From contig NZ_JAABOO010000001.1 in NCBI RefSeq assembly GCF_010671605.1, positions 1,302,001 to 1,366,000 of the forward strand: a stretch of 64,000 nucleotides of DNA. Direction: 5' to 3'. The notes under the pieces are model-generated. The model did not search any database and was not told the origin of the DNA. It worked only from the letters and a program-made list of their open reading frames with translations. Positions 1 to 64,000 of this stretch are shown here, piece after piece; the stretch's first letter is position 1, and each line of letters opens with the position of its first letter. Position numbers and translations under genes: made by a program. This stretch comes from Leptobacterium flavescens. GTDB taxonomy: Bacteria; Bacteroidota; Bacteroidia; Flavobacteriales; Flavobacteriaceae.

Positions 1-238
1 AAAGGAGGGGTGGTTCGTACACCTCTCTTGTTTTCTCCCTCCAGAGGAGAACGAAATCCCAAATTCCAAGCACCTAACTTCACCTCTCGACGAGCCTGTA
101 TCGAGCGTAGTCGAGATGCTCGAGGTGACAAATCGAACAACCATCAACGAACAACGAACAACCAATTACCAAATCTCACATCTCAATACTCTATACTCAG
201 TACTAAATACTAATAAATGATTTTCTTAAATTTAATTC
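1..238. repeat. Intergenic repeat-rich DNA
   Basis: No convincing gene is seen. Positions 99-130 hold a degenerate copy of the repeat that surrounds the GIY-YIG gene near 25.6-26.1 kb (TCGAGCGTAGTCGAG followed by CGAGGTGACA). It is followed by low-complexity ACGAACAACGAACAACC and CAATACTCTATACTCAG type sequence running to about 220. An open frame at 10-213 is a translation of these repeats and has no family resemblance. Confidence 0.6.
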
Positions 239-655
239 GTGAAAAGAACCATATTCATTTTTACGATCCTTATTGTAGCTATACTTACACTTTTCCAGTT
301 AAGTAAATACACTATTATTTCCGGCGATACTAAAATTGAAATGATCATTGGGGTCATTGCCATTGTATTTTTTGTGATCGGGGTGTATATGAACAAAAGA
401 TCCCTTCACCGGAAACGACTGCCCGAAGGAAGTATCGATCATAAAAAAATAAAGGAACTCGGATTGAGCAAAAGAGAATGTGAGGTGCTTAATCAGATTG
501 CAACGGGCCGTTCTAATCAGGAGATAGCTGAAAAGTTATTTGTCTCCGAAAGCACGGTAAAAACCCATGTGTCCAATATTCTTATGAAATTAGATGTAAA
601 ACGGAGGACGCAGGCCGTTCAGAAAGCCAAAGAACTGCAAATCATAGCATTTTAA
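239..655 (+). CDS. Membrane-anchored LuxR-type HTH regulator
   Basis: 138 residues from a GTG start. Two hydrophobic segments (about residues 4-20 and 36-52) are followed by a basic linker and a LuxR_C helix-turn-helix at about 72-135, with the typical [34 protein letters not shown] and [15 protein letters not shown] blocks. There is no receiver domain, so it is probably a membrane-bound transcription factor rather than a two-component regulator. It lies about 100 bp upstream of a DUF4199 membrane protein in the same direction; this pairing is common in Flavobacteriaceae, as I recall. The signal it senses is unknown. Confidence 0.8.
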
Positions 656-754
656 AGGCATTCCAACTAAAGTAGGAGTGTATTTGGTACTTTAGTATGA
701 GTTCTTTTCAGGCCGGCCGGCCTAATTTTGACCTGAACATTAAAACGTATAATC

Positions 755-1264
755 ATGCAAACCACTATTAAAAAATTCGGAATCTACGCAGCCGTTACTT
801 CAGCAGTATTATTTCTGGCCGCACTTTATTTTGGACAGGGTCTTGACTTCAGTACCCAGGAAGTTTTGGGTTACCTCACGATCTTCGCATCCCTTACTTT
901 TGTATTCTTCGGAATAAAACACTTCAGGGATAAGGAAAACGACGGCCTGGTTTCCTTTAAAAAAGCTTTTATAATAGGAATTATTATTTCTCTTTTTGCC
1001 TCTCTGGGTTTTGGTATTATCGATGGTCTTTATGTAGGTTTTATCAATCCCGATTTTGGCAGTCAGTACTTGGAGTATACCCTGGAGGGCATGAAAACTA
1101 CCCTTTCTCCGGAAGAATTTGAAATTAAAAAAGCAGAACTCACACAACAAATGGAAGCATACAGCAATCCCTTCTTTACGGGTATGTTTATGTTTTTTAT
1201 AGTTTTTGTGATCGGAATTATCGTTTCTCTCCTCTCTGCATTGATATTACAACGCAAAAGCTAA
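755..1264 (+). CDS. DUF4199 family membrane protein
   Basis: 169 residues with four predicted transmembrane helices (about 9-27, 37-53, 70-92 and 142-164). The start KKFGIYAAVTSAVLF, the central SFKKAFIIGIIISLFASLGFGIIDGLY block and the hydrophobic C-terminus match the Bacteroidota DUF4199 family. A charged extramembrane loop (about 100-138) separates helices three and four. It is transcribed with the LuxR-type gene upstream and the gene starting 5 bp downstream. No function is established. Confidence 0.75.
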   Translation: MQTTIKKFGIYAAVTSAVLFLAALYFGQGLDFSTQEVLGYLTIFASLTFVFFGIKHFRDKENDGLVSFKKAFIIGIIISLFASLGFGIIDGLYVGFINPDFGSQYLEYTLEGMKTTLSPEEFEIKKAELTQQMEAYSNPFFTGMFMFFIVFVIGIIVSLLSALILQRKS

Positions 1265-1269
1265 TAGCA

Positions 1270-1650
1270 ATGGACAATGAGCTCAAAAAGATAGAAAGCT
1301 TCCTGAAAGAATCATTTCAGGCCTATACTCCGGCCTTAAAGATCTCGAGTAATAAACCGGGAAGTATGGAAGCACATGGTACCATTCCTACCATGCAGGG
1401 AAGGCAAAAGGTAGATGGCTTTTACTTTGGAAGCATTGTCCCCAAACCCAAAGATATCAGGCTGTATTTCTTCCCCATTTATACACATCCGCAGGCATTT
1501 GAAGATATTTCCGAAGGCCTGAGAAAATGCCTGAAAGGGAAAAGCTGTTTCCACATTAAAAAAATGGACGAAACGCTCAAAGAGGACATCTCCCGAATGA
1601 TAAAGACGGGAATAGAGACCTATAAAAAAGAAGGTATTTTAACCAAGTAA
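1270..1650 (+). CDS. DUF1801-like small protein
   Basis: 126 residues, soluble, no signal peptide. The central GFYFGSIVPKPKDIRLYFFPIY stretch and the C-terminal CFHIKKMDETLKEDISRMIKTG resemble the YdhG/DUF1801 fold (phage-shaped iron-chaperone-like family). The match is from memory of the family pattern and is only moderate. It starts 5 bp after the DUF4199 gene and is probably co-transcribed. Function unknown. Confidence 0.55.
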   Translation: MDNELKKIESFLKESFQAYTPALKISSNKPGSMEAHGTIPTMQGRQKVDGFYFGSIVPKPKDIRLYFFPIYTHPQAFEDISEGLRKCLKGKSCFHIKKMDETLKEDISRMIKTGIETYKKEGILTK

Positions 1651-1671
1651 GAATAATTTAAATCGACGTTT

Positions 1672-2058
1672 ATGAAAAAAAGAGTAACAGGTCTGGGCGG
1701 TTTTTTCTTTAAATCCAAAGATCCCAATCATCTGAAAGAATGGTATAAAGAACGCCTGGGTATTCCCACCGATGCCTACGGATGGACCTTCTGGTGGAAA
1801 GACAAGGACGGGAACGATTGTTCTACCCAATGGTCTCCGTTTACAGAAGACACGACCTATTTCCAGCCCAGTGAAAAGCAGTTTATGATGAACTTCCGGG
1901 TGGACAACCTTGTAGAGCTTTTAAAGGTCCTTAAAGAAGAGGGAGTAACTGTGGTTGGAGAGATCGAAGAATACGAGTATGGAAAATTTGGCTGGATCCT
2001 CGATCCGGAGGGAAATAAACTGGAACTTTGGGAGCCTGTAGACAAAGCATTTCTCTGA
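1672..2058 (+). CDS. VOC (glyoxalase/bleomycin-resistance) family protein
   Basis: 128 residues, the usual length for a single VOC protein. It has both half-repeats: residues 1-60 contain FFKSKDPNHLKEWYKERLGI, and residues 70-124 end in the diagnostic FGWILDPEGNKLELWEP. The Glu near the C-terminus (KLELWE) is a usual metal ligand. It follows the DUF1801-like gene by 21 bp. The substrate cannot be deduced; VOC proteins include lyases, dioxygenases and binding proteins. Confidence 0.85.
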   Translation: MKKRVTGLGGFFFKSKDPNHLKEWYKERLGIPTDAYGWTFWWKDKDGNDCSTQWSPFTEDTTYFQPSEKQFMMNFRVDNLVELLKVLKEEGVTVVGEIEEYEYGKFGWILDPEGNKLELWEPVDKAFL

Positions 2059-2121
2059 TATTAAAATATTTACTATTTTAGACATCCTGTTTTTTAACCT
2101 AACACTAAACTAACCAAAACA

Positions 2122-2484
2122 ATGTCTGAAGAAAACAACAGCTTTGAAGATAAGGCAAAAGAATTTGCCGAAGGAGCCAAGGAAACGGCTAAAGAATTTG
2201 CAGATAGTGCTAAAGAAGCTTTTGCAGGTCAGGACAACAAAAAGATACTTGCAGGTATCCTAGCTATCTTTCTCGGAGGATTTGGTATTCACAAGTTCAT
2301 TCTCGGGTATAATAAGGAAGGTATTATTCTGCTTGTTGTTACCATTATTATAGGTGCGATAACTTGTGGATTTGCTGCTACAGTTACCTGGATAATTACA
2401 GTAATTGAAGGAATAATCTACCTGACTAAATCTGATGAGGAATTTTACAATACTTATCAGGTAGGCAGAAAGCCCTGGTTTTAA
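2122..2484 (+). CDS. TM2 domain protein with amphipathic N-terminal repeat
   Basis: 120 residues. Residues 8-36 are an Ala/Lys/Glu-rich amphipathic helix with an 11-residue internal repeat (AKEFAEGA, AKEFADSA). Residues 42-105 form a TM2 domain: KKILAGILAIFLGGFGIHKFILGY, then a glycine-rich turn and a second helix ITCGFAATVTWIITVIEGIIYL. The GGFGIHKF motif is characteristic. The N-terminal helix resembles YtxH-type stress proteins. It is a probable inner-membrane protein of unknown role. Confidence 0.85.
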   Translation: MSEENNSFEDKAKEFAEGAKETAKEFADSAKEAFAGQDNKKILAGILAIFLGGFGIHKFILGYNKEGIILLVVTIIIGAITCGFAATVTWIITVIEGIIYLTKSDEEFYNTYQVGRKPWF

Positions 2485-2566
2485 ACATAAATTTTAAAAA
2501 GCATAGAGGTCGGCTAGTGATAGCTGACCTTGTTTCAGAGTTTTATAACAGCAATATATTTTTAAT

Positions 2567-2887
2567 ATGGGTACAACTAAACTATTTGCACACTCCCTTC
2601 GCCAAAACCGAATCGCCAGGCTATACAAAGCCTTAGGACATCCTGCCCGTATTGCTATCTTGGAATATATAAGTAAACATCCCGAATGCATCTGTAACGA
2701 TATTGTTTCCGATATTGAGCTGGCTCAGGCCACGATCTCTCAGCATCTGAACGAGCTAAAAAGAGCCGGACTGATCAGAGGAGAATCCAGAGGGAAAAAG
2801 ATCTACTATTCGATCAATATCGATAAATGGTACGAAACCCATCAGATCTCAAATAATTTTTTCCGTGACGCCCAGAAGGTAATGTAG
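2567..2887 (+). CDS. ArsR-family winged-helix regulator
   Basis: 106 residues with the ArsR core RLYKALGHPARIAILEYI, the recognition-helix region ELAQATISQHLNELKRAGLI and the wing RGESRGKKIYYSIN. A Cys pair (PECICNDIV, around residues 43-45) sits at the position of the ArsR alpha-3 metal site in some relatives, but the classical ELCVCDL motif is altered, so metal sensing is uncertain. The gene is convergent with the minus-strand gene ending at 2891, 3 bp away. Target unknown. Confidence 0.85.
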   Translation: MGTTKLFAHSLRQNRIARLYKALGHPARIAILEYISKHPECICNDIVSDIELAQATISQHLNELKRAGLIRGESRGKKIYYSINIDKWYETHQISNNFFRDAQKVM

Positions 2888-2890
2888 GTT

Positions 2891-3916
2891 TTATCTTTTA
2901 GCGCCTATATCAATATTAATTGTCGGAGAATAATCATCGGGTAAAGCGTCTGCCAGCCCAAGATCTCCCATATAACCTTTAAAGATAACTGCCATTGGTG
3001 GTGAGATAGTTCCGTTCCTGTCTACTACGAATGAAGGATCTCTCAATTCCAAAAGGGAAGAACGCCGGTTATGACGTACGGTGAGGAATTTATCAAAGCT
3101 CACCAGCTTCTCATTTACCCCGCCTGAGACGTAAAAGTCAACGTTGTTTTTGATCTTTCTTCCGCTGCGGCCTCTAAGCACATATCCTTGTTGCTCCCAG
3201 CTTTTGTAGTAGAGAGCGATCATAAAATGTTTTATGGAACCGTCGTATATATTGCTTCGTCTTTTCTCGAAGTAATCGTTCCTTCCTTTTTTATCTACAA
3301 AAAAGGTAGTCCCCGACCTAAAGGCATAGACCACCTCTTTCGGGTCCAGGGTTTTGCGGCTAAAGAGTATAAAAAAGTCCTGCAGATTATACCTCAGCTC
3401 ATATCCCAGGAAGTCATTGGTAATATAAATTGGCACATCGGCATCTGCTTTCAGTATGTTCTCATCTACATCAAAATAGAGATAGACATCCTCTACATTC
3501 TTAATTTTACAATACCTGGCCAATCCGGTCTTTCCCAGAAAATAATCCTTGAAGATCTTTAGTTTTTCCTCCCTGGAAAAAGGATCTGCCTTGAGGGTTA
3601 CTCCTTTAAGAGAAATGGATTTAGGATTAAGGAAAATTTCCAGTTTTGAGGAAGTTTCCACATTCTTTATCTGTTTGTCGAAATAGCCCAGATGACTAAT
3701 GACCAGTTTGTAGTTGGATTTGGAGGTCTCTCCCTCCCTGCCGCTCAGGCTAAAAAAACCATTTTCATCGGTTATGGTTCCTATGGTCGTGCCATCAAAA
3801 TAAACAGATACTCCGAAAAGGGGTTCTTTGTTTGCTTTATCGTAAACATAACCCGAAAGTCGTTGAGAAAAGGATACGGAGCTTATCAGGAAAAAAACTA
3901 AAAGTATTCTTTTCAT
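2891..3916 (-). CDS. Secreted carboxypeptidase-regulatory-like domain protein
   Basis: 341 residues when started at the ATG at 3914-3916, which gives a clean signal peptide (MKRILLVFFLISSVSFSQ); an upstream in-frame Met would spoil it. Residues about 20-105 are a CarboxypepD_reg-like/CNA-B type beta-sandwich (RLSGYVYDKANKEPLFGVSVYFDG, then GTITDENGFFSL), common at the N-terminus of SusC/TonB-type proteins. The remaining 230 residues have no domain I recognise and are not a full beta-barrel. Probably periplasmic or outer-membrane associated. Confidence 0.75.
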   Translation of the reverse strand: MKRILLVFFLISSVSFSQRLSGYVYDKANKEPLFGVSVYFDGTTIGTITDENGFFSLSGREGETSKSNYKLVISHLGYFDKQIKNVETSSKLEIFLNPKSISLKGVTLKADPFSREEKLKIFKDYFLGKTGLARYCKIKNVEDVYLYFDVDENILKADADVPIYITNDFLGYELRYNLQDFFILFSRKTLDPKEVVYAFRSGTTFFVDKKGRNDYFEKRRSNIYDGSIKHFMIALYYKSWEQQGYVLRGRSGRKIKNNVDFYVSGGVNEKLVSFDKFLTVRHNRRSSLLELRDPSFVVDRNGTISPPMAVIFKGYMGDLGLADALPDDYSPTINIDIGAKR

Positions 3917-3948
3917 TATAGAAATTTTTAACAATATAGTAAAAATCT

Positions 3949-5751
3949 CTAACTGTTTTCAGTAAACTTTCGTTCCAACTCTGCCTGAAATTCCTCCATT
4001 ACCGGTTTTACGGTACTCTCGGGAAGATCGGCAATCCTGATATACATTAATCCGTCTACCGCATTGTTAAACAGGGGGTCTACGTTAAAAGCAATTACTT
4101 TGGCGTTTTGTTTGATGTACTTTTTAATAAGTACCGGTAATCGCAGGTTACCCGGTTCTACCTCATCAATAAGCTTGTCGAACTTATTCAGATCGGCTTC
4201 GGTTTCATCAAAAATAAAATCCTTATCGGCATCGTTCAGTTTAACTTTAAATTCCTTCTTGGGCTTGATGTACTGAGCTATGTACGGATCGTAATAATTA
4301 GATTTCATAAACTCGATCATCAGCGATTTCGAAAAATTAGAAAACTGGTTACTGATACTCACGCCCCCGATCAGGTATTTGTGTTCCGGGAATCTCAGGG
4401 TGGTGTGAACGATTCCTTTCCACAGTAAGAACAATGGCATGGGTTTTTGCTGATACTCCTTAACGATAAAGGCCCTTCCCATTTCTATGGATTTACTCAT
4501 CATCTGATAGAGTTCGGGCTCAAACCTAAAGAGGTCCTGCAGATAAAAACCGTCTATCCCGTATTCTGAAAATATCTTGGATCCCAGCCCCATTCTGTAG
4601 GCTCCTGCTATTCTTTTGGTATTATCATCCCATAAAAACATATGGTAATAATAATTATCAAACTTGTCGAGGTCTATAGGCTGGTTGGTTCCCTCTCCTA
4701 CTTCCCTGAAGGTAATCTCCCTGAGTCTTCCTATCTCCTGTAAAATATTGATTATATGGTCTGCCGGAGCGAGGAATACTTCGTAATTCTTACTTTGAAG
4801 CAAGCGAAAATCCTTTTCCCTCAGGATATTGATCTCCGATTCCATCAATTCCGTCTTTACAGGCGTAATGATCTGTTTAGGTGATTTCGGGATCTTTAAT
4901 GTGGATGGTACCTTTTTAAGGATGCTTTCTTTTTCATAGGGATTGGAAAGCATATAGGTTTTCTTCCTCAGGAACTCGGTAAACTCGTCCAGGCTTTCAT
5001 ATTCATTCTGAGAAGCTACAGATATCGGCTTTCCGATCCTAACCTTGATGATCCTGTTTTTCTGTGTAAGCAATTCCGAAGGTAGCTTGGCCGTTCTCAG
5101 CGTATCGCTCATTTTCGACAGCCTGTAGAACAATCTGCTGTTCTTGGCGTGAAAATAAATCGGAACCACAGGTACCCCAGCCTTCTTGACCAGTTTCATG
5201 GCAGCTTCCTCCCAGGGCTTATCAACAATAAGTTTTCCGTCTTTATAGGTAGACACTTCCCCGGCAGGGAAAATACCCAGCGGATGCCCCTCTCTAAGGT
5301 GGCGGATAGACTGCATAAAACCGGAAATACTGTTTTTCGCCTCTTTGTGATCCTCAAAAGGATTAACCGGCATGATGTAAGGAACCAGGGGTTCTATACG
5401 GTGAAGCAGGAAATTTGCAATGATCTTATAATCAGGTCGCCTGTCCAACAGCAATTTAAGCAGCAGGATCCCGTCTATCCCTCCCAAAGGGTGATTGGAG
5501 ATCGTTATATATGCTCCGTCTTTCGGTAAACGTCTCAGGTCTTCTTCGGGGATCTCAAATTTGATCTGGAATTCATCCAGAATTGCATTCAGGAATTCTG
5601 TATTACTTAGATGTTTATTTCTGTTGTAAATTCTGTTAAGTGCCGATATCTTAAGTACTTTCATGAGTATCCAACCCAGAAAAGTCCCTAAAAATCCGTA
5701 CCTGTCTACTTTTATAGCTGTGGCAACTTCTTTCGCTGTTACTAGTCCCAT
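3949..5751 (-). CDS. olsF: Bifunctional ornithine-lipid acyltransferase (OlsF-like)
   Basis: 600 residues with two fused acyltransferase domains. The N-terminal half is PlsC-like: SNHPLGGIDG (His87, Asp93; the HPxGGxDG variant typical of this branch) and FPAGEVST. The C-terminal half (about 315-520) is a GNAT/OlsB-like N-acyltransferase with FREVGEGT, RIAGAYRMGLG, and LFLLWKGI. In the known OlsF family the C-terminal domain acylates the amino group of ornithine and the N-terminal domain then O-acylates lyso-ornithine lipid. The alternative is a two-domain hemolysin-like acyltransferase of different specificity. Membrane-associated, monocistronic. Confidence 0.75.
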   Translation of the reverse strand: MGLVTAKEVATAIKVDRYGFLGTFLGWILMKVLKISALNRIYNRNKHLSNTEFLNAILDEFQIKFEIPEEDLRRLPKDGAYITISNHPLGGIDGILLLKLLLDRRPDYKIIANFLLHRIEPLVPYIMPVNPFEDHKEAKNSISGFMQSIRHLREGHPLGIFPAGEVSTYKDGKLIVDKPWEEAAMKLVKKAGVPVVPIYFHAKNSRLFYRLSKMSDTLRTAKLPSELLTQKNRIIKVRIGKPISVASQNEYESLDEFTEFLRKKTYMLSNPYEKESILKKVPSTLKIPKSPKQIITPVKTELMESEINILREKDFRLLQSKNYEVFLAPADHIINILQEIGRLREITFREVGEGTNQPIDLDKFDNYYYHMFLWDDNTKRIAGAYRMGLGSKIFSEYGIDGFYLQDLFRFEPELYQMMSKSIEMGRAFIVKEYQQKPMPLFLLWKGIVHTTLRFPEHKYLIGGVSISNQFSNFSKSLMIEFMKSNYYDPYIAQYIKPKKEFKVKLNDADKDFIFDETEADLNKFDKLIDEVEPGNLRLPVLIKKYIKQNAKVIAFNVDPLFNNAVDGLMYIRIADLPESTVKPVMEEFQAELERKFTENS

Positions 5752-5774
5752 TCATTGGTTTGTTAGGAGAAATA

Positions 5775-5782
5775 CAAATGTA
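5775..5782 (-). promoter_or_regulatory. Putative -7 element for olsF
   Basis: CAAATGTA on the plus strand reads TACATTTG on the minus strand, an exact match to the Bacteroidota TAnnTTTG -7 box, 24 bp upstream of the olsF ATG. No TTG at the right distance is present, so support is partial. Confidence 0.45.
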
Positions 5783-5876
5783 CATAAATTCGATACAGTT
5801 TTTCTACCTGAATCAACGGCAAAAAAGCAACTCGTATTCACTTAAGTAAATATAGTACAAAAAAGAATTATTTTTC

Positions 5877-7127
5877 CTATTTAACTACCAATTGAACGGT
5901 ATCCTGTAAATATTGTTTTAATAAAATTTCCTTATCTCCTTCTATGGTCTGAATGGCATCGGTGGTAGCATGCCTGATCGTAAATAAGGACACATCCTCA
6001 TAATACTCTACCTTGAACTTGGCTTTGAGTACCGAAAGAAGCTTATCCAGGTTGTTGAATTTGTTATCGGCACATACCGAAAAACTAATAGCGGAGTTCT
6101 GGATAACATCTACCTTCATCCTGTGTTGATGCAGAAGCCTGAAGATCTCGCTGATATTGTCTTCTACAATAAAAGAAAAGTCTAAAGAGGAAAGAGAGAT
6201 CAGCACCTGGTTCTTCTTTACGATAAAACAGGGCACCAGGGGTTCCAGTTTCTTCCCCTTGCTTACACTGGTTCCATTTTCCTTGGGATTGGCAAAAGAT
6301 TTAACAAATAAAGGGATCTCTTTTCTCTGAAGTGGCTGAAGAGTTTTAGGGTGAATTACGGAAGCTCCGTAAAATGCCAGCTCTATGGCTTCGGCATAGG
6401 AGATCTGATGCAATAATTGAGTATCGCTAAAATAACGGGGGTCTGCGTTTAGAACACCGGGCACATCCTTCCAGATGGTCACACTCTCGGCATTGAGGCA
6501 ATAGGCAAAAATAGCTGCCGTATAATCCGATCCTTCCCGCCCAAGAGTTGTGGTAAAGTTATTCGGGTCACTGGAAATAAAGCCTTGAGTAATATTTAAA
6601 AGCGATTTATTGATACACTCGTTAATGTTCTGCTGGGTCATTTCCCAGTTTACATTTCCATCCCTGTAATTCGCATCGGTCTTTATCAGGTTTCGCACGT
6701 CAACCCAGGTATTCTTTATTCCGATATCCTGCAGGTACTGACTGATAATGGTGGTGGAGACCAGCTCTCCGAAACTCACTACCTGATCGTAAACGAAATT
6801 GTAATTAGGCGATTTGTTCCTTCCCAGAAAGGAGGTGAGTTCTGCAAACAGTCCGTCCACCTTCCAGAAAACAGGGTGGTTCTCATTCTCAAAAAGATCG
6901 AGAAGGATAGTATTGTGAAATTTCTTGAGTTCCTGTATGCTGCTTTGCAGTTCCTTCTGATTGTCAAAATAATTTCGCACTATGGTTTCCAGGGCATTGG
7001 TAGACTTTCCCATTGCAGAAACCACTAATAGTGTATTGTCATAGCCTGCGGCCGTGAGTACTTTTACTACATTTTTTACACCTTCCGCATCCTTGACCGA
7101 TGCTCCTCCAAACTTAAAAATTCTCAA
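5877..7127 (-). CDS. lysC: Aspartate kinase
   Basis: 416 residues. The start KFGGASVKDAEGVKN is the kinase nucleotide-site signature, and the internal GREGSDYTAAIFAYCLNAESVTIWKDVPGVLNADPR block is the aspartokinase core. The C-terminal region (about 300-416) carries ACT-type regulatory repeats. The length fits a monofunctional enzyme, not the fused aspartate kinase/homoserine dehydrogenase also found in this phylum. It phosphorylates aspartate, the first step to lysine, threonine and methionine. No riboswitch was recognised upstream. Confidence 0.9.
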   Translation of the reverse strand: MRIFKFGGASVKDAEGVKNVVKVLTAAGYDNTLLVVSAMGKSTNALETIVRNYFDNQKELQSSIQELKKFHNTILLDLFENENHPVFWKVDGLFAELTSFLGRNKSPNYNFVYDQVVSFGELVSTTIISQYLQDIGIKNTWVDVRNLIKTDANYRDGNVNWEMTQQNINECINKSLLNITQGFISSDPNNFTTTLGREGSDYTAAIFAYCLNAESVTIWKDVPGVLNADPRYFSDTQLLHQISYAEAIELAFYGASVIHPKTLQPLQRKEIPLFVKSFANPKENGTSVSKGKKLEPLVPCFIVKKNQVLISLSSLDFSFIVEDNISEIFRLLHQHRMKVDVIQNSAISFSVCADNKFNNLDKLLSVLKAKFKVEYYEDVSLFTIRHATTDAIQTIEGDKEILLKQYLQDTVQLVVK

Positions 7128-7213
7128 TTTTAATACTTTATATTGTTCCTAAATTCTTCTTTACTAAACGCTTTCTTTATAAATAAATGATAATCCTTCT
7201 CTTTTTTTAAGGA

Positions 7214-7693
7214 TCAGAGCTTGGAAATATAGTTTGCTATCCCCTCTTCGGTAAGCTGTACCACATCCCAATCTCTCAATACATTGGCCCCGTTCTTTTC
7301 GTAAAATTTGATAGCAGGTTCGTTCCAGTCCAGGACCGCCCATTCTATACGTTTTACCCCCTGCTCATGTCCGTATTTGATAACTTCTTCAAATAAGGCA
7401 CTTCCAAGGCCGGTTCCTCTCATCGATTCGGTTACGATCAGATCTTCCAGATGGATGGTCTTTCCCTTCCAGGTAGAGTAACGAGGATATATCAGAGCCA
7501 TCCCTTTTATCTCCGTGCCTACCTCGGCCACAAAGCAGTGAAAGGCAGGAGAATCTCCAAAGCCATCCTTTTGCAGATCTTCTACTGTTACCTCTACGGC
7601 ATTATCTTCTTTTTCAAACGAAGCCAGTTCTCTGATCAGCTCCAGAACCTGGCTCATATCTTCTTTCCGGGCTGTTCTGATTGTATATTCCAT
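7214..7693 (-). CDS. GNAT family N-acetyltransferase
   Basis: 159 residues. Acetyl-CoA binding motif A is visible as IHLEDLIVTESMRGTGLGSALFEEVI (R-G-x-G-x-G/A type, here RGTGLGS), followed by GVKRIEWAVLDWNEPAIKFYEKNGA, the motif B pattern typical of spermidine/diamine acetyltransferase-like members. Substrate is not determinable. A TAnnTTTG box on the minus strand (CAAAGTTA at 7712-7719) lies just upstream. Confidence 0.88.
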   Translation of the reverse strand: MEYTIRTARKEDMSQVLELIRELASFEKEDNAVEVTVEDLQKDGFGDSPAFHCFVAEVGTEIKGMALIYPRYSTWKGKTIHLEDLIVTESMRGTGLGSALFEEVIKYGHEQGVKRIEWAVLDWNEPAIKFYEKNGANVLRDWDVVQLTEEGIANYISKL

Positions 7694-7805
7694 TTTGTTT
7701 CAAATAAAACACAAAGTTATAAATGTAAAAATTAATAATTGAACGAAATCGTTTTAGTTTCACATTTTTGACGATATTTGTGTGCAAAATCACAACAAAA
7801 GTCGC

Positions 7806-8813
7806 ATGTCAAGAAAGAACCAAACGCTCGGTGAATTTATCATAGAAAATCAGACCGAATTCAAATATTCTTCAGGTGAACTCTCAAAACTTATCAACGC
7901 CATCAGGCTGGCTGCTAAGGTAGTAAATCATGAAGTAAATAAGGCAGGTCTCGTAGATATCATCGGAGCAGCAGGAGAGACTAATGTTCAGGGAGAGGAT
8001 CAGCAGAAGCTGGATGTAATGGCTAATGAAAAGTTCATTCAGACCCTTACGAAGAGAGAAATTGTTTGTGGAATTGCCTCGGAAGAAGAAGACGATTTTA
8101 TCAGCATTAACAGCCAGGATGAAAATCACCAGAATAAATATGTGGTACTTATAGATCCGCTGGACGGTTCGTCCAACATTGATGTAAACGTATCTGTGGG
8201 GACCATTTTTTCCATTTACAGAAGGGTAACTCCGGTAGGGACCCCGGTAACGCTTCAGGATTTTCTTCAACCCGGAAGAAATCAGGTAGCAGCCGGTTAT
8301 GTGATCTACGGAACTTCTACCATGCTGGTGTATACCACCGGGCATGGCGTTAACGGTTTTACACTCAACCCTGCCATCGGGACTTTCTATTTATCCCATC
8401 CCAATATGGAATTCCCCGAAACAGGGAAGATCTATTCCATAAACGAAGGGAACTATATACACTTTCCGCAAGGGGTGAAAGATTATATCAAGTACTGTCA
8501 GATGGAAGAGCAAGACAGGCCCTATACTTCCAGATATATCGGTTCTCTGGTATCTGATTTTCACAGGAATATGATAAAAGGCGGTATTTATATCTATCCT
8601 AAGAGTAGTGTGGCTTCCGACGGGAAACTGCGCCTTCTTTACGAATGCAACCCTATGGCATTCCTGGCAGAACAGGCCAACGGAAAGGCCAGTGACGGCT
8701 TCGGAAGGATCATGGATATTGAGCCTACAGAGCTTCATCAACGGGTACCTTTTTTCTGCGGAAGCCGCCTGATGGTTGAGAAAGCCGAGGAGTTTATGCA
8801 GAAAACCCTGTAG
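7806..8813 (+). CDS. fbp: Class I fructose-1,6-bisphosphatase
   Basis: 335 residues from the ATG at 7806; a GTG 24 bp upstream is in frame but the ATG start [12 protein letters not shown] aligns with the family. The metal/phosphate site blocks are present: ASEEEDD, then [27 protein letters not shown], and the substrate-binding region [17 protein letters not shown] and GGIYIYP. It removes the C1 phosphate of fructose-1,6-bisphosphate in gluconeogenesis. It is transcribed divergently from the GNAT gene. Confidence 0.95.
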
Positions 8814-8870
8814 AAAACCGCCGAAATTTTAGTATTTTTATCCACAAAATATTAGAATTGAGCTGTTTTC

Positions 8871-9224
8871 ATGAAAAAAGAAGCAAAAACTGACAATAAT
8901 ACACCTCAAAATGATGCCTCCTCTAAAATAGAGGTCATCAAAAACCTCATCTTTGGGGAAAATATTGAGGCCTATAATTCGGAATTCGACAATCTCAAGA
9001 ACGATATCCTTAAGAAGAAGAAAGAGTTGGAGTCTCTGGTGGAAGAAGTGAAAAGCGACTTAAATCAGACACTGGATAATCTCAGTACCGACATCAATAT
9101 CCGGATCACCGAACTGGAAAACTCTCTTGAAGAAAAAGCCGACAACCTCGACGCTGCAAAAGTAGATAAGGAAACCCTGGGTAAACTTTTGGTAGACCTC
9201 GGCGAGAAGATCCGAAATAAATAA
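8871..9224 (+). CDS. Coiled-coil protein, first gene of GTPase signalling operon
   Basis: 117 residues, highly charged. After a polar start and the segment KIEVIKNLIFGENIEAYNSE, residues about 38-112 show heptad-like Leu/Ile spacing (LKNDILKKKKELESLVEEV, LDNLSTDINIRITELE), indicating a long coiled coil. No signal peptide or membrane helix. It precedes the roadblock-like gene by 20 bp on the same strand, so it is likely an adaptor or oligomerisation partner of that module. No catalytic motif; role inferred from position only. Confidence 0.8.
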   Translation: MKKEAKTDNNTPQNDASSKIEVIKNLIFGENIEAYNSEFDNLKNDILKKKKELESLVEEVKSDLNQTLDNLSTDINIRITELENSLEEKADNLDAAKVDKETLGKLLVDLGEKIRNK

Positions 9225-9244
9225 TCATTTCCAAACTTCAGGGG

Positions 9245-10069
9245 ATGAATGAAGATGATAAATTAAATATTCTAAAGGATATACTGCTTACAGACGACCG
9301 TGAGTATGCGGAGTCTATCAGCAGGAAGATCAGGATATTGGAGGAGATCATCGAACAAAGGGAGAAACTCTCCACAAAGGTAGATCCCATTATTGACGAA
9401 AGACTGTCAGAATACACCAAGAGCATCCCCGATACCCTGGGACCGACCATCACCAAAACCCTGAAAAAAGAGATCAAGAATTCCAAAGATCAGGTGGTCG
9501 AGGCGCTCTACCCTATTATGGGTAAGATGATCAAAAAATACATCGCCCAGGAAATAAAACTCCTTACCGAACGCATCAACAAACAGCTGGAAAACAGTTT
9601 CTCTCCCAGAAGCTGGAAAAGACGTTTTAAAGCCTGGTTCGGAGGGGTAAAAGAAGAAGAGCTTATCCTTAGCGAATTATCTTCGGCCCGCATCGAACAG
9701 GTTTTGCTTATAGAAAAGGATTCCGGAATTCTTCTCGGAAGTTATTCCAACACCGAAACCATCGATAAGGATATGATCTCCGGGATGCTGACCGCCATTA
9801 AAAACTTTGTGGAAGATGCTTTCAATCAGGGCGGTCAGAATCTTGAACTTATAGAATACGAACTGTATAATATCCATATTCAGAGTTTTGTTTCCTACTA
9901 TATTGCGGTAGTAGTCTCGGGAAATTACAGTACACATTTTAAAAATCAACTTCAAGACACTATATTTAACTTCTCTGATAATTTCCTTTCGTTGCCTTCC
10001 AGAGAGAGTTTCGATACGGAAACTATTGAAAAAGAATTAACCTATTATTTTAAAAATGACATTGTCTAA
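9245..10069 (+). CDS. Coiled-coil plus roadblock-like domain protein
   Basis: 274 residues. Residues 1-115 are helical and charged. The segment ALYPIMGKMIKKYIAQEIKLL followed by SPRSWKRRFKAWFGGVKEEE and IEQVLLIEKDSGILLGSYSN matches, as I recall it, a module found before OmpA domains in other bacteria. Residues about 150-235 have the order expected of a roadblock/longin fold (VLLIEKDSG, long helix DMISGMLTAIKNFVEDAF, then YYIAVVVSG). No OmpA domain or signal peptide is present. Its stop overlaps the small GTPase start by 14 bp, which suggests it is the GTPase's regulator or partner. Confidence 0.7.
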   Translation: MNEDDKLNILKDILLTDDREYAESISRKIRILEEIIEQREKLSTKVDPIIDERLSEYTKSIPDTLGPTITKTLKKEIKNSKDQVVEALYPIMGKMIKKYIAQEIKLLTERINKQLENSFSPRSWKRRFKAWFGGVKEEELILSELSSARIEQVLLIEKDSGILLGSYSNTETIDKDMISGMLTAIKNFVEDAFNQGGQNLELIEYELYNIHIQSFVSYYIAVVVSGNYSTHFKNQLQDTIFNFSDNFLSLPSRESFDTETIEKELTYYFKNDIV

Positions 10070-10544
10070 AAAAGTGGTTATCCTGGGGCACTTCGGTGTA
10101 GGCAAAACTTCCCTTATCCGAAGGTTTGTAGAGAATAGTTTTTCCGAAAACTACCAGGTATCTATCGGGGTGCATATTATGAAAAAGGAGGTGGAGGTTC
10201 CCGAATCCGAAAATGTTACCCTTATTCTCTGGGATCTGGAAGGAACAGACGATATAGAAAAAGTAAGACAATCATATTTACTGGGGACCCATGGTCTGAT
10301 CTATGTATTTGATGTGACCCGGCCTACTACTTTTCAGAATATCAACAGTGATATTGAGGCACTTTCGGCCAAACTTCCCGGTGTTCCCCTTCAACTCATC
10401 GGAAATAAAATCGACTTGGTCGATTTAAATGAATTAAAGAAACTCCTGAAAGAGAACAAAATAAAGTATGATTACCTTTCCAGTGCCAAGACGGGAGCCC
10501 AGGTAAATGAGCTTTTTACCGACCTGGCCAAAGCCCTGAGTTAA
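10056..10544 (+). CDS. Ras/Rab-like small GTPase
   Basis: 162 residues, a bare G domain. G1 is GHFGVGKTS (residues 11-19, Lys17). Switch I reads YQVSIGVHI, with Ser36 where Rab proteins have Thr. G3 is WDLEGTDD (Asp60, Gly63), G4 NKID (117-120) and G5 SSAK (142-145). The position of the Ras Gln61 catalytic residue is Thr64, so intrinsic hydrolysis may be slow. There is no lipidation signal. It is translationally coupled to the roadblock-like gene (14 bp overlap) and followed 1 bp later by a histidine kinase, as in MglA/MglB-type polarity or signalling switches. Confidence 0.88.
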   Translation: MTLSKKVVILGHFGVGKTSLIRRFVENSFSENYQVSIGVHIMKKEVEVPESENVTLILWDLEGTDDIEKVRQSYLLGTHGLIYVFDVTRPTTFQNINSDIEALSAKLPGVPLQLIGNKIDLVDLNELKKLLKENKIKYDYLSSAKTGAQVNELFTDLAKALS

Positions 10545-10545
10545 T

Positions 10546-12081
10546 ATGCTTGAAAATTATAAAAAACAGTATCTCAACAGCAAAGTTCAGTTTATCCTGA
10601 CCGATCCGGGCGGGCGTATTTTGGAAAGCGATCAAATGCTCTTCAAAGTATCGCCGGGAGAAGCTGTATTCGATCTGCACCCGTTTTTCCTGTGCCTGAT
10701 AGATTACCTGGAGAATCCTTCTTCAGGCCTCACATATACCTGTGTGCACCTGGAATTCGGGAAGAAGAAACTTATCTGCGATATAGATATTCACCTTTCC
10801 GAGGATCAAAAGCAGCTAGTGATCGTTATTCACGACCTCTCCGATCATTATCTGTCCTATCAGACCCTGGCACAGGCACGGAATGAGTCTATCATTAAAT
10901 CGGAACTGGTAACCCTGAAGAATATTGAACTGGAGGAAAGGGAGAAATTCAAGAACAATTTTATCGTGAATTTTTCTCATGAGTTACGCACTCCCTTAAC
11001 CAATATTATTTCCTTTGCCAATCTTCTGGGCAAAACCAGCCTTACCAATGAACAGATCCAGTATATTAAGCTCATACAGGATTCCAACTCCAATCTAAAA
11101 CTCATGCTGGAAGATATCCTGAATATAAACAGGATCGCTTCTGGCAAGCTGAACCTTCAGAAAAAATTATTCAACCTCTACGATCTGCTGGAAGTCCTTC
11201 GTCTGACCTATGGCCATAAAGCAGCCAATAAAGGCCTGGATTTTGTACTGGAACTCGATGAAAATATTCCGGAATTTGTAGAAGGCGACAGGCTCAGGAT
11301 CAACCAGGTATTGATCAACCTCCTGGAAAATGCCATAAAATACACCCAAAAGGGAAGCATCCATTTTAAGGTAAAGCTGAATCAGAAAAGGGCATTTAAA
11401 GCTAATATCCATTTTGAGGTTTCCGACAGCGGGATAGGGATCCCGGAAGATCAGCTGGACACCATCTTTGAAAGCTTTACGCAGCTCAACCCCAAAGGAA
11501 GTGCTGCCGGAACCGGCCTGGGGCTTACCATCGTAAAAGGTTTGCTGACTTTGATGGGAAGTGAGATAAAAGTAAAGAACAACAAAGAGAAGGGAACCAC
11601 TTTCTATTTCGATATCAACCTGAAGTACCCGATAAAATCGCTTGAAAAATCATTAAAAACCAATAAAAAGATCACCGAAAAAGGGCCTACGATCATTCCC
11701 GGCGATAAAAAATTCAGGTTACTGCTGGTAGAAGATGATGAGAACAACCAGATGATCCTCTTTAAGACCCTGGTAGAAACACATCACTTTTACATAGATC
11801 TAATAAATGATGGTGAAAAAGTACTGGAAGAGGTGGTCGAAAATGAATTCGATATTATTTTAATGGATATCAATCTCCCCAATATCCAGGGGCATATGAT
11901 CGCTAAAATGATACGGGAATTACCGTTTAAGGAGCTGAGGAAAATACCTATTATAGGAATTACAGCCAATGCCTTCCCGGAAGACATCAAAGCGTATAAA
12001 AAGGCGGGAATGAATGATGTTATTTTAAAGCCCTTCGATGAAAAGGCATTGCTCAATACGATCTACAAAAGATTAAAATAA
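10546..12081 (+). CDS. Cytoplasmic hybrid histidine kinase with receiver domain
   Basis: 511 residues. The first 110 form a PAS-like fold with no membrane helix. A short coiled coil leads to HisKA with FSHELRTPL (His145), then HATPase_c with NLLENAIKYT, DSGIGIPEDQ and GTGLGLTIVKGL. A C-terminal receiver starts near residue 391 (LLVEDDENNQ), with the phospho-Asp in LMDINLP near 440 and Lys in LKPFDE near 493. Its start lies 1 bp after the GTPase stop (TAATATG), so GTPase state may control kinase activity. An intrinsic terminator follows. Confidence 0.92.
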   Translation: MLENYKKQYLNSKVQFILTDPGGRILESDQMLFKVSPGEAVFDLHPFFLCLIDYLENPSSGLTYTCVHLEFGKKKLICDIDIHLSEDQKQLVIVIHDLSDHYLSYQTLAQARNESIIKSELVTLKNIELEEREKFKNNFIVNFSHELRTPLTNIISFANLLGKTSLTNEQIQYIKLIQDSNSNLKLMLEDILNINRIASGKLNLQKKLFNLYDLLEVLRLTYGHKAANKGLDFVLELDENIPEFVEGDRLRINQVLINLLENAIKYTQKGSIHFKVKLNQKRAFKANIHFEVSDSGIGIPEDQLDTIFESFTQLNPKGSAAGTGLGLTIVKGLLTLMGSEIKVKNNKEKGTTFYFDINLKYPIKSLEKSLKTNKKITEKGPTIIPGDKKFRLLLVEDDENNQMILFKTLVETHHFYIDLINDGEKVLEEVVENEFDIILMDINLPNIQGHMIAKMIRELPFKELRKIPIIGITANAFPEDIKAYKKAGMNDVILKPFDEKALLNTIYKRLK

Positions 12082-12085
12082 AAAA

Positions 12086-12106
12086 CCCTGACGATAGATG
12101 TCAGGG
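12086..12106. terminator. Intrinsic terminator, probably bidirectional
   Basis: CCCTGAC (12086-12092) pairs with GTCAGGG (12100-12106) around a 7-nt loop. A T-rich tail follows on the plus strand and an A-run precedes it, so it can serve both the kinase and the convergent terB-like gene. The tail overlaps the end of the latter gene. Confidence 0.8.
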
Positions 12107-12112
12107 CTTATT

Positions 12113-12544
12113 TTATCTGTTCATAAATCTTATCTCTTCTTTAAAGTCGTTGCTGTCGATACCGTTATGAACCAGCTCCAACGCTTTAGCTACCACATAT
12201 TTCACATTTCCGGGAGTAAAGCCAAGACCTACTGCAAGTCTTTCCAGCAAAGCCTGCTGGCGCTTACCCAAATGATGATCTGCATACACCATTCTTGCCA
12301 GGTCGTACAAACGCTCCAATCTCGCGTTGTAAAAAGTAGGAGGGTTAATAGGGTATTTTAAAGGATCTTTTAAAATATCCTTGTACTCCTCATCAGAAAT
12401 ATCAAGATTGGAAGCCAATCTGTCTAAAAAAGCTTTTTCTTCTTCGGTAATAATATTATCCGATAAAGCTACACGAACAATCGCTGCAAAATGACTGCGA
12501 TTTTTTTCTCTAAAACCACTGGAATATAAATCTGAAATTGACAT
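12113..12544 (-). CDS. TerB-like (tellurite resistance) family protein
   Basis: 143 residues, all helical and soluble. The pattern FAAIVRVALSDNIITEEEKAFLDRLASNLDIS followed by LYDLARMVYADHHLGKRQQALLERLAVGLGF is the duplicated acidic helical TerB/DjlA-N fold; acidic residues in SDNIITEEE and YADHHLGK would bind metal. Such single-domain proteins are frequent in Bacteroidota and need not confer tellurite resistance. A minus-strand TATCTTTG box (12563-12570) lies 18 bp upstream. Confidence 0.8.
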   Translation of the reverse strand: MSISDLYSSGFREKNRSHFAAIVRVALSDNIITEEEKAFLDRLASNLDISDEEYKDILKDPLKYPINPPTFYNARLERLYDLARMVYADHHLGKRQQALLERLAVGLGFTPGNVKYVVAKALELVHNGIDSNDFKEEIRFMNR

Positions 12545-12699
12545 CTATTAAATTTTGATGGGCAAAGATAAATATTCTCACAAGCTTATAAAATCAATTT
12601 TATTTCTTTTTTACTACCAAATGTTACATTCGCTCTTTTTCCGCTCTCTTTTCATTCCTGTTTCTTAACTTCGTCACACAATAACACTCATTTTTTGCA

Positions 12700-13857
12700 A
12701 TGGATCATCAGAAAGATTTTTTCAGCATCCCCGATCATATTACTTATCTGAACGGCGCTTATATGTCGCCTTCCTTAAAAACAGTAGAAGAAGCGGGTAT
12801 CAGGGGTCTCAAACGCAAGAGCCTTCCTTTTGAAATTACCGATATCGATTTTTTTAAGGAGCGTACCCTCTTAAAGCAGGCCTTTGCAAAGCTGATACAT
12901 GCCGATGATCACGAGTTTACTGCCATTATCCCTTCGGTTTCCTATGGTATAGCCAATGCAGCCAATAATATCGATTTTAAAGAAGGTGATGAGATCCTGG
13001 TGGTACAGGAACAATTTCCCAGTAATATTTACAACTGGCAGCATATTGCAGAAGAAAAGAAACTAACGATCAAAACGGTTAATCCGCCTGAAACTTTTCA
13101 GGACAGGGGCCGGTTGTGGAATCGTTATCTGCTCGAAGCTATCGGGCCGAAAACAAAGGTAGTTACTCTCCCCCAGGTGCACTGGGCAGACGGGACTGTC
13201 TTCGACCTGAAAGCAATACGGAAAAAAAGCAGGGAATTCGATGCCTTGCTTATCATAGACGGGACCCAAAGTGTAGGAGCCTTTCCGTTCTCCATTAAGG
13301 AGATCGATCCGGACGCTCTTGTTTGCGGAGGTTACAAATGGTTGCTGGGCCCATATTCTCTTGGGATGGCGTATTACGGATCTTATTTCCACAACGGAAA
13401 TCCGATAGAGCACAACTGGATGAACCGCAAAGACAGTGAGGATTTTTCCAGGCTGGTCAACTACAATGATGAGTACCAGCCTAAAGCCGGGCGTTTTTCG
13501 GTGGGAGAATCCAGTAATTTTGCGCTTACTCCTATGCTTATAAAAGCTATCGAACAACTTATCGAGTGGAAGCCTGAGAACATTCAGGAATACGGTCGCT
13601 CCATTTCCGGAGAGGCTGTTGCTGCCTTAAGGGAGCTCGGGTGTTTTATTGAAGAAGACAATAGTCGGGCGCACCATCTTTTTGGGGTATTCCCTCCGGA
13701 AGGACTGGATATTAATAAGCTGAAAGCTGCATTTAAAGAAGAAAATATTTTTGTTTCCTACAGGGGAGATGCTATCAGGATCTCTTTGCATTTATACAAT
13801 ACCGCAGAAGATCTCAACAAACTGGTACGTATTCTTAAAAACACCTTAGGAAGCTAA
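12700..13857 (+). CDS. Class V aminotransferase-fold PLP enzyme
   Basis: 385 residues. The start ITYLNGAYMSP is the fold-type I opening seen in cysteine desulfurase/isopenicillin-N epimerase relatives. IIDGTQSVGAFPF supplies the cofactor-binding Asp, and CGGYKWLLGPYSLGM contains the Schiff-base Lys. No active-site Cys loop of the SufS type is apparent, so an aminotransferase, epimerase or desulfurase role remains open. A near-consensus TAACTTCG box at 12666-12673 may be its promoter. Confidence 0.85.
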   Translation: MDHQKDFFSIPDHITYLNGAYMSPSLKTVEEAGIRGLKRKSLPFEITDIDFFKERTLLKQAFAKLIHADDHEFTAIIPSVSYGIANAANNIDFKEGDEILVVQEQFPSNIYNWQHIAEEKKLTIKTVNPPETFQDRGRLWNRYLLEAIGPKTKVVTLPQVHWADGTVFDLKAIRKKSREFDALLIIDGTQSVGAFPFSIKEIDPDALVCGGYKWLLGPYSLGMAYYGSYFHNGNPIEHNWMNRKDSEDFSRLVNYNDEYQPKAGRFSVGESSNFALTPMLIKAIEQLIEWKPENIQEYGRSISGEAVAALRELGCFIEEDNSRAHHLFGVFPPEGLDINKLKAAFKEENIFVSYRGDAIRISLHLYNTAEDLNKLVRILKNTLGS

Positions 13858-13863
13858 TTTATA

Positions 13864-13894
13864 TTGATTTATAAAAAGCAAGGGATTACCTTTG
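13864..13894 (+). promoter_or_regulatory. Bacteroidota-type promoter of mfd
   Basis: TTG at 13864-13866 and TACCTTTG at 13887-13894 (TAnnTTTG) are separated by exactly 20 bp, the preferred spacing for the flavobacterial primary sigma factor. The mfd GTG start is 16 bp downstream of the -7 box, so the 5' leader would be very short. Confidence 0.75.
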
Positions 13895-13910
13895 CACCAA
13901 AATTTTTCTA

Positions 13911-16900
13911 GTGAGTACATCCGTCATCTCGCAACTTTTCGCACAGTCTTTGCAAATGCAAAAACTAGGGGAAGCTATTTGCCGTTCCCAAAGTAAAACT
14001 CATGTAAAGGGCCTTCACGGGTCTTCACTTTCCTTCACTATTGCAGAGATCTTTAAGAAGGCAGAACTCCCTTTTCTCTGTATTCTGAACGATAAGGAAG
14101 AAGCCGCTTATTATCTTAATGACCTGGAACAGTTAGTGGGAGAAAAGAACGTCTTGTTCTATCCCGGAAGTTACAGAAGGCCGTATCAGATAGAAGAGAC
14201 CGATAATGCCAATGTATTACTAAGGGCAGAAGTCCTGAACCGGATCAACTCCAGAAAAAAACCGGGCATTATCGTCAGTTATCCCGATGCTCTTTTCGAA
14301 AAAGTGGTAACGCGGAGAGAACTGGAAAAGAATACCCTGAAAATTTCCCTTAACGATACTCTATCCCTCGATTTTGTCAATGAAGTGCTCTTTGAGTACA
14401 AATTCAAAAGAGTGGATTTTGTTAGTGAACCGGGGGAGTTTTCGGTACGCGGAGGTATTGTGGATGTATTTTCTTTTTCCAATGACGAACCCTACAGGAT
14501 AGAGTTTTTCGGAGACGAGGTAGACAGCATCAGGACCTTTGATGTGGAGACGCAGCTTTCTACGGATAAGATCAAAAAAATATCGATCATTCCGAATGTG
14601 GAAAATAAATTCCTGGAGGAAAGACGGGAGAGTTTCCTGAAATATATCGCTTCAAAAACGGTGGTGATCGCCAAAAATCCGGAATTCCTCTTCGGAAGGA
14701 TAGATCTGCTGTTCGGAAAAGCGGAAGAAGCTTTTAAAGAGCTTTCAAAAGATGTAAAGCACGGTACGCCCGAGGAACTCTTTTGCAGTTCGGCGGGTAT
14801 TAAAGAACAACTGGAGAAGCTTACTGTCATGGAAATGGGAGCTCAACCCGTTTTCGCCCAGAGCGCAGATACTTTTTCCTTTGCTACCAAACCTCAGCCT
14901 TCATTTAACAAGCAGTTCGATCTTCTTATCGAAAATCTGAACAAGAACCATGCAGAAGGAATAACCAATTATTTGTGTTGCGCCAGTGAACAGCAGGCAA
15001 AGCGGTTCAATGATATTTTTGAGGAAATGGAACAGGAAGTTCATTATAAAACCCTGGTGTTTCCAATGTTTCAGGGCTTTGTCGATCCTGACCTGAAAAT
15101 AGCCTGTTATACGGATCATCAGGTATTTGAGCGTTATCACAAGTTCCATTTAAAGAACGGCTATGCCAAGAAGCAGGCCATTACCCTAAAAGAACTCACC
15201 AACCTGAGTGTAGGCGATTATGTAACCCATATAGATCACGGGATCGGGAAATTCGGAGGCTTGCAAAAGATAGAAGTCGAAGGAAAAATGCAGGAAGCCA
15301 TTAAACTGGTGTACGGAGATCGCGATATTCTTTATGTAAGCATACATTCCCTCCACAAGATCTCAAAATATAACGGTAAGGACGGAAAGGCACCCAAAAT
15401 ATACAAACTGGGAAGCAATGCCTGGAAAGCCCTTAAACAAAAGACCAAAAAGAGGGTTAAAGAGATTGCCTTCAGCCTGATAGAACTCTACGCCAAAAGA
15501 AAAACCAAAAAAGGTTTTCAATATGCTCCGGACAGTTATTTGCAGCATGAACTCGAAGCCTCTTTCCTTTATGAAGACACTCCCGATCAGAGTAAATCGA
15601 CTGCCGATGTAAAAGCCGATATGGAAAGTGAACGTCCTATGGACCGCCTGGTTTGCGGGGACGTAGGTTTCGGAAAGACAGAAGTGGCCATCCGCGCAGC
15701 ATTTAAAGCTGTTGACAACGGGAAACAGGTAGCCATCCTGGTACCTACCACCATCCTGGCTTTTCAGCACTACAAGACCTTTAGTGAGCGGCTTAAGAAT
15801 TTCCCCTTAAAAGTAGAATATCTTAATCGCTTCAGAACGGCTAAAGAACGAAGGTTAACTATCGAAGGACTTGCCAGCGGAGAAGTAGATATCGTCATCG
15901 GTACGCACCAGCTTACCAATGCCAGCATAAAGTTTAAAGACCTGGGGCTTCTGATCGTTGATGAAGAACAGAAATTCGGAGTAGCCGTAAAAGAAAAATT
16001 AAAGACCCTGAAGGAGAATGTGAATGTTCTGACCCTCACCGCCACTCCTATTCCGCGTACTTTACAATTCAGCCTTATGGCAGCCAGGGATCTCTCGGTA
16101 ATCACCACTCCTCCGCCAAACAGGTACCCTATAGATAGCCAGGTGATACAATTTAATGAGGAAACCATCAGAGATGCGGTTTCTTATGAGATACAAAGAG
16201 GTGGACAGGTATTCTTTATCCATAACAGGATAGAGAATATCAAGGAAGTTGCCGGAATGATCCAGCGCCTGGTTCCCGATGCCAAGATCGGGATCGGTCA
16301 CGGGCAAATGGAAGGCAAGAAACTGGAGAAGCTTATGCTTTCCTTTATGGGAGGGGAATTTGATGTGCTGGTATCGACCACTATTGTCGAAAGCGGCCTG
16401 GATGTTCCTAATGCCAATACTATTTTTATCAATAACGCCAATAATTTTGGCCTTTCAGACCTTCATCAGATGAGGGGGCGCGTGGGTCGAAGTAATAAGA
16501 AGGCCTTCTGTTATTTTATCACTCCGCCCTATTCGGCCATGACCGAAGATGCGCGAAAACGTATCCAGGCCCTGGAACAGTTTACCGAGCTGGGTAGTGG
16601 TTTTAATATTGCCATGAAGGATCTGGAGATCCGCGGAGCTGGAGACCTCCTCGGGGGTGAACAAAGCGGTTTTATCAATGAAATTGGTTTTGACACTTAT
16701 CAGAAAATATTGACGGAGGCCATAGAAGAACTGAAAGAGAACGAATTCAAGGAACTCTATCAACAGGATGAAGAGAAGAAAGAATATCTGAAAGACACCC
16801 AGATAGATACCGACTTCGAGTTGTTGTTCCCGGATGATTACGTAAACAATATTACCGAACGTCTCAATCTTTACAATCAACTCAGTAGCGTAAAAACCGA

Positions 16901-17276
16901 AGAGGAACTTCTGGAGTTCGAAAAGAACCTGATAGATCGTTTCGGGCCACTGCCACCTCAGGTAAAAGATCTTCTGAACAGCGTACGTATAAAATGGATC
17001 GCTATCCAGATAGGGCTGGAAAAAGTAGTGATGAAAAAGAACAAACTCATCGGTTATTTTATATCCGATCAGCAAAGCAGTTTTTATCAGAGCAGCAGCT
17101 TTAGCCGTATCCTGAAATTTGTTCAGACATATCCCAGACTATGCAAGATGAAAGAAAAGGAAACCCGTAACGGACTCCGTTTGTTGCTGGTGTTTGAAAA
17201 TATGTCTTCTGTACAGCAGGCACTCAAAGCATTGCAGCCTTTATCCTTAAAGGAAGAATCGGTAGCTCATTTTTAA
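13911..17276 (+). CDS. mfd: Transcription-repair coupling factor Mfd
   Basis: 1121 residues, normal length. The UvrB-like N-terminal modules (about 1-330, with FEYKFKRVDFVSEPGEFSVRGGIVDVFSF) are followed by the RNA-polymerase-interaction domain (LSVGDYVTHIDHGIGKF, about 430-490). The superfamily 2 translocase has Walker A GDVGFGKTEVA, the Walker B-type box VDEEQKF, LTATPIPRT and QMRGRVGRS. A C-terminal TRCF domain covers about 990-1090. It removes stalled RNA polymerase and recruits UvrA. The GTG start at 13911 is supported by the promoter immediately upstream. Confidence 0.96.
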   Translation: MSTSVISQLFAQSLQMQKLGEAICRSQSKTHVKGLHGSSLSFTIAEIFKKAELPFLCILNDKEEAAYYLNDLEQLVGEKNVLFYPGSYRRPYQIEETDNANVLLRAEVLNRINSRKKPGIIVSYPDALFEKVVTRRELEKNTLKISLNDTLSLDFVNEVLFEYKFKRVDFVSEPGEFSVRGGIVDVFSFSNDEPYRIEFFGDEVDSIRTFDVETQLSTDKIKKISIIPNVENKFLEERRESFLKYIASKTVVIAKNPEFLFGRIDLLFGKAEEAFKELSKDVKHGTPEELFCSSAGIKEQLEKLTVMEMGAQPVFAQSADTFSFATKPQPSFNKQFDLLIENLNKNHAEGITNYLCCASEQQAKRFNDIFEEMEQEVHYKTLVFPMFQGFVDPDLKIACYTDHQVFERYHKFHLKNGYAKKQAITLKELTNLSVGDYVTHIDHGIGKFGGLQKIEVEGKMQEAIKLVYGDRDILYVSIHSLHKISKYNGKDGKAPKIYKLGSNAWKALKQKTKKRVKEIAFSLIELYAKRKTKKGFQYAPDSYLQHELEASFLYEDTPDQSKSTADVKADMESERPMDRLVCGDVGFGKTEVAIRAAFKAVDNGKQVAILVPTTILAFQHYKTFSERLKNFPLKVEYLNRFRTAKERRLTIEGLASGEVDIVIGTHQLTNASIKFKDLGLLIVDEEQKFGVAVKEKLKTLKENVNVLTLTATPIPRTLQFSLMAARDLSVITTPPPNRYPIDSQVIQFNEETIRDAVSYEIQRGGQVFFIHNRIENIKEVAGMIQRLVPDAKIGIGHGQMEGKKLEKLMLSFMGGEFDVLVSTTIVESGLDVPNANTIFINNANNFGLSDLHQMRGRVGRSNKKAFCYFITPPYSAMTEDARKRIQALEQFTELGSGFNIAMKDLEIRGAGDLLGGEQSGFINEIGFDTYQKILTEAIEELKENEFKELYQQDEEKKEYLKDTQIDTDFELLFPDDYVNNITERLNLYNQLSSVKTEEELLEFEKNLIDRFGPLPPQVKDLLNSVRIKWIAIQIGLEKVVMKKNKLIGYFISDQQSSFYQSSSFSRILKFVQTYPRLCKMKEKETRNGLRLLLVFENMSSVQQALKALQPLSLKEESVAHF

Positions 17277-17348
17277 CAAACATTTAATTATCAGATAGTT
17301 AGCAATTTGAGGAATTTGAATTAACTTAAAGGATTCAATTGCTATCAG

Positions 17349-18062
17349 ATGGAGGAAAAAATTTATACGGAGGCTTTCGTATCGAACCTGTTCGATAATA
17401 TGAGCATGTCCTATGTCGGTATGAATACCTTCACTTCTTTTGGTTTTTATCCACTCTGGCGAAGGCTGGCCATCAAAAAAATACAGTTAAAGGAAGGCGA
17501 TATGGTTACCGATCTGCTAACCGGTGTCGGAGAATGCTGGCCTTCTATCTTAAAACACATCGGGAATTCCGGAAGGCTTACGGCTCTCGATTTTTCAAAA
17601 GGGATGATCGCCAAAGCAAAAAAGAGAAAGCAAGACTACCCCTATTACGATATTCATATCCTGGAAGAAAGTGTTTTTGAGAATTCCATCCCCGATGCAT
17701 CCCAGGACGCAGTGATATGTGCCTATGGCCTGAAGACATTTCAGTTAAGCCAGATAGATGATTTTTCAGGAGAAATTGCCAGGATCCTGAAGCCCGGAGG
17801 GCAGTTCAGCCTGGTTGATGTTTCCCTCCCCAGGATCGGATGGCTCCGAAAGGCATATCTCTTCTATATCTCAAAAGTGATCCCTTTTCTCGGGCGTATC
17901 CTTGCCAATGAGAAAGAAAGTTATAAGATGCTGGGGGTATATTCCCGCAACTTCTCAGATACCGATACCCTTCTTCCCCTGTTTACCGCAAAAGGCCTGG
18001 AAGTTAACAGCTGCAATTATTTCTTTGGATGTGCAATGGGCCTCTACGGCCACAAGCCTTAA
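17349..18062 (+). CDS. UbiE/COQ5-like SAM-dependent methyltransferase
   Basis: 237 residues of Rossmann-like class I methyltransferase. Motif I is VTDLLTGVGECW, motif II acid is in LTALDFSKGMI, and post-motif blocks AVICAYGLKTF and EIARILKPGGQFSLVDVSLP follow, with the latter typical of UbiE/MenG relatives. The menaquinone methyltransferase itself is usually recognisable by a different N-terminus, so the substrate is open. Its stop codon overlaps the stop of the convergent ACT-domain gene. Confidence 0.8.
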   Translation: MEEKIYTEAFVSNLFDNMSMSYVGMNTFTSFGFYPLWRRLAIKKIQLKEGDMVTDLLTGVGECWPSILKHIGNSGRLTALDFSKGMIAKAKKRKQDYPYYDIHILEESVFENSIPDASQDAVICAYGLKTFQLSQIDDFSGEIARILKPGGQFSLVDVSLPRIGWLRKAYLFYISKVIPFLGRILANEKESYKMLGVYSRNFSDTDTLLPLFTAKGLEVNSCNYFFGCAMGLYGHKP

Positions 18063-18718
18063 AGAGATTTCAGGTCCTTTATTACTTTAAAGGCCTTGTC
18101 TATCTGATCTTCTCCAACAAGAATTGTAAACTCATAGGTAGTGGAGATCACCTCAAAAATATTTACACCCTCCCACGACAAACGCTGGAAAATAAAATAA
18201 TAGATCCCCGGGATGGTTACATTCTCTTTGGGAAGTTTTACCGTAATGGAAGACACATTTTCAATCTTTTCTATCATTCGTTCCTTGCGGAATACTTCCT
18301 CTACGTCCTTGGCAATGTTGTTACTTACCACTATGGTTGTTTCATTAACTCCTCTTGAAGAAGTATAGAACGCATTCTTATTATCTTCTATCTTGGTAAT
18401 AAGCAATGCCATATTCTGAAGAATAGTGTCTGATACTTTAAAAGTATAATCGTTCAGGGAAGAACGCACTGTAATTTCTCCAATATTTTTCAGGGTCTTA
18501 ACGATCTTGTGCGTAGCTCTGAATTCCAATTCGTCGGAAAGACGTTTTAAGGCCATAACTACAGCCCCGTTCCTGACTTCTTTTCCTAATTGGTCTTCAA
18601 TTTCCGGTTTGATGATCCGAGACAGGGATGTAAGGTTAATAATTCCCTGAGCTAAAGCGCTTTGAAGGAAAGGCTTGGATTTAATGTACCCTTCAACAAC
18701 AGAAGAAATAGTTTTCAT
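18059..18718 (-). CDS. ACT-domain protein (aspartokinase regulatory-domain-like)
   Basis: 219 residues from the ATG at 18716-18718; longer in-frame starts add an unlikely hydrophobic tail. Residues about 1-85 are a helical DNA-binding-like domain (KPFLQSALAQGIINLTSLSRIIKPEIEDQL). Residues about 95-219 contain two ACT-like repeats, ALLITKIEDNKNAFYTSSRGVNETTIVVS and IYYFIFQRLSWEGVNIFEVISTTYEFTILV, resembling aspartokinase C-termini. No kinase domain is present. It could be an amino-acid-responsive regulator. A TATTTTTG box on the minus strand (18746-18753) lies upstream. Confidence 0.7.
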   Translation of the reverse strand: MKTISSVVEGYIKSKPFLQSALAQGIINLTSLSRIIKPEIEDQLGKEVRNGAVVMALKRLSDELEFRATHKIVKTLKNIGEITVRSSLNDYTFKVSDTILQNMALLITKIEDNKNAFYTSSRGVNETTIVVSNNIAKDVEEVFRKERMIEKIENVSSITVKLPKENVTIPGIYYFIFQRLSWEGVNIFEVISTTYEFTILVGEDQIDKAFKVIKDLKSL

Positions 18719-18791
18719 ATGTAACAGAAAGTTGAATTGAGGGTGCAAAAATAAACAAATTGTGATGTTTGACACACGTTTTAAGATTTTT

Positions 18792-19151
18792 TTAATAGAA
18801 ATAGAAAGCATTTTCTATTAAATCGATAGAATATGTGTTACTTTTCTTAACAACCGATATAATATCGAACCTAACCTCCACATCCAGTTTGTTTTCCACC
18901 ACATATTGGTTTGCAGCTTTGACCAGCAAGGCGATCTTTTTCTTGCTTACGGAGTCCTCAGGTCTTCCGAAATCTATCCCGCTTCTCGCCTTTACCTCAA
19001 CAACTGATAATATCCCGCCTTTTTTAGCAATAATATCGATCTCCGCCTTTTCAAAACGGTAATTCCTGCATACGATCTCATAACCTTTCCGGCTTAAATA
19101 GTCGCAAGCCAGCTCTTCTCCCTTTCTTCCTAATTCGTTATGAGATGCCAT
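18792..19151 (-). CDS. yraN: YraN (UPF0102) family endonuclease-fold protein
   Basis: 119 residues, the family length. The signature LGRKGEELACDYLSRKGYEIVCRNYRFEKAEIDIIAKK and VVEVKARSGIDFG carries the D-x(n)-E-V-K restriction-endonuclease-like active site (EIDII, VEVK). Its cellular role is unproven. The start is 3 bp from the stop of the LD-carboxypeptidase gene upstream, so both are in one transcript. Confidence 0.92.
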   Translation of the reverse strand: MASHNELGRKGEELACDYLSRKGYEIVCRNYRFEKAEIDIIAKKGGILSVVEVKARSGIDFGRPEDSVSKKKIALLVKAANQYVVENKLDVEVRFDIISVVKKSNTYSIDLIENAFYFY

Positions 19152-19154
19152 TTT

Positions 19155-20054
19155 TTAAATTCTAAGATTCAATAGCGTCCCGGACGTATTCACGTCCAGT
19201 TCCGCTTCCCTGCCAAGAATAAGGGCCCTGTTGCCCTTTACATGTCCGGAAGGAAAATTAAAAGCAACCGGAAAATCATAAGAGGAAACTATATCCAGGA
19301 TAATTTCCTTTGCGTTTTTCCCGAAGGGGATGGTATTATCATGCATATCGGTCATCCCGCCTATGACCAATCCTTTCAGTTCTTCAAAATATCCGTTGCG
19401 TTTTAAATTCATCAGCATCCGGTCTATGTGATAGAGATATTCGTCAAGGTCCTCCAGAAAGAGGATCTTTCCTTTGGTATCTATAGAAGTAGGAGATCCC
19501 AAAAGGCTGTATAGTACGGACAGGTTACCACCCACCAGTTCTCCCCTGGCCTTTCCTATTCTGTTGTACTTGCTGTTTTTTACTTCGTATTTAAGCTTCT
19601 TCCCGAAAAGAGCTCTTTTTAATGAACGCAGGGCTTTGGGTTTTAGGTTCGGAACGTCGATAGGCATGGTAGCATGCAGGCTTTGAACTCTCAGGCGATT
19701 AATATGGGAATGAAGGACGGTAATATCCGAATACCCGACGATCCATTTCGGATGTTCTATAAACCCGCTAAAATCCAATCCATCCAGGATACGAACCGTT
19801 CCATACCCTCCTTTTGCACACCAGATAGCCTTTACTTCCGGATCATCCAGAGCTTCCTGAAAGTCTTTGATACGTTCTTCATCCGTACCTCCGTATTGGT
19901 CATTCTCCAGGTCTATGGTATTCCCTATCTTTACCCGGAGGCCCCATTTTTTTAAAAGTTCAACCGCGGGTTGAATGCTTTCTATCGAAATTTTCCTTGC
20001 TGTTGCCGTAATCCAAATCAGATCTCCCTCTCGTAAATATATAGGTTCTTTCAT
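19155..20054 (-). CDS. ldcA: LD-carboxypeptidase (S66 family)
   Basis: 299 residues. The nucleophile motif VGYSDIT, the acid region LEDLDEYLYHIDRML and the catalytic His in FPSGHVKGN correspond to the Ser-Glu-His triad of S66 peptidases. The N-terminal GDLIWITATARK strand is also typical. These enzymes remove terminal D-Ala from murein tetrapeptides during cell-wall recycling in the cytoplasm. No signal peptide is seen. First gene of a likely operon with yraN. Confidence 0.88.
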   Translation of the reverse strand: MKEPIYLREGDLIWITATARKISIESIQPAVELLKKWGLRVKIGNTIDLENDQYGGTDEERIKDFQEALDDPEVKAIWCAKGGYGTVRILDGLDFSGFIEHPKWIVGYSDITVLHSHINRLRVQSLHATMPIDVPNLKPKALRSLKRALFGKKLKYEVKNSKYNRIGKARGELVGGNLSVLYSLLGSPTSIDTKGKILFLEDLDEYLYHIDRMLMNLKRNGYFEELKGLVIGGMTDMHDNTIPFGKNAKEIILDIVSSYDFPVAFNFPSGHVKGNRALILGREAELDVNTSGTLLNLRI

Positions 20055-20176
20055 TTATTAGATTATATCATTGTAAGATACTATTTTAAAGGAAAAAGCA
20101 TCTCAATTAAATTGAGAATTGTTTTAATTAATTAATTTTTAGTACATTAGAAACTTAATTAACGTGCCCAAATCTT

Positions 20177-21637
20177 ATGGAAATCTTTTCAGACTGCAAT
20201 ACTGCAAGCCTTAACCCCTATGTGCCTACAGCCGAAAATCCGTGGGACGCATCCAAGATCAATCACCTATATCGTCGTATGGGTTTTAGCGCTTCTGCTC
20301 AAACCGTAAATACCGCTCAACATCAAAATCCGTCAAATTTAGTCGATTCTTTAATCGATCAGGCGCTTAATATACCGTTGCTTACCGCTCCGGCCTGGGC
20401 TCAGTGGAACGATTCCAATTACAGTGGGGATGATGACCAGGTGAGGGATACAAAAAATACACAGGTAGAGGAATGGGCGTTGACAGTTACCAGGGGGATG
20501 ATCACCAATAATCTGAGAGACCGCCTGAGTTTTTTCTGGAGTAATCATTTTGTAACAGAATACAGGGAATACCAATGTCCCGCTTATCTATATCAGTACT
20601 ATGAAGTCCTTCAGCAGTATGCTCTGGGGAATTTTCGGGAATTTACCCGGGAAGTCGGCCTTACTCCCGCCATGTTGATGTACCTGGACGGAGGAAGGAA
20701 CCGAAGAGGGGCTCCAAATGAAAATTACGCCAGAGAGCTGTATGAGCTGTTTACCATGGGTGAAGGGAACGGATATACGGAACAGGATATCCTGGAAACT
20801 GCCAGGGCTTTAACAGGTTATACCGACAGACCGGTAGATTGCGGAACCATTTCTTTCGACACCTCCACTTTCGATCCCGGTTCCAAGACTATTTTCGGAA
20901 GGGCCGGTAACTGGGGATATGATGATGTTATTGATATTTTATTTGACGCTCATCCACGTCTGATCGGAACCTTTATCTGTACCCGCCTGTACAACTTCTT
21001 TGTAAGTCCCGTAACTAACGAACAGATCGTAGATCAGTTGGTAGATACTTTTGTGAACAACGATTTTGAAATAGCCCCCGTGCTTCGACAACTGTTTAAA
21101 AGCGAGCATTTCTTTAACGAAGAGACCATCGGGGTTGTCATAAAAAGTCATTTCGACTTTTTTATCAACTTTATCAATGAAACCGGTTTAAGTTATACGG
21201 ACGACACCCTCTCCTGGATGCTTAATTCCTGCAGACTGGCAGGTCAGCAATTATTTTCTCCGGTAGATGTTGCCGGGTGGCAACGGAACCGAAGCTGGAT
21301 AAATTCGAATTCCCTTATCCTCCGGTGGAATATGCTGGACACTCTGGTTACAAGGGCCTGGGAAGCTAATCAGGAGCAATTCAGGGATTTCGCCCTTGCT
21401 GTTGCCGGAGACACCAACGATTTTGAATTTGTCGTAAGGAGTATTTGCGGAAAGCTAATGGCCAAAGAGCTGTTTTCGGAAGCTGAAATGCAAGTGGCTT
21501 GTGATGCCTTTAAAGGAGCAATGACCGATGACCATATGACAAACGGTGCCTGGAACCTGTACAACGAACACGTACCTCTACAGGTATTTCAATTATTGAT
21601 CCATCTAATACGCCAACCTGAACTTCAACTTAAATAA
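20177..21637 (+). CDS. DUF1800 domain protein
   Basis: 486 residues. The DUF1800 hallmarks are present: HLYRRMGFSA near the start, RLSFFWSNHFVTE, and NENYARELYELFTMGEGNGYTEQDILETARALTGYT in the middle. No convincing signal peptide is seen. The gene lies 8 bp before a DUF1501 gene on the same strand; this two-gene pairing is widespread in bacteria, and both are thought to act in the cell envelope, but no biochemical function is established. Confidence 0.92.
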   Translation: MEIFSDCNTASLNPYVPTAENPWDASKINHLYRRMGFSASAQTVNTAQHQNPSNLVDSLIDQALNIPLLTAPAWAQWNDSNYSGDDDQVRDTKNTQVEEWALTVTRGMITNNLRDRLSFFWSNHFVTEYREYQCPAYLYQYYEVLQQYALGNFREFTREVGLTPAMLMYLDGGRNRRGAPNENYARELYELFTMGEGNGYTEQDILETARALTGYTDRPVDCGTISFDTSTFDPGSKTIFGRAGNWGYDDVIDILFDAHPRLIGTFICTRLYNFFVSPVTNEQIVDQLVDTFVNNDFEIAPVLRQLFKSEHFFNEETIGVVIKSHFDFFINFINETGLSYTDDTLSWMLNSCRLAGQQLFSPVDVAGWQRNRSWINSNSLILRWNMLDTLVTRAWEANQEQFRDFALAVAGDTNDFEFVVRSICGKLMAKELFSEAEMQVACDAFKGAMTDDHMTNGAWNLYNEHVPLQVFQLLIHLIRQPELQLK

Positions 21638-21645
21638 CCTACACC

Positions 21646-23259
21646 ATGTGCCAACATCATTCACCACAAAATAACAAAGACCTTTCACACGACGAAGAAC
21701 ACAAAATATGGAGTAGACGCTCCTTCCTGCAGGCACTCGGAATTGCAGGAACAGGAACCATGATGCTCGGAACCAATTCTATTTCTGCTTCTTCCGTTTC
21801 TCCTCTCACCATGGCCCTCAGCCAGGCAGAAACCGATAATATTCTGGTATTGGTGAGATTAGTGGGTGGTAATGACGGACTTAATACCATCATTCCCTTC
21901 TATGACTATGACAACTACGTAAACGCAAGACCTACCATTCACATTCCTCAGGACAGCCTGATCTGTCTTACCCAGGATTTTGCGATACCAAATTATATGG
22001 AGCCCCTTCAAGCAATGTTTGGAGAGGGTAAAATGAGAGCCATCCACGGTGTTGGCTATGACGATCCTAACCTTTCCCATTTTACCTCTTCAGACATTTG
22101 GGCAACGGCCGAAGACGAAGACCGTATCCGTAACGGCTGGCTTGGACGTTATTATGAACATTTATATCCGGATTATTTTATCAATCCTCCGGAAAATCCT
22201 GCCGCGGTACAGATCGGTAATTTTGCCAATCTTGTATTTGAAGGCTACGACAAGAATTACGCTTTTGTGCTCTCCGGAACCAATCAGTTACAGGATGTAG
22301 CCGAAAACGGTACCATGCACGATATGCTTAACCTCCCGGATTGTACTTACGGAGATCAGCTGGAGTATATGAGAGGTTCTATAAATACGACCTATACCTA
22401 TGCCGAAAAGATCCATGCTGCCTATGGCCGCGCCAGTAATGCCGTTGCCTATCAGGATACCGGTATTGCCAGGCAGCTGGCTACCGTAGCAAGACTTATA
22501 AAAGGGAACCTGGGAACCAAAGTATACATGGTAAGCCTGGGTGGTTTTGACACCCATTCCGGGCAACCCGAAAGGCATTCAAAATTAATGTCAGAACTAT
22601 CAGATGCCATGGCCAGGTTCTATGAGGATCTGGACGCCGGAGATATGTCGAAATACGTATTGGGAATGACTTTTTCCGAGTTTGGACGAAGAGTCTTTGA
22701 GAATGGATCCGAAGGTACCGATCACGGTGCCGCCGCTCCGATACTGATGTTCGGACCGGGTCTTAACGGAAATGAATTTATCGGGGAACATCCCAGTTTA
22801 AGTGCTACAGACAGAGGAAATCTTGTATCTTCCATAGATTTCCGGGATGTCTACGCCACCGTTATGGCAAAATGGCTTTGCATTGATGAAACTGTCGTTA
22901 GCGAAGCCCTTCTCGACAAACCATACGAGGCTCTGGAGCTCGGGTTTGATTGTAACGGAAGCTCCACTCCGAATCCCACCGAACAGTCTATCGGTGCTTA
23001 TATGAGGCATCGCCCCTATTATCCGGCAGAGAATACACCTTATATTTATTTTGAGCTACCTGTTACCGCTCATGTAGATATTCAATTGTACAATATGATC
23101 GGACAGCGCGTTGCATCCATTGCCAATGAGATGATGTTTTCGGGATCTCATAAGATCAACATAAAAGAAAAAATAAATACCAGACTGCATACCGGACAAT
23201 ACATTTACAGTATCAGTATTCAGGATAAGAAATTTAGTAAATCCGTAGTAATTAGATAA
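21646..23259 (+). CDS. DUF1501 protein with Tat-like signal and T9SS sorting domain
   Basis: 537 residues. WSRRSFLQALGIAGTG near residues 23-38 is a twin-arginine signal. The DUF1501 (sulfatase-like fold) core follows, with VRLVGGNDGLNTIIPF, GVGYDDPNLSHFTSSDIW, SLGGFDTHSGQ, GMTFSEFGRRV and GTDHGAAAPILMFG. The last 70 residues (VDIQLYNMIGQRVASI, HTGQYIYSISI, KSVVIR) form a type A type IX secretion sorting domain. It is expected on the cell surface. Co-transcribed with the DUF1800 gene. Confidence 0.92.
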   Translation: MCQHHSPQNNKDLSHDEEHKIWSRRSFLQALGIAGTGTMMLGTNSISASSVSPLTMALSQAETDNILVLVRLVGGNDGLNTIIPFYDYDNYVNARPTIHIPQDSLICLTQDFAIPNYMEPLQAMFGEGKMRAIHGVGYDDPNLSHFTSSDIWATAEDEDRIRNGWLGRYYEHLYPDYFINPPENPAAVQIGNFANLVFEGYDKNYAFVLSGTNQLQDVAENGTMHDMLNLPDCTYGDQLEYMRGSINTTYTYAEKIHAAYGRASNAVAYQDTGIARQLATVARLIKGNLGTKVYMVSLGGFDTHSGQPERHSKLMSELSDAMARFYEDLDAGDMSKYVLGMTFSEFGRRVFENGSEGTDHGAAAPILMFGPGLNGNEFIGEHPSLSATDRGNLVSSIDFRDVYATVMAKWLCIDETVVSEALLDKPYEALELGFDCNGSSTPNPTEQSIGAYMRHRPYYPAENTPYIYFELPVTAHVDIQLYNMIGQRVASIANEMMFSGSHKINIKEKINTRLHTGQYIYSISIQDKKFSKSVVIR

Positions 23260-23282
23260 GGTTTTTCCGGTTTACTAAAGGG

Positions 23283-23301
23283 GCCTCCTTTTTAAGGAGG
23301 C
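23283..23301 (+). terminator. Intrinsic terminator after DUF1501 gene
   Basis: An 8-bp perfect stem, GCCTCCTT (23283-23290) with AAGGAGGC (23294-23301), has a 3-nt loop and is followed by TTTTCTTTT. Confidence 0.9.
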
Positions 23302-23341
23302 TTTTCTTTTCATATCACCTTCTTTCTTCTTTCAAATTCTT

Positions 23342-23349
23342 TATTTTTG
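23342..23349 (+). promoter_or_regulatory. -7 element of metG promoter
   Basis: TATTTTTG matches TAnnTTTG and is 18 bp upstream of the metG ATG, directly after the preceding terminator. The -33 TTG is not exact. Confidence 0.5.
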
Positions 23350-23367
23350 TGGCTTTAATCTCAGAAG

Positions 23368-25428
23368 ATGTCACAAAACTCAGAAAGATATACGATTACC
23401 GCAGCTTTACCTTATACAAACGGCCCTATTCACATAGGCCACCTGGCAGGGGTTTATGTTCCTGCGGATATTTATTCACGTTATTTGCGTTTAACAGGAA
23501 ATGATGTTGCTTTTATTTGCGGAAGCGATGAGCACGGGGTAGCCATTCCGATGAAAGCTAAAAAGGAAGGCGTTTCCCCCAAAGAGCTTATCGATAAATA
23601 CCATGCAATTATCAAGCAGTCCTTTCAGGATTTTGGGATCTCTTTTGACAATTATTCGAGGACCTCAGCACCTGTTCATCATAAAACAGCTTCCGATTTT
23701 TTTAAGAAGCTCTACGAAGACGGGAAATTTGTTGAGGAAGTTACCGAGCAATTATATGACAGCGAAGCAGGGCAGTTCCTGGCCGACAGATTCGTTACCG
23801 GAACCTGTCCGAAATGTGGAAATGAAGAAGCCTATGGCGATCAGTGTGAGAACTGCGGAAGTTCACTAAACGCTACCGATCTTATTAATCCTAAATCGGT
23901 TTTAAGCGGTTCCAAACCCGATCTGAAGCAAACCAAACACTGGTTCCTGCCATTGGATCAATACAACGATTTTCTGGAAGAGTGGATATTAAAAGGGCAT
24001 AAATACGATTGGAAACCCAATGTGTACGGACAGGTAAGCAGCTGGGTAAAGGAAGGTCTGAAGCCTCGCGCAGTAACCCGCGATCTTGATTGGGGTATTC
24101 CGGTACCCGTGGAAGGTGCCGAAGGAAAAGTACTTTATGTATGGTTTGATGCTCCTATCGGATATATTTCTTCTACCAAAGAATGGGCAGAGCGCGAAGG
24201 AAAAGACTGGGAGCCTTACTGGAAAGATAAAAACACCAAGTTGCTTCATTTTATCGGAAAAGACAATATCGTTTTTCACTGTATTATCTTCCCGAGTATG
24301 TTAAAAGCTCACGGCGATTATGTTCTTCCTGAAAATGTTCCCGCCAACGAGTTCTTAAACCTGGAAGGCAACAAGCTTTCCACTTCTAAAAACTGGGCAG
24401 TATGGCTTCATGAGTACCTGGAAGACTTTCCGGGCAAACAGGATGTATTGCGCTATGCATTAACAGCCAATGCCCCTGAAACCAAAGACAACGACTTTAC
24501 CTGGAAGGATTTCCAGGCACGAAATAACAACGAATTGGTAGCCATTTTCGGAAATTTTATCAATCGCGTAGTGGTACTGACCAATAAATATTATCAGGGG
24601 ATCGTTCCGGAGCCCGGAGCTTATTCGGATGCGGATAAAGAAACCCTGGAAGAACTGAAAAACTATCCTGAAAAGATCGCGTCTTCCTTAGACAGATACC
24701 GTTTCAGGGAAGGTTCTCAGGAATTGATGAACCTTGCAAGGCTTGGGAACAAATACCTGGCCGACGAAGAGCCCTGGAAACTGATCAAGGAAGATGAAGA
24801 GAGAGTAAAGACCATTATGTATGTGGCCCTCCAAATTGCAGCCGGTCTTGCAGTGCTTAGTGAGCCTTTCCTTCCTTTTACATCCGAAAAACTAAAAGGA
24901 ATACTCGATCTTCAGAATACAAAATGGACAGATATCGCATCTAAGTATGATGGTTTAATCTCAGCTGCTCATCAGATCGGGAAAAGCGAACTGCTATTTT
25001 CTAAAATAGAAGATGCAGATATCCAGAAACAACTGGATAAACTGGAAGCGACCAAAAAGAGTAATGAAGCCGAAAATAAAGAGGTAGAACCTCAGAAAGA
25101 CACCATCACTTATGAGGATTTTACCAGAATGGATATGAGGGTAGGAACCATTATTGAGGCCGAAAAAATGCCAAAGGCAAAAAAATTACTTGTTCTTAAA
25201 GTAGATACGGGTATTGACACCAGAACCATTGTTTCGGGAATTTCGGAGAGTTTTAAGCCGGAAGAAATCATAGGTAAACGCGTTACTGTTCTTGTAAATC
25301 TCGCTCCCAGAAAACTCAGGGGTGTGGAAAGTGAAGGAATGATCCTGATGACGGAGAACAAGGAAGGTAAGATCGTATTTTTAAACCCCGATGAAGAAGG
25401 GGTAAACGACGGGGAAACGATTAATTAA
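23368..25428 (+). CDS. metG: Methionyl-tRNA synthetase
   Basis: 686 residues. The class I HIGH motif is HIGHLAG, and KMSKS appears as KLSTSKN. A knuckle with [18 protein letters not shown] binds zinc. The anticodon-binding helical domain follows, then a Lys/Glu linker (about 550-580) and a C-terminal EMAP/TRBD tRNA-binding domain starting [16 protein letters not shown]. It charges tRNA-Met in the cytoplasm. Preceded by its own promoter. Confidence 0.97.
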
Positions 25429-25537
25429 ATCCTGAACCCAGGCACTTAATCTTCGCTAACCTTAATTGAGATTTACGGGTAAATGAATCCTTCCGCTTTT
25501 TCTTGAAAAGAAAAACTATAAAATTCCCCTCCTTTTC

Positions 25538-25560
25538 CTTCGACTGCGCTCAGGATGACA
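25538..25560 (+). repeat. Dispersed repeat copy, plus orientation
   Basis: CTTCGACTGCGCTCAGGATG followed by ACA. It has the same core (TCGACTGCGCTC) as the copies at 25630-25652 and 25981-26058 and a similar ATGACA end, and lies about 100 bp before the GIY-YIG gene. Confidence 0.85.
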
Positions 25561-25629
25561 GGAGGGGTGTATACAATCCGGCATCCGATAATTCTCATAA
25601 TGTTGCATTTTTAGATAGTGTTGCATAAA

Positions 25630-25652
25630 TGTCACACCGAGCGCAGTCGAGG
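25630..25652 (-). repeat. Dispersed repeat copy, minus orientation, abutting GIY-YIG gene
   Basis: On the minus strand it reads CCTCGACTGCGCTCGGTGTG followed by ACA. It ends 10 bp before the GIY-YIG ATG and is inverted relative to the copies on the far side of that gene. Confidence 0.85.
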
Positions 25653-25662
25653 TGTATGTATT

Positions 25663-25974
25663 ATGAAATTCTACTATGTATACATATTGAGGTGTTCTGA
25701 TAATTCGCTATATACAGGTATTACCAGTAATATTGAAAAGAGGTTCAGTGAACATCAGGAAGGAAAATTAAAAAATGCTTATACTTTTTCCAGACGCCCT
25801 CTTAAGCTGGAGTTTTATCAGGAGTTCATGGAACCCGAACAAGCTATTTATTTCGAAAAGAAAATAAAGAAATGGAGCAAGGAAAAAAAGGAAGCACTCA
25901 TTAGAAAAGATTTTGATATGCTTCAAATTTTATCGGAATGCAGAAATGCAACACATTTTAAATATAAATCTTGA
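25663..25974 (+). CDS. Small GIY-YIG nuclease (UPF0213-like)
   Basis: 103 residues from the ATG at 25663. An in-frame ATG at 25618 would add 15 residues that are merely a translation of the repeat just upstream, so it is rejected. The motif is YYVYILRCSDNSLYTGITSNIEKRFSEHQEGK: the GIY and YIG strands appear as VYI and YTG, and Arg in EKRFSEH is conserved. EQAIYFEKKIKKWSKEKKEALI contains the catalytic-type Glu. It is probably a DNA-cleaving or binding protein. Inverted copies of a short repeat flank the gene. Confidence 0.85.
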   Translation: MKFYYVYILRCSDNSLYTGITSNIEKRFSEHQEGKLKNAYTFSRRPLKLEFYQEFMEPEQAIYFEKKIKKWSKEKKEALIRKDFDMLQILSECRNATHFKYKS

Positions 25975-25980
25975 TCGTAT

Positions 25981-26058
25981 CTCGACTGCGCTCGATATGA
26001 CAGAAGCTCGACTGCGCTCGATATGACAGAAGCTCGACTGCGCTCGATATGACAAAGG
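25981..26058 (+). repeat. Three tandem copies of a 26-bp repeat
   Basis: The unit starts CTCGACTGCGCTCGATATGA and ends CAGAAG. Copies begin at 25981, 26007 and 26033; the first two are identical and the third ends CAAAGG. They begin 6 bp after the GIY-YIG stop. The core is an imperfect palindrome (TCGA at both ends). There are no unique spacers, so it is not a CRISPR array. Confidence 0.95.
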
Positions 26059-26143
26059 CTCTATAATACTTCATCAAAACTTATTATTTCCTGTAGTTAT
26101 TGGTCTTTAATATGATAAAATTTTAAGCTATTTTCGCTATACT

Positions 26144-27046
26144 ATGCTCAAAATCGCCTATCATCCGATCTATAAGCATCATTTACCGGACGGACATCGT
26201 TTTCCGATGCTGAAATACGATCTCATTCCGAGGCAGCTTATTCATGAAGGAACCTGTACCGAACAGAACTTCTTTGAACCGAACTTTCCGGATCAGGAGC
26301 ATATTCTCCGTGTGCATACCAAAGAATATTACAAGGATCTCCTGGAGCAAACCTTAGATCCAAGGGCAGCGCGGAAAATAGGTTTTCCATTATCCAGAGA
26401 ATTGGTAGACCGCGAACTGCTGATTACCGACGGAACCATCAAAGCTTGCGAATTTGCACTGGAAAACGGTATTGCCATGAACATTGCAGGAGGTACACAT
26501 CATGCCTATACAGGCCATGGTGAAGCTTTTTGCCTGCTGAATGATCAGGCTGTTAGTGCACGTTATCTTCAGCATAAAAAACTGGCTAAAAAGATCCTGA
26601 TCGTAGATCTGGATGTACATCAGGGAAATGGTACGGCCGAGATATTTCAGGGAGATGAAAGTGTCTTTACTTTTTCCATGCACGGAAAGAATAATTACCC
26701 CTTTAAAAAAGAAAAAAGCGATCTGGATATCGAATTAAAAGATCATACGGGTGATAAGGAGTATCTTGATATTTTAAACAAGACTTTACCCGGGCTTATC
26801 GAGTCGCAAAAACCCGATTTTATCTTCTACCTGTCCGGGGTTGATATTATTGCAAGTGACAAACTCGGAAAATTAGGTTTGAGTGTTGAGGGTTGTAAAA
26901 AAAGAGATGAGATCGTACTGGAAAATTGCCATCGCTATCAGATCCCGGTAGAATGTAGCATGGGAGGCGGATACTCTCCCGATATCAAAACTATTGTTGA
27001 AGCACACGCAAATACCTATCGCTTGGCCCAGTCCATCTATTTCTGA
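26144..27046 (+). CDS. Histone-deacetylase-like (AcuC/HDAC) amidohydrolase
   Basis: 300 residues. The class I/II HDAC zinc-site motifs are visible: GGTHHAYTGHGEAFCLLND, then LIVDLDVHQGNGTAEIF (Asp and His zinc ligands) and LSGVDIIASDKLGKLGLS (third Asp). Bacterial relatives act on acetylated lysine, polyamines or acetoin-related substrates. No signal peptide, so cytoplasmic. The downstream PAP2 gene starts 64 bp later on the same strand. Confidence 0.9.
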   Translation: MLKIAYHPIYKHHLPDGHRFPMLKYDLIPRQLIHEGTCTEQNFFEPNFPDQEHILRVHTKEYYKDLLEQTLDPRAARKIGFPLSRELVDRELLITDGTIKACEFALENGIAMNIAGGTHHAYTGHGEAFCLLNDQAVSARYLQHKKLAKKILIVDLDVHQGNGTAEIFQGDESVFTFSMHGKNNYPFKKEKSDLDIELKDHTGDKEYLDILNKTLPGLIESQKPDFIFYLSGVDIIASDKLGKLGLSVEGCKKRDEIVLENCHRYQIPVECSMGGGYSPDIKTIVEAHANTYRLAQSIYF

Positions 27047-27110
27047 GAATTTTAATGTATTTTTAACCTCAATTCCCGTTGGGATTAACTCTCAAAAAAA
27101 TCAAGTTGTA

Positions 27111-27962
27111 ATGAAGACAAAACTTAGCCTGTTCTTTCTGTTATTTTCACTTATAGCTGCTCACGGGCAGACGCAAACTTCTTTAAACATCTCAAAAGAG
27201 CGAAATACATGGCAGACGTTTACCTACGACATGGGAAATGTCTTTAAAAGTGTAGGGCATTCCTATAGCAGGCCTGTTCACTGGAAAGGAGAGCAATGGC
27301 TTAATTTTGCAGGGGTTGCAGCAGGTACTGCCACCCTCTTTTTCGTAGATGATGAGTTTAACGACTGGGTTGACGGATTCAGGGAAGATGTTCCCAGCGG
27401 ACTCGTAGAATTCGGGAACAGATACGGAAGCCCTGAAAACAACTATGCGTTAACAGGGGCCGTATATCTGACAGGTTTATTTACTAAAAACGAAAAATTA
27501 AGAAGGACCGGGGTCCTCCTTATAGCTTCTGCAACTGCAGGTGGTTTTTTACAACAGGTAAGTAAGCGTATTATCGGAAGAGCACGTCCCAAAAGCGGGG
27601 AGTCCTCCGATGTCTTTGATCCTTTTCACCTGCAACGGGTACGCAATTTCGATTCCTTCCCATCCGGACATGCTATCCTGGCATTTACAAATGCCTATGC
27701 TATCGCCAAGCAATTTAAGAGTCCGTGGGTCAAGGCAGGGATCTATACCGTGGGTCTTATCCCCGGTTTTGCAAGGATCGTAGACGAATTCCACTGGATC
27801 TCCGATGTAGCTTTTGGTACCGTACTGAGTATCTTTATCGTAGAATCTATCGATCGCTATCTGGATTCCAAATACGATCAGAAGTACAACGATGGTGAAA
27901 AGAAAGTGAGCTGGGACCTTAATTTCGCACCTGGTCAGATTGGAGTACGGGTAACGTTTTAA
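27111..27962 (+). CDS. PAP2-family phosphatase; 3' end is the island insertion site
   Basis: 283 residues from the ATG at 27111, which gives a clean signal peptide (MKTKLSLFFLLFSLIAAHGQ). The three acid-phosphatase motifs are KRIIGRARP, FPSGH and ARIVDEFHWISDV. The N-terminal region has a conserved-looking HSYSRPVHWKGEQW block. The last 51 bp (27912-27962) are repeated at 37566-37616 with only synonymous changes, so the present 3' end was probably supplied by the inserted element. Such enzymes dephosphorylate lipid or undecaprenyl pyrophosphates in the envelope. Confidence 0.88.
   Translation: MKTKLSLFFLLFSLIAAHGQTQTSLNISKERNTWQTFTYDMGNVFKSVGHSYSRPVHWKGEQWLNFAGVAAGTATLFFVDDEFNDWVDGFREDVPSGLVEFGNRYGSPENNYALTGAVYLTGLFTKNEKLRRTGVLLIASATAGGFLQQVSKRIIGRARPKSGESSDVFDPFHLQRVRNFDSFPSGHAILAFTNAYAIAKQFKSPWVKAGIYTVGLIPGFARIVDEFHWISDVAFGTVLSIFIVESIDRYLDSKYDQKYNDGEKKVSWDLNFAPGQIGVRVTF
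27912..27962 (+). repeat. Left direct repeat of the cargo island (attL-like)
   Basis: This 51-bp segment begins TGGGACCTTAATTTCGCACC and ends with the PAP2 stop codon. It matches 37566-37616 at 48 of 51 positions. The differences are CCT/CCG, ACG/ACT and TTT/TTC, all third-codon and synonymous for the encoded WDLNFAPGQIGVRVTF end. Confidence 0.9.
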
Positions 27963-28087
27963 GGGTCAGATCGGACAGATTTTTTTCAATTGACAAGGAA
28001 GTTATTTCCATTTATTTACGATAATTAACTACTTATTCACTAGATTATTAATATATTGTATTCATATAAATTTCCTGTATCGTTAAG

Positions 28088-29788
28088 ATGAAACTCCTTC
28101 GCATATTATTGATCTCATGTATGTTTTCTTTTTCATCGACATCCTCTGCTCAACAAAGGATACAGGATTCCATATCAGATTTAAGCTATCAGGAGTTAGC
28201 CAATCATTTTTACGGAAATGAAGATAATAAAGAAGTTGCTATCGTTTATGCCAAGGAATATTTGAATAGAGCAAAAAGAGATAATGATGTTATTAGGATT
28301 GCTGACGGCTATTTTTTTATATCCTATATCTCAGACGAAAGCATTGCCATTAAATATGCTGATAGTATTATACTTAAAACTCAAGGAAAAGTACCCAACA
28401 ATAAATTCTATCCCTTGCAAGGGCATTTTATAAAGGCTGATATACTATATGAGCAAAGGCGATTCAAAGAATCACTTGATCATTATGTAGAAGCTTTCAA
28501 ACTAGCAGAACAAAATGAAGATATAGAAACAAAATTCCTCGTAGAACATCGAATAGGATTAATTAAAAGCAGACTAGGGTATAATGAAGAAGCTCTTCAA
28601 ATTTTCAAAAACTATGTAAAGTTCAATGTCGAGAATGATTATCCTGAAATTTACAATTCCAATTACCTGATAGCCCTTTTCGCCTTATCAGATTCTTATA
28701 GAAGAAATAAGAAAATAGATTCCTCTACCTATATTAATAAAATAGGTTATAAAGAGTCGATTTTATCCAATGATGTTCTTATGAATCATTATTTCAAGTT
28801 TAATGAAGGAGTAAATGAATTCCATAGAGCAAATTATTTGGCATCTATTGACAGTATTAATAAAGCTATTCCAATTATAAGAGAAAACAAGGATAAACCA
28901 AATCTTGCTGAATCCTTCTTTTATCTTGGCAAGTCCCATATGAAGCTTCAAAACAAGGAATTGGCTATGTCCTATTTTAGAAAAGTAGATTCCATTTTTA
29001 TCGATATCGGCGATATTCATCCGGATTTAAGAGAATCCTATGAAATACTAATCAACCAATACAGAAATGAAGGAGATCTGGAGAAGCAATTGATATATAT
29101 TGAGCGTTTAATTAAAGTAGACAGTATTCTTAATGATAATTACAAATATTTATATGATAAATTAAATAAAGGTTACGATACCCCCAGTTTGTTATCGGAA
29201 AAAGAACAGTTGATCCATTCTTTAACAAACAGGAATGAATCTGCCCAAAGAATAATCATGATCCTATTTTCAATATCCTTTCTATTTGCACTTTTAGTAT
29301 TCCTTTATTTTAAGAGAAACAGACAATACAAAAAGAAGTTTGAGCTTTTAATTAAAGAATTAAATGTGGAAACCAAGTCAAGATCAATTGAAAATATGGA
29401 AAAGACTGATAAAGACATGGGGCTTCCAACAGAAATACTACAGACCATTCTAAAGGGACTAAACCATTTTGAAAACAACCATGACTATATTGACAATACT
29501 GTTACATTAAACGGTTTGGCCAAGACTATTGGTTCTAACAGTGCTTACGTTTCTAAAGTGATCAATACGGTTAAGCAAAAAAATTTCTCTTCATATCTGA
29601 ATGATTTGAGAGTTACTTTTGCAACCAAAAAGTTACAAACAGATAAAACTTATCGAAAATTTACTATAAAAGCTATAGCACTCGAAGCAGGGTTTAAAAG
29701 TCCGGAATCTTTCTCCAAGGCTTTTTTCAAAAAAAATGGTATTTATCCTTCTTTTTATATCAAACATCTTGAAAAAAACGACATATAA
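28088..29788 (+). CDS. AraC-type membrane sensor with TPR ectodomain
   Basis: 566 residues. A signal peptide (LLRILLISCMFSFSSTSSAQ) is followed by a TPR-rich periplasmic region (about 35-370; for example YPLQGHFIKADILYEQRRF and SFFYLGKSHMKLQNKELAM). One transmembrane helix lies at about 388-412 and is followed by a basic linker and, at about 455-566, two AraC helix-turn-helix motifs ending GFKSPESFSKAFFKKNGIYPS. This layout is typical of Bacteroidota one-component regulators that read a periplasmic signal and bind DNA directly. As the island's only regulator it probably controls the shared ATTTATAAA sites. Confidence 0.88.
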   Translation: MKLLRILLISCMFSFSSTSSAQQRIQDSISDLSYQELANHFYGNEDNKEVAIVYAKEYLNRAKRDNDVIRIADGYFFISYISDESIAIKYADSIILKTQGKVPNNKFYPLQGHFIKADILYEQRRFKESLDHYVEAFKLAEQNEDIETKFLVEHRIGLIKSRLGYNEEALQIFKNYVKFNVENDYPEIYNSNYLIALFALSDSYRRNKKIDSSTYINKIGYKESILSNDVLMNHYFKFNEGVNEFHRANYLASIDSINKAIPIIRENKDKPNLAESFFYLGKSHMKLQNKELAMSYFRKVDSIFIDIGDIHPDLRESYEILINQYRNEGDLEKQLIYIERLIKVDSILNDNYKYLYDKLNKGYDTPSLLSEKEQLIHSLTNRNESAQRIIMILFSISFLFALLVFLYFKRNRQYKKKFELLIKELNVETKSRSIENMEKTDKDMGLPTEILQTILKGLNHFENNHDYIDNTVTLNGLAKTIGSNSAYVSKVINTVKQKNFSSYLNDLRVTFATKKLQTDKTYRKFTIKAIALEAGFKSPESFSKAFFKKNGIYPSFYIKHLEKNDI

Positions 29789-29818
29789 GCCTCTTTTGCA
29801 GCTAGTGATCATAAAAAA

Positions 29819-29841
29819 GGTCTTCGTTTATAAATAAAGAC
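29819..29841 (+). promoter_or_regulatory. Putative AraC-type operator before the leader peptide
   Basis: GGTCTTCGTTTATAAATAAA is identical, on the opposite strand, to the distal site upstream of the gene at 36984-37271. A TATAATTTG sequence (29854-29862) is a near-match to the -7 box; no TTG is found about 20 bp upstream of it, as might be expected of an activator-dependent promoter. Confidence 0.6.
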
Positions 29842-29918
29842 ATACATCTAACATATAATTTGTAGAATATCAAATAATTAAATTATTTAGAGTTCTAATC
29901 ATCAAAAAATTATGTATT

Positions 29919-30122
29919 ATGAAAAATGCAAGATCGCAATCGAAATTATTTCTGAAAAAATTTAGAGTTGCTAAATTAAATCGCCCTGATCTGATATTAG
30001 GTGGTGAAGGGGATGGAGACGGACAAGGTGAAACAATATTCACTAAAACCAAGACAAAACCTACTGTAAAACCCACTACTGAAAAACCAGTTGCGCAAGA
30101 TGGCATTAGTGAAGAAGGTTAA
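29919..30122 (+). CDS. Putative secreted peptide precursor with double-glycine leader
   Basis: 67 residues. A basic N-terminal half (KLFLKKFRVAKLNRPDLILGG) ends in Gly28-Gly29, like leaders processed by C39 or subtilisin-type proteases. The putative core is acidic and Gly-rich (EGDGDGQGE), then Thr/Lys/Pro-rich (TKTKTKPTVKPTTEKP), with no Cys. No modification enzyme or peptide exporter is nearby, but a subtilase lipoprotein follows after a terminator. The gene has its own operator and terminator, supporting a real gene. The RiPP or bacteriocin assignment is inference. Confidence 0.65.
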   Translation: MKNARSQSKLFLKKFRVAKLNRPDLILGGEGDGDGQGETIFTKTKTKPTVKPTTEKPVAQDGISEEG

Positions 30123-30180
30123 TTTTTTTTTATCTGAAAATTAGTTATCTTCTCCACTTTATGGACATATTAAAATAAAG

Positions 30181-30204
30181 GGCGATCTGCTATATTAGAT
30201 CGCC
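30181..30204 (+). terminator. Intrinsic terminator after leader peptide
   Basis: GGCGATCT (30181-30188) pairs with AGATCGCC (30197-30204) around an 8-nt loop, then TATTATTTAACTTTTA. It separates the peptide gene from the subtilase gene. Confidence 0.8.
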
Positions 30205-30229
30205 TATTATTTAACTTTTAACATCTCTT

Positions 30230-31918
30230 ATGCCTGAAATCTGCAAAAAAATAATTGGTTTAATCCTTCTGATATTAATTTTCTCCTGTAATCGAACAAA
30301 ACACTTTCCTATTCCTTCTTCTATTTCCGATACTATTTCCAAAAAGATTCCGCTATCGGAGGGTGAAATGGAGAACTGGCTGCATAAAGATATTATTAAT
30401 GATACCATACCGGGAACCAGTTTAGAAAGAGCTTATAATGAGTTGTTGAAGGGGCGAAAAGGTCAAAAAGTCATTGTTGCCATTATTGATACTGAAATTG
30501 ACATTAATCACAAAGATCTGGATGGGCAGATTTGGATAAACGAAGATGAAATAGCAAACAATGGTATAGATGACGATGAAAATGGTTATATAGATGACCT
30601 TAACGGATGGAACTTTTTAGGCGGTCTCGATAATAATATTATTTACCTTCATTACGAATCGGTAAGGATCCTCAAAAAATATCAAAGAGTCTTTGAGGGA
30701 AAGAGTATTCAGGATATCTCTAAAGATTCTGTTGATCTATTCAAGCTTTATTTAAAGGCAAAAGATAAATATGATTCACAATTGAATAATGCCAGAGAAG
30801 AACAAGATTATGGAAATTTTCTGGCCGAAGGGTTTAAAAAATCCAAGGAAACGCTGAAACGCTTTTTCCCTAAAGAAGATTATACGTTAACTCAACTCGA
30901 TAGTTTGTATGAAATTTACAAAAATGAGGAAGAACTGAGTAAATGGATCTATTTTATGCAGGATTATTTTCGATACGATCTATCCGAAAAATGGATTTAT
31001 GATTTCAAAAGAAATGCCGATATGGTAATTGAGAAATCTCTTAATTTAGATTATAATGAGCATATTTCTTCCCAAGCAAACGAAAACTCAGTTGAAGACA
31101 CTGATTATGGAAATAATAATATTTCCGGAAACATGGAAGTGTTTTACCACGGAACACAGGTTGCCGGGATAATTACTGCTAAAGGAGAAAATAGTTTAAC
31201 AACAAATGGTGTTTTTAACAATATCGAACTGATGGACCTGGCTGTAGTTGCCAACCATGGGAATGAACGTGATAAAGATATAGCACTCGCCATAAAATAT
31301 GCTGTAGACAACGGAGCCAAAATAATCAACATGAGTTTTGGAAAGGATCTCTCTTCCGATAAAGAATGGGTTCATGAGGCCTTTAAATATGCTGAAAAAA
31401 ATGATGTCTTAATTATTTCTTCTGCAGGTAACAAAAGTTACAATTTAAATTTAATGAATGATTACTATCCCAACGACAATGTGGAAAACAAAGAAGAAAT
31501 CTCAAACAATTTTATTCTGGTAGGAGCAAGCTCATCCAATTTAAATGAAAACCTGGTTGCCAGCTTTTCGAACTACGGAAAATATGATGTAGATATCTTT
31601 GCACCTGGACAAGAGATCAAAACCTTACTTCCTAATAACGGTTATAGGAAGGATAGCGGAACTTCTCTCTCTTCAGGTATTGTGAGCGGTATAGCTGCAT
31701 TAATAAGGTCTCATTATCCGAATTTATCTGCCTCTGAAGTAAAACAGATTCTTATGCGGTCGGGAATAGAATACGATATGATTATAAATGTCCCCGGTTC
31801 CGGAGAAAAAAAACAGAAATTACATTTTAAAGAACTTTCAAAATCAGGAAAAATCATCAATGCATACAATGCCTTTTTAATGGCAAAAGAGCTTAGTAAA
31901 AGCTCTTTTGCACAATAA
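30230..31918 (+). CDS. Subtilisin-like (S8) peptidase lipoprotein
   Basis: 562 residues. The signal LILLILIFSC has a lipobox with Cys20, so it should be membrane-anchored outside the cytoplasm. The catalytic triad is Asp87 (AIIDTEIDINHKDL), His near 307 (YHGTQVAGI; most relatives have HGTHVAG) and Ser near 480 (GTSLSSGIVSG). An insertion of about 180 residues between Asp and His, with WINEDEIANNGIDDDENGYIDD, is typical of a Bacteroidota subclass. It may mature the adjacent peptide or the small secreted proteins of the island; that link is positional only. Confidence 0.88.
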   Translation: MPEICKKIIGLILLILIFSCNRTKHFPIPSSISDTISKKIPLSEGEMENWLHKDIINDTIPGTSLERAYNELLKGRKGQKVIVAIIDTEIDINHKDLDGQIWINEDEIANNGIDDDENGYIDDLNGWNFLGGLDNNIIYLHYESVRILKKYQRVFEGKSIQDISKDSVDLFKLYLKAKDKYDSQLNNAREEQDYGNFLAEGFKKSKETLKRFFPKEDYTLTQLDSLYEIYKNEEELSKWIYFMQDYFRYDLSEKWIYDFKRNADMVIEKSLNLDYNEHISSQANENSVEDTDYGNNNISGNMEVFYHGTQVAGIITAKGENSLTTNGVFNNIELMDLAVVANHGNERDKDIALAIKYAVDNGAKIINMSFGKDLSSDKEWVHEAFKYAEKNDVLIISSAGNKSYNLNLMNDYYPNDNVENKEEISNNFILVGASSSNLNENLVASFSNYGKYDVDIFAPGQEIKTLLPNNGYRKDSGTSLSSGIVSGIAALIRSHYPNLSASEVKQILMRSGIEYDMIINVPGSGEKKQKLHFKELSKSGKIINAYNAFLMAKELSKSSFAQ

Positions 31919-31963
31919 ATAACAGGTAAAAGCAAAAATTTGCCGGTATTTAAAGTTTATAAA

Positions 31964-32290
31964 TCAATTTTCAGCTATCTCTGCTGTAAAACCTTTGACT
32001 GCTTGAGCTAATTTCTTTCCAGCTTCTATACAATCTTTTCCCGTAACGCTTAACTTAACCGTAGTTCCGTTATAATCAACCTCCGCACTAACAGTACAGT
32101 CTTCCATATTATCATAAAGAACAGATTCGATCTTTAGGTCCAGGCTTGCAGGAATTGTCAAATCTGAAATAATAGATTTAGTTACAATAGTTGTGGATTG
32201 ATCATCCTTTTTTTTGATTTCCGAATTATTCGCATATGAATTAGCGAAAAAAAACACACTTAGTGTCAGAACAAAAATTATTTTTTTCAT
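31964..32290 (-). CDS. Small secreted two-cysteine protein, paralog A
   Basis: 108 residues with a signal peptide (MKKIIFVLTLSVFFFANSYA). The mature part has Cys65 in DCTVSAEVDYNG and Cys87 in DCIEAG, 22 residues apart, then the helix-like tail LAQAVKGFTAEI. The same architecture recurs in three neighbours (32422, 36611, 36984). It lies 131 bp after paralog B and is probably in its transcript. Function unknown; a disulfide-bonded periplasmic or exported protein is likely. Confidence 0.8.
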   Translation of the reverse strand: MKKIIFVLTLSVFFFANSYANNSEIKKKDDQSTTIVTKSIISDLTIPASLDLKIESVLYDNMEDCTVSAEVDYNGTTVKLSVTGKDCIEAGKKLAQAVKGFTAEIAEN

Positions 32291-32421
32291 TACAATATTA
32301 TTTTTATGTCATTATATATTTAGTTTACTTTTTCTCCGTCGATCTGAATTTTGTTTATTTATTAAACATATCCCGACCGTATTGGAATCTGGATGAAAGC
32401 AGTCTGATTTAACAGGAGTCA

Positions 32422-32748
32422 TTAATTTTCGCCATTAATTTCCTCCAAAAACCCTTTCACTGCCTGTGCAACACCGGCTCCAGCCTTCTCACAGGTATCC
32501 TCAGTAATACTCAGTGTTGTTTTTACCCCATTATAGCTCAATTCAACACTCAAAGTACATTCATATTCATTTATTTTTTTAAGCTCCAAGGATTTAATAA
32601 TCACTGAAGCAGCATCAATACTTCCTTGCTGTGCTATCTCAGTTTTTTTTATAGTTTGATAATCATTTTCTTTTATTTCAGAACTATTTGCATAAGACTG
32701 AGTAAGAAAACTAAAGCTTATTGCTAAAACAAAAATTATTTTTTTCAT
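32422..32748 (-). CDS. Small secreted two-cysteine protein, paralog B
   Basis: 108 residues with a signal peptide (MKKIIFVLAISFSFLTQSYA). Cys64 in ECTLSVELSYNG and Cys86 in DTCEKAGAG are 22 apart, and the C-terminus is VAQAVKGFLEEINGEN. It is closest to paralog C in the second half, while its signal peptide is nearly identical to A. It has its own promoter/leader cassette (32805-32949) that is duplicated upstream of paralog D. Confidence 0.82.
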   Translation of the reverse strand: MKKIIFVLAISFSFLTQSYANSSEIKENDYQTIKKTEIAQQGSIDAASVIIKSLELKKINEYECTLSVELSYNGVKTTLSITEDTCEKAGAGVAQAVKGFLEEINGEN

Positions 32749-32804
32749 AATATTTATATTTTAATGGTTAATATTTTTGGCAAATTCTGCTTTTGTTATT
32801 TTCG

Positions 32805-32848
32805 CCTACTCTTTAAAGGATTTTCGGCTTCCTCCTTCGTTACGTAAC
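32805..32848 (-). promoter_or_regulatory. Conserved 44-nt 5'-leader element of paralog B
   Basis: Matches 37297-37340 at 41 of 44 positions. On the minus strand it starts with the perfect palindrome GTTACGTAAC (32839-32848), then GAAGGAGGAA and AAATCCTTT, which can pair as AAGGA/TCCTT. It lies between the -7 box and the start codon, so it is transcribed. Confidence 0.75.
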
Positions 32849-32866
32849 TTTTACTTAGATCGCTAT

Positions 32867-32897
32867 CAAATGTAGGCTGGGAAGGGTTTTGAAGCAA
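32867..32897 (-). promoter_or_regulatory. Promoter of paralog B
   Basis: Minus-strand TTG (32895-32897), a 20-bp spacer and TACATTTG (32867-32874) match the Bacteroidota promoter exactly. The same elements with the same spacing occur upstream of paralog D. Confidence 0.85.
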
Positions 32898-32911
32898 ACA
32901 AAGAACCTGAT

Positions 32912-32949
32912 CATTTATAAATGCAAAGAGGTTATTTATAAACAAAGAC
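32912..32949 (-). promoter_or_regulatory. Paired operator sites upstream of paralog B promoter
   Basis: Two direct copies of ATTTATAAA (32913-32921 and 32934-32942) lie 21 bp apart, each followed on the plus strand by an A/G-rich stretch. The proximal copy is 14 bp from the -33 TTG, exactly as upstream of paralog D. Direct repeats two helical turns apart suit an AraC-type regulator. Confidence 0.7.
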
Positions 32950-32983
32950 AAGTCTGATAATAAGCTTAAAGTATGCCGGGATT

Positions 32984-35659
32984 TCAGAACCTAAAATCCA
33001 GTTTGAATAAAAAATATCTGGGTTGTAATCTGTATTCCGTACTATACCTATTCGTATCTCCAATAAAAAAATTGGCAAACGTATTCGTATTCCAAAGATT
33101 TTGTGCTGTAAACTTAAATTTTAACCTGTTTTTCTTAAGTACATATTGCAAATCCAGATCCGTAAAATAGAATGTATTATTCTGATCCAAGTTTCCGAAA
33201 TAGTACCTCTCATTAATAAGTTTAAAAGTGAGTTTTCGTGAAAGATCAAAAGTCATATCCAGGAATGATTTATTATCCGTGTTGGTGCTTTCAATATTTG
33301 TTTCGACCCTGGAAGAGTTCCAGTTCGTTCCTACGTGAAAATTAAAAAAACCTGAAAACGCAGAACGTATCTCCATCCCATAAGAATAAGTCGTTGTTTT
33401 AATATCGCGCAAGTCAGAATTGTTTACAATGTTCTGAAAACTACTCTCCGAAACACTTCCGTTAATTTTAATATTGGAAGAAAGTTTGTCTATAAACTTA
33501 TCGATATTCAGATTCCAGGAATAAGAGGTTTTATCATCCAGAATAATTCTTTCGGACAGGCTAAAGTTGGGGCTTATCTCGGTAGATGAACTTCTGTATT
33601 CATTTTCTTTTTGTAATAAAAAAGAGGTGTTTACCAAAAACTCATCTGCCCAATCACCAAATACATAACTAGTTAAAAACACATTACCCCTTAACTGATC
33701 AAATTCTCCAACTCCCCTATCAAAATTCCTAAATCCTGTAAGTATAAAGTTGTTTTGAATATCTGTTAAAGAAAAATTTCGGGTGTTAAACCGGTAAAGA
33801 ATTGAAAATTTATTCTTCTTATTAATTAACCAGTTCAAACTTAACCCGGGAATTACATAAAAGGATGATTCTCTGGAGATAGTTCCTTCGTTTCCAACCA
33901 AAGCCCACAATTGATGTGGTTCTAAAGACGCTCTCAGCTCAACCTTATTTATCCTGTATTTATATCTTAATTTTCCGAATATATCGTTTAATTGATAATC
34001 CAGGGCGTTAAAAAACTCATTCCCTGCATTAACAACCCCATCGTTTTGATCGATAAAAGAAAGCTGACTATTCAGATTATTTTTTGTATTGGAATACCCC
34101 AGTTTTATTTCAAGATTAGCATTTTTGGAATTAACAATGTAATCACCTTCTATACCAAAAAAATTAAGTTTACTGTCTATATTTTGATGAACCGCCACAA
34201 TATCATTCAACTCTGGAAATAATTGGTCAAAAATAAAATCATCTATTCTGTAAGTTTGAGGCCTTTCATCATATAAATATCTCCCGGTAATAAGAATAGC
34301 GCTTTTATCCTCAATCCGCTTGGTATATGTTATTCTCTGATCTGTAAAATGATTATCGGTATCTAAAAACTGATTAATCTCTTCATTATTAAATATCAGT
34401 CTGGAGACATCTTCTTTATTTGAAATGTTATATTTCCCCGAATATTCAATTCTTGAATCTTTGCTAAGCGAATAAATAGCATCCCATTTACCAAATCCTG
34501 TGCGTATTTTTTTTCGCACTCTAAGATCTTCAGTATTGGTAAAACTATCGTCTCCTATGAAAAACTGCGTGATACTATTTCTGAAAAAATCATTTTCATC
34601 AGTGTTAAAAAAAAGCAATCCTTTAATTTTTAATTTATCCGATGGATTAAATATTCCGCTCAACGACGCTAACTCAGCGTTATTGATATTTACCCTTCTA
34701 CTATTTAAGTTCGGGGTAAAGGTTCCGATATTAACAAATTCATTGGCTGAAAGACCATCTCCTATATAGTTGGTTCCGGATAATGCATTAGGATTGATTA
34801 ATTGATAGATATCTCCTGTAGGGTCTGTTCCGATATTATTGAGCCCTCCAAAAAAATAGTATTTACTTTTCTTATTAAAAGATATAAGGTTAAGCCTATT
34901 TTCATAAAACTGTTCAGAACCATAACCCACTGTTGCATTACCGAATAAAGAAGTTTTTCTATCTTCTTTTAATGTAAGGTTTAGCGCAACTTTATCACTA
35001 TCTTCTATTCCTTTCAGAAGAGCATTGTTCGAAAACTTTTCTAATACCTCAACCTTGTCAAGCACTTCTGAATTAAGGTTTTTGGTCAGCAGCTTATACC
35101 CTTTTTCAAAAAGATCATCTCCTTCAACCATAACTTTTTCAATGGACTTTCCTTGCACGGTTATATTTCCATCCTCACTTACATCAATTCCGGGGAGTTT
35201 TTTTAAAACATCCTCTATTACTTCTTCTGTCCCATCCGTGAAATGATTAACTTTAAAACTAATCGTATCTTTCTTTCTAATTATGGGAATATTTGAATTT
35301 ACCACTACTTCATCCAGAATAAGTGTTTCTCTGCTTAAAACTACATCCCGATGTATTACAGATTGAGGGCGAATACTATCTATTTCGAATAGAACTCGCT
35401 TCTTTTTAAAGGAAAGGCTACTAACATTCAACACGAACGAACCTCTTTTTTTTAAACTAATGGTATATTCTCCTTCCTCATTCGTATATGCGAAGGTCAA
35501 TATTGCTGTTTTTCCCTCTTCCTGAATGAATACATTAGCATAGGGAATAACAACCCCAACCGAATCCTTAACTACACCTTCCACCAATGTTTGCGCCATG
35601 ACTGGCAGAGAGTTAAGTACGGTAAAAAGGAAAATATAAAAAACCCTTTTAGAAAACAT
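32984..35659 (-). CDS. TonB-dependent receptor-like outer-membrane protein
   Basis: 891 residues. Signal peptide (VFYIFLFTVLNSLPVMAQ), then a carboxypeptidase-regulatory-like domain (about 24-105, VEGVVKDSVGVVIPYANVFIQ), a plug-like region (about 120-215, with LKKLPGIDVSEDGNITVQGKS) and a long beta-barrel ending in an aromatic residue (LFKLDFRF). It belongs to the outer-membrane beta-barrel family often adjacent to GLPGLI proteins. The start is 16 bp from the GLPGLI stop. It could import or export the island's small proteins or their ligand. Confidence 0.88.
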   Translation of the reverse strand: MFSKRVFYIFLFTVLNSLPVMAQTLVEGVVKDSVGVVIPYANVFIQEEGKTAILTFAYTNEEGEYTISLKKRGSFVLNVSSLSFKKKRVLFEIDSIRPQSVIHRDVVLSRETLILDEVVVNSNIPIIRKKDTISFKVNHFTDGTEEVIEDVLKKLPGIDVSEDGNITVQGKSIEKVMVEGDDLFEKGYKLLTKNLNSEVLDKVEVLEKFSNNALLKGIEDSDKVALNLTLKEDRKTSLFGNATVGYGSEQFYENRLNLISFNKKSKYYFFGGLNNIGTDPTGDIYQLINPNALSGTNYIGDGLSANEFVNIGTFTPNLNSRRVNINNAELASLSGIFNPSDKLKIKGLLFFNTDENDFFRNSITQFFIGDDSFTNTEDLRVRKKIRTGFGKWDAIYSLSKDSRIEYSGKYNISNKEDVSRLIFNNEEINQFLDTDNHFTDQRITYTKRIEDKSAILITGRYLYDERPQTYRIDDFIFDQLFPELNDIVAVHQNIDSKLNFFGIEGDYIVNSKNANLEIKLGYSNTKNNLNSQLSFIDQNDGVVNAGNEFFNALDYQLNDIFGKLRYKYRINKVELRASLEPHQLWALVGNEGTISRESSFYVIPGLSLNWLINKKNKFSILYRFNTRNFSLTDIQNNFILTGFRNFDRGVGEFDQLRGNVFLTSYVFGDWADEFLVNTSFLLQKENEYRSSSTEISPNFSLSERIILDDKTSYSWNLNIDKFIDKLSSNIKINGSVSESSFQNIVNNSDLRDIKTTTYSYGMEIRSAFSGFFNFHVGTNWNSSRVETNIESTNTDNKSFLDMTFDLSRKLTFKLINERYYFGNLDQNNTFYFTDLDLQYVLKKNRLKFKFTAQNLWNTNTFANFFIGDTNRYSTEYRLQPRYFLFKLDFRF

Positions 35660-35675
35660 TTCTAATTCTTAATTC

Positions 35676-36443
35676 TTATTGTTTTCCAAAATCTCTTTCC
35701 AAAAAATTTTCCGAAGTACTTTCTACACTTACGGTAACACCGCGCGGAAATTTAGATTTAAGTTTTTTTACGAGGTCATTAGCTAAATTCTTTTGTGATT
35801 CTGCATATTCCTGAACACTAATTCTTTTACCTTCTTCAAAAATTTTTGAGTAGTCAAACGCTTTTTGAGGCCCAGAAGTTTTAATGGATTTAAAATAGAA
35901 TTGCACAAACTTTTCTTTGTCATATGCTTCTAAAATAAGTCCTGGTAACCCTTGCAATTTCCATGGCCCTGCATTCACAGGGACATCCAAAGTGTACCAG
36001 GCTGTATAAATTCTTCCTCTAAACTCTCCTATAGCTTTATGACATGTAAAACTCCCTATTTTTTTGGTTTCCTCTTTAAGATCCCATTTAATTCTGGGGT
36101 TGTTTTCCTCAAGAATAATTACTTCCTTAAATCTCAGGCTTCTGGTTAACAAACTACCTTTACCAAAATCTGTATAATTAATAGTTCCTGTTTCATCGGT
36201 TATATCCAGATGAAATTTATAATTACCGAACTCATCTGTGGAAGTTGCAGATTTATTTGTAGTATCGTTCCAGTGAAAAAAAGATCTGTTATTCTGGATA
36301 TACAAGGTTGAATTGTATTGTTTTAACTTACCTAGGTTAATATGCATTTCATAATTTAATGTCATATTGTTTTTATAAGTTCCGTTTTGAGCAACAATTA
36401 TATTACTCAGAGAAAAAACGATTAAATAGAATATTTTTTTCAT
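35676..36443 (-). CDS. GLPGLI family protein
   Basis: 255 residues from the ATG at 36441-36443, giving signal peptide MKKIFYLIVFSLSNIIVAQ; an upstream in-frame start adds 11 unlikely residues. The family motif is explicit in PWKLQGLPGLILEAYD. GLPGLI proteins are Bacteroidota-specific, probably periplasmic, and of unknown function; they regularly sit beside TonB-type barrels, as here with a 16-bp gap. Confidence 0.92.
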   Translation of the reverse strand: MKKIFYLIVFSLSNIIVAQNGTYKNNMTLNYEMHINLGKLKQYNSTLYIQNNRSFFHWNDTTNKSATSTDEFGNYKFHLDITDETGTINYTDFGKGSLLTRSLRFKEVIILEENNPRIKWDLKEETKKIGSFTCHKAIGEFRGRIYTAWYTLDVPVNAGPWKLQGLPGLILEAYDKEKFVQFYFKSIKTSGPQKAFDYSKIFEEGKRISVQEYAESQKNLANDLVKKLKSKFPRGVTVSVESTSENFLERDFGKQ

Positions 36444-36610
36444 AATTTGAATTGTATAGCTGCTTATAAAAACCACCTCTAAAACCCATATGTGATTTTG
36501 GTGTATCTCTTATGGGCTTTAAAGTTGATTTTATGAGTTAAAAATTGAACTTTTAATACTTTTCTAAAGAAAACAAGTAATTGTAAAGACTTGATTATAA
36601 ATAAAATGGA

Positions 36611-36901
36611 TTAATTTTCGCCGCTAACTTCTGCCCAGAAGCCTTTAACGGCTTGTGCTATACCCGCACCAGCTTTTTCACAGTCATCTTCGGTAATACT
36701 TAATTTTATTGCCACACCATTGTAGCTGAATTCTGCACTCAAAGTACAATCGAATTCATCGGTGTTTAGTAATTCAACATCGGTAGTTTTGATATCTAAA
36801 GAAGATATTTGATCTTTAGCTTTTTCCACACTTGAATTACTGGCATATGTATTTGTAAATAATGTTAAACATATTGTCAAAATAAAAATTGTTCTTTTCA
36901 T
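36611..36901 (-). CDS. Small secreted two-cysteine protein, paralog C
   Basis: 96 residues, signal peptide MKRTIFILTICLTLFTNTYA. Cys52 (DCTLSAEFSYNG) and Cys74 (DDCEKAGAG) are 22 apart; the C-terminus IAQAVKGFWAEVSGEN closely matches paralog B. It lies 82 bp after paralog D and 167 bp before the GLPGLI start. No -7 box was found between D and C, so C, GLPGLI and the TonB-type gene are probably transcribed from the D promoter. Confidence 0.82.
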   Translation of the reverse strand: MKRTIFILTICLTLFTNTYASNSSVEKAKDQISSLDIKTTDVELLNTDEFDCTLSAEFSYNGVAIKLSITEDDCEKAGAGIAQAVKGFWAEVSGEN

Positions 36902-36983
36902 AATTGTATATTTTTATAGTTATTAAATTTTGTTTGACAAATCCTCACAATTACTTGTTTAATTTTTAAATGTATTTTCTACA

Positions 36984-37271
36984 TTAAAATATTTCAGATA
37001 TGAAACCATTGATAGCGTCTCCGATTCCTTCTCTTGCTTCTTCACAAGTATCTGCGGTAATACTTAAACCAACACCTATTATTCCAGATTGGGTTGGCAC
37101 GTAAATTTTAATTGAAAGTGTACAATCTTCGTCCGGAGTGATTTGATCTCCAATATTGTTTGAAATAAGGGATTTAATCTCTGTCGAACTCATATCGTTC
37201 GTATTCGGTCCTGCATCTGTAAAACTTGTTAATAGACCGAATAAGATCATAAGAAAGAAAAATCGTTTCAT
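36984..37271 (-). CDS. Small secreted two-cysteine protein, paralog D
   Basis: 95 residues, signal peptide MKRFFFLMILFGLLTSFTDA. It is the most divergent member: Cys50 (DCTLSIKIYVP) and Cys76 (DTCEEARE) are 26 apart because of a 4-residue insertion, and the tail is GIGDAINGFISEIF. It is the first gene after the duplicated promoter/leader cassette and probably heads the D-C-GLPGLI-TonB operon. Confidence 0.8.
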   Translation of the reverse strand: MKRFFFLMILFGLLTSFTDAGPNTNDMSSTEIKSLISNNIGDQITPDEDCTLSIKIYVPTQSGIIGVGLSITADTCEEAREGIGDAINGFISEIF

Positions 37272-37356
37272 GATTTAAATCTTTTAATTAATATAACCTA
37301 CTCGTTAAAGGATTTTCGGTTTCCTCCTTAGTTACGTAACTGTTTGCGATTTAAAC

Positions 37357-37387
37357 CAAATGTAGATTCATAAAGATCTTAAAACAA
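37357..37387 (-). promoter_or_regulatory. Promoter of paralog D operon
   Basis: Minus-strand TTG (37385-37387), 20-bp spacer and TACATTTG (37357-37364), identical in elements and spacing to the promoter of paralog B. Confidence 0.85.
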
Positions 37388-37402
37388 GTAAAGGCAACGA
37401 CC

Positions 37403-37442
37403 ATTTATAAATGAAAAGAGGTTTATTTATAAACGAAGACCG
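37403..37442 (-). promoter_or_regulatory. Paired operator sites upstream of paralog D promoter
   Basis: ATTTATAAA occurs at 37403-37411 and 37425-37433, 22 bp apart. The distal copy, read on the minus strand, is GGTCTTCGTTTATAAATAAA, identical over 20 nt to the site before the leader peptide at 29819. Binding by the island's AraC-type sensor is inferred. Confidence 0.7.
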
Positions 37443-37540
37443 TCAGAGTATAAAAGATGATTAAAATGGATTGATCCTTCAAATTAGAAAAGGATTGCAA
37501 TCATTCTATAAATATCAATGGGTTAGTATGTGCTAAAATA

Positions 37541-37576
37541 TTAAGGTCCCAAAAAAGTAGCAAGATGGGACCTTAA
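37541..37576. repeat. 11-bp inverted repeat at right island boundary
   Basis: TTAAGGTCCCA (37541-37551) and TGGGACCTTAA (37566-37576) are perfect inverted repeats separated by 14 nt. The right arm is the first 11 bp of the direct repeat; the left island end has only that arm. It may be a recombinase core site or an intrinsic terminator. Confidence 0.75.
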
Positions 37577-37616
37577 TTTCGCACCGGGTCAGATTGGAGT
37601 ACGGGTAACTTTCTAA
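37566..37616 (+). repeat. Right direct repeat (attR-like), remnant PAP2 3' end
   Basis: Encodes in frame the same final residues (WDLNFAPGQIGVRVTF) and stop as the intact PAP2 gene 9.65 kb away, with three synonymous differences. It is best read as the displaced original end of that gene, next to its former neighbour, the convergent reductase gene. Confidence 0.88.
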
Positions 37617-37617
37617 A

Positions 37618-39027
37618 TTATTCCTTTAAATAACTTCTAAGGCCGTAACTGGCAAGGACACCTTCACCGGTAGCAGCTGCCACCTGTGCAATAGCTCCTT
37701 CCCTGCAATCTCCGGCAGCAAAAACCCCATCTACTGAAGTTTGAGCAAGGCCGGTAGTTTTGATAAAGCCTTTCTCATTCAGATCGATAAATTCCTGAAA
37801 AGAAGTTGTATTCGGAATAAGGCCGATAAAGATAAATACCCCATCGGCAGAAATAAGTTCTTCCTCTCCGCTATTATTATCTTTTACTTTCAAAGCTTTA
37901 AAAAGTCCCTTCTCATCTGCTACAAACTCCACGGAGGTCTTATCCATAAAAGTTTCTATATTATCAATAGCAGGAAGTTTTTCAACATAGGTTTTAGAAG
38001 CTGAAAACTCCTGACTTCGGTTTACGATCTTCACTTTTTTGCAGAAACCGGAAAGGAAAATACCCTCTTCCAAAGCGCTGTTTCCTCCACCTATAACTAT
38101 CACTTCTCTGTCACGATAGAAAGCTCCGTCGCAAGTAGCACAAAAATGTACTCCGGAACCGATCAGATCTTCTTCTCCCGGAATATTTAATCTGCGATAA
38201 GTAGATCCTGTTGCCAGAACCAATGACCTGGCACTATAAGTATCGAGTTTGGTTTTTACCTGAAATATCCGGTCCCGGTTTACAATATCCGTCACCTCTT
38301 CCCCGGTTTTGATCTCTGCTCCATAAACTTTTGCCTGTTCCTCCATTTTTTCCATCAGAGCAGGTCCGGAGATATTCTGAAAACCTGGATAATTCTCTAT
38401 TTTCTCTGTTAAAAAGGCATTCCCTCCAATAGTAGATTTCTCCAGGATCAATGTATCAAACCGGTCGCGTTGTGCATAAATAGAAGTGGTTAACCCTGCG
38501 GCTCCTCCACCTATTATGATGGTATCGTAGGTTTTTGTCTGCTTTTCGGCATCCAGCTTTAAAATATCCCGCAAATAGGCATTATCAGGATTCGTATATG
38601 CAACATTATTTATGAGGATGGTTGGAATAATACGTTTACCGTTGTTTATTTTTTCAACTTTAGTGGTAGCCCAATCGTGTTCGTCTACATCAATAAACTG
38701 AAAATTGATCTCATTGTCCTTTAAATAGCTTTTCGCCCTTCGGCAATCCGGGCACCAATCGGCACCGTATAATTGTATCACCCCCTGCTTATTGATCCCC
38801 AGAACAGAAGCCAAGACACTATTATCCGGGTTTGTATAAGATCTTTCATTTATGATGATGGTCGGGATAATGCGCTTCCCGTTGTTGATGGATTCTACTC
38901 TTTTTGTAGCTTCTTCATCCAGGTCGACATCAACAAATTCGAAATCGATCCCGTTTTCCTTTAAATAACTCTTTGCTCTTCTGCAATCCGGGCACCAGTC
39001 TGCACCGTAAAATTTTATATCATTCAT
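37618..39027 (-). CDS. Thioredoxin-disulfide reductase with two N-terminal glutaredoxin-like domains
   Basis: 469 residues from the ATG at 39025-39027. Residues 1-80 and 81-160 are two near-copies of a glutaredoxin-like domain, each with GADWCPDCRRAKSYLK (Cys12/15 and Cys92/95) and INNGKRIIPTI, exactly 80 residues apart. Residues about 165-469 are a complete thioredoxin reductase: FAD motif IIGGGAAGLT, redox pair CATC (296/299), NADPH motif VIGGGNSALEEG and the C-terminal FAD box VFAAGDCREG. The fusion would pass electrons from NADPH directly to its own CPDC domains. A minus-strand TATCTTTG box lies at 39064-39071. Confidence 0.9.
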   Translation of the reverse strand: MNDIKFYGADWCPDCRRAKSYLKENGIDFEFVDVDLDEEATKRVESINNGKRIIPTIIINERSYTNPDNSVLASVLGINKQGVIQLYGADWCPDCRRAKSYLKDNEINFQFIDVDEHDWATTKVEKINNGKRIIPTILINNVAYTNPDNAYLRDILKLDAEKQTKTYDTIIIGGGAAGLTTSIYAQRDRFDTLILEKSTIGGNAFLTEKIENYPGFQNISGPALMEKMEEQAKVYGAEIKTGEEVTDIVNRDRIFQVKTKLDTYSARSLVLATGSTYRRLNIPGEEDLIGSGVHFCATCDGAFYRDREVIVIGGGNSALEEGIFLSGFCKKVKIVNRSQEFSASKTYVEKLPAIDNIETFMDKTSVEFVADEKGLFKALKVKDNNSGEEELISADGVFIFIGLIPNTTSFQEFIDLNEKGFIKTTGLAQTSVDGVFAAGDCREGAIAQVAAATGEGVLASYGLRSYLKE

Positions 39028-39187
39028 TGTAAATGGATGTCTGTAGTTTATAATTATTTGATACAAAGATAAATGTAGCCATCCGTTCTGAAGAGGGCAA
39101 ATCCTCCCTATTCCTTGTCAAATTTTCCTTGACAACCCTACTCCGCCATATATACCCTTGGTTTGAGATATCCAACAACGAAAAAAC

Positions 39188-39208
39188 AACCGCCTAAAAA
39201 AGGCGGTT
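39188..39208 (-). terminator. Intrinsic terminator of AraC-family gene
   Basis: AACCGCC (39188-39194) pairs with GGCGGTT (39202-39208), extendable by one T-A pair. On the minus strand the hairpin is followed by a run of T residues (GTTTTTTCG), fitting the gene ending at 39322. Confidence 0.75.
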
Positions 39209-39321
39209 ATTTCTCAACTTAACAACTACTAACTCAGCTACAAAACGAGGTTGCGCTGAATATTCAATATTGATATGTCATCTGATCAACAATATTTCTC
39301 AAGTTCCTTATATATTCAGGT

Positions 39322-40137
39322 TCAGGTAGAGTTATTCCTGTAAATAATATATTTCAGTATCTTTTTTTGCCATTGTTTTCGGAATTCTCCGGGGCTCATT
39401 CCTGTATTTTTTCTAAAAAATCTGGCAAAATAAGCCGGATCGTTAAACCCTATCTCATAACAGATAGAACTTATATGATTATCGGTAAATGCTAATTCTT
39501 TCTTAGCTTCCGCGAGAATTCTGGTTTTAATAAAATGATGAGGATTAGGAATATTAATTGCCATAAATAATTCGGTGGCTTTTTTTGAGGTAACTCCGAG
39601 TAACTTTGCATAAAAACCGATCCGGTGCTGCATTTTATAATGAAAATGAACTTGGGTTACGAACAGATAAGCCCTGAGTTCATCTTCGGTAGCTTCTTCC
39701 AGGCATAACAGCTCAAAAAGGTAAAAAACCTTTTCTTCATTAGATGATTTTTTGTCTGTAAGTCTTTCAGGAAAGACAAAATTATCCGTAAATCTTCTCT
39801 GTTCTTTATTCTTCGTCTTAATTTCAAAAAACTTTTCAGGCTTTCCGAATACTTTCAGGAAGGTATTAGATTTTATAAGGGCTCCGGTTCCCCGAAAAGC
39901 AAAACCCATAAGCATTTCATAGTTCTCGATCATCAATACCTCATCCGGGCAAAGAGCAATAACTCTGTAACCCGAAATATTCATCCGTTGAAAATTAAGA
40001 TAAAGCTGCCCGTGGTGCTTTACAAAAAGAAGTGTAAAGCAATTTGGGTCTGTAACTACTATCGGTTTGCCGTCCCCATTAATCCTTTTAATATTCCCTG
40101 CAGTATATAAACCCTGATTATTTTGGTTGGTATCCAT
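39322..40137 (-). CDS. AraC-family transcriptional regulator
   Basis: 271 residues from the ATG at 40135-40137. The first 150 residues form an AraC-type cupin-like sensory region (VVTDPNCFTLLFVKHHGQLYLNFQ). The C-terminal 100 residues hold the two helix-turn-helix motifs, ending AFTDNHISSICYEIGFNDPAYFARFFRKNTGMSPGEFRK. No membrane segment. Target and ligand unknown; it is followed by its own terminator. Confidence 0.9.
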   Translation of the reverse strand: MDTNQNNQGLYTAGNIKRINGDGKPIVVTDPNCFTLLFVKHHGQLYLNFQRMNISGYRVIALCPDEVLMIENYEMLMGFAFRGTGALIKSNTFLKVFGKPEKFFEIKTKNKEQRRFTDNFVFPERLTDKKSSNEEKVFYLFELLCLEEATEDELRAYLFVTQVHFHYKMQHRIGFYAKLLGVTSKKATELFMAINIPNPHHFIKTRILAEAKKELAFTDNHISSICYEIGFNDPAYFARFFRKNTGMSPGEFRKQWQKKILKYIIYRNNST

Positions 40138-40853
40138 CTGCAAAACATTAAAGTGTTAATGATTAAAAAATAGGCCTGTCAGACCTGTCATCTTTTATGG
40201 TTAAAAGATCAAAACCACTTCGAAGTTTTGACGGTGTTTAATTTTTTACACATCGTTATATTTTTGGTTTAGGGTTAAAAGTTGTTTTTAGTATTATTTC
40301 CGAAGGCTTATAATTCCATTATCCCTGTAAATAATTTTCTAAACACATAAAAGGCAGTTTATCCCTTTTTGTATTCGGCCTGATCAAGGCAGTAAAAAAG
40401 GTAGTTCCGAGAAGTCGTAAAAGGCCTTAAAAACAACTATCTGTTTCCCGGAATCGTAAATTATTTTAAAGGAATTTGTCTTAAGCCAGGAGCCAATTTA
40501 GAAGATCGAATGAAAAAAAAATTGGACTTTTTTCTTTTATTTAACACTTCTGTACGATTGTCTGCTTTGATCTCAGGGGGTTTTGTAAATCGGTTTTTCT
40601 TCCAGGAGTGGTGTGTTCCGGTATTTTTTTCATCCCCTTTCCCTTTTCTGATGAGTATCTGTTACGGATACCACCAATCGGGAAGAATATTGAATAAAAA
40701 GTAGAAAGACAGGGTTTAAGGCAACTTTCAAAAGAGTTGTAGAAATAGAATCAATTGAATTGAGTTGATCTAAAGATATTGTTTCGATATCGCTTTTCAG
40801 AATAAAATTAAGAATAACCGCCTTTGTTAAGGCGGTTATTCTTTTTTCAGAAA
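40138..40853. other. Long intergenic region without a supported gene
   Basis: 716 bp between the AraC-family gene and ssb, A+T-rich. A TATTTTTG box on the plus strand (40259-40266) could promote a short transcript, but no -33 element is present. A 64-codon frame at 40510-40704 has low-complexity, Phe-rich composition and no family resemblance. The strong terminator at 40812-40841 closes the region. Confidence 0.5.
40812..40841. terminator. Strong bidirectional terminator before ssb 3' end
   Basis: A perfect 13-bp stem pairs 40812-40824 (GAATAACCGCCTT) with 40829-40841 (AAGGCGGTTATTC) around a 4-nt loop, followed by TTTTTT on the plus strand. It lies just beyond the ssb stop on the minus strand. 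Confidence 0.85.
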
Positions 40854-41183
40854 TCAGCCGAGCATCAGAATTTCGTTACAGTTAATTTCGGTAACATATC
40901 GCTTTATGCCCTCTTTGTTCTCGTAACTCTTATTCTGCAGTTTCCCCAGTATAGCTACTTCACTACCTTTGTTCAGGTACTTCTCAACGATCTCTGCCGT
41001 TTTTCCCCAGGCAACGATCTGATGCCATTGTGTATCTTTAATAACATCTCCGTTTGCATTTTTGTAGGAATCGTTTGTAGCCAATGAAAACTTTGCCAGC
41101 TTCTTTCCGCTCTCCAGACTGATCACTTCCGGGTCGTTCCCCAGATTCCCGATCAATTGTACTTTGTTTCTTAATGTACTCAT
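40854..41183 (-). CDS. ssb: Short single-stranded DNA-binding protein
   Basis: 109 residues from the ATG at 41181-41183; an upstream in-frame extension (KRWFNNKIIS) is not SSB-like. The OB-fold core is clear: RNKVQLIGNLGNDPEV, KFSLATNDSYKN, DTQWHQIVAWGKTAEIVEKYLNKGSEVAILGKLQ and YVTEINCNEILML. The protein stops at the end of the OB fold and lacks the linker and acidic C-terminal tail that recruit partners, so it may be a secondary SSB. A minus-strand TATATTTG box lies at 41243-41250. Confidence 0.9.
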   Translation of the reverse strand: MSTLRNKVQLIGNLGNDPEVISLESGKKLAKFSLATNDSYKNANGDVIKDTQWHQIVAWGKTAEIVEKYLNKGSEVAILGKLQNKSYENKEGIKRYVTEINCNEILMLG

Positions 41184-41359
41184 ACTAATAATTTTATTGT
41201 TAAACCATCTCTTTCCATGTCCTCCACACCGATCTAACAAGGCAAATATATTTTATTCTGAATTTTTTTTGATAATTGTAAGTAATTACTTTCGTATGTA
41301 AACATTTGTAGTCGTTTGTACATGAATATTTTTAGTATCTTCACAAAAAATCATCAACA

Positions 41360-44300
41360 ATGAAACCAACCAGAATCATTCTTGTCCTTTTATTAATATT
41401 TCCGTTATCAATTTATCCGCAGAGACGTGCAAAAAAATCCAAAGTCAACACCGAAAACATAGATGAAACTCAGTTCAAAGCCTTAAAATGGAGGAATATC
41501 GGTCCCTTCAGAGGCGGAAGAAGTGTTGCTTCCAGCGGAGTAGTATCCGATCCTATGACCTATTATATGGGAAGTACCGGAGGCGGGGTATGGAAAACCT
41601 CCGATGGCGGTATCAGCTGGAAAAATATTTCAGACGGTTTCTTTAAGACCGGGAGCGTTGGAGCTATTGCCGTTGCCGAATCCGATCCGAATGTAATCTT
41701 TGTCGGAATGGGAGAACACGCTATTCGCGGGGTGATGACCTCCAGCGGTGACGGAGTATACAAATCTACAGATGCCGGAAAGACCTGGAAGCACGTGGGA
41801 CTTGATCAGACGATGCATATTTCCGATGTGATCATCCATCCGCAGGATCCGGATGTTGTTTTTGTGGCAGCTCAGGGGGCTCAATACGGCGCATCGGAAG
41901 AGAGAGGAATATATAAATCGACAGATGGTGGTGAAAGCTGGAAACGAGTACTCTTTGTTTCGGAAAATACCGGAGCTTCATCCCTGTCGATGGATATGAA
42001 AAACCCGAGGATCCTTTATGCCTCTATATGGCAGCATAGGCGTTATCCGTGGACCATAGAATCGGGAGGAGAAGAATCCGGATTGTATAAATCGACAGAT
42101 GGTGGTGAAAGCTGGGATAAAATGGAAGATGGTCTTCCCGAGGCCTTTGGAAAATCGGGGATAAGTGTTTCAAGAGCAAATCCCGACAGACTTTGGGCGG
42201 TCATTGAGGCCGAAGGAACAAAAGGCGGAGTATACAGGTCTGATGATGGCGGAAAAAAATGGTCCCAGATCAATAAAGACCGGGTTAATATAGCCAGATC
42301 CTGGTATTATATGGAGATATTTGCCGATCCTCAGGATGAAAATATAGTGTATGTACTCAATGCACCGGTGATGAAATCTATTGACGGAGGAAAGAGTTTT
42401 TCTCCCCTCCCTACTCCACACGGAGATAATCATCATCTCTGGATCAATCCTACGAATAATAAGATCATGATCAACTCCAATGACGGAGGTGCTAACGTTT
42501 CATTTAACGCAGGAGAAAGCTGGTCATCTCAACAGTTCCAGCCTACAGCTCAGTTTTACAGGGTAATCACAGATAATCGTGTTCCCTACTATGTTTACGG
42601 AGGGCAACAGGATAATTCGGCCATAGCCATTGCCAGTCGTACCAATGATCAGGGGATAGACTGGAAAGACTGGTATTCGGTGGCAGGATGTGAAAGCGCC
42701 TACCTGGCCTTTGATCCTGATAATCCGGAAGTTGTTTATGGCGGATGTTATCAGGGGATCATTGAACAGTGGATCAAATCGTCGGGAGAAGGAAAATCTA
42801 TCAAGGAATATCCCGAACTGGCTTTGGGAAATGCTCCTTCCGATTTTAAATATCGTTATAACTGGAATGCACCTATTATCAGTTCTCCTCACGACAGGAA
42901 TACTATTTATCACGCCGGGAATGTAGTGTTTAAAACTACCGACGGGGGTTTAAACTGGGAAAAAGTAAGTCCGGACCTCACAAGGAACAACAAAGACCAG
43001 CAAATTCCGGGAGGCGGACCCTACACTAATGAGGCTGCAGGGGGTGAAAACTACAATACGCTTATGTACCTTGTAGAATCTCCTCATGAAAAAGGGGTGC
43101 TCTGGGCAGGATCGGATGACGGCCTGCTTCATTTAACAAGGGATGGCGGTGCCAATTGGAAAAATGTAACCCCGCCGAGAATGCAGGAAGGTATTATCAA
43201 TTCTATTGAAGTATCTCCCCATGATCCGGGAACTGCTTATATAGCAGTGATGCGTTATAAATTCAACGATCTGAAACCCTATATTTACAAAACTTCGGAT
43301 TATGGGAACACCTGGACGAAGATCACAGACGGCATTGATGACCCTCATACTTTTGTGCGGGTGGTGAGAGAAGATCCGAAAACTAAAGGTTTGCTTTATG
43401 CAGGAACCGAAACGGGTCTTTATATCTCGGCAAATGATGGTGCCAGCTGGCAAAAATTCCAGCTTAACCTGCCCGTCGTTCCTATAAATGATCTTGTTAT
43501 TCAGGATAATGATCTTGTGGCCGCAACAGCGGGAAGATCTTTCTGGATCCTGGATGATCTCGGAGCCATACAACAATCTTCAGGAAAATTCGGAGAGGGC
43601 AAGCTTAAAATATTCAGCCCGAAAAACACCTATCGCCTCTTTGGCGGCTCATCCGCTAATACTAACGGAGGGCAGGGACAAAACCCGAAGGAAGGCGTTA
43701 CTTTCGATTATTACCTCAACAAGGACATAGACTCGGTTTCCTTTAAATTAAAGATATTCGATCAGCAGAATAACCTGATCCGGACTTATAGTAATCAACC
43801 GCAAAAAAACTTTAAATCCTGGCCCGGAGGGCCTCAAAAACCAGCTGTGTTGTCTTCCAAAAAAGGAGTTAACCGCTTTACATGGGATTTCAGACGGGAA
43901 ACTCTTCCGGCTGTAGACAAGGTATTTGTCTTTGGAGACTACAGAGGTTCCAGAGTAGCCCCGGGAACCTATAAATTGCGACTGGTTATGGAGAAGGATT
44001 CCGTGGAAACTCAGGTTGTCATTCTTCCTAATCCGAAAGTCAAATCAACCGGTTCGCAATTCAGCCAGCAACAGGATTTTCTCAGGGAGATAGAAAACAC
44101 GGTAAAGGATATTCATGAATCTGTTAACAGCATGCGCTCCGCAAAAAATCAGTTGAAATCATATGCATCCTTACTAAAAGGCAAAAAAGAGGCTGAGGAA
44201 TTACTTGAAAAGGGTAAGGCCATCAGTGAGCGAATCGGGAAATGGGAAGAAGAGCTTATCCAGCCTAAGCAAAAGACCTTTCAGGATGTTATCAACTTTA

Positions 44301-44515
44301 ACAACAAGCTGAATGCAGAGCTTTTAAACCTGAAAAGCTATGTCGATGCAGCAGACCCGGCCCTTACGAAAGGGGCAAGGGAACGTCTGGCAGACCTTAA
44401 AGGACAGTGGAAAAGATTCTCCGATGAGAAAAACGCCATTATTTCAACAGAAATGAATGCATATAACGACCTGTACAGGCAGCTCGGGCTTCCTGCTCTT
44501 ATTTTAAAAGACTAA
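41360..44515 (+). CDS. Secreted BNR/sortilin-like beta-propeller protein
   Basis: 1051 residues with signal peptide ([17 protein letters not shown]). At least nine Asp-box repeats of the form S/T-x-D-x-G-x-x-W are visible, for example [30 protein letters not shown] (twice), [20 protein letters not shown] and [10 protein letters not shown], forming one or two beta-propellers over residues about 35-700. The rest includes an FlgD-like region ([20 protein letters not shown]) and a C-terminal helical segment. NCBI-type annotation would be VPS10/glycosyl-hydrolase-like; no sialidase active site is evident. Substrate unknown. Confidence 0.88.
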
Positions 44516-44533
44516 ATCATTAAATAAAAAGCT

Positions 44534-45319
44534 ATGATCATTCCCATTTATCAGGTAGACGCCTTTACCACCAAGGTATTTCAGGGCAATTACGCGGCAG
44601 TTTGCCCCTTAAGAAGGTGGCTGGAAGATGAAGAACTATTGAATATTGCCCGGGAAAACAACCTTTCGGAAACGGCATTTATCATTCAGGAGGGAAAGGA
44701 TTTCACTATCCGCTGGTTTACTCCTGATATTGAAATGGATCTGTGCGGGCATGCCACGCTGGCCAGCGCCCACGTCATCTTTAACCACCTGTACTATTCG
44801 CAGGAGGAGATTGTTTTTAATTCTGCAAGCGGCACTTTAAAGGCCATTAAAAATGACGAGTTCATCTATCTGGATTTCCCAAGTCGCATGCCGGTCCCTG
44901 CAGAACTGCCTGAGGTCATTGGATCAGCTATGGGGAAAGCACCTAAGGAAGTACACAAATCCAGGGATTACGTCTTGCTTTATGAGAATGAAGAAGAGAT
45001 CCTGAACCTGAAGCCAAAAAAGGAGATCCTGGATCAGATCAACCTGGATCCCGGAGGTATTATTGTGACGGCCCCCGGAGAGGAAGTCGATTTTGTTTCG
45101 AGATTTTTCACTTCCCAGGCCAGTATATTTGAAGACCCGGTAACCGGATCGGCACATTGTTCCCTGATCCCTTTCTGGTCGGAGCGTCTTAATAAAACAG
45201 ATCTGAATGCAAAACAATTATCAGAACGCGGAGGCGAACTTCACTGCATCCTGAATAAGGACAGGGTATTGATAGGAGGCAAATGCGTTACATACTTAAA
45301 AGGAGAGATTTATATTTAA
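44534..45319 (+). CDS. PhzF family isomerase/epimerase-like protein
   Basis: 261 residues. The N-terminus IPIYQVDAFTTKVFQGNYAAVCPL and NNLSETAFI carry the catalytic Glu of the family; DIEMDLCGHATLASAHV and the second-half FEDPVTGSAHCSL complete the diaminopimelate-epimerase-like double fold. There is no phenazine pathway around it, so the natural substrate is unknown. The next gene starts 1 bp after its stop. Confidence 0.92.
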   Translation: MIIPIYQVDAFTTKVFQGNYAAVCPLRRWLEDEELLNIARENNLSETAFIIQEGKDFTIRWFTPDIEMDLCGHATLASAHVIFNHLYYSQEEIVFNSASGTLKAIKNDEFIYLDFPSRMPVPAELPEVIGSAMGKAPKEVHKSRDYVLLYENEEEILNLKPKKEILDQINLDPGGIIVTAPGEEVDFVSRFFTSQASIFEDPVTGSAHCSLIPFWSERLNKTDLNAKQLSERGGELHCILNKDRVLIGGKCVTYLKGEIYI

Positions 45320-45320
45320 T

Positions 45321-45674
45321 ATGGAAGAAAGAAGATGTTTGGAATGCGGAGGGAAAATAGTAGGGCGAATCGATAAGAAGTTTTGCTCGGACTATTGCAG
45401 AAATACCTATAACAACAAGATCAATAAAGACAGTAAGAATCTTATACGGAATATTAACAATCGTCTCCGGAAGAATTATCGTATCCTGGAGGCTCTTAAT
45501 CCGGATGGAAAAACAAAGACTTCGAGAGCTAAGCTACTGGAGAAAGGTTTCGATTTTAATTATTTCACCAATCTGTACACCACCAAAGCCGGGGCAACCT
45601 ATTATTTTCTTTATGATCTGGGATATCTGGCACTGGAAAACGATCTCTATATCATTGTAAAAAGAGATCTTTAG
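45321..45674 (+). CDS. Zinc-ribbon small protein
   Basis: 117 residues, basic. The N-terminus has four cysteines arranged as CLECGGK and KFCSDYCRNTYNN, a zinc ribbon like those in DUF2116-type proteins. The remainder (LRKNYRILEALNPDGK, FNYFTNLYTTKAGATYYFLYDLGYLAL) is a conserved-looking helical region without a named family known to me. It is translationally coupled to the phzF-like gene. Likely nucleic-acid or protein binding. Confidence 0.75.
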   Translation: MEERRCLECGGKIVGRIDKKFCSDYCRNTYNNKINKDSKNLIRNINNRLRKNYRILEALNPDGKTKTSRAKLLEKGFDFNYFTNLYTTKAGATYYFLYDLGYLALENDLYIIVKRDL

Positions 45675-45747
45675 TTATGGCACAAAAAATACCTCCCGCA
45701 GACAATGGTCTGCAGTATCAGAATAAATTACCGAGGGAAAACAGAAT

Positions 45748-46209
45748 TTACCAATTCTGACTGCTTAACTTCAGGGCGGCAACTACTACATCTTTTCTAC
45801 TGATCTGTCCGACCAGTTTACCTTTTTGAAGAACAGGTAACCTTCTCCTGTTACTCTTATAAAAGACAGACGCAGCATCAAAGATACTTGTGTCATGAGG
45901 AATGGTCTCTACCTCCTTTGTCATGAAGCGCTCTACACTTTTATCGAGAATAGGCATATTAAAATACCGGCTTTCCGATATCTGCTTCATACAATCGGCT
46001 TCGGAGATAATACCAACAAGTTCCTCCTTGTCATTTACAACAGGACCTCCTGAAATGCGATGTTTTATAAAGAGTTCCATTACTTCCAGTATGGACTGTT
46101 CGGGACTAAAAGTCACCAAACTTTTCATCATATGATCTTCTACCAATAAAGGAGCATTGTACTCTTTTTTTACTTTCTCCCTCGCACCTTGAAAACTCTT
46201 TATAGCCAT
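45748..46209 (-). CDS. Paired CBS-domain protein
   Basis: 153 residues. Two CBS motifs are present: LVTFSPEQSILEVMELFIKHRISGGPVVNDKEELVGIISEADCM and VETIPHDTSIFDAASVFYKSNRRRLPVLQKGKLVGQISRKDVV. Such standalone pairs bind adenine nucleotides and regulate partner proteins. No partner is evident in the immediate neighbourhood. Confidence 0.92.
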   Translation of the reverse strand: MAIKSFQGAREKVKKEYNAPLLVEDHMMKSLVTFSPEQSILEVMELFIKHRISGGPVVNDKEELVGIISEADCMKQISESRYFNMPILDKSVERFMTKEVETIPHDTSIFDAASVFYKSNRRRLPVLQKGKLVGQISRKDVVVAALKLSSQNW

Positions 46210-46331
46210 GATATTAAAGTTTTGGTTAGTATATAAAGTTAGTCATTTTAAATTAATTAGAATAAAAAAAGTCTATTCCATCTCTGTTAAAATAGCTGAA
46301 TTTCCTATTTTTATGAGGTAAATACTCTCAA

Positions 46332-48623
46332 ATGAAAAAACTCTCTACCCCCCTCTCCCTCCTTCTTGTTTCAGCTATTATTTATTGGAGTTACTATGCT
46401 TTAATGCCACGGGATTACAGCAGATCCGATGCAGAAAAAAGCCAGTTTTCTACCGAACGGGCCCTGGAGCATGTAAAAGTAATGTCGGAAAAAGAACATT
46501 TTGTAGGCGCTCCTGCCCATGAAGAGGTCAGGAACTACATAATCGGGCAGTTACAGGCCCTGGGACTGGAAACCAGTACGCAGGAAGGTTATACTTCCGG
46601 AGATTGGGGTAATTTGAGCAAACCCATAAATATCCTCTCTAAAATTGAAGGAAGCGGAAATGGTAAAGCCCTGATGCTATTGTCTCATTATGACAGTAAT
46701 CCCCATTCATCTTTAGGTGCCAGCGATGCAGGAAGTGGGGTAGCCACCATCCTGGAGGCAGTGAGAGCATTTTTATCTAAAGGAGAACAACCTAAGAACG
46801 ATATTATAATCCTGATCTCGGATGCTGAAGAATTAGGGCTTAACGGAGCTCAGCTGTTTGTTAATGAGCATCCATGGGCCAAAAATGTTGGCCTTGTACT
46901 TAATTTTGAAGCCCGCGGAAGCGGTGGCCCCAGTTATATGCTGATTGAGACCAATGGGGGTAATAAAGAACTTATCAAGGCATTTAGTGATGCCGGACCT
47001 CAGTATCCCGTAGCCAATTCCCTGGCTTACAGTATCTATAAAATGCTTCCGAATGATACGGATCTTACCGTTTTCAGGGAAGATGGAGATATTGAAGGCT
47101 TTAATTTTGCATTTATAGATGATCATTTCGATTATCATACCGTTAAGGACAATTACGAGCGACTGGACAGGAACACCCTGGAACATCAGGGAAGTTATAT
47201 GATGCCATTGCTCTCTTATTTCAGTAATGCTGATCTTTCCAGCCTTAAGAGCGATGAAGACTATGTTTATTTTAATGTTCCGGTCTTTAAGCTTGTTTTT
47301 TATCCGTTTTCATGGATCCTCCCGATGTTAATTATTGCAGTGGTGCTCTTCCTTTTCCTGATCGGTTACGGGCTGAGAAATCAGCGTTTAATGCTTTCGG
47401 AGGTTTTTAGAGGTTTTGTTCCTTTTCTCACCTCTCTAATTATTTGCGGACTGATAGGCTATTTCAGCTGGTCGTTACTAACCAGTCTTTATCCGCAGTA
47501 CAGGGATATGCTTCACGGTTTTACCTATAACGGACACCTCTATATCGCCACCTTTGCAACTCTGAGTATAGCCATCACTTTCTGGATATACAGCAGGTTT
47601 AAAAAAATGAAAACGGCAGATCTAATGGTAGCCCCTTTAACTATTTGGTTGATCATTTGTGCCCTGGTAGCTTTTTATCTGCAGGGAGCCAGCTTTTTTA
47701 TTATTCCCGGACTGGCTACACTCATTGCTTTTTATGTTCTCTTAAAGCAGGAGAAACCATCCATACTGCTGTTAGTGCTGATGATATTACCCGGTTTATG
47801 GATATTGAGTCCGTTTATACAAATGTTTCCCGTAGGCCTGGGATTAAAAATGATGGTGGCAGCAACTGTTTTTACCGTTTTGATTTTTGGCCTTAGTCTT
47901 CCTGTCTTCGGTTTTTACAAAAGAAAGAAGAGAATTGCCTGGATAGCACTTCTGTTTGCCATAGCATTTTTTATCGGCGCCCATCTTAAATCAGGGTTTA
48001 ACAGCGAAAATGCCAAACCAAACAGTTTGCTTTATGTATTGAATGCCGATGAGAATAAGGCCATGTGGGCAACTTACGACACCTATCTGGATAATTGGGT
48101 AGAGCAGTATATCGGAGAAGAGAAGAAGGATCCGAAAGAATTGGTTACAGAGACCTTCAGCAGTAAATACGGTACCGGTTTTTCATATGTTTCGGAGACA
48201 TCGGTCAAAAATATTCCAGGTCCGGAAATACAATTAAGCAAAGATACCCTGATAGGCGATAAGCGTTTTCTACAGGTTTGTATCAGGCATCAACGCCCGG
48301 TAAACAGGCTTGAAGTCTTTACAAATCAGGAAGCACAGCTGGAGAGTTGTTCAGTGAATGGAGTTTCCCTTCCGGAAGCCTTTTTACAAAATCCGAGGCG
48401 CAGAGGAAAACTGGTTGCACACTATATCAGCAATAACAGTTATACGGAAATAGATATGGTCATTAAGAAAGGGAGTCCGTTAGAACTGGATATATACGAA
48501 TCTTCAAACGATTTGCTTAAAAACCCTCTCTTTTCGATCCCAAAACGTCCGGAAAACACTATTCCGATGCCTTTTGTTCTGAACGATGCCATTATAGTAA
48601 AAAAATCCTTTAAAGTTGAGTAA
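46332..48623 (+). CDS. M28-family peptidase fused to multi-helix membrane domain
   Basis: 763 residues. An N-terminal helix anchors the protein. Residues about 30-320 are an M28 zinc aminopeptidase: LLSHYDSNPHSSLGASDAGSGVATILE, ISDAEELGLNGAQ and NFEARGSGGP give the His/Asp/Glu metal ligands. From about 325 to 555 there are about eight transmembrane helices, and a soluble C-terminal domain follows. The arrangement matches the ERMP1/Fxna-like branch. The active site faces the periplasm. The downstream gene overlaps its stop by 8 bp. Confidence 0.88.
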   Translation: MKKLSTPLSLLLVSAIIYWSYYALMPRDYSRSDAEKSQFSTERALEHVKVMSEKEHFVGAPAHEEVRNYIIGQLQALGLETSTQEGYTSGDWGNLSKPINILSKIEGSGNGKALMLLSHYDSNPHSSLGASDAGSGVATILEAVRAFLSKGEQPKNDIIILISDAEELGLNGAQLFVNEHPWAKNVGLVLNFEARGSGGPSYMLIETNGGNKELIKAFSDAGPQYPVANSLAYSIYKMLPNDTDLTVFREDGDIEGFNFAFIDDHFDYHTVKDNYERLDRNTLEHQGSYMMPLLSYFSNADLSSLKSDEDYVYFNVPVFKLVFYPFSWILPMLIIAVVLFLFLIGYGLRNQRLMLSEVFRGFVPFLTSLIICGLIGYFSWSLLTSLYPQYRDMLHGFTYNGHLYIATFATLSIAITFWIYSRFKKMKTADLMVAPLTIWLIICALVAFYLQGASFFIIPGLATLIAFYVLLKQEKPSILLLVLMILPGLWILSPFIQMFPVGLGLKMMVAATVFTVLIFGLSLPVFGFYKRKKRIAWIALLFAIAFFIGAHLKSGFNSENAKPNSLLYVLNADENKAMWATYDTYLDNWVEQYIGEEKKDPKELVTETFSSKYGTGFSYVSETSVKNIPGPEIQLSKDTLIGDKRFLQVCIRHQRPVNRLEVFTNQEAQLESCSVNGVSLPEAFLQNPRRRGKLVAHYISNNSYTEIDMVIKKGSPLELDIYESSNDLLKNPLFSIPKRPENTIPMPFVLNDAIIVKKSFKVE

Positions 48624-49419
48624 AAACATTGCGATCATGGGATGCGGCTGGCTGGGGTTTCCCCTGGCTGTTTCCCTTATTGAAAAAGGATATATTGTAA
48701 AAGGTTCTACCACATCAGCAGAAAAAAAAGAAGTGCTATCCGAGGCAAGGATCCAGCCCTATCTTATTGAACTTTCCTCTAAAGCGATTAAAGGGGATAT
48801 TGACGGATTTTTATCGGGAACTGATGTATTTATAGTTAATATTCCTCCTAAATTGAGAGGAATAAATTCTGAAAATTTCGTTCTTAAAATTCTTTTATTG
48901 ATAGAGAATATAAAAAATCACAACGTCAAAAAAGTCTTATTTATTAGTAGTACATCGGTATATACCGATGATAATTCCATCGTTTCCGAAGCTACTCAAC
49001 CGAGGCCTCAGACCGAAAGTGGGAAGCAACTTCTGGAAGCAGAGCAAAAACTTCAGGCCTGCCCGGAATTTGAGACCACAATCATCCGTTTTGGTGGGTT
49101 GATCGGAGGAGAACGACACCCAATATATTTTCTCTCCGGCAAAAAAAATATTAAGAATCCTAATGCTCCTCTTAACCTGATTCACAGAGACGATTGCATG
49201 GCCATTATAGAAAAGATCCTGGCCACAGAAAAGTGGGGAACTGTTTTTAATGCTGTTTATCCCGACCATCCTTCCAAAAAAGAATATTACAGCCGGAAAG
49301 CAGCGGAATTTAAATTAACGCCTCCCAATTTTGACGAAGCAACTCCATCTACAGGAAAAACTATCAGTTCGGACAAACTTATACGAGAATTGAATTATCG
49401 TTTTACTACAGCATTATAA
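48616..49419 (+). CDS. NAD(P)-binding epimerase-like (YeeZ-type SDR) protein
   Basis: 267 residues from a TTG start that overlaps the peptidase stop by 8 bp (translational coupling); the resulting N-terminus MSKNIAIMGCGWLGFPLA is a proper dinucleotide-binding motif (GCGWLG). SSTSVYTDDN resembles the extended-SDR Ser/Tyr region. The closest recognisable type is the YeeZ-like NAD-dependent epimerase family. Substrate unknown. Confidence 0.82.
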   Translation: MSKNIAIMGCGWLGFPLAVSLIEKGYIVKGSTTSAEKKEVLSEARIQPYLIELSSKAIKGDIDGFLSGTDVFIVNIPPKLRGINSENFVLKILLLIENIKNHNVKKVLFISSTSVYTDDNSIVSEATQPRPQTESGKQLLEAEQKLQACPEFETTIIRFGGLIGGERHPIYFLSGKKNIKNPNAPLNLIHRDDCMAIIEKILATEKWGTVFNAVYPDHPSKKEYYSRKAAEFKLTPPNFDEATPSTGKTISSDKLIRELNYRFTTAL

Positions 49420-49589
49420 AGCTTTAGCATCCCATTAAGAGTTTTATTCAATAATTTTAATAGTTTTGGAACAATTAAAAACAAACCAAGCGTAACGAAT
49501 CGTGAGAGTAATCATGTGACAGTGAGGACTTCAGGCGATGAATTTTACCGGCAGAAAACGCCGGGGCAGACATTAAAATAATTCAACAG

Positions 49590-50282
49590 ATGAAAAAATT
49601 AGTTTTTTTCCTATTTCTAGGAAGTGTGATGACAGCACAGGCACAGAGCAAAAATGATCTAATTGCTCATTACCAGGCTTACTATAAGCAAATGAAGACA
49701 CAGGGAGATGTACAGGGAGTAATCAATGCCATGACACATCTTAATATTTTAACACCTTCTCAGGCCAGGAAAGATACCCTGGCTTATTTATATGTTAACA
49801 GTGGGAAGCATATTCAGGCTCTGAATACCCTTGGTATAGAAAAAAACCCATCGGATTCCGACCTTGCCGTAGAGGTAAAGGCTGTTTCATTAAAAGCTGT
49901 AAATCAACCTCAGCGTGCATTAGAGCAATACGAGGTTTTATTTTCACGTAAACCCAATCCGTATCTGGCTTATGAGATTGCCGACCTGAAAATACAGACA
50001 GGAGATATGCCGGGAGCTGCGATAAAGATCACTTACGGACTTACCAATGCCAAGGATGAAATGAAATACGCTTATTACGAAACCGGAACTCCTTATGAGG
50101 TTCCACTAAAAGCGGCGTTTACCTATCTGAAGGCTATTCATGAATTCAATAAGGATCAGAAAAATATCGACGCTGCGGTAGCTGTTATTGATGAAGCACT
50201 GGCACTGGCACCAAATTTTAATCTGGCAAACATCAGCAAGCAGGCTTTACTGAAGAGAAAAGAAGATGCTAATAAGCAGTAG
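49590..50282 (+). CDS. Secreted TPR-like protein
   Basis: 230 residues with signal peptide (KKLVFFLFLGSVMTAQAQ). The mature part is helical with TPR-like pairs (LAYLYVNSGKHIQALNTLG, VSLKAVNQPQRALEQYEVLFSRKP, AVAVIDEALALAPNFNLANI). No enzymatic motif; a periplasmic scaffold is likely. The 170 bp upstream contain no other gene and only a small CGGC/GCCG hairpin. Confidence 0.75.
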   Translation: MKKLVFFLFLGSVMTAQAQSKNDLIAHYQAYYKQMKTQGDVQGVINAMTHLNILTPSQARKDTLAYLYVNSGKHIQALNTLGIEKNPSDSDLAVEVKAVSLKAVNQPQRALEQYEVLFSRKPNPYLAYEIADLKIQTGDMPGAAIKITYGLTNAKDEMKYAYYETGTPYEVPLKAAFTYLKAIHEFNKDQKNIDAAVAVIDEALALAPNFNLANISKQALLKRKEDANKQ

Positions 50283-50370
50283 TTGTTAGTTGTTGGTTGT
50301 TAGTTATTAGCGGTTAGCAACTGTTACTCCTTCACTTTGTTTCGGAGTATGTGGAAAAATTATAAAGATA

Positions 50371-50399
50371 AAAGCCCTGACGATAAACACCAGGGCTTT
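50371..50399. terminator. Bidirectional terminator between TPR and M13 genes
   Basis: AAAGCCCTG (50371-50379) pairs with CAGGGCTTT (50391-50399) around an 11-nt loop. The two flanking genes are convergent. Confidence 0.75.
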
Positions 50400-50427
50400 C
50401 CAATTGTTACTCACCTGCTAATTTTTA

Positions 50428-52488
50428 TTACCAGATTCTGACTCTTTTCTCTGGTGCCAGATACATAGCGTCTCCTTCTTTAATATCGAACGCTTCGTAG
50501 AAGGCATCAATATTCAATAAAGGTTGCGTTGCTCTGTATCTTCCCGGAGAATGCGGGTCTGTTTTGATCTGTGTGCGCAATGCATCTTCTCTGGAAAGCG
50601 TACGCCATACGGTAGCCCAGGAAATAAAGAAACGTTGCTCAGGAGTGAAGCCATCTATATCATCAGGTCTTCCGTTCTCTTCAAAGAAACGCTGAAGTCC
50701 GTCATAAGCTCCTAAAACTCCTCCAAGATCACCAATATTTTCTCCTAGTGTAAATTTACCATTTATATATACACTATCTAAAACTTCTACCTGGCTGTAT
50801 TGTTCTGCCAAAGAGTTTCCTCTTTCGGTAAAGGCTTTAAGATCTTCGTCTGTCCACCAGTTGCTAAGGTTTCCGTCAGCGTCGAAACGCGCTCCGCTAT
50901 CATCAAAAGCGTGAGAGATCTCATGTCCGATCACCGCTCCAATTCCTCCGTAATTCACAGCTTCATCCGCCTGATAGTTATAGAATGGAGGCTGAAGGAT
51001 AGCTGCAGGGAAAACGATCTCATTAAACAACGGGTTAAAATAAGCGTTTACTGTTTGCGGAGACATTCCCCATCTTGTTTTATCTACAGGCTCTCCGAAA
51101 TCTGCAAGGTTTTTATCCAGATTCCACTTGTTAACTGCGGTCATATTCTCAAAATAGGAATTTCCTTCTTTTACTTCCAGTGCGGAATAGTCTTCCCACT
51201 TATCAGGATATCCTATTTTAACGGTAAACTTATCCAGTTTTTGAATAGCCTTTTCTTTGGTTTCATCGCTCATCCAATCCAATGACTTGATACGATCTTT
51301 ATAGGCAGCGATCACGTTAGCGATCATTTTTTCTGCTTTTTCCTTAGCTTCAGGAGGGAACATTTCATCAACATACAGTTTTCCAAGTGCTTCTCCAACA
51401 GAACCGTTTACGGTAGCCAGTGCTCTTTCCTTAGCTGGACGTTGCTCTTTCTGACCTCTTAGCGTCTGACTGTAGAATTCCCAGTTTGCTCTTTCGATAT
51501 CTGTAGAAAGTGCTCCTGCAGCAGCGTTAAGTGTTGACCAACGCATTACAGTTTTTAGAGTTTCGATATCGGTATCTGTAAATACTCTTTGTAACTCATC
51601 CATGTACTTAGGTTGCATTACAATAACCGTATCAACTTCTTTTTTAAGTCCGATATCACTGATCATCTTTTTCCAGTTCACAGAAGGAACCATGTCTGAC
51701 AGCTGATCGATAGAACGCGGGTTGTTAAAATTCCTCACATCACGACTCTGAACTTTATCAAGGCGTGGTTCTGCTACTCTGGTTTCGAATGCAAGAATAG
51801 CTTCTGCCTGCTTACGTGCACTTGCCTCATCGTCTCCTAAGAACTGAAGCATACGTGTAATATGATCTACATATTGTCCGCGTATTTCCTTGGATTTCTC
51901 ATCCTGATCCAGGTAGTAATCACGATCCGGCAATCCTAAACCACCGGGAGTTACATAACCTGAATTTATTGTACTATTCGTTAGGTTAGGGAATACCGTA
52001 AATCCAACGAAAGGTGTTGCAACAGCCGATTCCGTTGCTAAAACAGTTTGCAGGTCATTGATATTCTTAATTCCTGCAATTGCGTTTAAGGCCGGTTGCA
52101 GAGGTTTGATCCCTGCTTCATTTCTGGCCGTGGTATCCATTTCAGAATCGAATATCATAAGGGCTTTGGCCTGATCGGTATCTGAAGCATATCTTCCACT
52201 CTCTTTGGCCAGGGCCAGGATATTCAGAACATCCTGATCTGTTTTCTTACGCAAAACTCCGAAACCACCCCAGGTAGTTCTATCTGCCGGGATCTCGGTA
52301 GTTTGCATCCAATTTCCATTAACAAAATTGTAAAAATCATCTTTTGGGCTTACCTCAGTGTCCATATTCTCCAACACGATCCCCGGTGTTTTTTCTGCGG
52401 TCTCTTCTTTCGCATCCTGTTTACAGGAAGTAAATGAAATAGCCGTTATCAGCCCTAAAGCCAGGGCCGATCTATTAAGTGTTTTCAT
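50428..52488 (-). CDS. pepO: M13 family (neprilysin/PepO-like) metallopeptidase lipoprotein
   Basis: 686 residues. LGLITAISFTSCKQD is a lipoprotein signal with Cys22. The zinc site is VIGHEISHAFDD (HExxH), the third ligand Glu lies in TLGENIGDLGG, and NAYFNPLFNEIVFPAAILQPPFY upstream and the C-terminal VRIW ending are family hallmarks (terminal Trp is conserved). It cleaves short peptides in the periplasm. Confidence 0.95.
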   Translation of the reverse strand: MKTLNRSALALGLITAISFTSCKQDAKEETAEKTPGIVLENMDTEVSPKDDFYNFVNGNWMQTTEIPADRTTWGGFGVLRKKTDQDVLNILALAKESGRYASDTDQAKALMIFDSEMDTTARNEAGIKPLQPALNAIAGIKNINDLQTVLATESAVATPFVGFTVFPNLTNSTINSGYVTPGGLGLPDRDYYLDQDEKSKEIRGQYVDHITRMLQFLGDDEASARKQAEAILAFETRVAEPRLDKVQSRDVRNFNNPRSIDQLSDMVPSVNWKKMISDIGLKKEVDTVIVMQPKYMDELQRVFTDTDIETLKTVMRWSTLNAAAGALSTDIERANWEFYSQTLRGQKEQRPAKERALATVNGSVGEALGKLYVDEMFPPEAKEKAEKMIANVIAAYKDRIKSLDWMSDETKEKAIQKLDKFTVKIGYPDKWEDYSALEVKEGNSYFENMTAVNKWNLDKNLADFGEPVDKTRWGMSPQTVNAYFNPLFNEIVFPAAILQPPFYNYQADEAVNYGGIGAVIGHEISHAFDDSGARFDADGNLSNWWTDEDLKAFTERGNSLAEQYSQVEVLDSVYINGKFTLGENIGDLGGVLGAYDGLQRFFEENGRPDDIDGFTPEQRFFISWATVWRTLSREDALRTQIKTDPHSPGRYRATQPLLNIDAFYEAFDIKEGDAMYLAPEKRVRIW

Positions 52489-52633
52489 TCCAGTAGGGTT
52501 ATTTAAAAATTTAATGTTTTGTAAATTAGTATAAACAAGACTTCTAATGTTACAACATTTAACAAATTAACATTAAAATAACAATCGATTTTTTCCGGAA
52601 ACCTTACAGTGACAGCAAAAATTTAACCTTCTG

Positions 52634-53170
52634 CTACTGACCTTCTTCCAGAAATTCCTCCACGATATTCTCTTCCATCGCTTCAGACAATTGTTTTACC
52701 AGGGAGTTATAAGCCGTTATCATTTTGGCGTATTGCATATTGATATCGCCTTTTTCTTCAACAACAGCTTTCGTTTGCAATACAAATGTCTTTACTACCA
52801 TCAATCGGCTTTTTACCGCAGGAAGGTCAAACTTAGGAGGGAAATCCGAATCTGCCAGTTCCTTTTCCTTGTTTATGAGTTCATCCAGTAAAAAGGTAAG
52901 TTGATCTGCTTCCGTTTGAGGTAAGCGACTTATTTCAGTTTCAAAGGCTTTAAAGGCCGCCCATTTATCCAGTTCGGTCTTTAATTTTGAAGGTACTTTT
53001 GCAAGCGTCGGTAGCTGTCCGTTAAATTCCTGTACCTCTTCCGTCACTTCTTCGGGGGTGTCATTTTTCACCTCTTTGGTACAGGCTACCATCAGCAACA
53101 AAACCATCAAACAGGAATACATCTTATTCATCTTCCACAGCTTTCCCCTTAACTTTGATATCTTCTTCAT
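52634..53170 (-). CDS. Hypothetical helical lipoprotein
   Basis: 178 residues from the first ATG; the lipoprotein signal MNKMYSCLMVLLLMVAC begins 13 codons later (53131) and that start is equally plausible. After the lipobox Cys the chain is acidic and helical (VTEEVQEFNGQLPTLAKVPSKLKTELDKWAAF, QTEADQLTFLLDELINKEKEL). No family recognised. It stands alone between the M13 gene and the divergent dehydrogenase gene. Confidence 0.7.
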   Translation of the reverse strand: MKKISKLRGKLWKMNKMYSCLMVLLLMVACTKEVKNDTPEEVTEEVQEFNGQLPTLAKVPSKLKTELDKWAAFKAFETEISRLPQTEADQLTFLLDELINKEKELADSDFPPKFDLPAVKSRLMVVKTFVLQTKAVVEEKGDINMQYAKMITAYNSLVKQLSEAMEENIVEEFLEEGQ

Positions 53171-53393
53171 TTGTTAAACTTTACTTTTCCTCACATACAG
53201 GTTTTACCCTTGTTTACACACTGCTAAGATAGTACTTCTTTCGGCAAGATCGGCAATCAACAAAATATATGTTTTATTGTTTTTTAGGCTTTGTTTATTG
53301 CACAATCCTCAAAAATAAATTCATAACCGCCTGTTATTTTGTGAATTATTTAATCAATTAAAAAAACTGTTTAAAAATGCAGGGCGAAATACC

Positions 53394-53401
53394 TATATTT
53401 G
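53394..53401 (+). promoter_or_regulatory. -7 element of threonine dehydrogenase-like gene
   Basis: TATATTTG matches TAnnTTTG exactly and lies 19 bp before the ATG; the -33 region is only TTT. Confidence 0.45.
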
Positions 53402-53420
53402 GTGCTGATAATTTCTTTAG

Positions 53421-54377
53421 ATGGACACGAAAATTTTGATCATTGGCGCCTGCGGACAAATAGGCTCCGAACTCACTATAGCACTTAGAAAACTTCACGG
53501 AACTTCAAATGTAATCGCCTCCGATATCAGGGAAGGCAGTGAAGAGCTGATGAATTCGGGTCCGTTTGAGATCGTAGATGCCACCGATAAGGCTGCAGTT
53601 GAAGGGTTGATCTCCAAATACGGGATCACCGATGTGTACCTTATGGCGGCAATGCTATCAGCCACTGCTGAAAAGTATCCGGACAGGGCATGGCAATTGA
53701 ATATGAGTTCTTTATTTCACGTTCTCGACCTGGCAAAGGACGGGCAGCTGAAAAAAGTATTCTGGCCAAGCTCTATAGCTGTTTTCGGTCCGACCACTCC
53801 CAGACAGAACACTCCTCAACATACGATCACAGAGCCTTCTACAGTGTATGGTATCAGTAAGCTGGCCGGAGAACGCTGGTGTGAATACTACTTTAAGAAT
53901 TACGGGGTAGACGTCAGAAGTATCCGTTATCCGGGACTTATCAGTTGGAAGACCAATCCGGGAGGCGGAACTACAGATTACGCCATCGATATTTATCACA
54001 AAGCGGTAGAAGAGGTGAATTACGAGTGTTTTTTAAATGAGGAAAGTACCCTCCCGATGATGTTTATGGATGATGCCATTAAAGCTACCATGAATATTAT
54101 GCTGGCCGATAAGGAAAAGATCAAGGTTCGTTCTTCCTATAACCTGGCGGCCATCAGTTTTAACCCGGTGGAGATCTCAGACTCTATCAAAAAGCACTAC
54201 CCTGATTTCAGTATCAGCTACAAGCCTGATTTTCGTCAGAAGATCGCAGACAGCTGGCCACAGAGTATAGATGATTCGGCGGCTCAAAGTGACTGGGGCT
54301 GGAAATCGGAATTTGACCTGGAGGATATCACCAGAGAAATGCTCAGCAATCTGAAAAAGGTAAAACAACACAGTTAG
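53421..54377 (+). CDS. L-threonine 3-dehydrogenase, SDR type
   Basis: 318 residues of extended SDR. The cofactor motif is IIGACGQIGSEL, the catalytic Ser/Thr region is FWPSSIAVFGPTTPR and the Tyr-Lys pair is STVYGISKLAGERW. ISWKTNPGGGTTDYAIDIYHKAV is characteristic of the UDP-galactose-epimerase-like threonine dehydrogenases described in flavobacteria. It oxidises L-threonine to 2-amino-3-ketobutyrate with NAD. A different SDR substrate is possible but less likely. Confidence 0.85.
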   Translation: MDTKILIIGACGQIGSELTIALRKLHGTSNVIASDIREGSEELMNSGPFEIVDATDKAAVEGLISKYGITDVYLMAAMLSATAEKYPDRAWQLNMSSLFHVLDLAKDGQLKKVFWPSSIAVFGPTTPRQNTPQHTITEPSTVYGISKLAGERWCEYYFKNYGVDVRSIRYPGLISWKTNPGGGTTDYAIDIYHKAVEEVNYECFLNEESTLPMMFMDDAIKATMNIMLADKEKIKVRSSYNLAAISFNPVEISDSIKKHYPDFSISYKPDFRQKIADSWPQSIDDSAAQSDWGWKSEFDLEDITREMLSNLKKVKQHS

Positions 54378-54402
54378 ATCCTGTATTTTCTAAAGTTTAA
54401 AT

Positions 54403-55542
54403 TTATCCCAGAACACTGCTCAGTTTAAACATCGGCAGGTACATGGCTATCAGGATCACTCCTACCAAGAGGCCGACAAATACAATGATAAGCGGTTCCA
54501 TGACCGTGGACAGTAGTTTGGAACGCTGCTGCAGTTCAGTATTGTATTGATTGTTCAGGCGCTCGAAGATAAAATCGAGTTGATTTGTTTCTTCTGCTAC
54601 TTTTATCAGGGCAATTATCTTGTTATCGAACACTTTATTTCCTTTCAGGCTCTCACTCAGGGAGGTTCCAGTCAGTATTCTTTCCTCTGCGGTTTGCAGT
54701 GCCTTTTGCAAGGGGTAAAAGCCTATCATCTTTTTTACCAGCTGGATACTGCTGACGATAGGTACCCTGGATGCACTTAAAAGTGATACAGCCTGGGTAA
54801 ATTGCGCCAGGTAAACGGTTTTAACAAAAGCTCCCAGGAAAGGGATCCTTACCAGCAGCTCGTCCTTTTTCCTCATATACCATTGCTTTTTCTTCAGCAT
54901 TCCCCTGAAAACAAAGAAGAGCACAATAGCAGCCAAAAAAAGCCATCCATAGGATTTCAGGGATTCGGACAAGGCGATGATCATTTTGGTAATGGCGGGT
55001 AGTTCTACATTGTTCAGTTTAAAGATATCCTGGAACATCGGCACTACAAACCTCAACATAAAAACAAGTACCAATACGGCGGTAACCAGAATAATGACCG
55101 GATAAGTCAGGGCGCTTACCAGGTTCCTTCTCTGTTCGTTCTTTTTATAGAAAAAACTCCCCATTTCCTTGCAGATGCGTTCCAGGGTACCAGTCTCCTC
55201 TCCTATTTTTACAGAGTGATATTCGTATTCGGTAAATTCCTTGCGTTTAAGCATGGTCTCTGAAAAACTATTCCCGGCAACGATCTCGGTAATAATTCCT
55301 TGTAGAAACTCTTTTATTTCCTTCTTTTTCTGGGCTTCTTCAATTAGGCTCAAGGCTTCTTTCAGATTGACCCCGGCTCGTAAGAGGACACTGAGTTCGG
55401 TATAAAAGTTCTCTTTTTGCTTATTTGAAAAAAGGGAGCCGAAAAGACGGATCTCCTTTTTTAAAATGCTTGTTTCTCCTCCGCTTTTTTTGGAAGGAGC
55501 AGTTGCATTAGCGGTTGATATATTGTCCAGGTTAAAGGCCAT
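54403..55542 (-). CDS. gspF: GspF/PilC-like pseudopilus platform protein
   Basis: 379 residues. Two T2SF domains: residues about 45-165 (FYTELSVLLRAGVNLKEALSLIEE, SVKIGEETGTLERICKEM) and 250-370 (FTQAVSLLSASRVPIVSSIQL, ALIKVAEETNQLDFIFERL), each with its transmembrane helices. It is the inner-membrane base of type II secretion or type IV pilus-like machines. Last gene of the coupled operon; its start overlaps the preceding gene by 11 bp. No GspE ATPase or GspD secretin lies in the window. Confidence 0.92.
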   Translation of the reverse strand: MAFNLDNISTANATAPSKKSGGETSILKKEIRLFGSLFSNKQKENFYTELSVLLRAGVNLKEALSLIEEAQKKKEIKEFLQGIITEIVAGNSFSETMLKRKEFTEYEYHSVKIGEETGTLERICKEMGSFFYKKNEQRRNLVSALTYPVIILVTAVLVLVFMLRFVVPMFQDIFKLNNVELPAITKMIIALSESLKSYGWLFLAAIVLFFVFRGMLKKKQWYMRKKDELLVRIPFLGAFVKTVYLAQFTQAVSLLSASRVPIVSSIQLVKKMIGFYPLQKALQTAEERILTGTSLSESLKGNKVFDNKIIALIKVAEETNQLDFIFERLNNQYNTELQQRSKLLSTVMEPLIIVFVGLLVGVILIAMYLPMFKLSSVLG

Positions 55543-56005
55543 TGTTCATATAGTGGGTTGCATCGTTCTGTTTGTAAACGAAGATGGTTTTGTTTAAAAA
55601 TTCCTTTGATGTAATTATTTCAATTGCATCTACAGCTCCCTGCACTGTTTCTTTTCCATGCAGGTAAAAGATCATTTCTTCTCTTTTGATGTGCAGGGTA
55701 TCCTGTTCCCTGATGATGGATCCTTCCTCAAAATCGTAGGCAACAGATCCCAGTTCATTTTGGAGTTGTAATTTTTCCTCCTGCGGATCGTAGTGCACAC
55801 GGGAGTATCGATTAAAATCGATCCACAGGCTTTGCTCCAGTTTCCTGACCTCATCGCTGGCTATAAAATTCTGCTGTATGCCATTCATCTGTTTCTGGGT
55901 AAGGCGAAGGACAGAAAAAGCCAGCCCTACCACAATTGCCGTAAGGATAAGTACCACTACCATTTCGTTGAGGGTAAATGCTTTTATTTTACCGTTCTTC
56001 TTCAA
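55532..56005 (-). CDS. GspJ-like minor pseudopilin
   Basis: 157 residues. A short basic leader KNGKIKA precedes the class III prepilin helix FTLNEMVVVLILTAIVVGLAF, with Glu at position 5 of the mature protein. The remainder is a globular domain with LTQKQMNGIQQNF and FEEGSIIREQDTLHIK. It overlaps the flanking genes by 11 and 17 bp. The GspJ label rests on operon order and size rather than on clear sequence similarity. Confidence 0.78.
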   Translation of the reverse strand: MKKNGKIKAFTLNEMVVVLILTAIVVGLAFSVLRLTQKQMNGIQQNFIASDEVRKLEQSLWIDFNRYSRVHYDPQEEKLQLQNELGSVAYDFEEGSIIREQDTLHIKREEMIFYLHGKETVQGAVDAIEIITSKEFLNKTIFVYKQNDATHYMNNGL

Positions 56006-56330
56006 GCCTGAGTTTTCTTTTTAATTCTTTTTTTGTTTCCTTGTTCACAGCTTCTATCAATGCGATCTCCCGGCCTGCCTCTTTTTCAATTTCTATAAGG
56101 ATATCCCATTTCCCGAATTCTTCTTCAAAAGGTAGTTTTATCAGGTGGTTTTTATACTGATATTCCAGTTTATGAAGATAGTTCTCTATCTGATGGGTGT
56201 TATTACTGATGCTATTGTTAAAGGTATTGTTGAGCGTCAGACTGGCAATAATAAATACAATTACTATCAGTACTGTAGCCACCATGGTTTCCATCAGGGT
56301 TGATGCTTTTATTTTCCTTAATACAGCCAT
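55989..56330 (-). CDS. GspI-like minor pseudopilin
   Basis: 113 residues. Leader VLRKIKA then STLMETMVATVLIVIVFIIASLTLN: Glu is again at mature position 5 and the spacing KIKA-x-T-L-x-E equals that of the next gene. The short polar C-terminus (YQYKNHLIKLPFEEEF) fits a small minor pseudopilin. It overlaps its neighbours by 17 and 13 bp. Confidence 0.75.
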   Translation of the reverse strand: MAVLRKIKASTLMETMVATVLIVIVFIIASLTLNNTFNNSISNNTHQIENYLHKLEYQYKNHLIKLPFEEEFGKWDILIEIEKEAGREIALIEAVNKETKKELKRKLRLEEER

Positions 56331-57565
56331 TTAACGATATTCTTTTTTGTCCCGGAAAAAGCTAAGCCTGCATACTGATCTGTCAGGGCAGCAGCAATGA
56401 TCTTTCCGTTAAAAATATGGTTCAGATATACCGATCCTGCCTGATTGGAAACAAAACCAGAAGTAAAGACGCTTCCGTAAACACTGCCCTTTAGTTCCAT
56501 CCTGGCCTCACAATAAACTTCTCCTTCTATCAATGCATTTTCTTCGATCACTACCTGAGGTTTAAAATTGCGTTCGCCTGCTGTCCCGAACTGGGCGATT
56601 ATTCCTTTTACTGATGCACTCTGATCAAGAAATATCTGGCGCTTTTCCTTATTCGGATCCTGATCCGCCTGGATTTTAATATTTAAGACCAAAGCGGTCG
56701 GATAGCTTAGTTCGCAATTCTTTCCTACCGATATATTTTTAGTGGCAAAAGCCTGAAAGTTTCCTTTTACTCCTGCTTCTATCTCAATTTCGGGAGCTAT
56801 AAGGATGATATCTTTTAATACGGCAGAAGTGCCCACCCTTATCTTTTGTTCGGAGCGAACGATAATATTTCCGACCAGCTCAATTCCGTCGAGATCTATT
56901 CTCTCACCCAGGTACATCAAACGGGTTGGCTTCTTAAAGGAGTTACGGATAGATGTATTTGCTTCTCCGGAGATCAATTCTGTATTATTCGATCCGCCGG
57001 TTTCCATAAAGCTGTCCAGTTTGTGTTTAAATGTATCTTCCAGCAGAGGGAGCTTATCGGTACTTTCATTCACACTTCCGTAAATCAGGGAAGAGCCGTA
57101 ATATGATTTCCCGGAGATATTGCCTGCCCTTGCCCCCTGTTTGGGGAGGAAGGCGCGGCCTTCTATCCTGGTGTTCCCCACCAGGATCAAGGGCTGGTGA
57201 CTCTCTTTAAGATACAGTGCCGTTCGTTCTTTTACCTGACCTCCGTTAAGGGCAGTTTTGGTAAAACTGTATTTTTTGGCGGTACTTACGACGGTTAATT
57301 TTTCAAATACTCCCCAGTTACTGTTGGTGATATTATCCTCATTTTCCAAAGACAAGATTCCCTGTTTATTTTCCAGAGAAGCGAATAGGCGATTATCGCC
57401 TTCCTTAACGGTTTGTACCACCAGATTGCTTTGTTTTTTAAAGAGCGTATGTACGTGACTGAGACTGATAAAGGCTGCCAGGAGAATAGCAATAAGCACC
57501 GCAATAAAAAGTACAAATTGCAGGGCTCCTCCCTTGATCTTTATATTTAAAAAAGCCTTTATCAT
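56318..57565 (-). CDS. GspK-like pseudopilin with large beta-rich domain
   Basis: 415 residues. The N-terminus NIKIKGGALQFVLFIAVLIAILL is prepilin-like but lacks Glu5, as is usual for GspK, the tip pseudopilin. The rest is long and beta-rich, with bactofilin-like repeats (LILVGNTRIEGRAFLP, VLKDIILIAPEIEIEAGVKGNFQAFATKNISVGKNCEL, VVIEENALIEGEVYCEARMELKGSVYG). That domain is not a classical GspK helical domain. It overlaps the upstream gene by 4 bp (ATGA type). Confidence 0.65.
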   Translation of the reverse strand: MIKAFLNIKIKGGALQFVLFIAVLIAILLAAFISLSHVHTLFKKQSNLVVQTVKEGDNRLFASLENKQGILSLENEDNITNSNWGVFEKLTVVSTAKKYSFTKTALNGGQVKERTALYLKESHQPLILVGNTRIEGRAFLPKQGARAGNISGKSYYGSSLIYGSVNESTDKLPLLEDTFKHKLDSFMETGGSNNTELISGEANTSIRNSFKKPTRLMYLGERIDLDGIELVGNIIVRSEQKIRVGTSAVLKDIILIAPEIEIEAGVKGNFQAFATKNISVGKNCELSYPTALVLNIKIQADQDPNKEKRQIFLDQSASVKGIIAQFGTAGERNFKPQVVIEENALIEGEVYCEARMELKGSVYGSVFTSGFVSNQAGSVYLNHIFNGKIIAAALTDQYAGLAFSGTKKNIVKWLY

Positions 57566-58023
57566 TGCATGTTAACTACTTTTTTCCTTCCCTTAAAACT
57601 CAGGGTAACGGTTTCTTTATCGCCTTTTATAAGGCGGATATCCTCCATACTGTCATTTTGTTTCAGGAGATATTGTTTCCCGTTGATAAAAACAAAGAAT
57701 ATGCTTTCATCGGAATTCCCGTCGCCCATTAGTCCGGCATACCGGATCTGTGGCCATGGGGTTTCTTCTTTTACTACTGCTATCCTTTTCTTTTTTGGTT
57801 TGGGCTTTGTTTTAAAAGTTCCCAAAAAAGGGTCTCTTGAATAGGAACTGATATTAAAGGTATCCTGCTCTTTAACAGCTTTAGGGGTAAAAGACACGGC
57901 TGCAATTTCAGGTGCGACTACCTCATCTTCCGGACCCAGTGCCGAAAATACTCTATAAGCAATAAGCCCCCAGACCACAAGGACCAGGGTAAGAAGGATA
58001 TATGTATTGTTTTTATTTTTCAT
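57562..58023 (-). CDS. GspC/PilP-like inner-membrane protein
   Basis: 153 residues. One N-terminal transmembrane helix (YILLTLVLVVWGLIAYRVF), a linker with SYSRDPFLGTF (the DPF motif common in PilP/GspC relatives), then a small beta-domain (WPQIRYAGLMGDG, FVFINGKQYLLKQNDSMEDIRLIKG). In known systems this protein connects the inner-membrane platform to the secretin. Its start overlaps the stop of the GIGTT protein gene by 11 bp. Confidence 0.7.
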   Translation of the reverse strand: MKNKNNTYILLTLVLVVWGLIAYRVFSALGPEDEVVAPEIAAVSFTPKAVKEQDTFNISSYSRDPFLGTFKTKPKPKKKRIAVVKEETPWPQIRYAGLMGDGNSDESIFFVFINGKQYLLKQNDSMEDIRLIKGDKETVTLSFKGRKKVVNMQ

Positions 58024-58975
58024 TCACCAGTTTTTCCAGTACCTGAAGTAATTTTTTATTTGTTTTTTCGAGTTCTTTTATTCTTTTTTCCTGATTGATC
58101 GTATATAAGGTGAGTTCTTCTATTTTCTGAAGTAATTTGGAGTCCATCTCCCCCAGAAGAATCCCATTTTCCGCAACTTCTTTTGCAGATGGAATATCTT
58201 TAAGGTGACCCTTTTCCTTAATGTGTTCTTCTACCTCGGTAAGAGTTGGTAGGTCATAATCTTTTTCAAAAACAAAATCACTCCAACCTGTGTCCACTTT
58301 AATTTCCTTGGCCCTTATTTTACCATTTACCGCTAGCTTCCAGCCATTCGGAGTTACAGTCCCGATTCCAATATCTCCATCTCTGTTTATATAAAATCTG
58401 TAGTTCTGAATATATTGCTGAAGATCACTTGAAGTCTGGTTGGGGGATTGATAGATCCCAAAATCTCCCCAATCATAAAAATCATTTGCCATAATCCAGC
58501 TCCTGCTATTGGTATTTCCGGTACTATAGCTGTATTTAAAATATGCAGCTCCATAGGCTCCACTGAGCATTTTAATACTGCCATTAACATCTAATTTTTC
58601 ATCCGGATTCGTAGTTCCTATCCCAACCTTACCTTCATGATTTATAATCATGTCATATCCTGTGTTTACCCCGTTATTATGTGGGACTTTAAACCCCAGA
58701 TATCCCTGGTTAGTTCCACTTGCAAACAGAGAAATATCAGAATGCAAAGTGCCACCCGAACTACTCTTGGAACGAAGCCTTAAAGAAGCTTCATTCCCAT
58801 AGCCATCGTTTTCAAGCCGTAACAGGTTTATACTCGAATCTCCATTCACCGTTAAAATACCATTACTTGTATTTGTAGTTCCGATACCAACGTTGCCACT
58901 AGCAGGAAACGTATTTTGAGCATTTAACCCAATAGATGCACCGGCAAGTAAAATTGTAAAAATTATTTTTTTCAT
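58013..58975 (-). CDS. GIGTT-repeat surface protein coupled to pseudopilus operon
   Basis: 320 residues, signal peptide KKIIFTILLAGASIGLNAQ. Repeats of NVGIGTTN, KVGIGTTNPDEKLDVNGSIK and DIGIGTVTPNGWKLAVNGKIRAKEIKV are typical of Bacteroidota tail-fibre-like surface proteins. The C-terminus (LTEVEEHIKEKGHLKDIPSAKEVAENGILLGEMDSKLLQKIEELTLYTI) ends in a coiled coil, probably for trimerisation. A larger paralog lies at 62227-63537. Overlap with the GspC-like gene makes it a candidate substrate of that machine; this is inference. Confidence 0.82.
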   Translation of the reverse strand: MKKIIFTILLAGASIGLNAQNTFPASGNVGIGTTNTSNGILTVNGDSSINLLRLENDGYGNEASLRLRSKSSSGGTLHSDISLFASGTNQGYLGFKVPHNNGVNTGYDMIINHEGKVGIGTTNPDEKLDVNGSIKMLSGAYGAAYFKYSYSTGNTNSRSWIMANDFYDWGDFGIYQSPNQTSSDLQQYIQNYRFYINRDGDIGIGTVTPNGWKLAVNGKIRAKEIKVDTGWSDFVFEKDYDLPTLTEVEEHIKEKGHLKDIPSAKEVAENGILLGEMDSKLLQKIEELTLYTINQEKRIKELEKTNKKLLQVLEKLVNEK

Positions 58976-59012
58976 TTTTTGATTTTTTAAAATGTTTGAT
59001 TGTATCTTTTTT

Positions 59013-59930
59013 TTAATTCACCGTAAATGTTCGGGTTGCAGAAAGGTCACTTTCATTTCCAGCCTCGTCATAGGCTCTTACCACCCAGAAATAAGTGTCG
59101 GCTTGCAGGGTGGCTGAAAAAGCTTTGGTAATACTTTGGTCTTTGATTGCCAGATTTTGCAGGTTGCTATCGGTATAAATAAAAATACTGTCGAGTTCCC
59201 GGCTTCCGGCAATATCCTCCCGGGTCCAGTCGAAATCGATCTCCATCCCGTCAAAGGTGTCATTATTGACCGGGCTGCTCAGTTGCGGTACATTAGGATC
59301 AGTCAGATCGATAACAATGGAACGGCTACTGAAAAGTGAACTTTCCGTAGCGTTTTGTGCTCGTACCCTCCAATCGAATTCTCCTTCGGTAAAGGTCAGA
59401 TCAATTGAGGTTTCTTCAATAGTTTCATCAAAGATCACCGTATCTTCTTCTACCTGTATCCTGTATTCTGTGGCATCATTAAGAGCTTCCCAGTTTAAAG
59501 TAACTTCCGTATTATTCGTAGCAAAATTATCGGCCGGGGAGCTGAGGATCACCGTATTTCCGGAAAGGCCGTCACTTTCCTCAACCGTAAAATTCCTGAA
59601 AGCATAAGCCGTTTCAAATCCGCTATTGATAGCCTTCAATCGCCATTCATAGCTATTAGGTAATAGTTCTCCTGTAAAGCTTGTTCCCGTAAGTGTACTG
59701 TCGATCACGATTTGAGAGGCATTATTAAAATCAGGTGTTGCCACCTGTAAAACATATTCTTCGGCATCGGTTAATGCCTGCCAGCTAAAGGTTGTCGTGT
59801 TTCCCTGAACACTTGTCCCCTCTGCAGGGGCTAATAAGATTACTTGTTGATCGGATATGTCCGGAACCTCCAGGATGTCATCACAGCTGATGAATAAAAG
59901 GAGGAGGCTGTATAAAATTGGTTTTTTCAT
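59013..59930 (-). CDS. Lipoprotein with fibronectin-III-like repeats
   Basis: 305 residues from the ATG at 59928-59930; the longer in-frame start is hydrophobic read-through of upstream repeats. KKPILYSLLLLFISC is a lipoprotein signal with Cys at about 16. Three FN3-like modules follow with the core patterns TFSWQALTDAEEYVLQV, TLNWEALNDATEYRIQV and DFDWTREDIAGS. Likely exposed on an envelope surface and possibly the first gene of the pseudopilus operon (37-bp gap). Confidence 0.78.
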   Translation of the reverse strand: MKKPILYSLLLLFISCDDILEVPDISDQQVILLAPAEGTSVQGNTTTFSWQALTDAEEYVLQVATPDFNNASQIVIDSTLTGTSFTGELLPNSYEWRLKAINSGFETAYAFRNFTVEESDGLSGNTVILSSPADNFATNNTEVTLNWEALNDATEYRIQVEEDTVIFDETIEETSIDLTFTEGEFDWRVRAQNATESSLFSSRSIVIDLTDPNVPQLSSPVNNDTFDGMEIDFDWTREDIAGSRELDSIFIYTDSNLQNLAIKDQSITKAFSATLQADTYFWVVRAYDEAGNESDLSATRTFTVN

Positions 59931-59947
59931 ATTTGTTAGTATTAAGT

Positions 59948-60051
59948 CCCGATAGCTATCGGGATGAGTACAAAGTATTGAGAAGTGAGATATGAGATAT
60001 TTGCTAATGGCAATGATTAAGCCCCAAACCTTAATCCCGATAGCTATCGGG
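59948..60051. repeat. Two copies of a 16-bp palindrome
   Basis: CCCGATAGCTATCGGG occurs at 59948-59963 and 60036-60051, 88 bp apart. Between and around them is degenerate TATGAGATAT-type sequence. Further copies lie at 61328-61342 (15 of 16 bp) and 63828-63843. Confidence 0.95.
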
Positions 60052-60157
60052 ACCAAATTCCACCCATTCACTCAGAAAATACCGGGTCATATAGATGATT
60101 AAGGAGTATTATTTTCATAGCCATTTCAACACTCATATCTCATATCCTATGTCTCAA

Positions 60158-60889
60158 TTATCTAAACCTAAAAACATCTTTTTTCTTCTCGATTTTATGT
60201 GCTTTTTTATATGTGTTTTTCGGGCAGGGGTTACCATCTACAATAGCTTTGATGACCGTCTGATGTTTATAGTTCTCTCCCCAACAAAAGGAGGAAAGCT
60301 GATAGGCAAAAGGGCTCAGTGCTGAAAAGTTCACTTCCTTAAATACCTTCCCGTCTTTTAGCAGTTCCAGTCCCAGTTTTGAGATCCCTTTTTGAACCAG
60401 GTATACTTCCTCTGCTTCTGAAAAAGATTGTAAAAGCTCGGGTTTTACTACCGTGGTTATCTCACTTACGATCTTATAGGCCTTATCATTTTCCAGGTAG
60501 GAAAGCAGGGCCTTGTTTTTGGGTTGGTTTAAGGCTTCTTTTACACCAATCCTGTCCATTACCGACAGATGAAGGTAGGTTGGTTTTTGCGGTAGGGAAT
60601 CCGAAAATTTAAGCGGACTTTCCTTTCCGGTTTCCTCCAGGTATTTGACATATGCTTTATAGCTGTTTTTATCGAAAGGGATCTTTTTTGCCTGAATTCT
60701 GATCTTCTGTGGCAACTCCGGCATTCCCACCTGCTGAAAGTTATTATGAAGAAGATTGCCTTCTTCCATTCCTACAGATCCCAGTTCCGGCACCGATACT
60801 GCCAGTTGTTGCTTTTGATGCTGTACACTGATGGTCTTACAGCCCGAAATAAAAACTAAAGACGATATAATAATTACTTTTTTCCACAT
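60158..60889 (-). CDS. Hypothetical lipoprotein
   Basis: 243 residues. MWKKVIIISSLVFISGC is a lipoprotein signal (Cys17). The mature part has two further Cys near the end (SFCWGENY and GNPCPKN) and a basic tail. No recognised domain; the helical LSVMDRIGVKEALNQPKNKALLSYL block is the most regular part. It lies upstream of the FN3-like lipoprotein and pseudopilus genes, so a role in that system is possible. A minus-strand TACATTTG box lies at 60908-60915. Confidence 0.68.
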   Translation of the reverse strand: MWKKVIIISSLVFISGCKTISVQHQKQQLAVSVPELGSVGMEEGNLLHNNFQQVGMPELPQKIRIQAKKIPFDKNSYKAYVKYLEETGKESPLKFSDSLPQKPTYLHLSVMDRIGVKEALNQPKNKALLSYLENDKAYKIVSEITTVVKPELLQSFSEAEEVYLVQKGISKLGLELLKDGKVFKEVNFSALSPFAYQLSSFCWGENYKHQTVIKAIVDGNPCPKNTYKKAHKIEKKKDVFRFR

Positions 60890-60980
60890 TTTAAAATAAG
60901 ATATTTACAAATGTAAATGTAGGAAAAAACCATTATTTATACTAGTGTTTTCTTTTAAAATCTTCTTAATTTATAAGAAA

Positions 60981-61007
60981 AAAGCCGCAAATTACATTTG
61001 CGGCTTT
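60981..61007 (-). terminator. Strong intrinsic terminator of the small membrane-protein array
   Basis: A perfect 12-bp stem, AAAGCCGCAAAT (60981-60992) with ATTTGCGGCTTT (60996-61007), has a 3-nt loop and on the minus strand is followed by TTTTTCTTATAAATT. Confidence 0.9.
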
Positions 61008-61084
61008 GGGTTTAATTATTTTAATTTATTCCAGCACCAGAAGTATTCTGGCGCTAACGGGGAGCTGCCTGCGCTATCGGATTA

Positions 61085-61285
61085 TCAAAATAATTTACTT
61101 AACTCTTCTATAATTATCCACAATCCAAATATTATAAGCGCTAGTAAGCCTACAAAAATTGTAACGAAATTCGGGAGTCTCATCCCCAGATTTTCAATCT
61201 TTCTGAACCTTTTAAATTCATATAGAAAAATACTAGCCCCTAATATTACCATAAATAACCAAAAAATTAAGCGTGCATAATTCAT
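61085..61285 (-). CDS. Small two-helix membrane protein, array copy 1
   Basis: 66 residues: MNYARLIFWLFMVILGASIF, a basic loop EFKRFRKIENLGMRLPNF, then TIFVGLLALIIFGLWIIIEE and LSKLF. Nearly the same plan is seen in the next two genes. Function unknown; the pattern of tandem small membrane proteins is compatible with toxin-immunity or signalling peptides but nothing specific supports either. Confidence 0.7.
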   Translation of the reverse strand: MNYARLIFWLFMVILGASIFLYEFKRFRKIENLGMRLPNFVTIFVGLLALIIFGLWIIIEELSKLF

Positions 61286-61327
61286 TGCTGTTTATTTTCG
61301 TTTTCCGAATTCCTAAACTGGCACTAT

Positions 61328-61342
61328 CCCGATAGCTATCGG
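61328..61342. repeat. Palindromic repeat copy inside the membrane-protein array
   Basis: CCCGATAGCTATCGG, one base short of the complete 16-bp palindrome, preceded by AAACTGGCACTAT. Similar preceding sequence occurs at 61867-61881 and before the copy at 63828. Confidence 0.85.
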
Positions 61343-61346
61343 ATTA

Positions 61347-61547
61347 TCAAAGTATTTTACTTAATTCTTCTATTATTATCCATAGTCCAAGTATTGCAAG
61401 TGCCACAAGACTTATAAACATTTTAAGAAAATTTGGAAGTAGCATTCCTGGTTTTTCAATTTTCTTGAATTTTTTTAGTTCATATGAAAAAATACTAGCT
61501 CCAAATATTACTAAAAGTACTCCAAAAATTAAGCTTGCATAATTCAT
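61347..61547 (-). CDS. Small two-helix membrane protein, array copy 2
   Basis: 66 residues, the closest paralog of copy 1: MNYASLIFGVLLVIFGASIF, loop ELKKFKKIEKPGMLLPNF, and ALAILGLWIIIEELSKIL. The upstream flanks of copies 1 and 2 share GTTTATTTTCGTTTTCCGAA, so gene and spacer were duplicated together. Unit spacing between copies 1 and 2 is 262 bp. Confidence 0.7.
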   Translation of the reverse strand: MNYASLIFGVLLVIFGASIFSYELKKFKKIEKPGMLLPNFLKMFISLVALAILGLWIIIEELSKIL

Positions 61548-61616
61548 TATTGTTTATTTTCGTTTTCCGAATTCTTAAACGGTTCATATTTTGGCAATTC
61601 AGGGTTATCAGAGTTA

Positions 61617-61817
61617 TCAAAATAATTTACTTAATTCCAGTATTACTACCCATGCTCCTATTAGAGCAAGGCCAATCATGGCTCCAAACATCCCTGTAAA
61701 CATCGGGAAACGCATATCATTACTTTTAATTCCTTTAAATTTTTTCAGGTCATAATAAAAAACAATTCCGCCAATAATAATAAACAAAAACCCAGTAATT
61801 AGCTTCGTATAATTCAT
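61617..61817 (-). CDS. Small two-helix membrane protein, array copy 3
   Basis: 66 residues: MNYTKLITGFLFIIIGGIVF, loop DLKKFKGIKSNDMRFPMF, then MIGLALIGAWVVILELSKLF. It is more divergent than copies 1 and 2 and starts 270 bp from copy 2. The downstream flank TTATCAAAATAATTTACTTA is shared with copy 1. Confidence 0.68.
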   Translation of the reverse strand: MNYTKLITGFLFIIIGGIVFYYDLKKFKGIKSNDMRFPMFTGMFGAMIGLALIGAWVVILELSKLF

Positions 61818-61935
61818 AACAAAGTATATTATAATTTCATCTTATTGGAGTTTATTTTTATTCCCCAAACTGGCACTATCCCGGCATTAGAAATGCATGT
61901 TGTTAGAAGCCAGAAAAATATTATCCCCATTCTCA

Positions 61936-62139
61936 TCATAAAAATATTTTAAGTTCTCGATACACCATTATTATACCAATCGCAAAAAAGGTTAAAATTC
62001 CTATATATATTTTAATGTCGTAAGAAAAAATCATATAGTCGAACTCTTTACCTTTATTGAATCTGTTAATTTCATAAACAGTATAAGAAATACAGGCTAT
62101 TATTAATAATAAACCTATGAGGCGTTTTAAAATATCCAT
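61936..62139 (-). CDS. Small two-helix membrane protein, probable array copy 4
   Basis: 67 residues: MDILKRLIGLLLIIACISYT, loop VYEINRFNKGKEFDY, then IYIGILTFFAIGIIMVYREL. The topology, length and the (E/D)-x-(K/N)-(K/R)-F loop motif match copies 1-3, but sequence identity is low and the shared intergenic flank is missing. Confidence 0.6.
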   Translation of the reverse strand: MDILKRLIGLLLIIACISYTVYEINRFNKGKEFDYMIFSYDIKIYIGILTFFAIGIIMVYRELKIFL

Positions 62140-62226
62140 ATCAAATTAAGTTAATTTTTCTTCTCGTACTTTATTGGTTCTGTTTGCTTTTCAATTATTT
62201 TATTTGTTATTTTTTCATAACCTCCC

Positions 62227-63537
62227 CTATTTATCATTTAATAATTGATTTAATTTCTCTTCCAGCTGCAGAATTTTTGTATTCTGCTTTTTAAGTAATT
62301 GCAATTCTGCTGCTTGTTTTTTGATTGTTTTCTCCTGCTCTAAAGTGTAAAGGGTTAATTCTTCAATTTTCTCAAGGAGTTTCATATTCATAACCCCCAA
62401 TTCAACTCCACTAGTTTCCATTTCTTTTGCGGATGGAATATTGGGCAAGTGCTTGTTTTGTTGAATGTATTTCTGAAGTTCTTCTAAAGTGCGGAGGTTA
62501 TAATCATTAGCAAAAACATAGTCTGGTCCGGGAACGGAAAGATCAACTTTTACCTCTTCGGCATGTATTTTTCCTTTTACAGTGAGCTTGGAATCGGGAG
62601 AAGTAGTACCTATTCCAATGTTTCCATTTTCCTTGATAAACATTCTGGCTTCCGGATTGATAATCTGTCCGGCCACCGTATTTCCGGAACCCGTATAGAA
62701 GTATAATTTACCCCAGGCACTTCGCATTCCTGAGTATCCATAATTATTATTATGGCCTGAAGGAGTTATAAGTTTATTATGATTGATTCCTCCCTGTATA
62801 TAAGCCAGATTAGATCCAAATAAAGAATTTCCAGCAGACGTTCCTGAAATATTAGCCCCGAAATTATTTCCAACAACGAGTTGTGTTTTAGGGCTTGTTA
62901 CTCCTATCCCCAACAAACCATTATTTGTCAGACGCATATATTCCGTAAGCTGATGCTGACCATTGGAATCACTATTACTTACATTTCTGTATAGCCATCT
63001 GAATCCGTGGTTCGATCCTTCAAAAACTCCTTTACTTGTATATTGATTAAGACCAAAATAATAGTCTTTCGTATCATCATTATTTCTATATGCATTAAAC
63101 CCCAGGTAACCTGCCCATTTATTCGAACTTCCGTTCCAATTAGCTTCATATGCCCAATCCATTTGCAAAAGGTGACTTCTTCCAACAGCTACCCTTCCCT
63201 CAACCTGAAGTTTACTTAGAGGATTCATAGTTCCTATCCCTACATTCCCTCCGTTAAACCAGGAGTAACCATTAGAGTTTATAAGGAATTTATCCTCAAC
63301 AGCATCATTTCTTCCATAAATATATCCATGAGATTGTCCGTTCAGGGCAAGTCTATAACTTCCGTTCTTATCAATTGTAAGGAAATCTTTCCCTTTAATA
63401 ATACCGTTAACATCTAATTTAACGGATGGACTGGTAGTACCTATCCCAACATTTCCATTAGCATCTTCATGTATCTGCGCAGAAGTAATTGAAGCAATGA
63501 AAATGGTAATAACTGAAATTAAAATCTTTTTATCCAT
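62227..63537 (-). CDS. GIGTT-repeat surface protein (large paralog)
   Basis: 436 residues, signal peptide KKILISVITIFIASITSAQ. Repeats NVGIGTTSPSVKLDVNGIIK, NVGIGTMNPLSKLQVEGRV, LLGIGVTSPKTQLVVG and NIGIGTTSPDSKLTVKGKI punctuate it. The C-terminal region (YNLRTLEELQKYIQQNKHLPNIPSAKEME, then LLEKIEELTLYTLEQEKTI) is clearly homologous to that of the 58013-58975 gene and ends in a coiled coil. A minus-strand TATATTTG box lies at 63609-63616. Probably surface-exposed and trimeric. Confidence 0.82.
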   Translation of the reverse strand: MDKKILISVITIFIASITSAQIHEDANGNVGIGTTSPSVKLDVNGIIKGKDFLTIDKNGSYRLALNGQSHGYIYGRNDAVEDKFLINSNGYSWFNGGNVGIGTMNPLSKLQVEGRVAVGRSHLLQMDWAYEANWNGSSNKWAGYLGFNAYRNNDDTKDYYFGLNQYTSKGVFEGSNHGFRWLYRNVSNSDSNGQHQLTEYMRLTNNGLLGIGVTSPKTQLVVGNNFGANISGTSAGNSLFGSNLAYIQGGINHNKLITPSGHNNNYGYSGMRSAWGKLYFYTGSGNTVAGQIINPEARMFIKENGNIGIGTTSPDSKLTVKGKIHAEEVKVDLSVPGPDYVFANDYNLRTLEELQKYIQQNKHLPNIPSAKEMETSGVELGVMNMKLLEKIEELTLYTLEQEKTIKKQAAELQLLKKQNTKILQLEEKLNQLLNDK

Positions 63538-63728
63538 AAACCTAATTTTTTACTTATCGAGAAAAATTCGATTATTTTATGAAATAAAATTCTTTCAGCT
63601 ACAGTAATCAAATATAAGAATAAGTTTTCTTTTGAAAGAAAAATATTACTAAATACTAATTCTTACGTATTCAATAAAATTATTTTTCTTATAAATATGA
63701 CATTACTAATGATAATAATATAAAAACT

Positions 63729-63835
63729 ATGAGAAGCTATTTAAACAAAAGGTTCCGGCACTAAATCTTCAGGAAATACTGATCGTTCTGGCTATCATAG
63801 GAATTCTCCTTCCCAAGCTGGTGCTATCCCGATAG
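63729..63835 (+). pseudogene. Frameshifted, truncated GspG-like pseudopilin
   Basis: The ATG at 63729 opens MRSYLNK and then stops after a frameshift. In the next frame the sequence reads KVPALNLQEILIVLAIIGIL and LPKLVLSR, a typical class III prepilin N-terminus with Glu at mature position 5. Restoring one A in the A-run at 63747-63750 fuses the two parts. The frame ends inside the palindromic repeat at 63828, so everything after the N-terminal helix is gone. The other pseudopilin genes are at 54.4-58 kb. Confidence 0.75.
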
Positions 63836-63843
63836 CTATCGGG
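63828..63843. repeat. Palindromic repeat copy at the pseudopilin break
   Basis: CCCGATAGCTATCGGG, complete copy. It begins exactly where the pseudopilin homology ends and supplies the in-frame stop TAG. Confidence 0.9.
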
Positions 63844-63903
63844 ATGTGACTGCAGTCATATATCCTAAAGATATGCATTCCTTCTTTCCTTCTATCAATC
63901 AAA

Positions 63904-63933
63904 AAACCACCTCCCTAAAATGAGAAGTGGTTT
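63904..63933. terminator. Probable intrinsic terminator near window end
   Basis: AAACCAC (63904-63910) pairs with GTGGTTT (63927-63933), followed by CGCTTTT. It may serve a gene beyond the window or the decayed pseudopilin unit. The rest of 63538-64000 holds the promoter of the GIGTT gene, the pseudopilin remnant and nothing else recognisable. Confidence 0.6.
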
Positions 63934-64000
63934 CGCTTTTATTCACTGTATTTCCTTTGCACGAGCAACAAACCTGACTGCCGCCAAGCAAGTTCCGCGC

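Follow-up and report, generated by a model that had tools for sequence, protein, structure and literature searches.

Within the analysed stretch of DNA from Leptobacterium flavescens, a marine-type Bacteroidota genome (64,000 nucleotides, here called the window), the list of open reading frames contains four co-directional genes on the forward strand between positions 8871 and 12081. They encode, in this order, a coiled-coil protein (CC), a protein with a predicted longin/roadblock domain (RB), a Ras/Rab-like GTPase and a hybrid histidine kinase (HK). The gaps between the genes are 20, -14 and 1 bp, the start of gene 3 overlapping the end of gene 2 by 14 bp, and the tight packing given in the preliminary description is thus borne out by the ORF coordinates. 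The inverted repeat behind gene 4 is probably a bidirectional terminator between gene 4 and a convergent TerB-like gene. The Bacteroidota-type promoter motif TAnnTTTG occurs no more often than by chance, and therefore no promoter was assigned.

Table 1. Features of the four-gene locus (positions in the window)
Feature	Position	Strand	Basis and remarks
Gene 1 (CC)	8871..9224	+	ORF; 117 aa, soluble coiled-coil protein
Gene 2 (RB)	9245..10069	+	ORF; 274 aa; predicted model, Foldseek, hydropathy
Predicted longin/roadblock-fold domain of gene 2	9656..9994	+	residues 138-250; order b-b-a-b-b-b-a-a
Gene 3 (GTPase)	10056..10544	+	ORF, PF00071; 162 aa, Ras/Rab-like, Group 1 Rup type
Switch I Ser36 of gene 3	10161..10163	+	Thr in 111/127 relatives
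G3 residues E62-G63-T64 of gene 3	10239..10247	+	comparison of 127 relatives
Gene 4 (HK)	10546..12081	+	ORF, Pfam; 511 aa, soluble hybrid histidine kinase
PAS-like N-domain and signal helix of gene 4	10546..10974	+	residues 1-143; common to all outputs
Gln110 of gene 4	10873..10875	+	invariant, 123/123 full-length kinases
His145 of gene 4, HisKA phospho-acceptor	10978..10980	+	121/122 kinases
HATPase_c domain of gene 4	11284..11622	+	PF02518, E 2e-27
REC domain of gene 4	11722..12063	+	PF00072, E 3e-22
Asp441 of gene 4, receiver phospho-acceptor	11866..11868	+	present in L. flavescens
Inverted repeat, T-rich tail on each strand	12086..12106	.	directly after gene 4

Gene 1 gave weak coiled-coil-type matches in Pfam and nothing else, and 119 of the 120 flavobacterial loci have it upstream of RB. 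Gene 2 likewise encodes a coiled-coil protein. Its N-terminal half is long and helical, while its C-terminal domain adopts a longin/roadblock fold in the predicted model. In this AlphaFold2 model (pLDDT about 65-90 for the domain) strands run over residues 149-157, 163-168, 201-205, 208-214 and 218-225 and helices over 175-195, 230-248 and 258-269, matching the b-b-a-b-b-b-a pattern of the longin/roadblock superfamily. The best PDB matches found by Foldseek are the Ykt6 longin, LC7 light chains, Rag C-terminal domains, Ragulator and Mon1-Ccz1, with E 1.4e-4 against longin/roadblock structures and, for single-domain hits, a TM of about 0.45-0.66 by target length. At the sequence level gene 2 matches no roadblock family, including PF03259, and a profile search of PDB sequences with the whole protein and with the domain alone returned no significant match (BET5, at E 1, is weak). 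A few RB members only gave weak longin matches (Fuz_longin_1, E 0.0018; Intu_longin_1, E 0.011). The earlier label roadblock-like is therefore upheld at the level of the fold. According to the model, the domain listed as unknown by Wuichet and Sogaard-Andersen (2014; PMC4316618) is of longin/roadblock fold, an assignment that is new here. Gene 2 has neither a membrane helix, as judged by hydropathy, nor an OmpA domain. Distant RB homologues carry both, and 119 flavobacterial copies lack the helix and the OmpA domain known from the copies of other classes. The flavobacterial module is hence a fully cytosolic version that has lost the usual membrane anchor, which is also new.

The product of gene 3 belongs to the Ras family (PF00071, E 1e-32), and its closest solved structures are Rab23 and other Rabs, in agreement with the Ras/Rab-type GTPase of the preliminary description. 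It is a single-domain protein, well inside the <240 aa criterion for Group 1 Rup, with the motifs G1 GHFGVGKTS, G3 WDLEG, G4 NKID and G5 SAK. The position of Ras Gln61 is occupied by T64, so that the catalytic Gln is missing; only 7 of the 127 relatives have a Gln there. Glu62, at the position of Ras Ala59, is kept in 126 of them.

Gene 4 combines HisKA, HATPase_c and Response_reg domains with no HAMP domain and no hydrophobic segment (maximal 19-residue Kyte-Doolittle value 1.33), and the hybrid kinase is indeed membrane-free. Its N-domain was modelled with a pLDDT of 92 and matches PAS/LOV proteins in the PDB; the name PAS-like can stand as a statement about the fold. Of 10 distinct standalone N-domains, 9 retain Gln110, as do two sigma-54 activators (L081, L082). 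The residue sits on a helix in a stripe of 3-4 spacing formed by Y102, Q106, Q110, N113 and I117, and its invariance could thus reflect packing in a coiled-coil core rather than contact with the GTPase. The receiver position of Asp441 is K, N, S, A or T in 38 of 122 relatives. Repeated loss of the receiver phospho-Asp alongside a retained kinase His is a further new observation.

Of 120 Flavobacteriaceae loci examined, 119 keep the order CC-RB-GTPase-HK, mostly with an overlap of 14 or 20 bp between RB and GTPase. Such recurrence places the arrangement far beyond chance, and chance co-location of the four genes is ruled out. Among 249 genomes of the family the GTPase occurs in 50 and the PAS kinase in 51, with both together in 50; all 50 GTPase genomes carry RB as well (RB was counted in 54 rows, the four surplus rows being weak, broken, contig-edge or diverged). 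Co-occurrence and order extend past close relatives, across dozens of genera, and the refuting condition named in the preliminary description, a gene order confined to close relatives, thus does not hold. Copies at other genomic sites keep the four genes together as a unit. Around 52 such relocated copies even the commonest neighbour, which is downstream on the opposite strand, is shared by no more than 11 loci; a dedicated downstream regulator was rejected, and the earlier remark that no regulator is adjacent holds for these copies too. A locus of the same genus (L209) has an empty site, i.e. the module is present or absent. The insertion site is identical in many genera, which speaks against recent horizontal gain as a cassette and for an old module that was lost repeatedly. 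Partial distance correlations, taken over and above the genomic background, were 0.41 for CC-RB, 0.49 for GTPase-PAS, -0.01 for CC-GTPase and 0.57 for GTPase-REC. Since GTPase-REC is as strong as GTPase-PAS, the PAS domain is not singled out, and this test is weakly discriminating.

The module belongs to a widespread kind that has already been described. The Group 1 Rup neighbourhood, together with a proposed link between GTPase and kinase, was reported in PMC4316618, where the Group 1 Rup GTPases grouped close to eukaryotic Rab/Ran/Ras/Rho and the listed taxa include Bacteroidetes; the tree computed here left out the 71 Rup sequences of that study. Shared features are a single-domain GTPase with Ras/Rab-like G1-G5 and no G3 Gln, and as neighbours a coiled-coil protein, a protein whose conserved domain has no Pfam assignment and an output protein with an invariant N-terminal Gln, which is presumably our Gln110. 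There are distinct differences as well. TM/OmpA is called "often" present in PMC4316618, whereas gene 2 has neither. The typical outputs listed there are DGC/PDE or HK; the relatives analysed in this work also have sigma-54 activators and PAS-helix proteins that stand alone. No MglB partner was predicted for Rup, but here the unassigned domain is one of predicted longin/roadblock fold, and a protein of this kind, encoded in the same bacterial operon as a Rab-like GTPase, is a candidate for the missing regulator. By the account of that study, Rup proteins had not yet been the subject of experiments, and the literature that we searched contained no later experimental paper on them.

A works-like analogy with the actinobacterial conservons (CvnA-CvnB-CvnC-CvnD) was also proposed there. 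Both operons combine a histidine kinase, a roadblock-fold protein and a Ras-like GTPase, and autophosphorylation of the conservon kinase CvnA8 is stimulated by an accessory partner (PMC13343842). However, the conservon GTPase is of the MglA family, the sequence of CvnB identifies it as an MglB homologue (Robl_LC7), and the kinase CvnA spans the membrane and carries HAMP and LPxR, in contrast to the soluble, REC-bearing gene 4. No counterpart of CvnC was found here. The Myxococcus polarity module MglA/MglB likewise joins a small Ras-like GTPase to a roadblock-fold partner and has links to receiver-domain proteins. Unlike MglA, gene 3 is Rab-like by its best solved-structure match, and Robl_LC7 (PF03259) has no match in the whole L. 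flavescens genome at E <= 1 or in 12 Rup-bearing relatives. The role in polarity or gliding suggested earlier found no support, and our literature searches gave nothing specific on such a link. Eukaryotic Ragulator-Rag, TRAPP and Mon1-Ccz1 share the fold of the partner domain and its pairing with Rab/Rag-like GTPases; this likeness is one of predicted fold, accompanied by weak longin matches in sequence, and the present system is bacterial, soluble and coupled to a two-component kinase.

The output behind the N-domain is exchanged between lineages. In other Bacteroidota the N-domain with its Gln stands at the front of sigma-54 activators in place of kinases (L081 and L082; L191 and L192 by profile), and at L195 and L197 the kinase is followed by a gene for an NtrC-type regulator. 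In relatives from Ulvibacter and Cochleicola the operon reads CC-RB-GTPase1-PAS-helix-GTPase2-kinase, the fourth product consisting of the PAS-helix part only. These standalone copies mostly keep F47, D79, Y102 and Gln110, whereas His145 and further residues of the linker are gone; N113, unlike Gln110, is not kept. What the output proteins have in common is a PAS-like domain with an invariant Gln at its end. Kinases and sigma-54 activators carry it, and next to a duplicated GTPase it stands alone; this finding is new. Output swapping behind one such domain suggests a portable input that responds to the GTPase.

We consider it probable that the locus encodes a cytosolic flavobacterial form of the Group 1 Rup system in which a CC/RB platform sets the GTPase and the GTPase sets kinase output via the PAS-like domain. 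CC and RB would form a platform that binds the GTPase and sets its nucleotide state, as GEF, GAP or scaffold. The loaded GTPase would bind the PAS-like domain, and the signal helix, which starts just past the PAS core and bears Gln110, would raise or lower autophosphorylation of His145. The receiver might then hand phosphate on to a histidine phosphotransfer protein whose gene lies elsewhere; in lineages with an Asp-less receiver the kinase might phosphorylate an unlinked regulator directly. The genes, their folds, their conservation and co-occurrence and the exchange of outputs are observations, whereas we infer physical binding, direction of control, phosphotransfer target and sensed cue. 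In favour of the model, known platforms for small GTPases use the longin/roadblock fold predicted for RB. That the GTPase controls the kinase is the simplest reading, since the PAS-like N-domain accompanies the GTPase even where the output differs; to that extent the earlier proposal that the GTPase cycle sets kinase output is supported, while its direction is our interpretation. Against the model counts that a standalone N-domain persists at L055, L129, L072 and L150 (three distinct sequences) although GTPase1 is lost.

Control might also run the other way: the PAS domain would sense a cue in the cytosol, and the nucleotide state of the GTPase would be set by the kinase, either through direct action or through scaffolding. 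The conservon GTPase has been argued to be the output (PMC4316618), the locus has no adjacent response regulator, nor is one linked to it recurrently, and loss of the receiver Asp in 38/122 kinases with His145 kept in 121/122 indicates that classical receiver output is dispensable. Outside the Flavobacteriaceae, however, the sigma-54 activators and NtrC-type regulators place transcription downstream of the shared N-domain, and we regard the reversed direction as unlikely, though with an appreciable chance. That the four genes are co-transcribed neighbours with separate functions is very improbable, given their near-perfect co-occurrence and order in the family, the relocated copies staying one unit and the fact that other classes redeploy these components.

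A sub-model compatible with the preferred reading of GTPase control over the kinase concerns Gln110 itself. The PAS signal helix may insert Gln110 into the active site of the GTPase, making the kinase both effector and GAP in a self-timing circuit. PMC4316618 suggested that the missing Gln comes in trans and noted the invariant N-domain Gln; the rarity of the G3 Gln fits this, as does the retention of Gln110 in all kinases and nearly all standalone N-domains when N113 and linker residues are not retained. A polar position in a coiled-coil core would also fit Gln110, and Glu62 of G3 could itself aid hydrolysis, which leaves the proposal doubtful. About as doubtful is its extension to a self-timing Rab-like switch, in which the longin platform would load the GTPase, GTPase-GTP would bind the PAS helix and Gln110 of the kinase would end the signal; the PAS domain would be a socket graftable onto kinases, sigma-54 activators and c-di-GMP enzymes, and the kinase-less copy with a second GTPase a decoy subunit.

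With all parts soluble, the whole circuit should be purifiable and the coupling of GTPase to kinase directly testable. As for histidine phosphotransfer proteins, the L. flavescens genome has stand-alone Hpt genes at C1:497268 and C1:1116150; no link of the two to the four-gene operon was found, and one of them adjoins a kinase and a LytTR-like regulator.

Group 1 Rup GTPases, a class of bacterial Ras-like GTPases, are neighboured by a cytoplasmic coiled-coil protein, by an unassigned-domain protein that often has a membrane helix and then OmpA, and by an output protein, typically a c-di-GMP enzyme or a histidine kinase (Wuichet and Sogaard-Andersen, PMC4316618). An invariant Gln lies within the N-terminal region of the output proteins, the G3 Gln of the GTPase is missing, and a conservon-like complex has been proposed. 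The window shows every one of these features for which a test was possible. The preliminary description's idea that a GTPase switch is coupled here with a two-component kinase is thus right but already published. The window operon is a new, cytosolic variant of this known but unstudied kind; in the literature searched we found no experimental study of any Rup protein since that survey. As a soluble system of unusual cleanness, it lends itself to testing whether a GTPase controls a two-component kinase.

The ORF coordinates reproduce exactly the four-gene layout and the spacings of 20, -14 and 1 bp described before, and hydropathy gives no membrane-like segment in any of the four proteins, including the kinase, earlier called membrane-free. 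A gene that we take from its sequence to encode fructose-bisphosphatase (fbp) lies 57 bp upstream on the same strand, and a TerB-like gene is convergent downstream. Because a hairpin with T-rich tails separates the latter from the operon, the transcript of the four genes very probably ends at this hairpin.

Features of the window operon and of related loci (L-numbers)
Feature	Position	Strand	Remark
Gene 1, coiled-coil (CC)	8871-9224	+	ORF, 117 aa
Gene 2, roadblock-like (RB)	9245-10069	+	ORF, 274 aa
Gene 3, GTPase	10056-10544	+	ORF, 162 aa
Gene 4, hybrid kinase	10546-12081	+	ORF, 511 aa
Hairpin	12086-12106		T-rich tails on both strands; between gene 4 and TerB-like gene
Sigma-54 (AAA+/Fis) activator	L081:2402-4156	-	N-terminal domain matches that of Rup-associated kinases
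Sigma-54 (AAA+/Fis) activator	L082:2395-4179	-	same match
Sigma-54 (AAA+/Fis) activator	L192:6925-8670		same match
Standalone PAS + pseudo-DHp protein (~200 aa)	L053:5996-6598		between two GTPase genes
Standalone PAS + pseudo-DHp protein (~200 aa)	L062:4418-5014	-	between two GTPase genes
Standalone PAS + pseudo-DHp protein (~200 aa)	L063:6226-6828		between two GTPase genes
Standalone PAS + pseudo-DHp protein (~200 aa)	L065:4432-5028	-	between two GTPase genes

The operon is genuine, ancient and broadly conserved. Scanning named genomes turned up at least 546 encoded relatives, among those listed Kordia, Sinomicrobium, Cellulophaga, Maribacter, Muriicola, Aquimarina, Nonlabens, Ulvibacter, Lacinutrix and Tamlana. 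The order CC-RB-GTPase-kinase is kept in 119 of 120 flavobacterial loci (the window counted in, some genomes fetched twice), across many genera beyond close relatives. Among 249 genomes sampled at family level, 54 have the gene 2 protein, 50 the GTPase and 51 the kinase N-domain. All 50 GTPase-bearing genomes have gene 2; of the four surplus gene 2 entries, one is a copy broken by three stops (G160), one is a fragment at a contig edge (G177), one matches weakly (G168) and one is a diverged orphan (G277). This orphan is a CC and diverged RB pair (L078:5297-6560, - strand) with no adjoining GTPase or kinase, and its genome has no Rup GTPase match at E <= 1e-20. The window's site (lysC, gnat, fbp / TerB, mfd) is common to many loci, and 52 loci lie elsewhere with the set intact, so the four genes stay together at other sites too. 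In the GTPase tree the window adjoins a Maribacter/Cellulophaga/Euzebyella clade whose copies sit at other sites. Presence of the operon varies within one genus: a congeneric genome (G175; FBPase 95% identical) lacks it at this site, and there 97 bp separate fbp from the TerB-like gene (L209:7271-8840) where the window carries 3.2 kb. The system can also be divided over two loci, since there are genomes with CC-RB at a separate locus. Between their Rup GTPase and kinase lies a 307-aa protein without Pfam match (L213:6023-6946; L214:4752-5675 on the - strand), which in L213 weakly matches the N-domain profile.

Gene 3 belongs to the Ras family (Pfam, E 1e-32), and its closest solved structures are Rab23 and other Rabs. 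Whereas eukaryotic Rabs have DTAGQ, the Rup-type GTPases here have WDxEG, with Glu at the Ras Ala59 position (window 10239-10241; 126 of 127 GTPases); a catalytic or switch role of this Glu is possible. Gene 2 gave no meaningful match to any sequence family in Pfam or in a profile search against PDB sequences. Its AlphaFold2 model (mean pLDDT 73; ~65-90 over the C-terminal domain) pairs a long helical N-terminal half with a C-terminal b-b-a-b-b-b-a-a domain, for which Foldseek returned Ykt6 longin, LC7 dynein light chains, RagA/RagC C-terminal domains, Ragulator and Mon1-Ccz1 (best E 1.4e-4). A longin/roadblock fold is thus well supported by the model, in line with the earlier roadblock-like label; as model confidence is moderate, the model does not decide between longin and roadblock. 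Individual members have weak sequence matches to MON1/FUZ and CCZ1/INTU longin domains and TRAPP BET5, which tentatively point the same way. The short flavobacterial gene 2 proteins (267-307 aa, n=119) are essentially all without membrane segment (hydropathy >1.6 in 2), while copies of other classes (~590-636 aa) have a hydrophobic segment, and all five scanned against Pfam match OmpA, one just below the cut-off. L189, of the window's class, is also short (280 aa; hydropathy borderline, 1.71). By this comparison, the envelope anchor is lost or lacking across the flavobacterial lineage.

Gene 4 contains HisKA, HATPase_c and REC (Pfam). The model of residues 1-143 is a confident one (pLDDT 92) and shows a PAS-like domain and then a long signal helix, with PAS/LOV proteins as structural neighbours, which confirms at fold level the PAS-like domain proposed before. 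Outside Flavobacteriaceae, one output type joins the PAS-like N-domain to PAS, sigma-54 AAA+ and Fis HTH (by Pfam for L081, L082 and L192, by profile and length for L191); the Gln110 equivalent is present in L081 and L082. L195 and L197, also outside the family, have a simple kinase and then an NtrC-type sigma-54 response regulator. Sigma-54 activators are not among the typical outputs named in PMC4316618. In Ulvibacter/Cochleicola relatives the operon reads CC-RB-GTPase1, a PAS+helix protein, GTPase2 and kinase, the two GTPases falling into separate clades. In the standalone proteins a hairpin-like helical tail is preserved along with the residues of the PAS core, but the phospho-His is gone; Gln110 is present in 9 of 10 distinct sequences, and N113, E133, K136, F139 and H145 are mostly lost. 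That Gln110 is kept while kinase-linker residues are mostly lost argues that it serves PAS/GTPase function and not kinase coupling. These proteins may act on the kinase as decoy or dominant-negative subunits.

The evidence best supports a linear chain in which a CC/RB platform would act on the GTPase, the GTPase on the PAS domain, and this on the kinase, because of the RB fold, the PAS-Gln domain constant in all outputs and the duplicated GTPase/PAS pair. It builds on observed genes, folds, conservation and modularity; along it we infer binding, direction of control, GEF/GAP roles, phosphotransfer target and the signal sensed, and Gln110 would act in trans. Partial distance correlations corrected for background fit this chain loosely (CC-RB 0.41, CC-GTPase -0.01; GTPase-PAS 0.49, but GTPase-REC 0.57). 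A polarity or gliding role, suggested earlier, found no support when looked for.

The chief alternative is reverse flow, in which the kinase would control the GTPase. The receiver Asp is absent from 38 of 122 kinases, spread over several clades, and is replaced by Lys in the Ulvibacter group, by Ser/Ala/Thr in Tamlana/Algibacter relatives, by Ser in Nonlabens and by Asn in the second kinase of tandem pairs. His145, the phospho-acceptor, is retained in 121 of the 122, and N262 and K495 in all, so that the receiver is often a pseudo-receiver. Such pseudo-receivers and the missing regulator would suit reverse flow; the transcriptional outputs in other classes speak against it. The relative L189 has its own Hpt at the C-terminal end. 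Four loci (L060, L066, L070, L073) have tandem hybrid kinases behind one GTPase, the second consistently with Asn at the receiver Asp.
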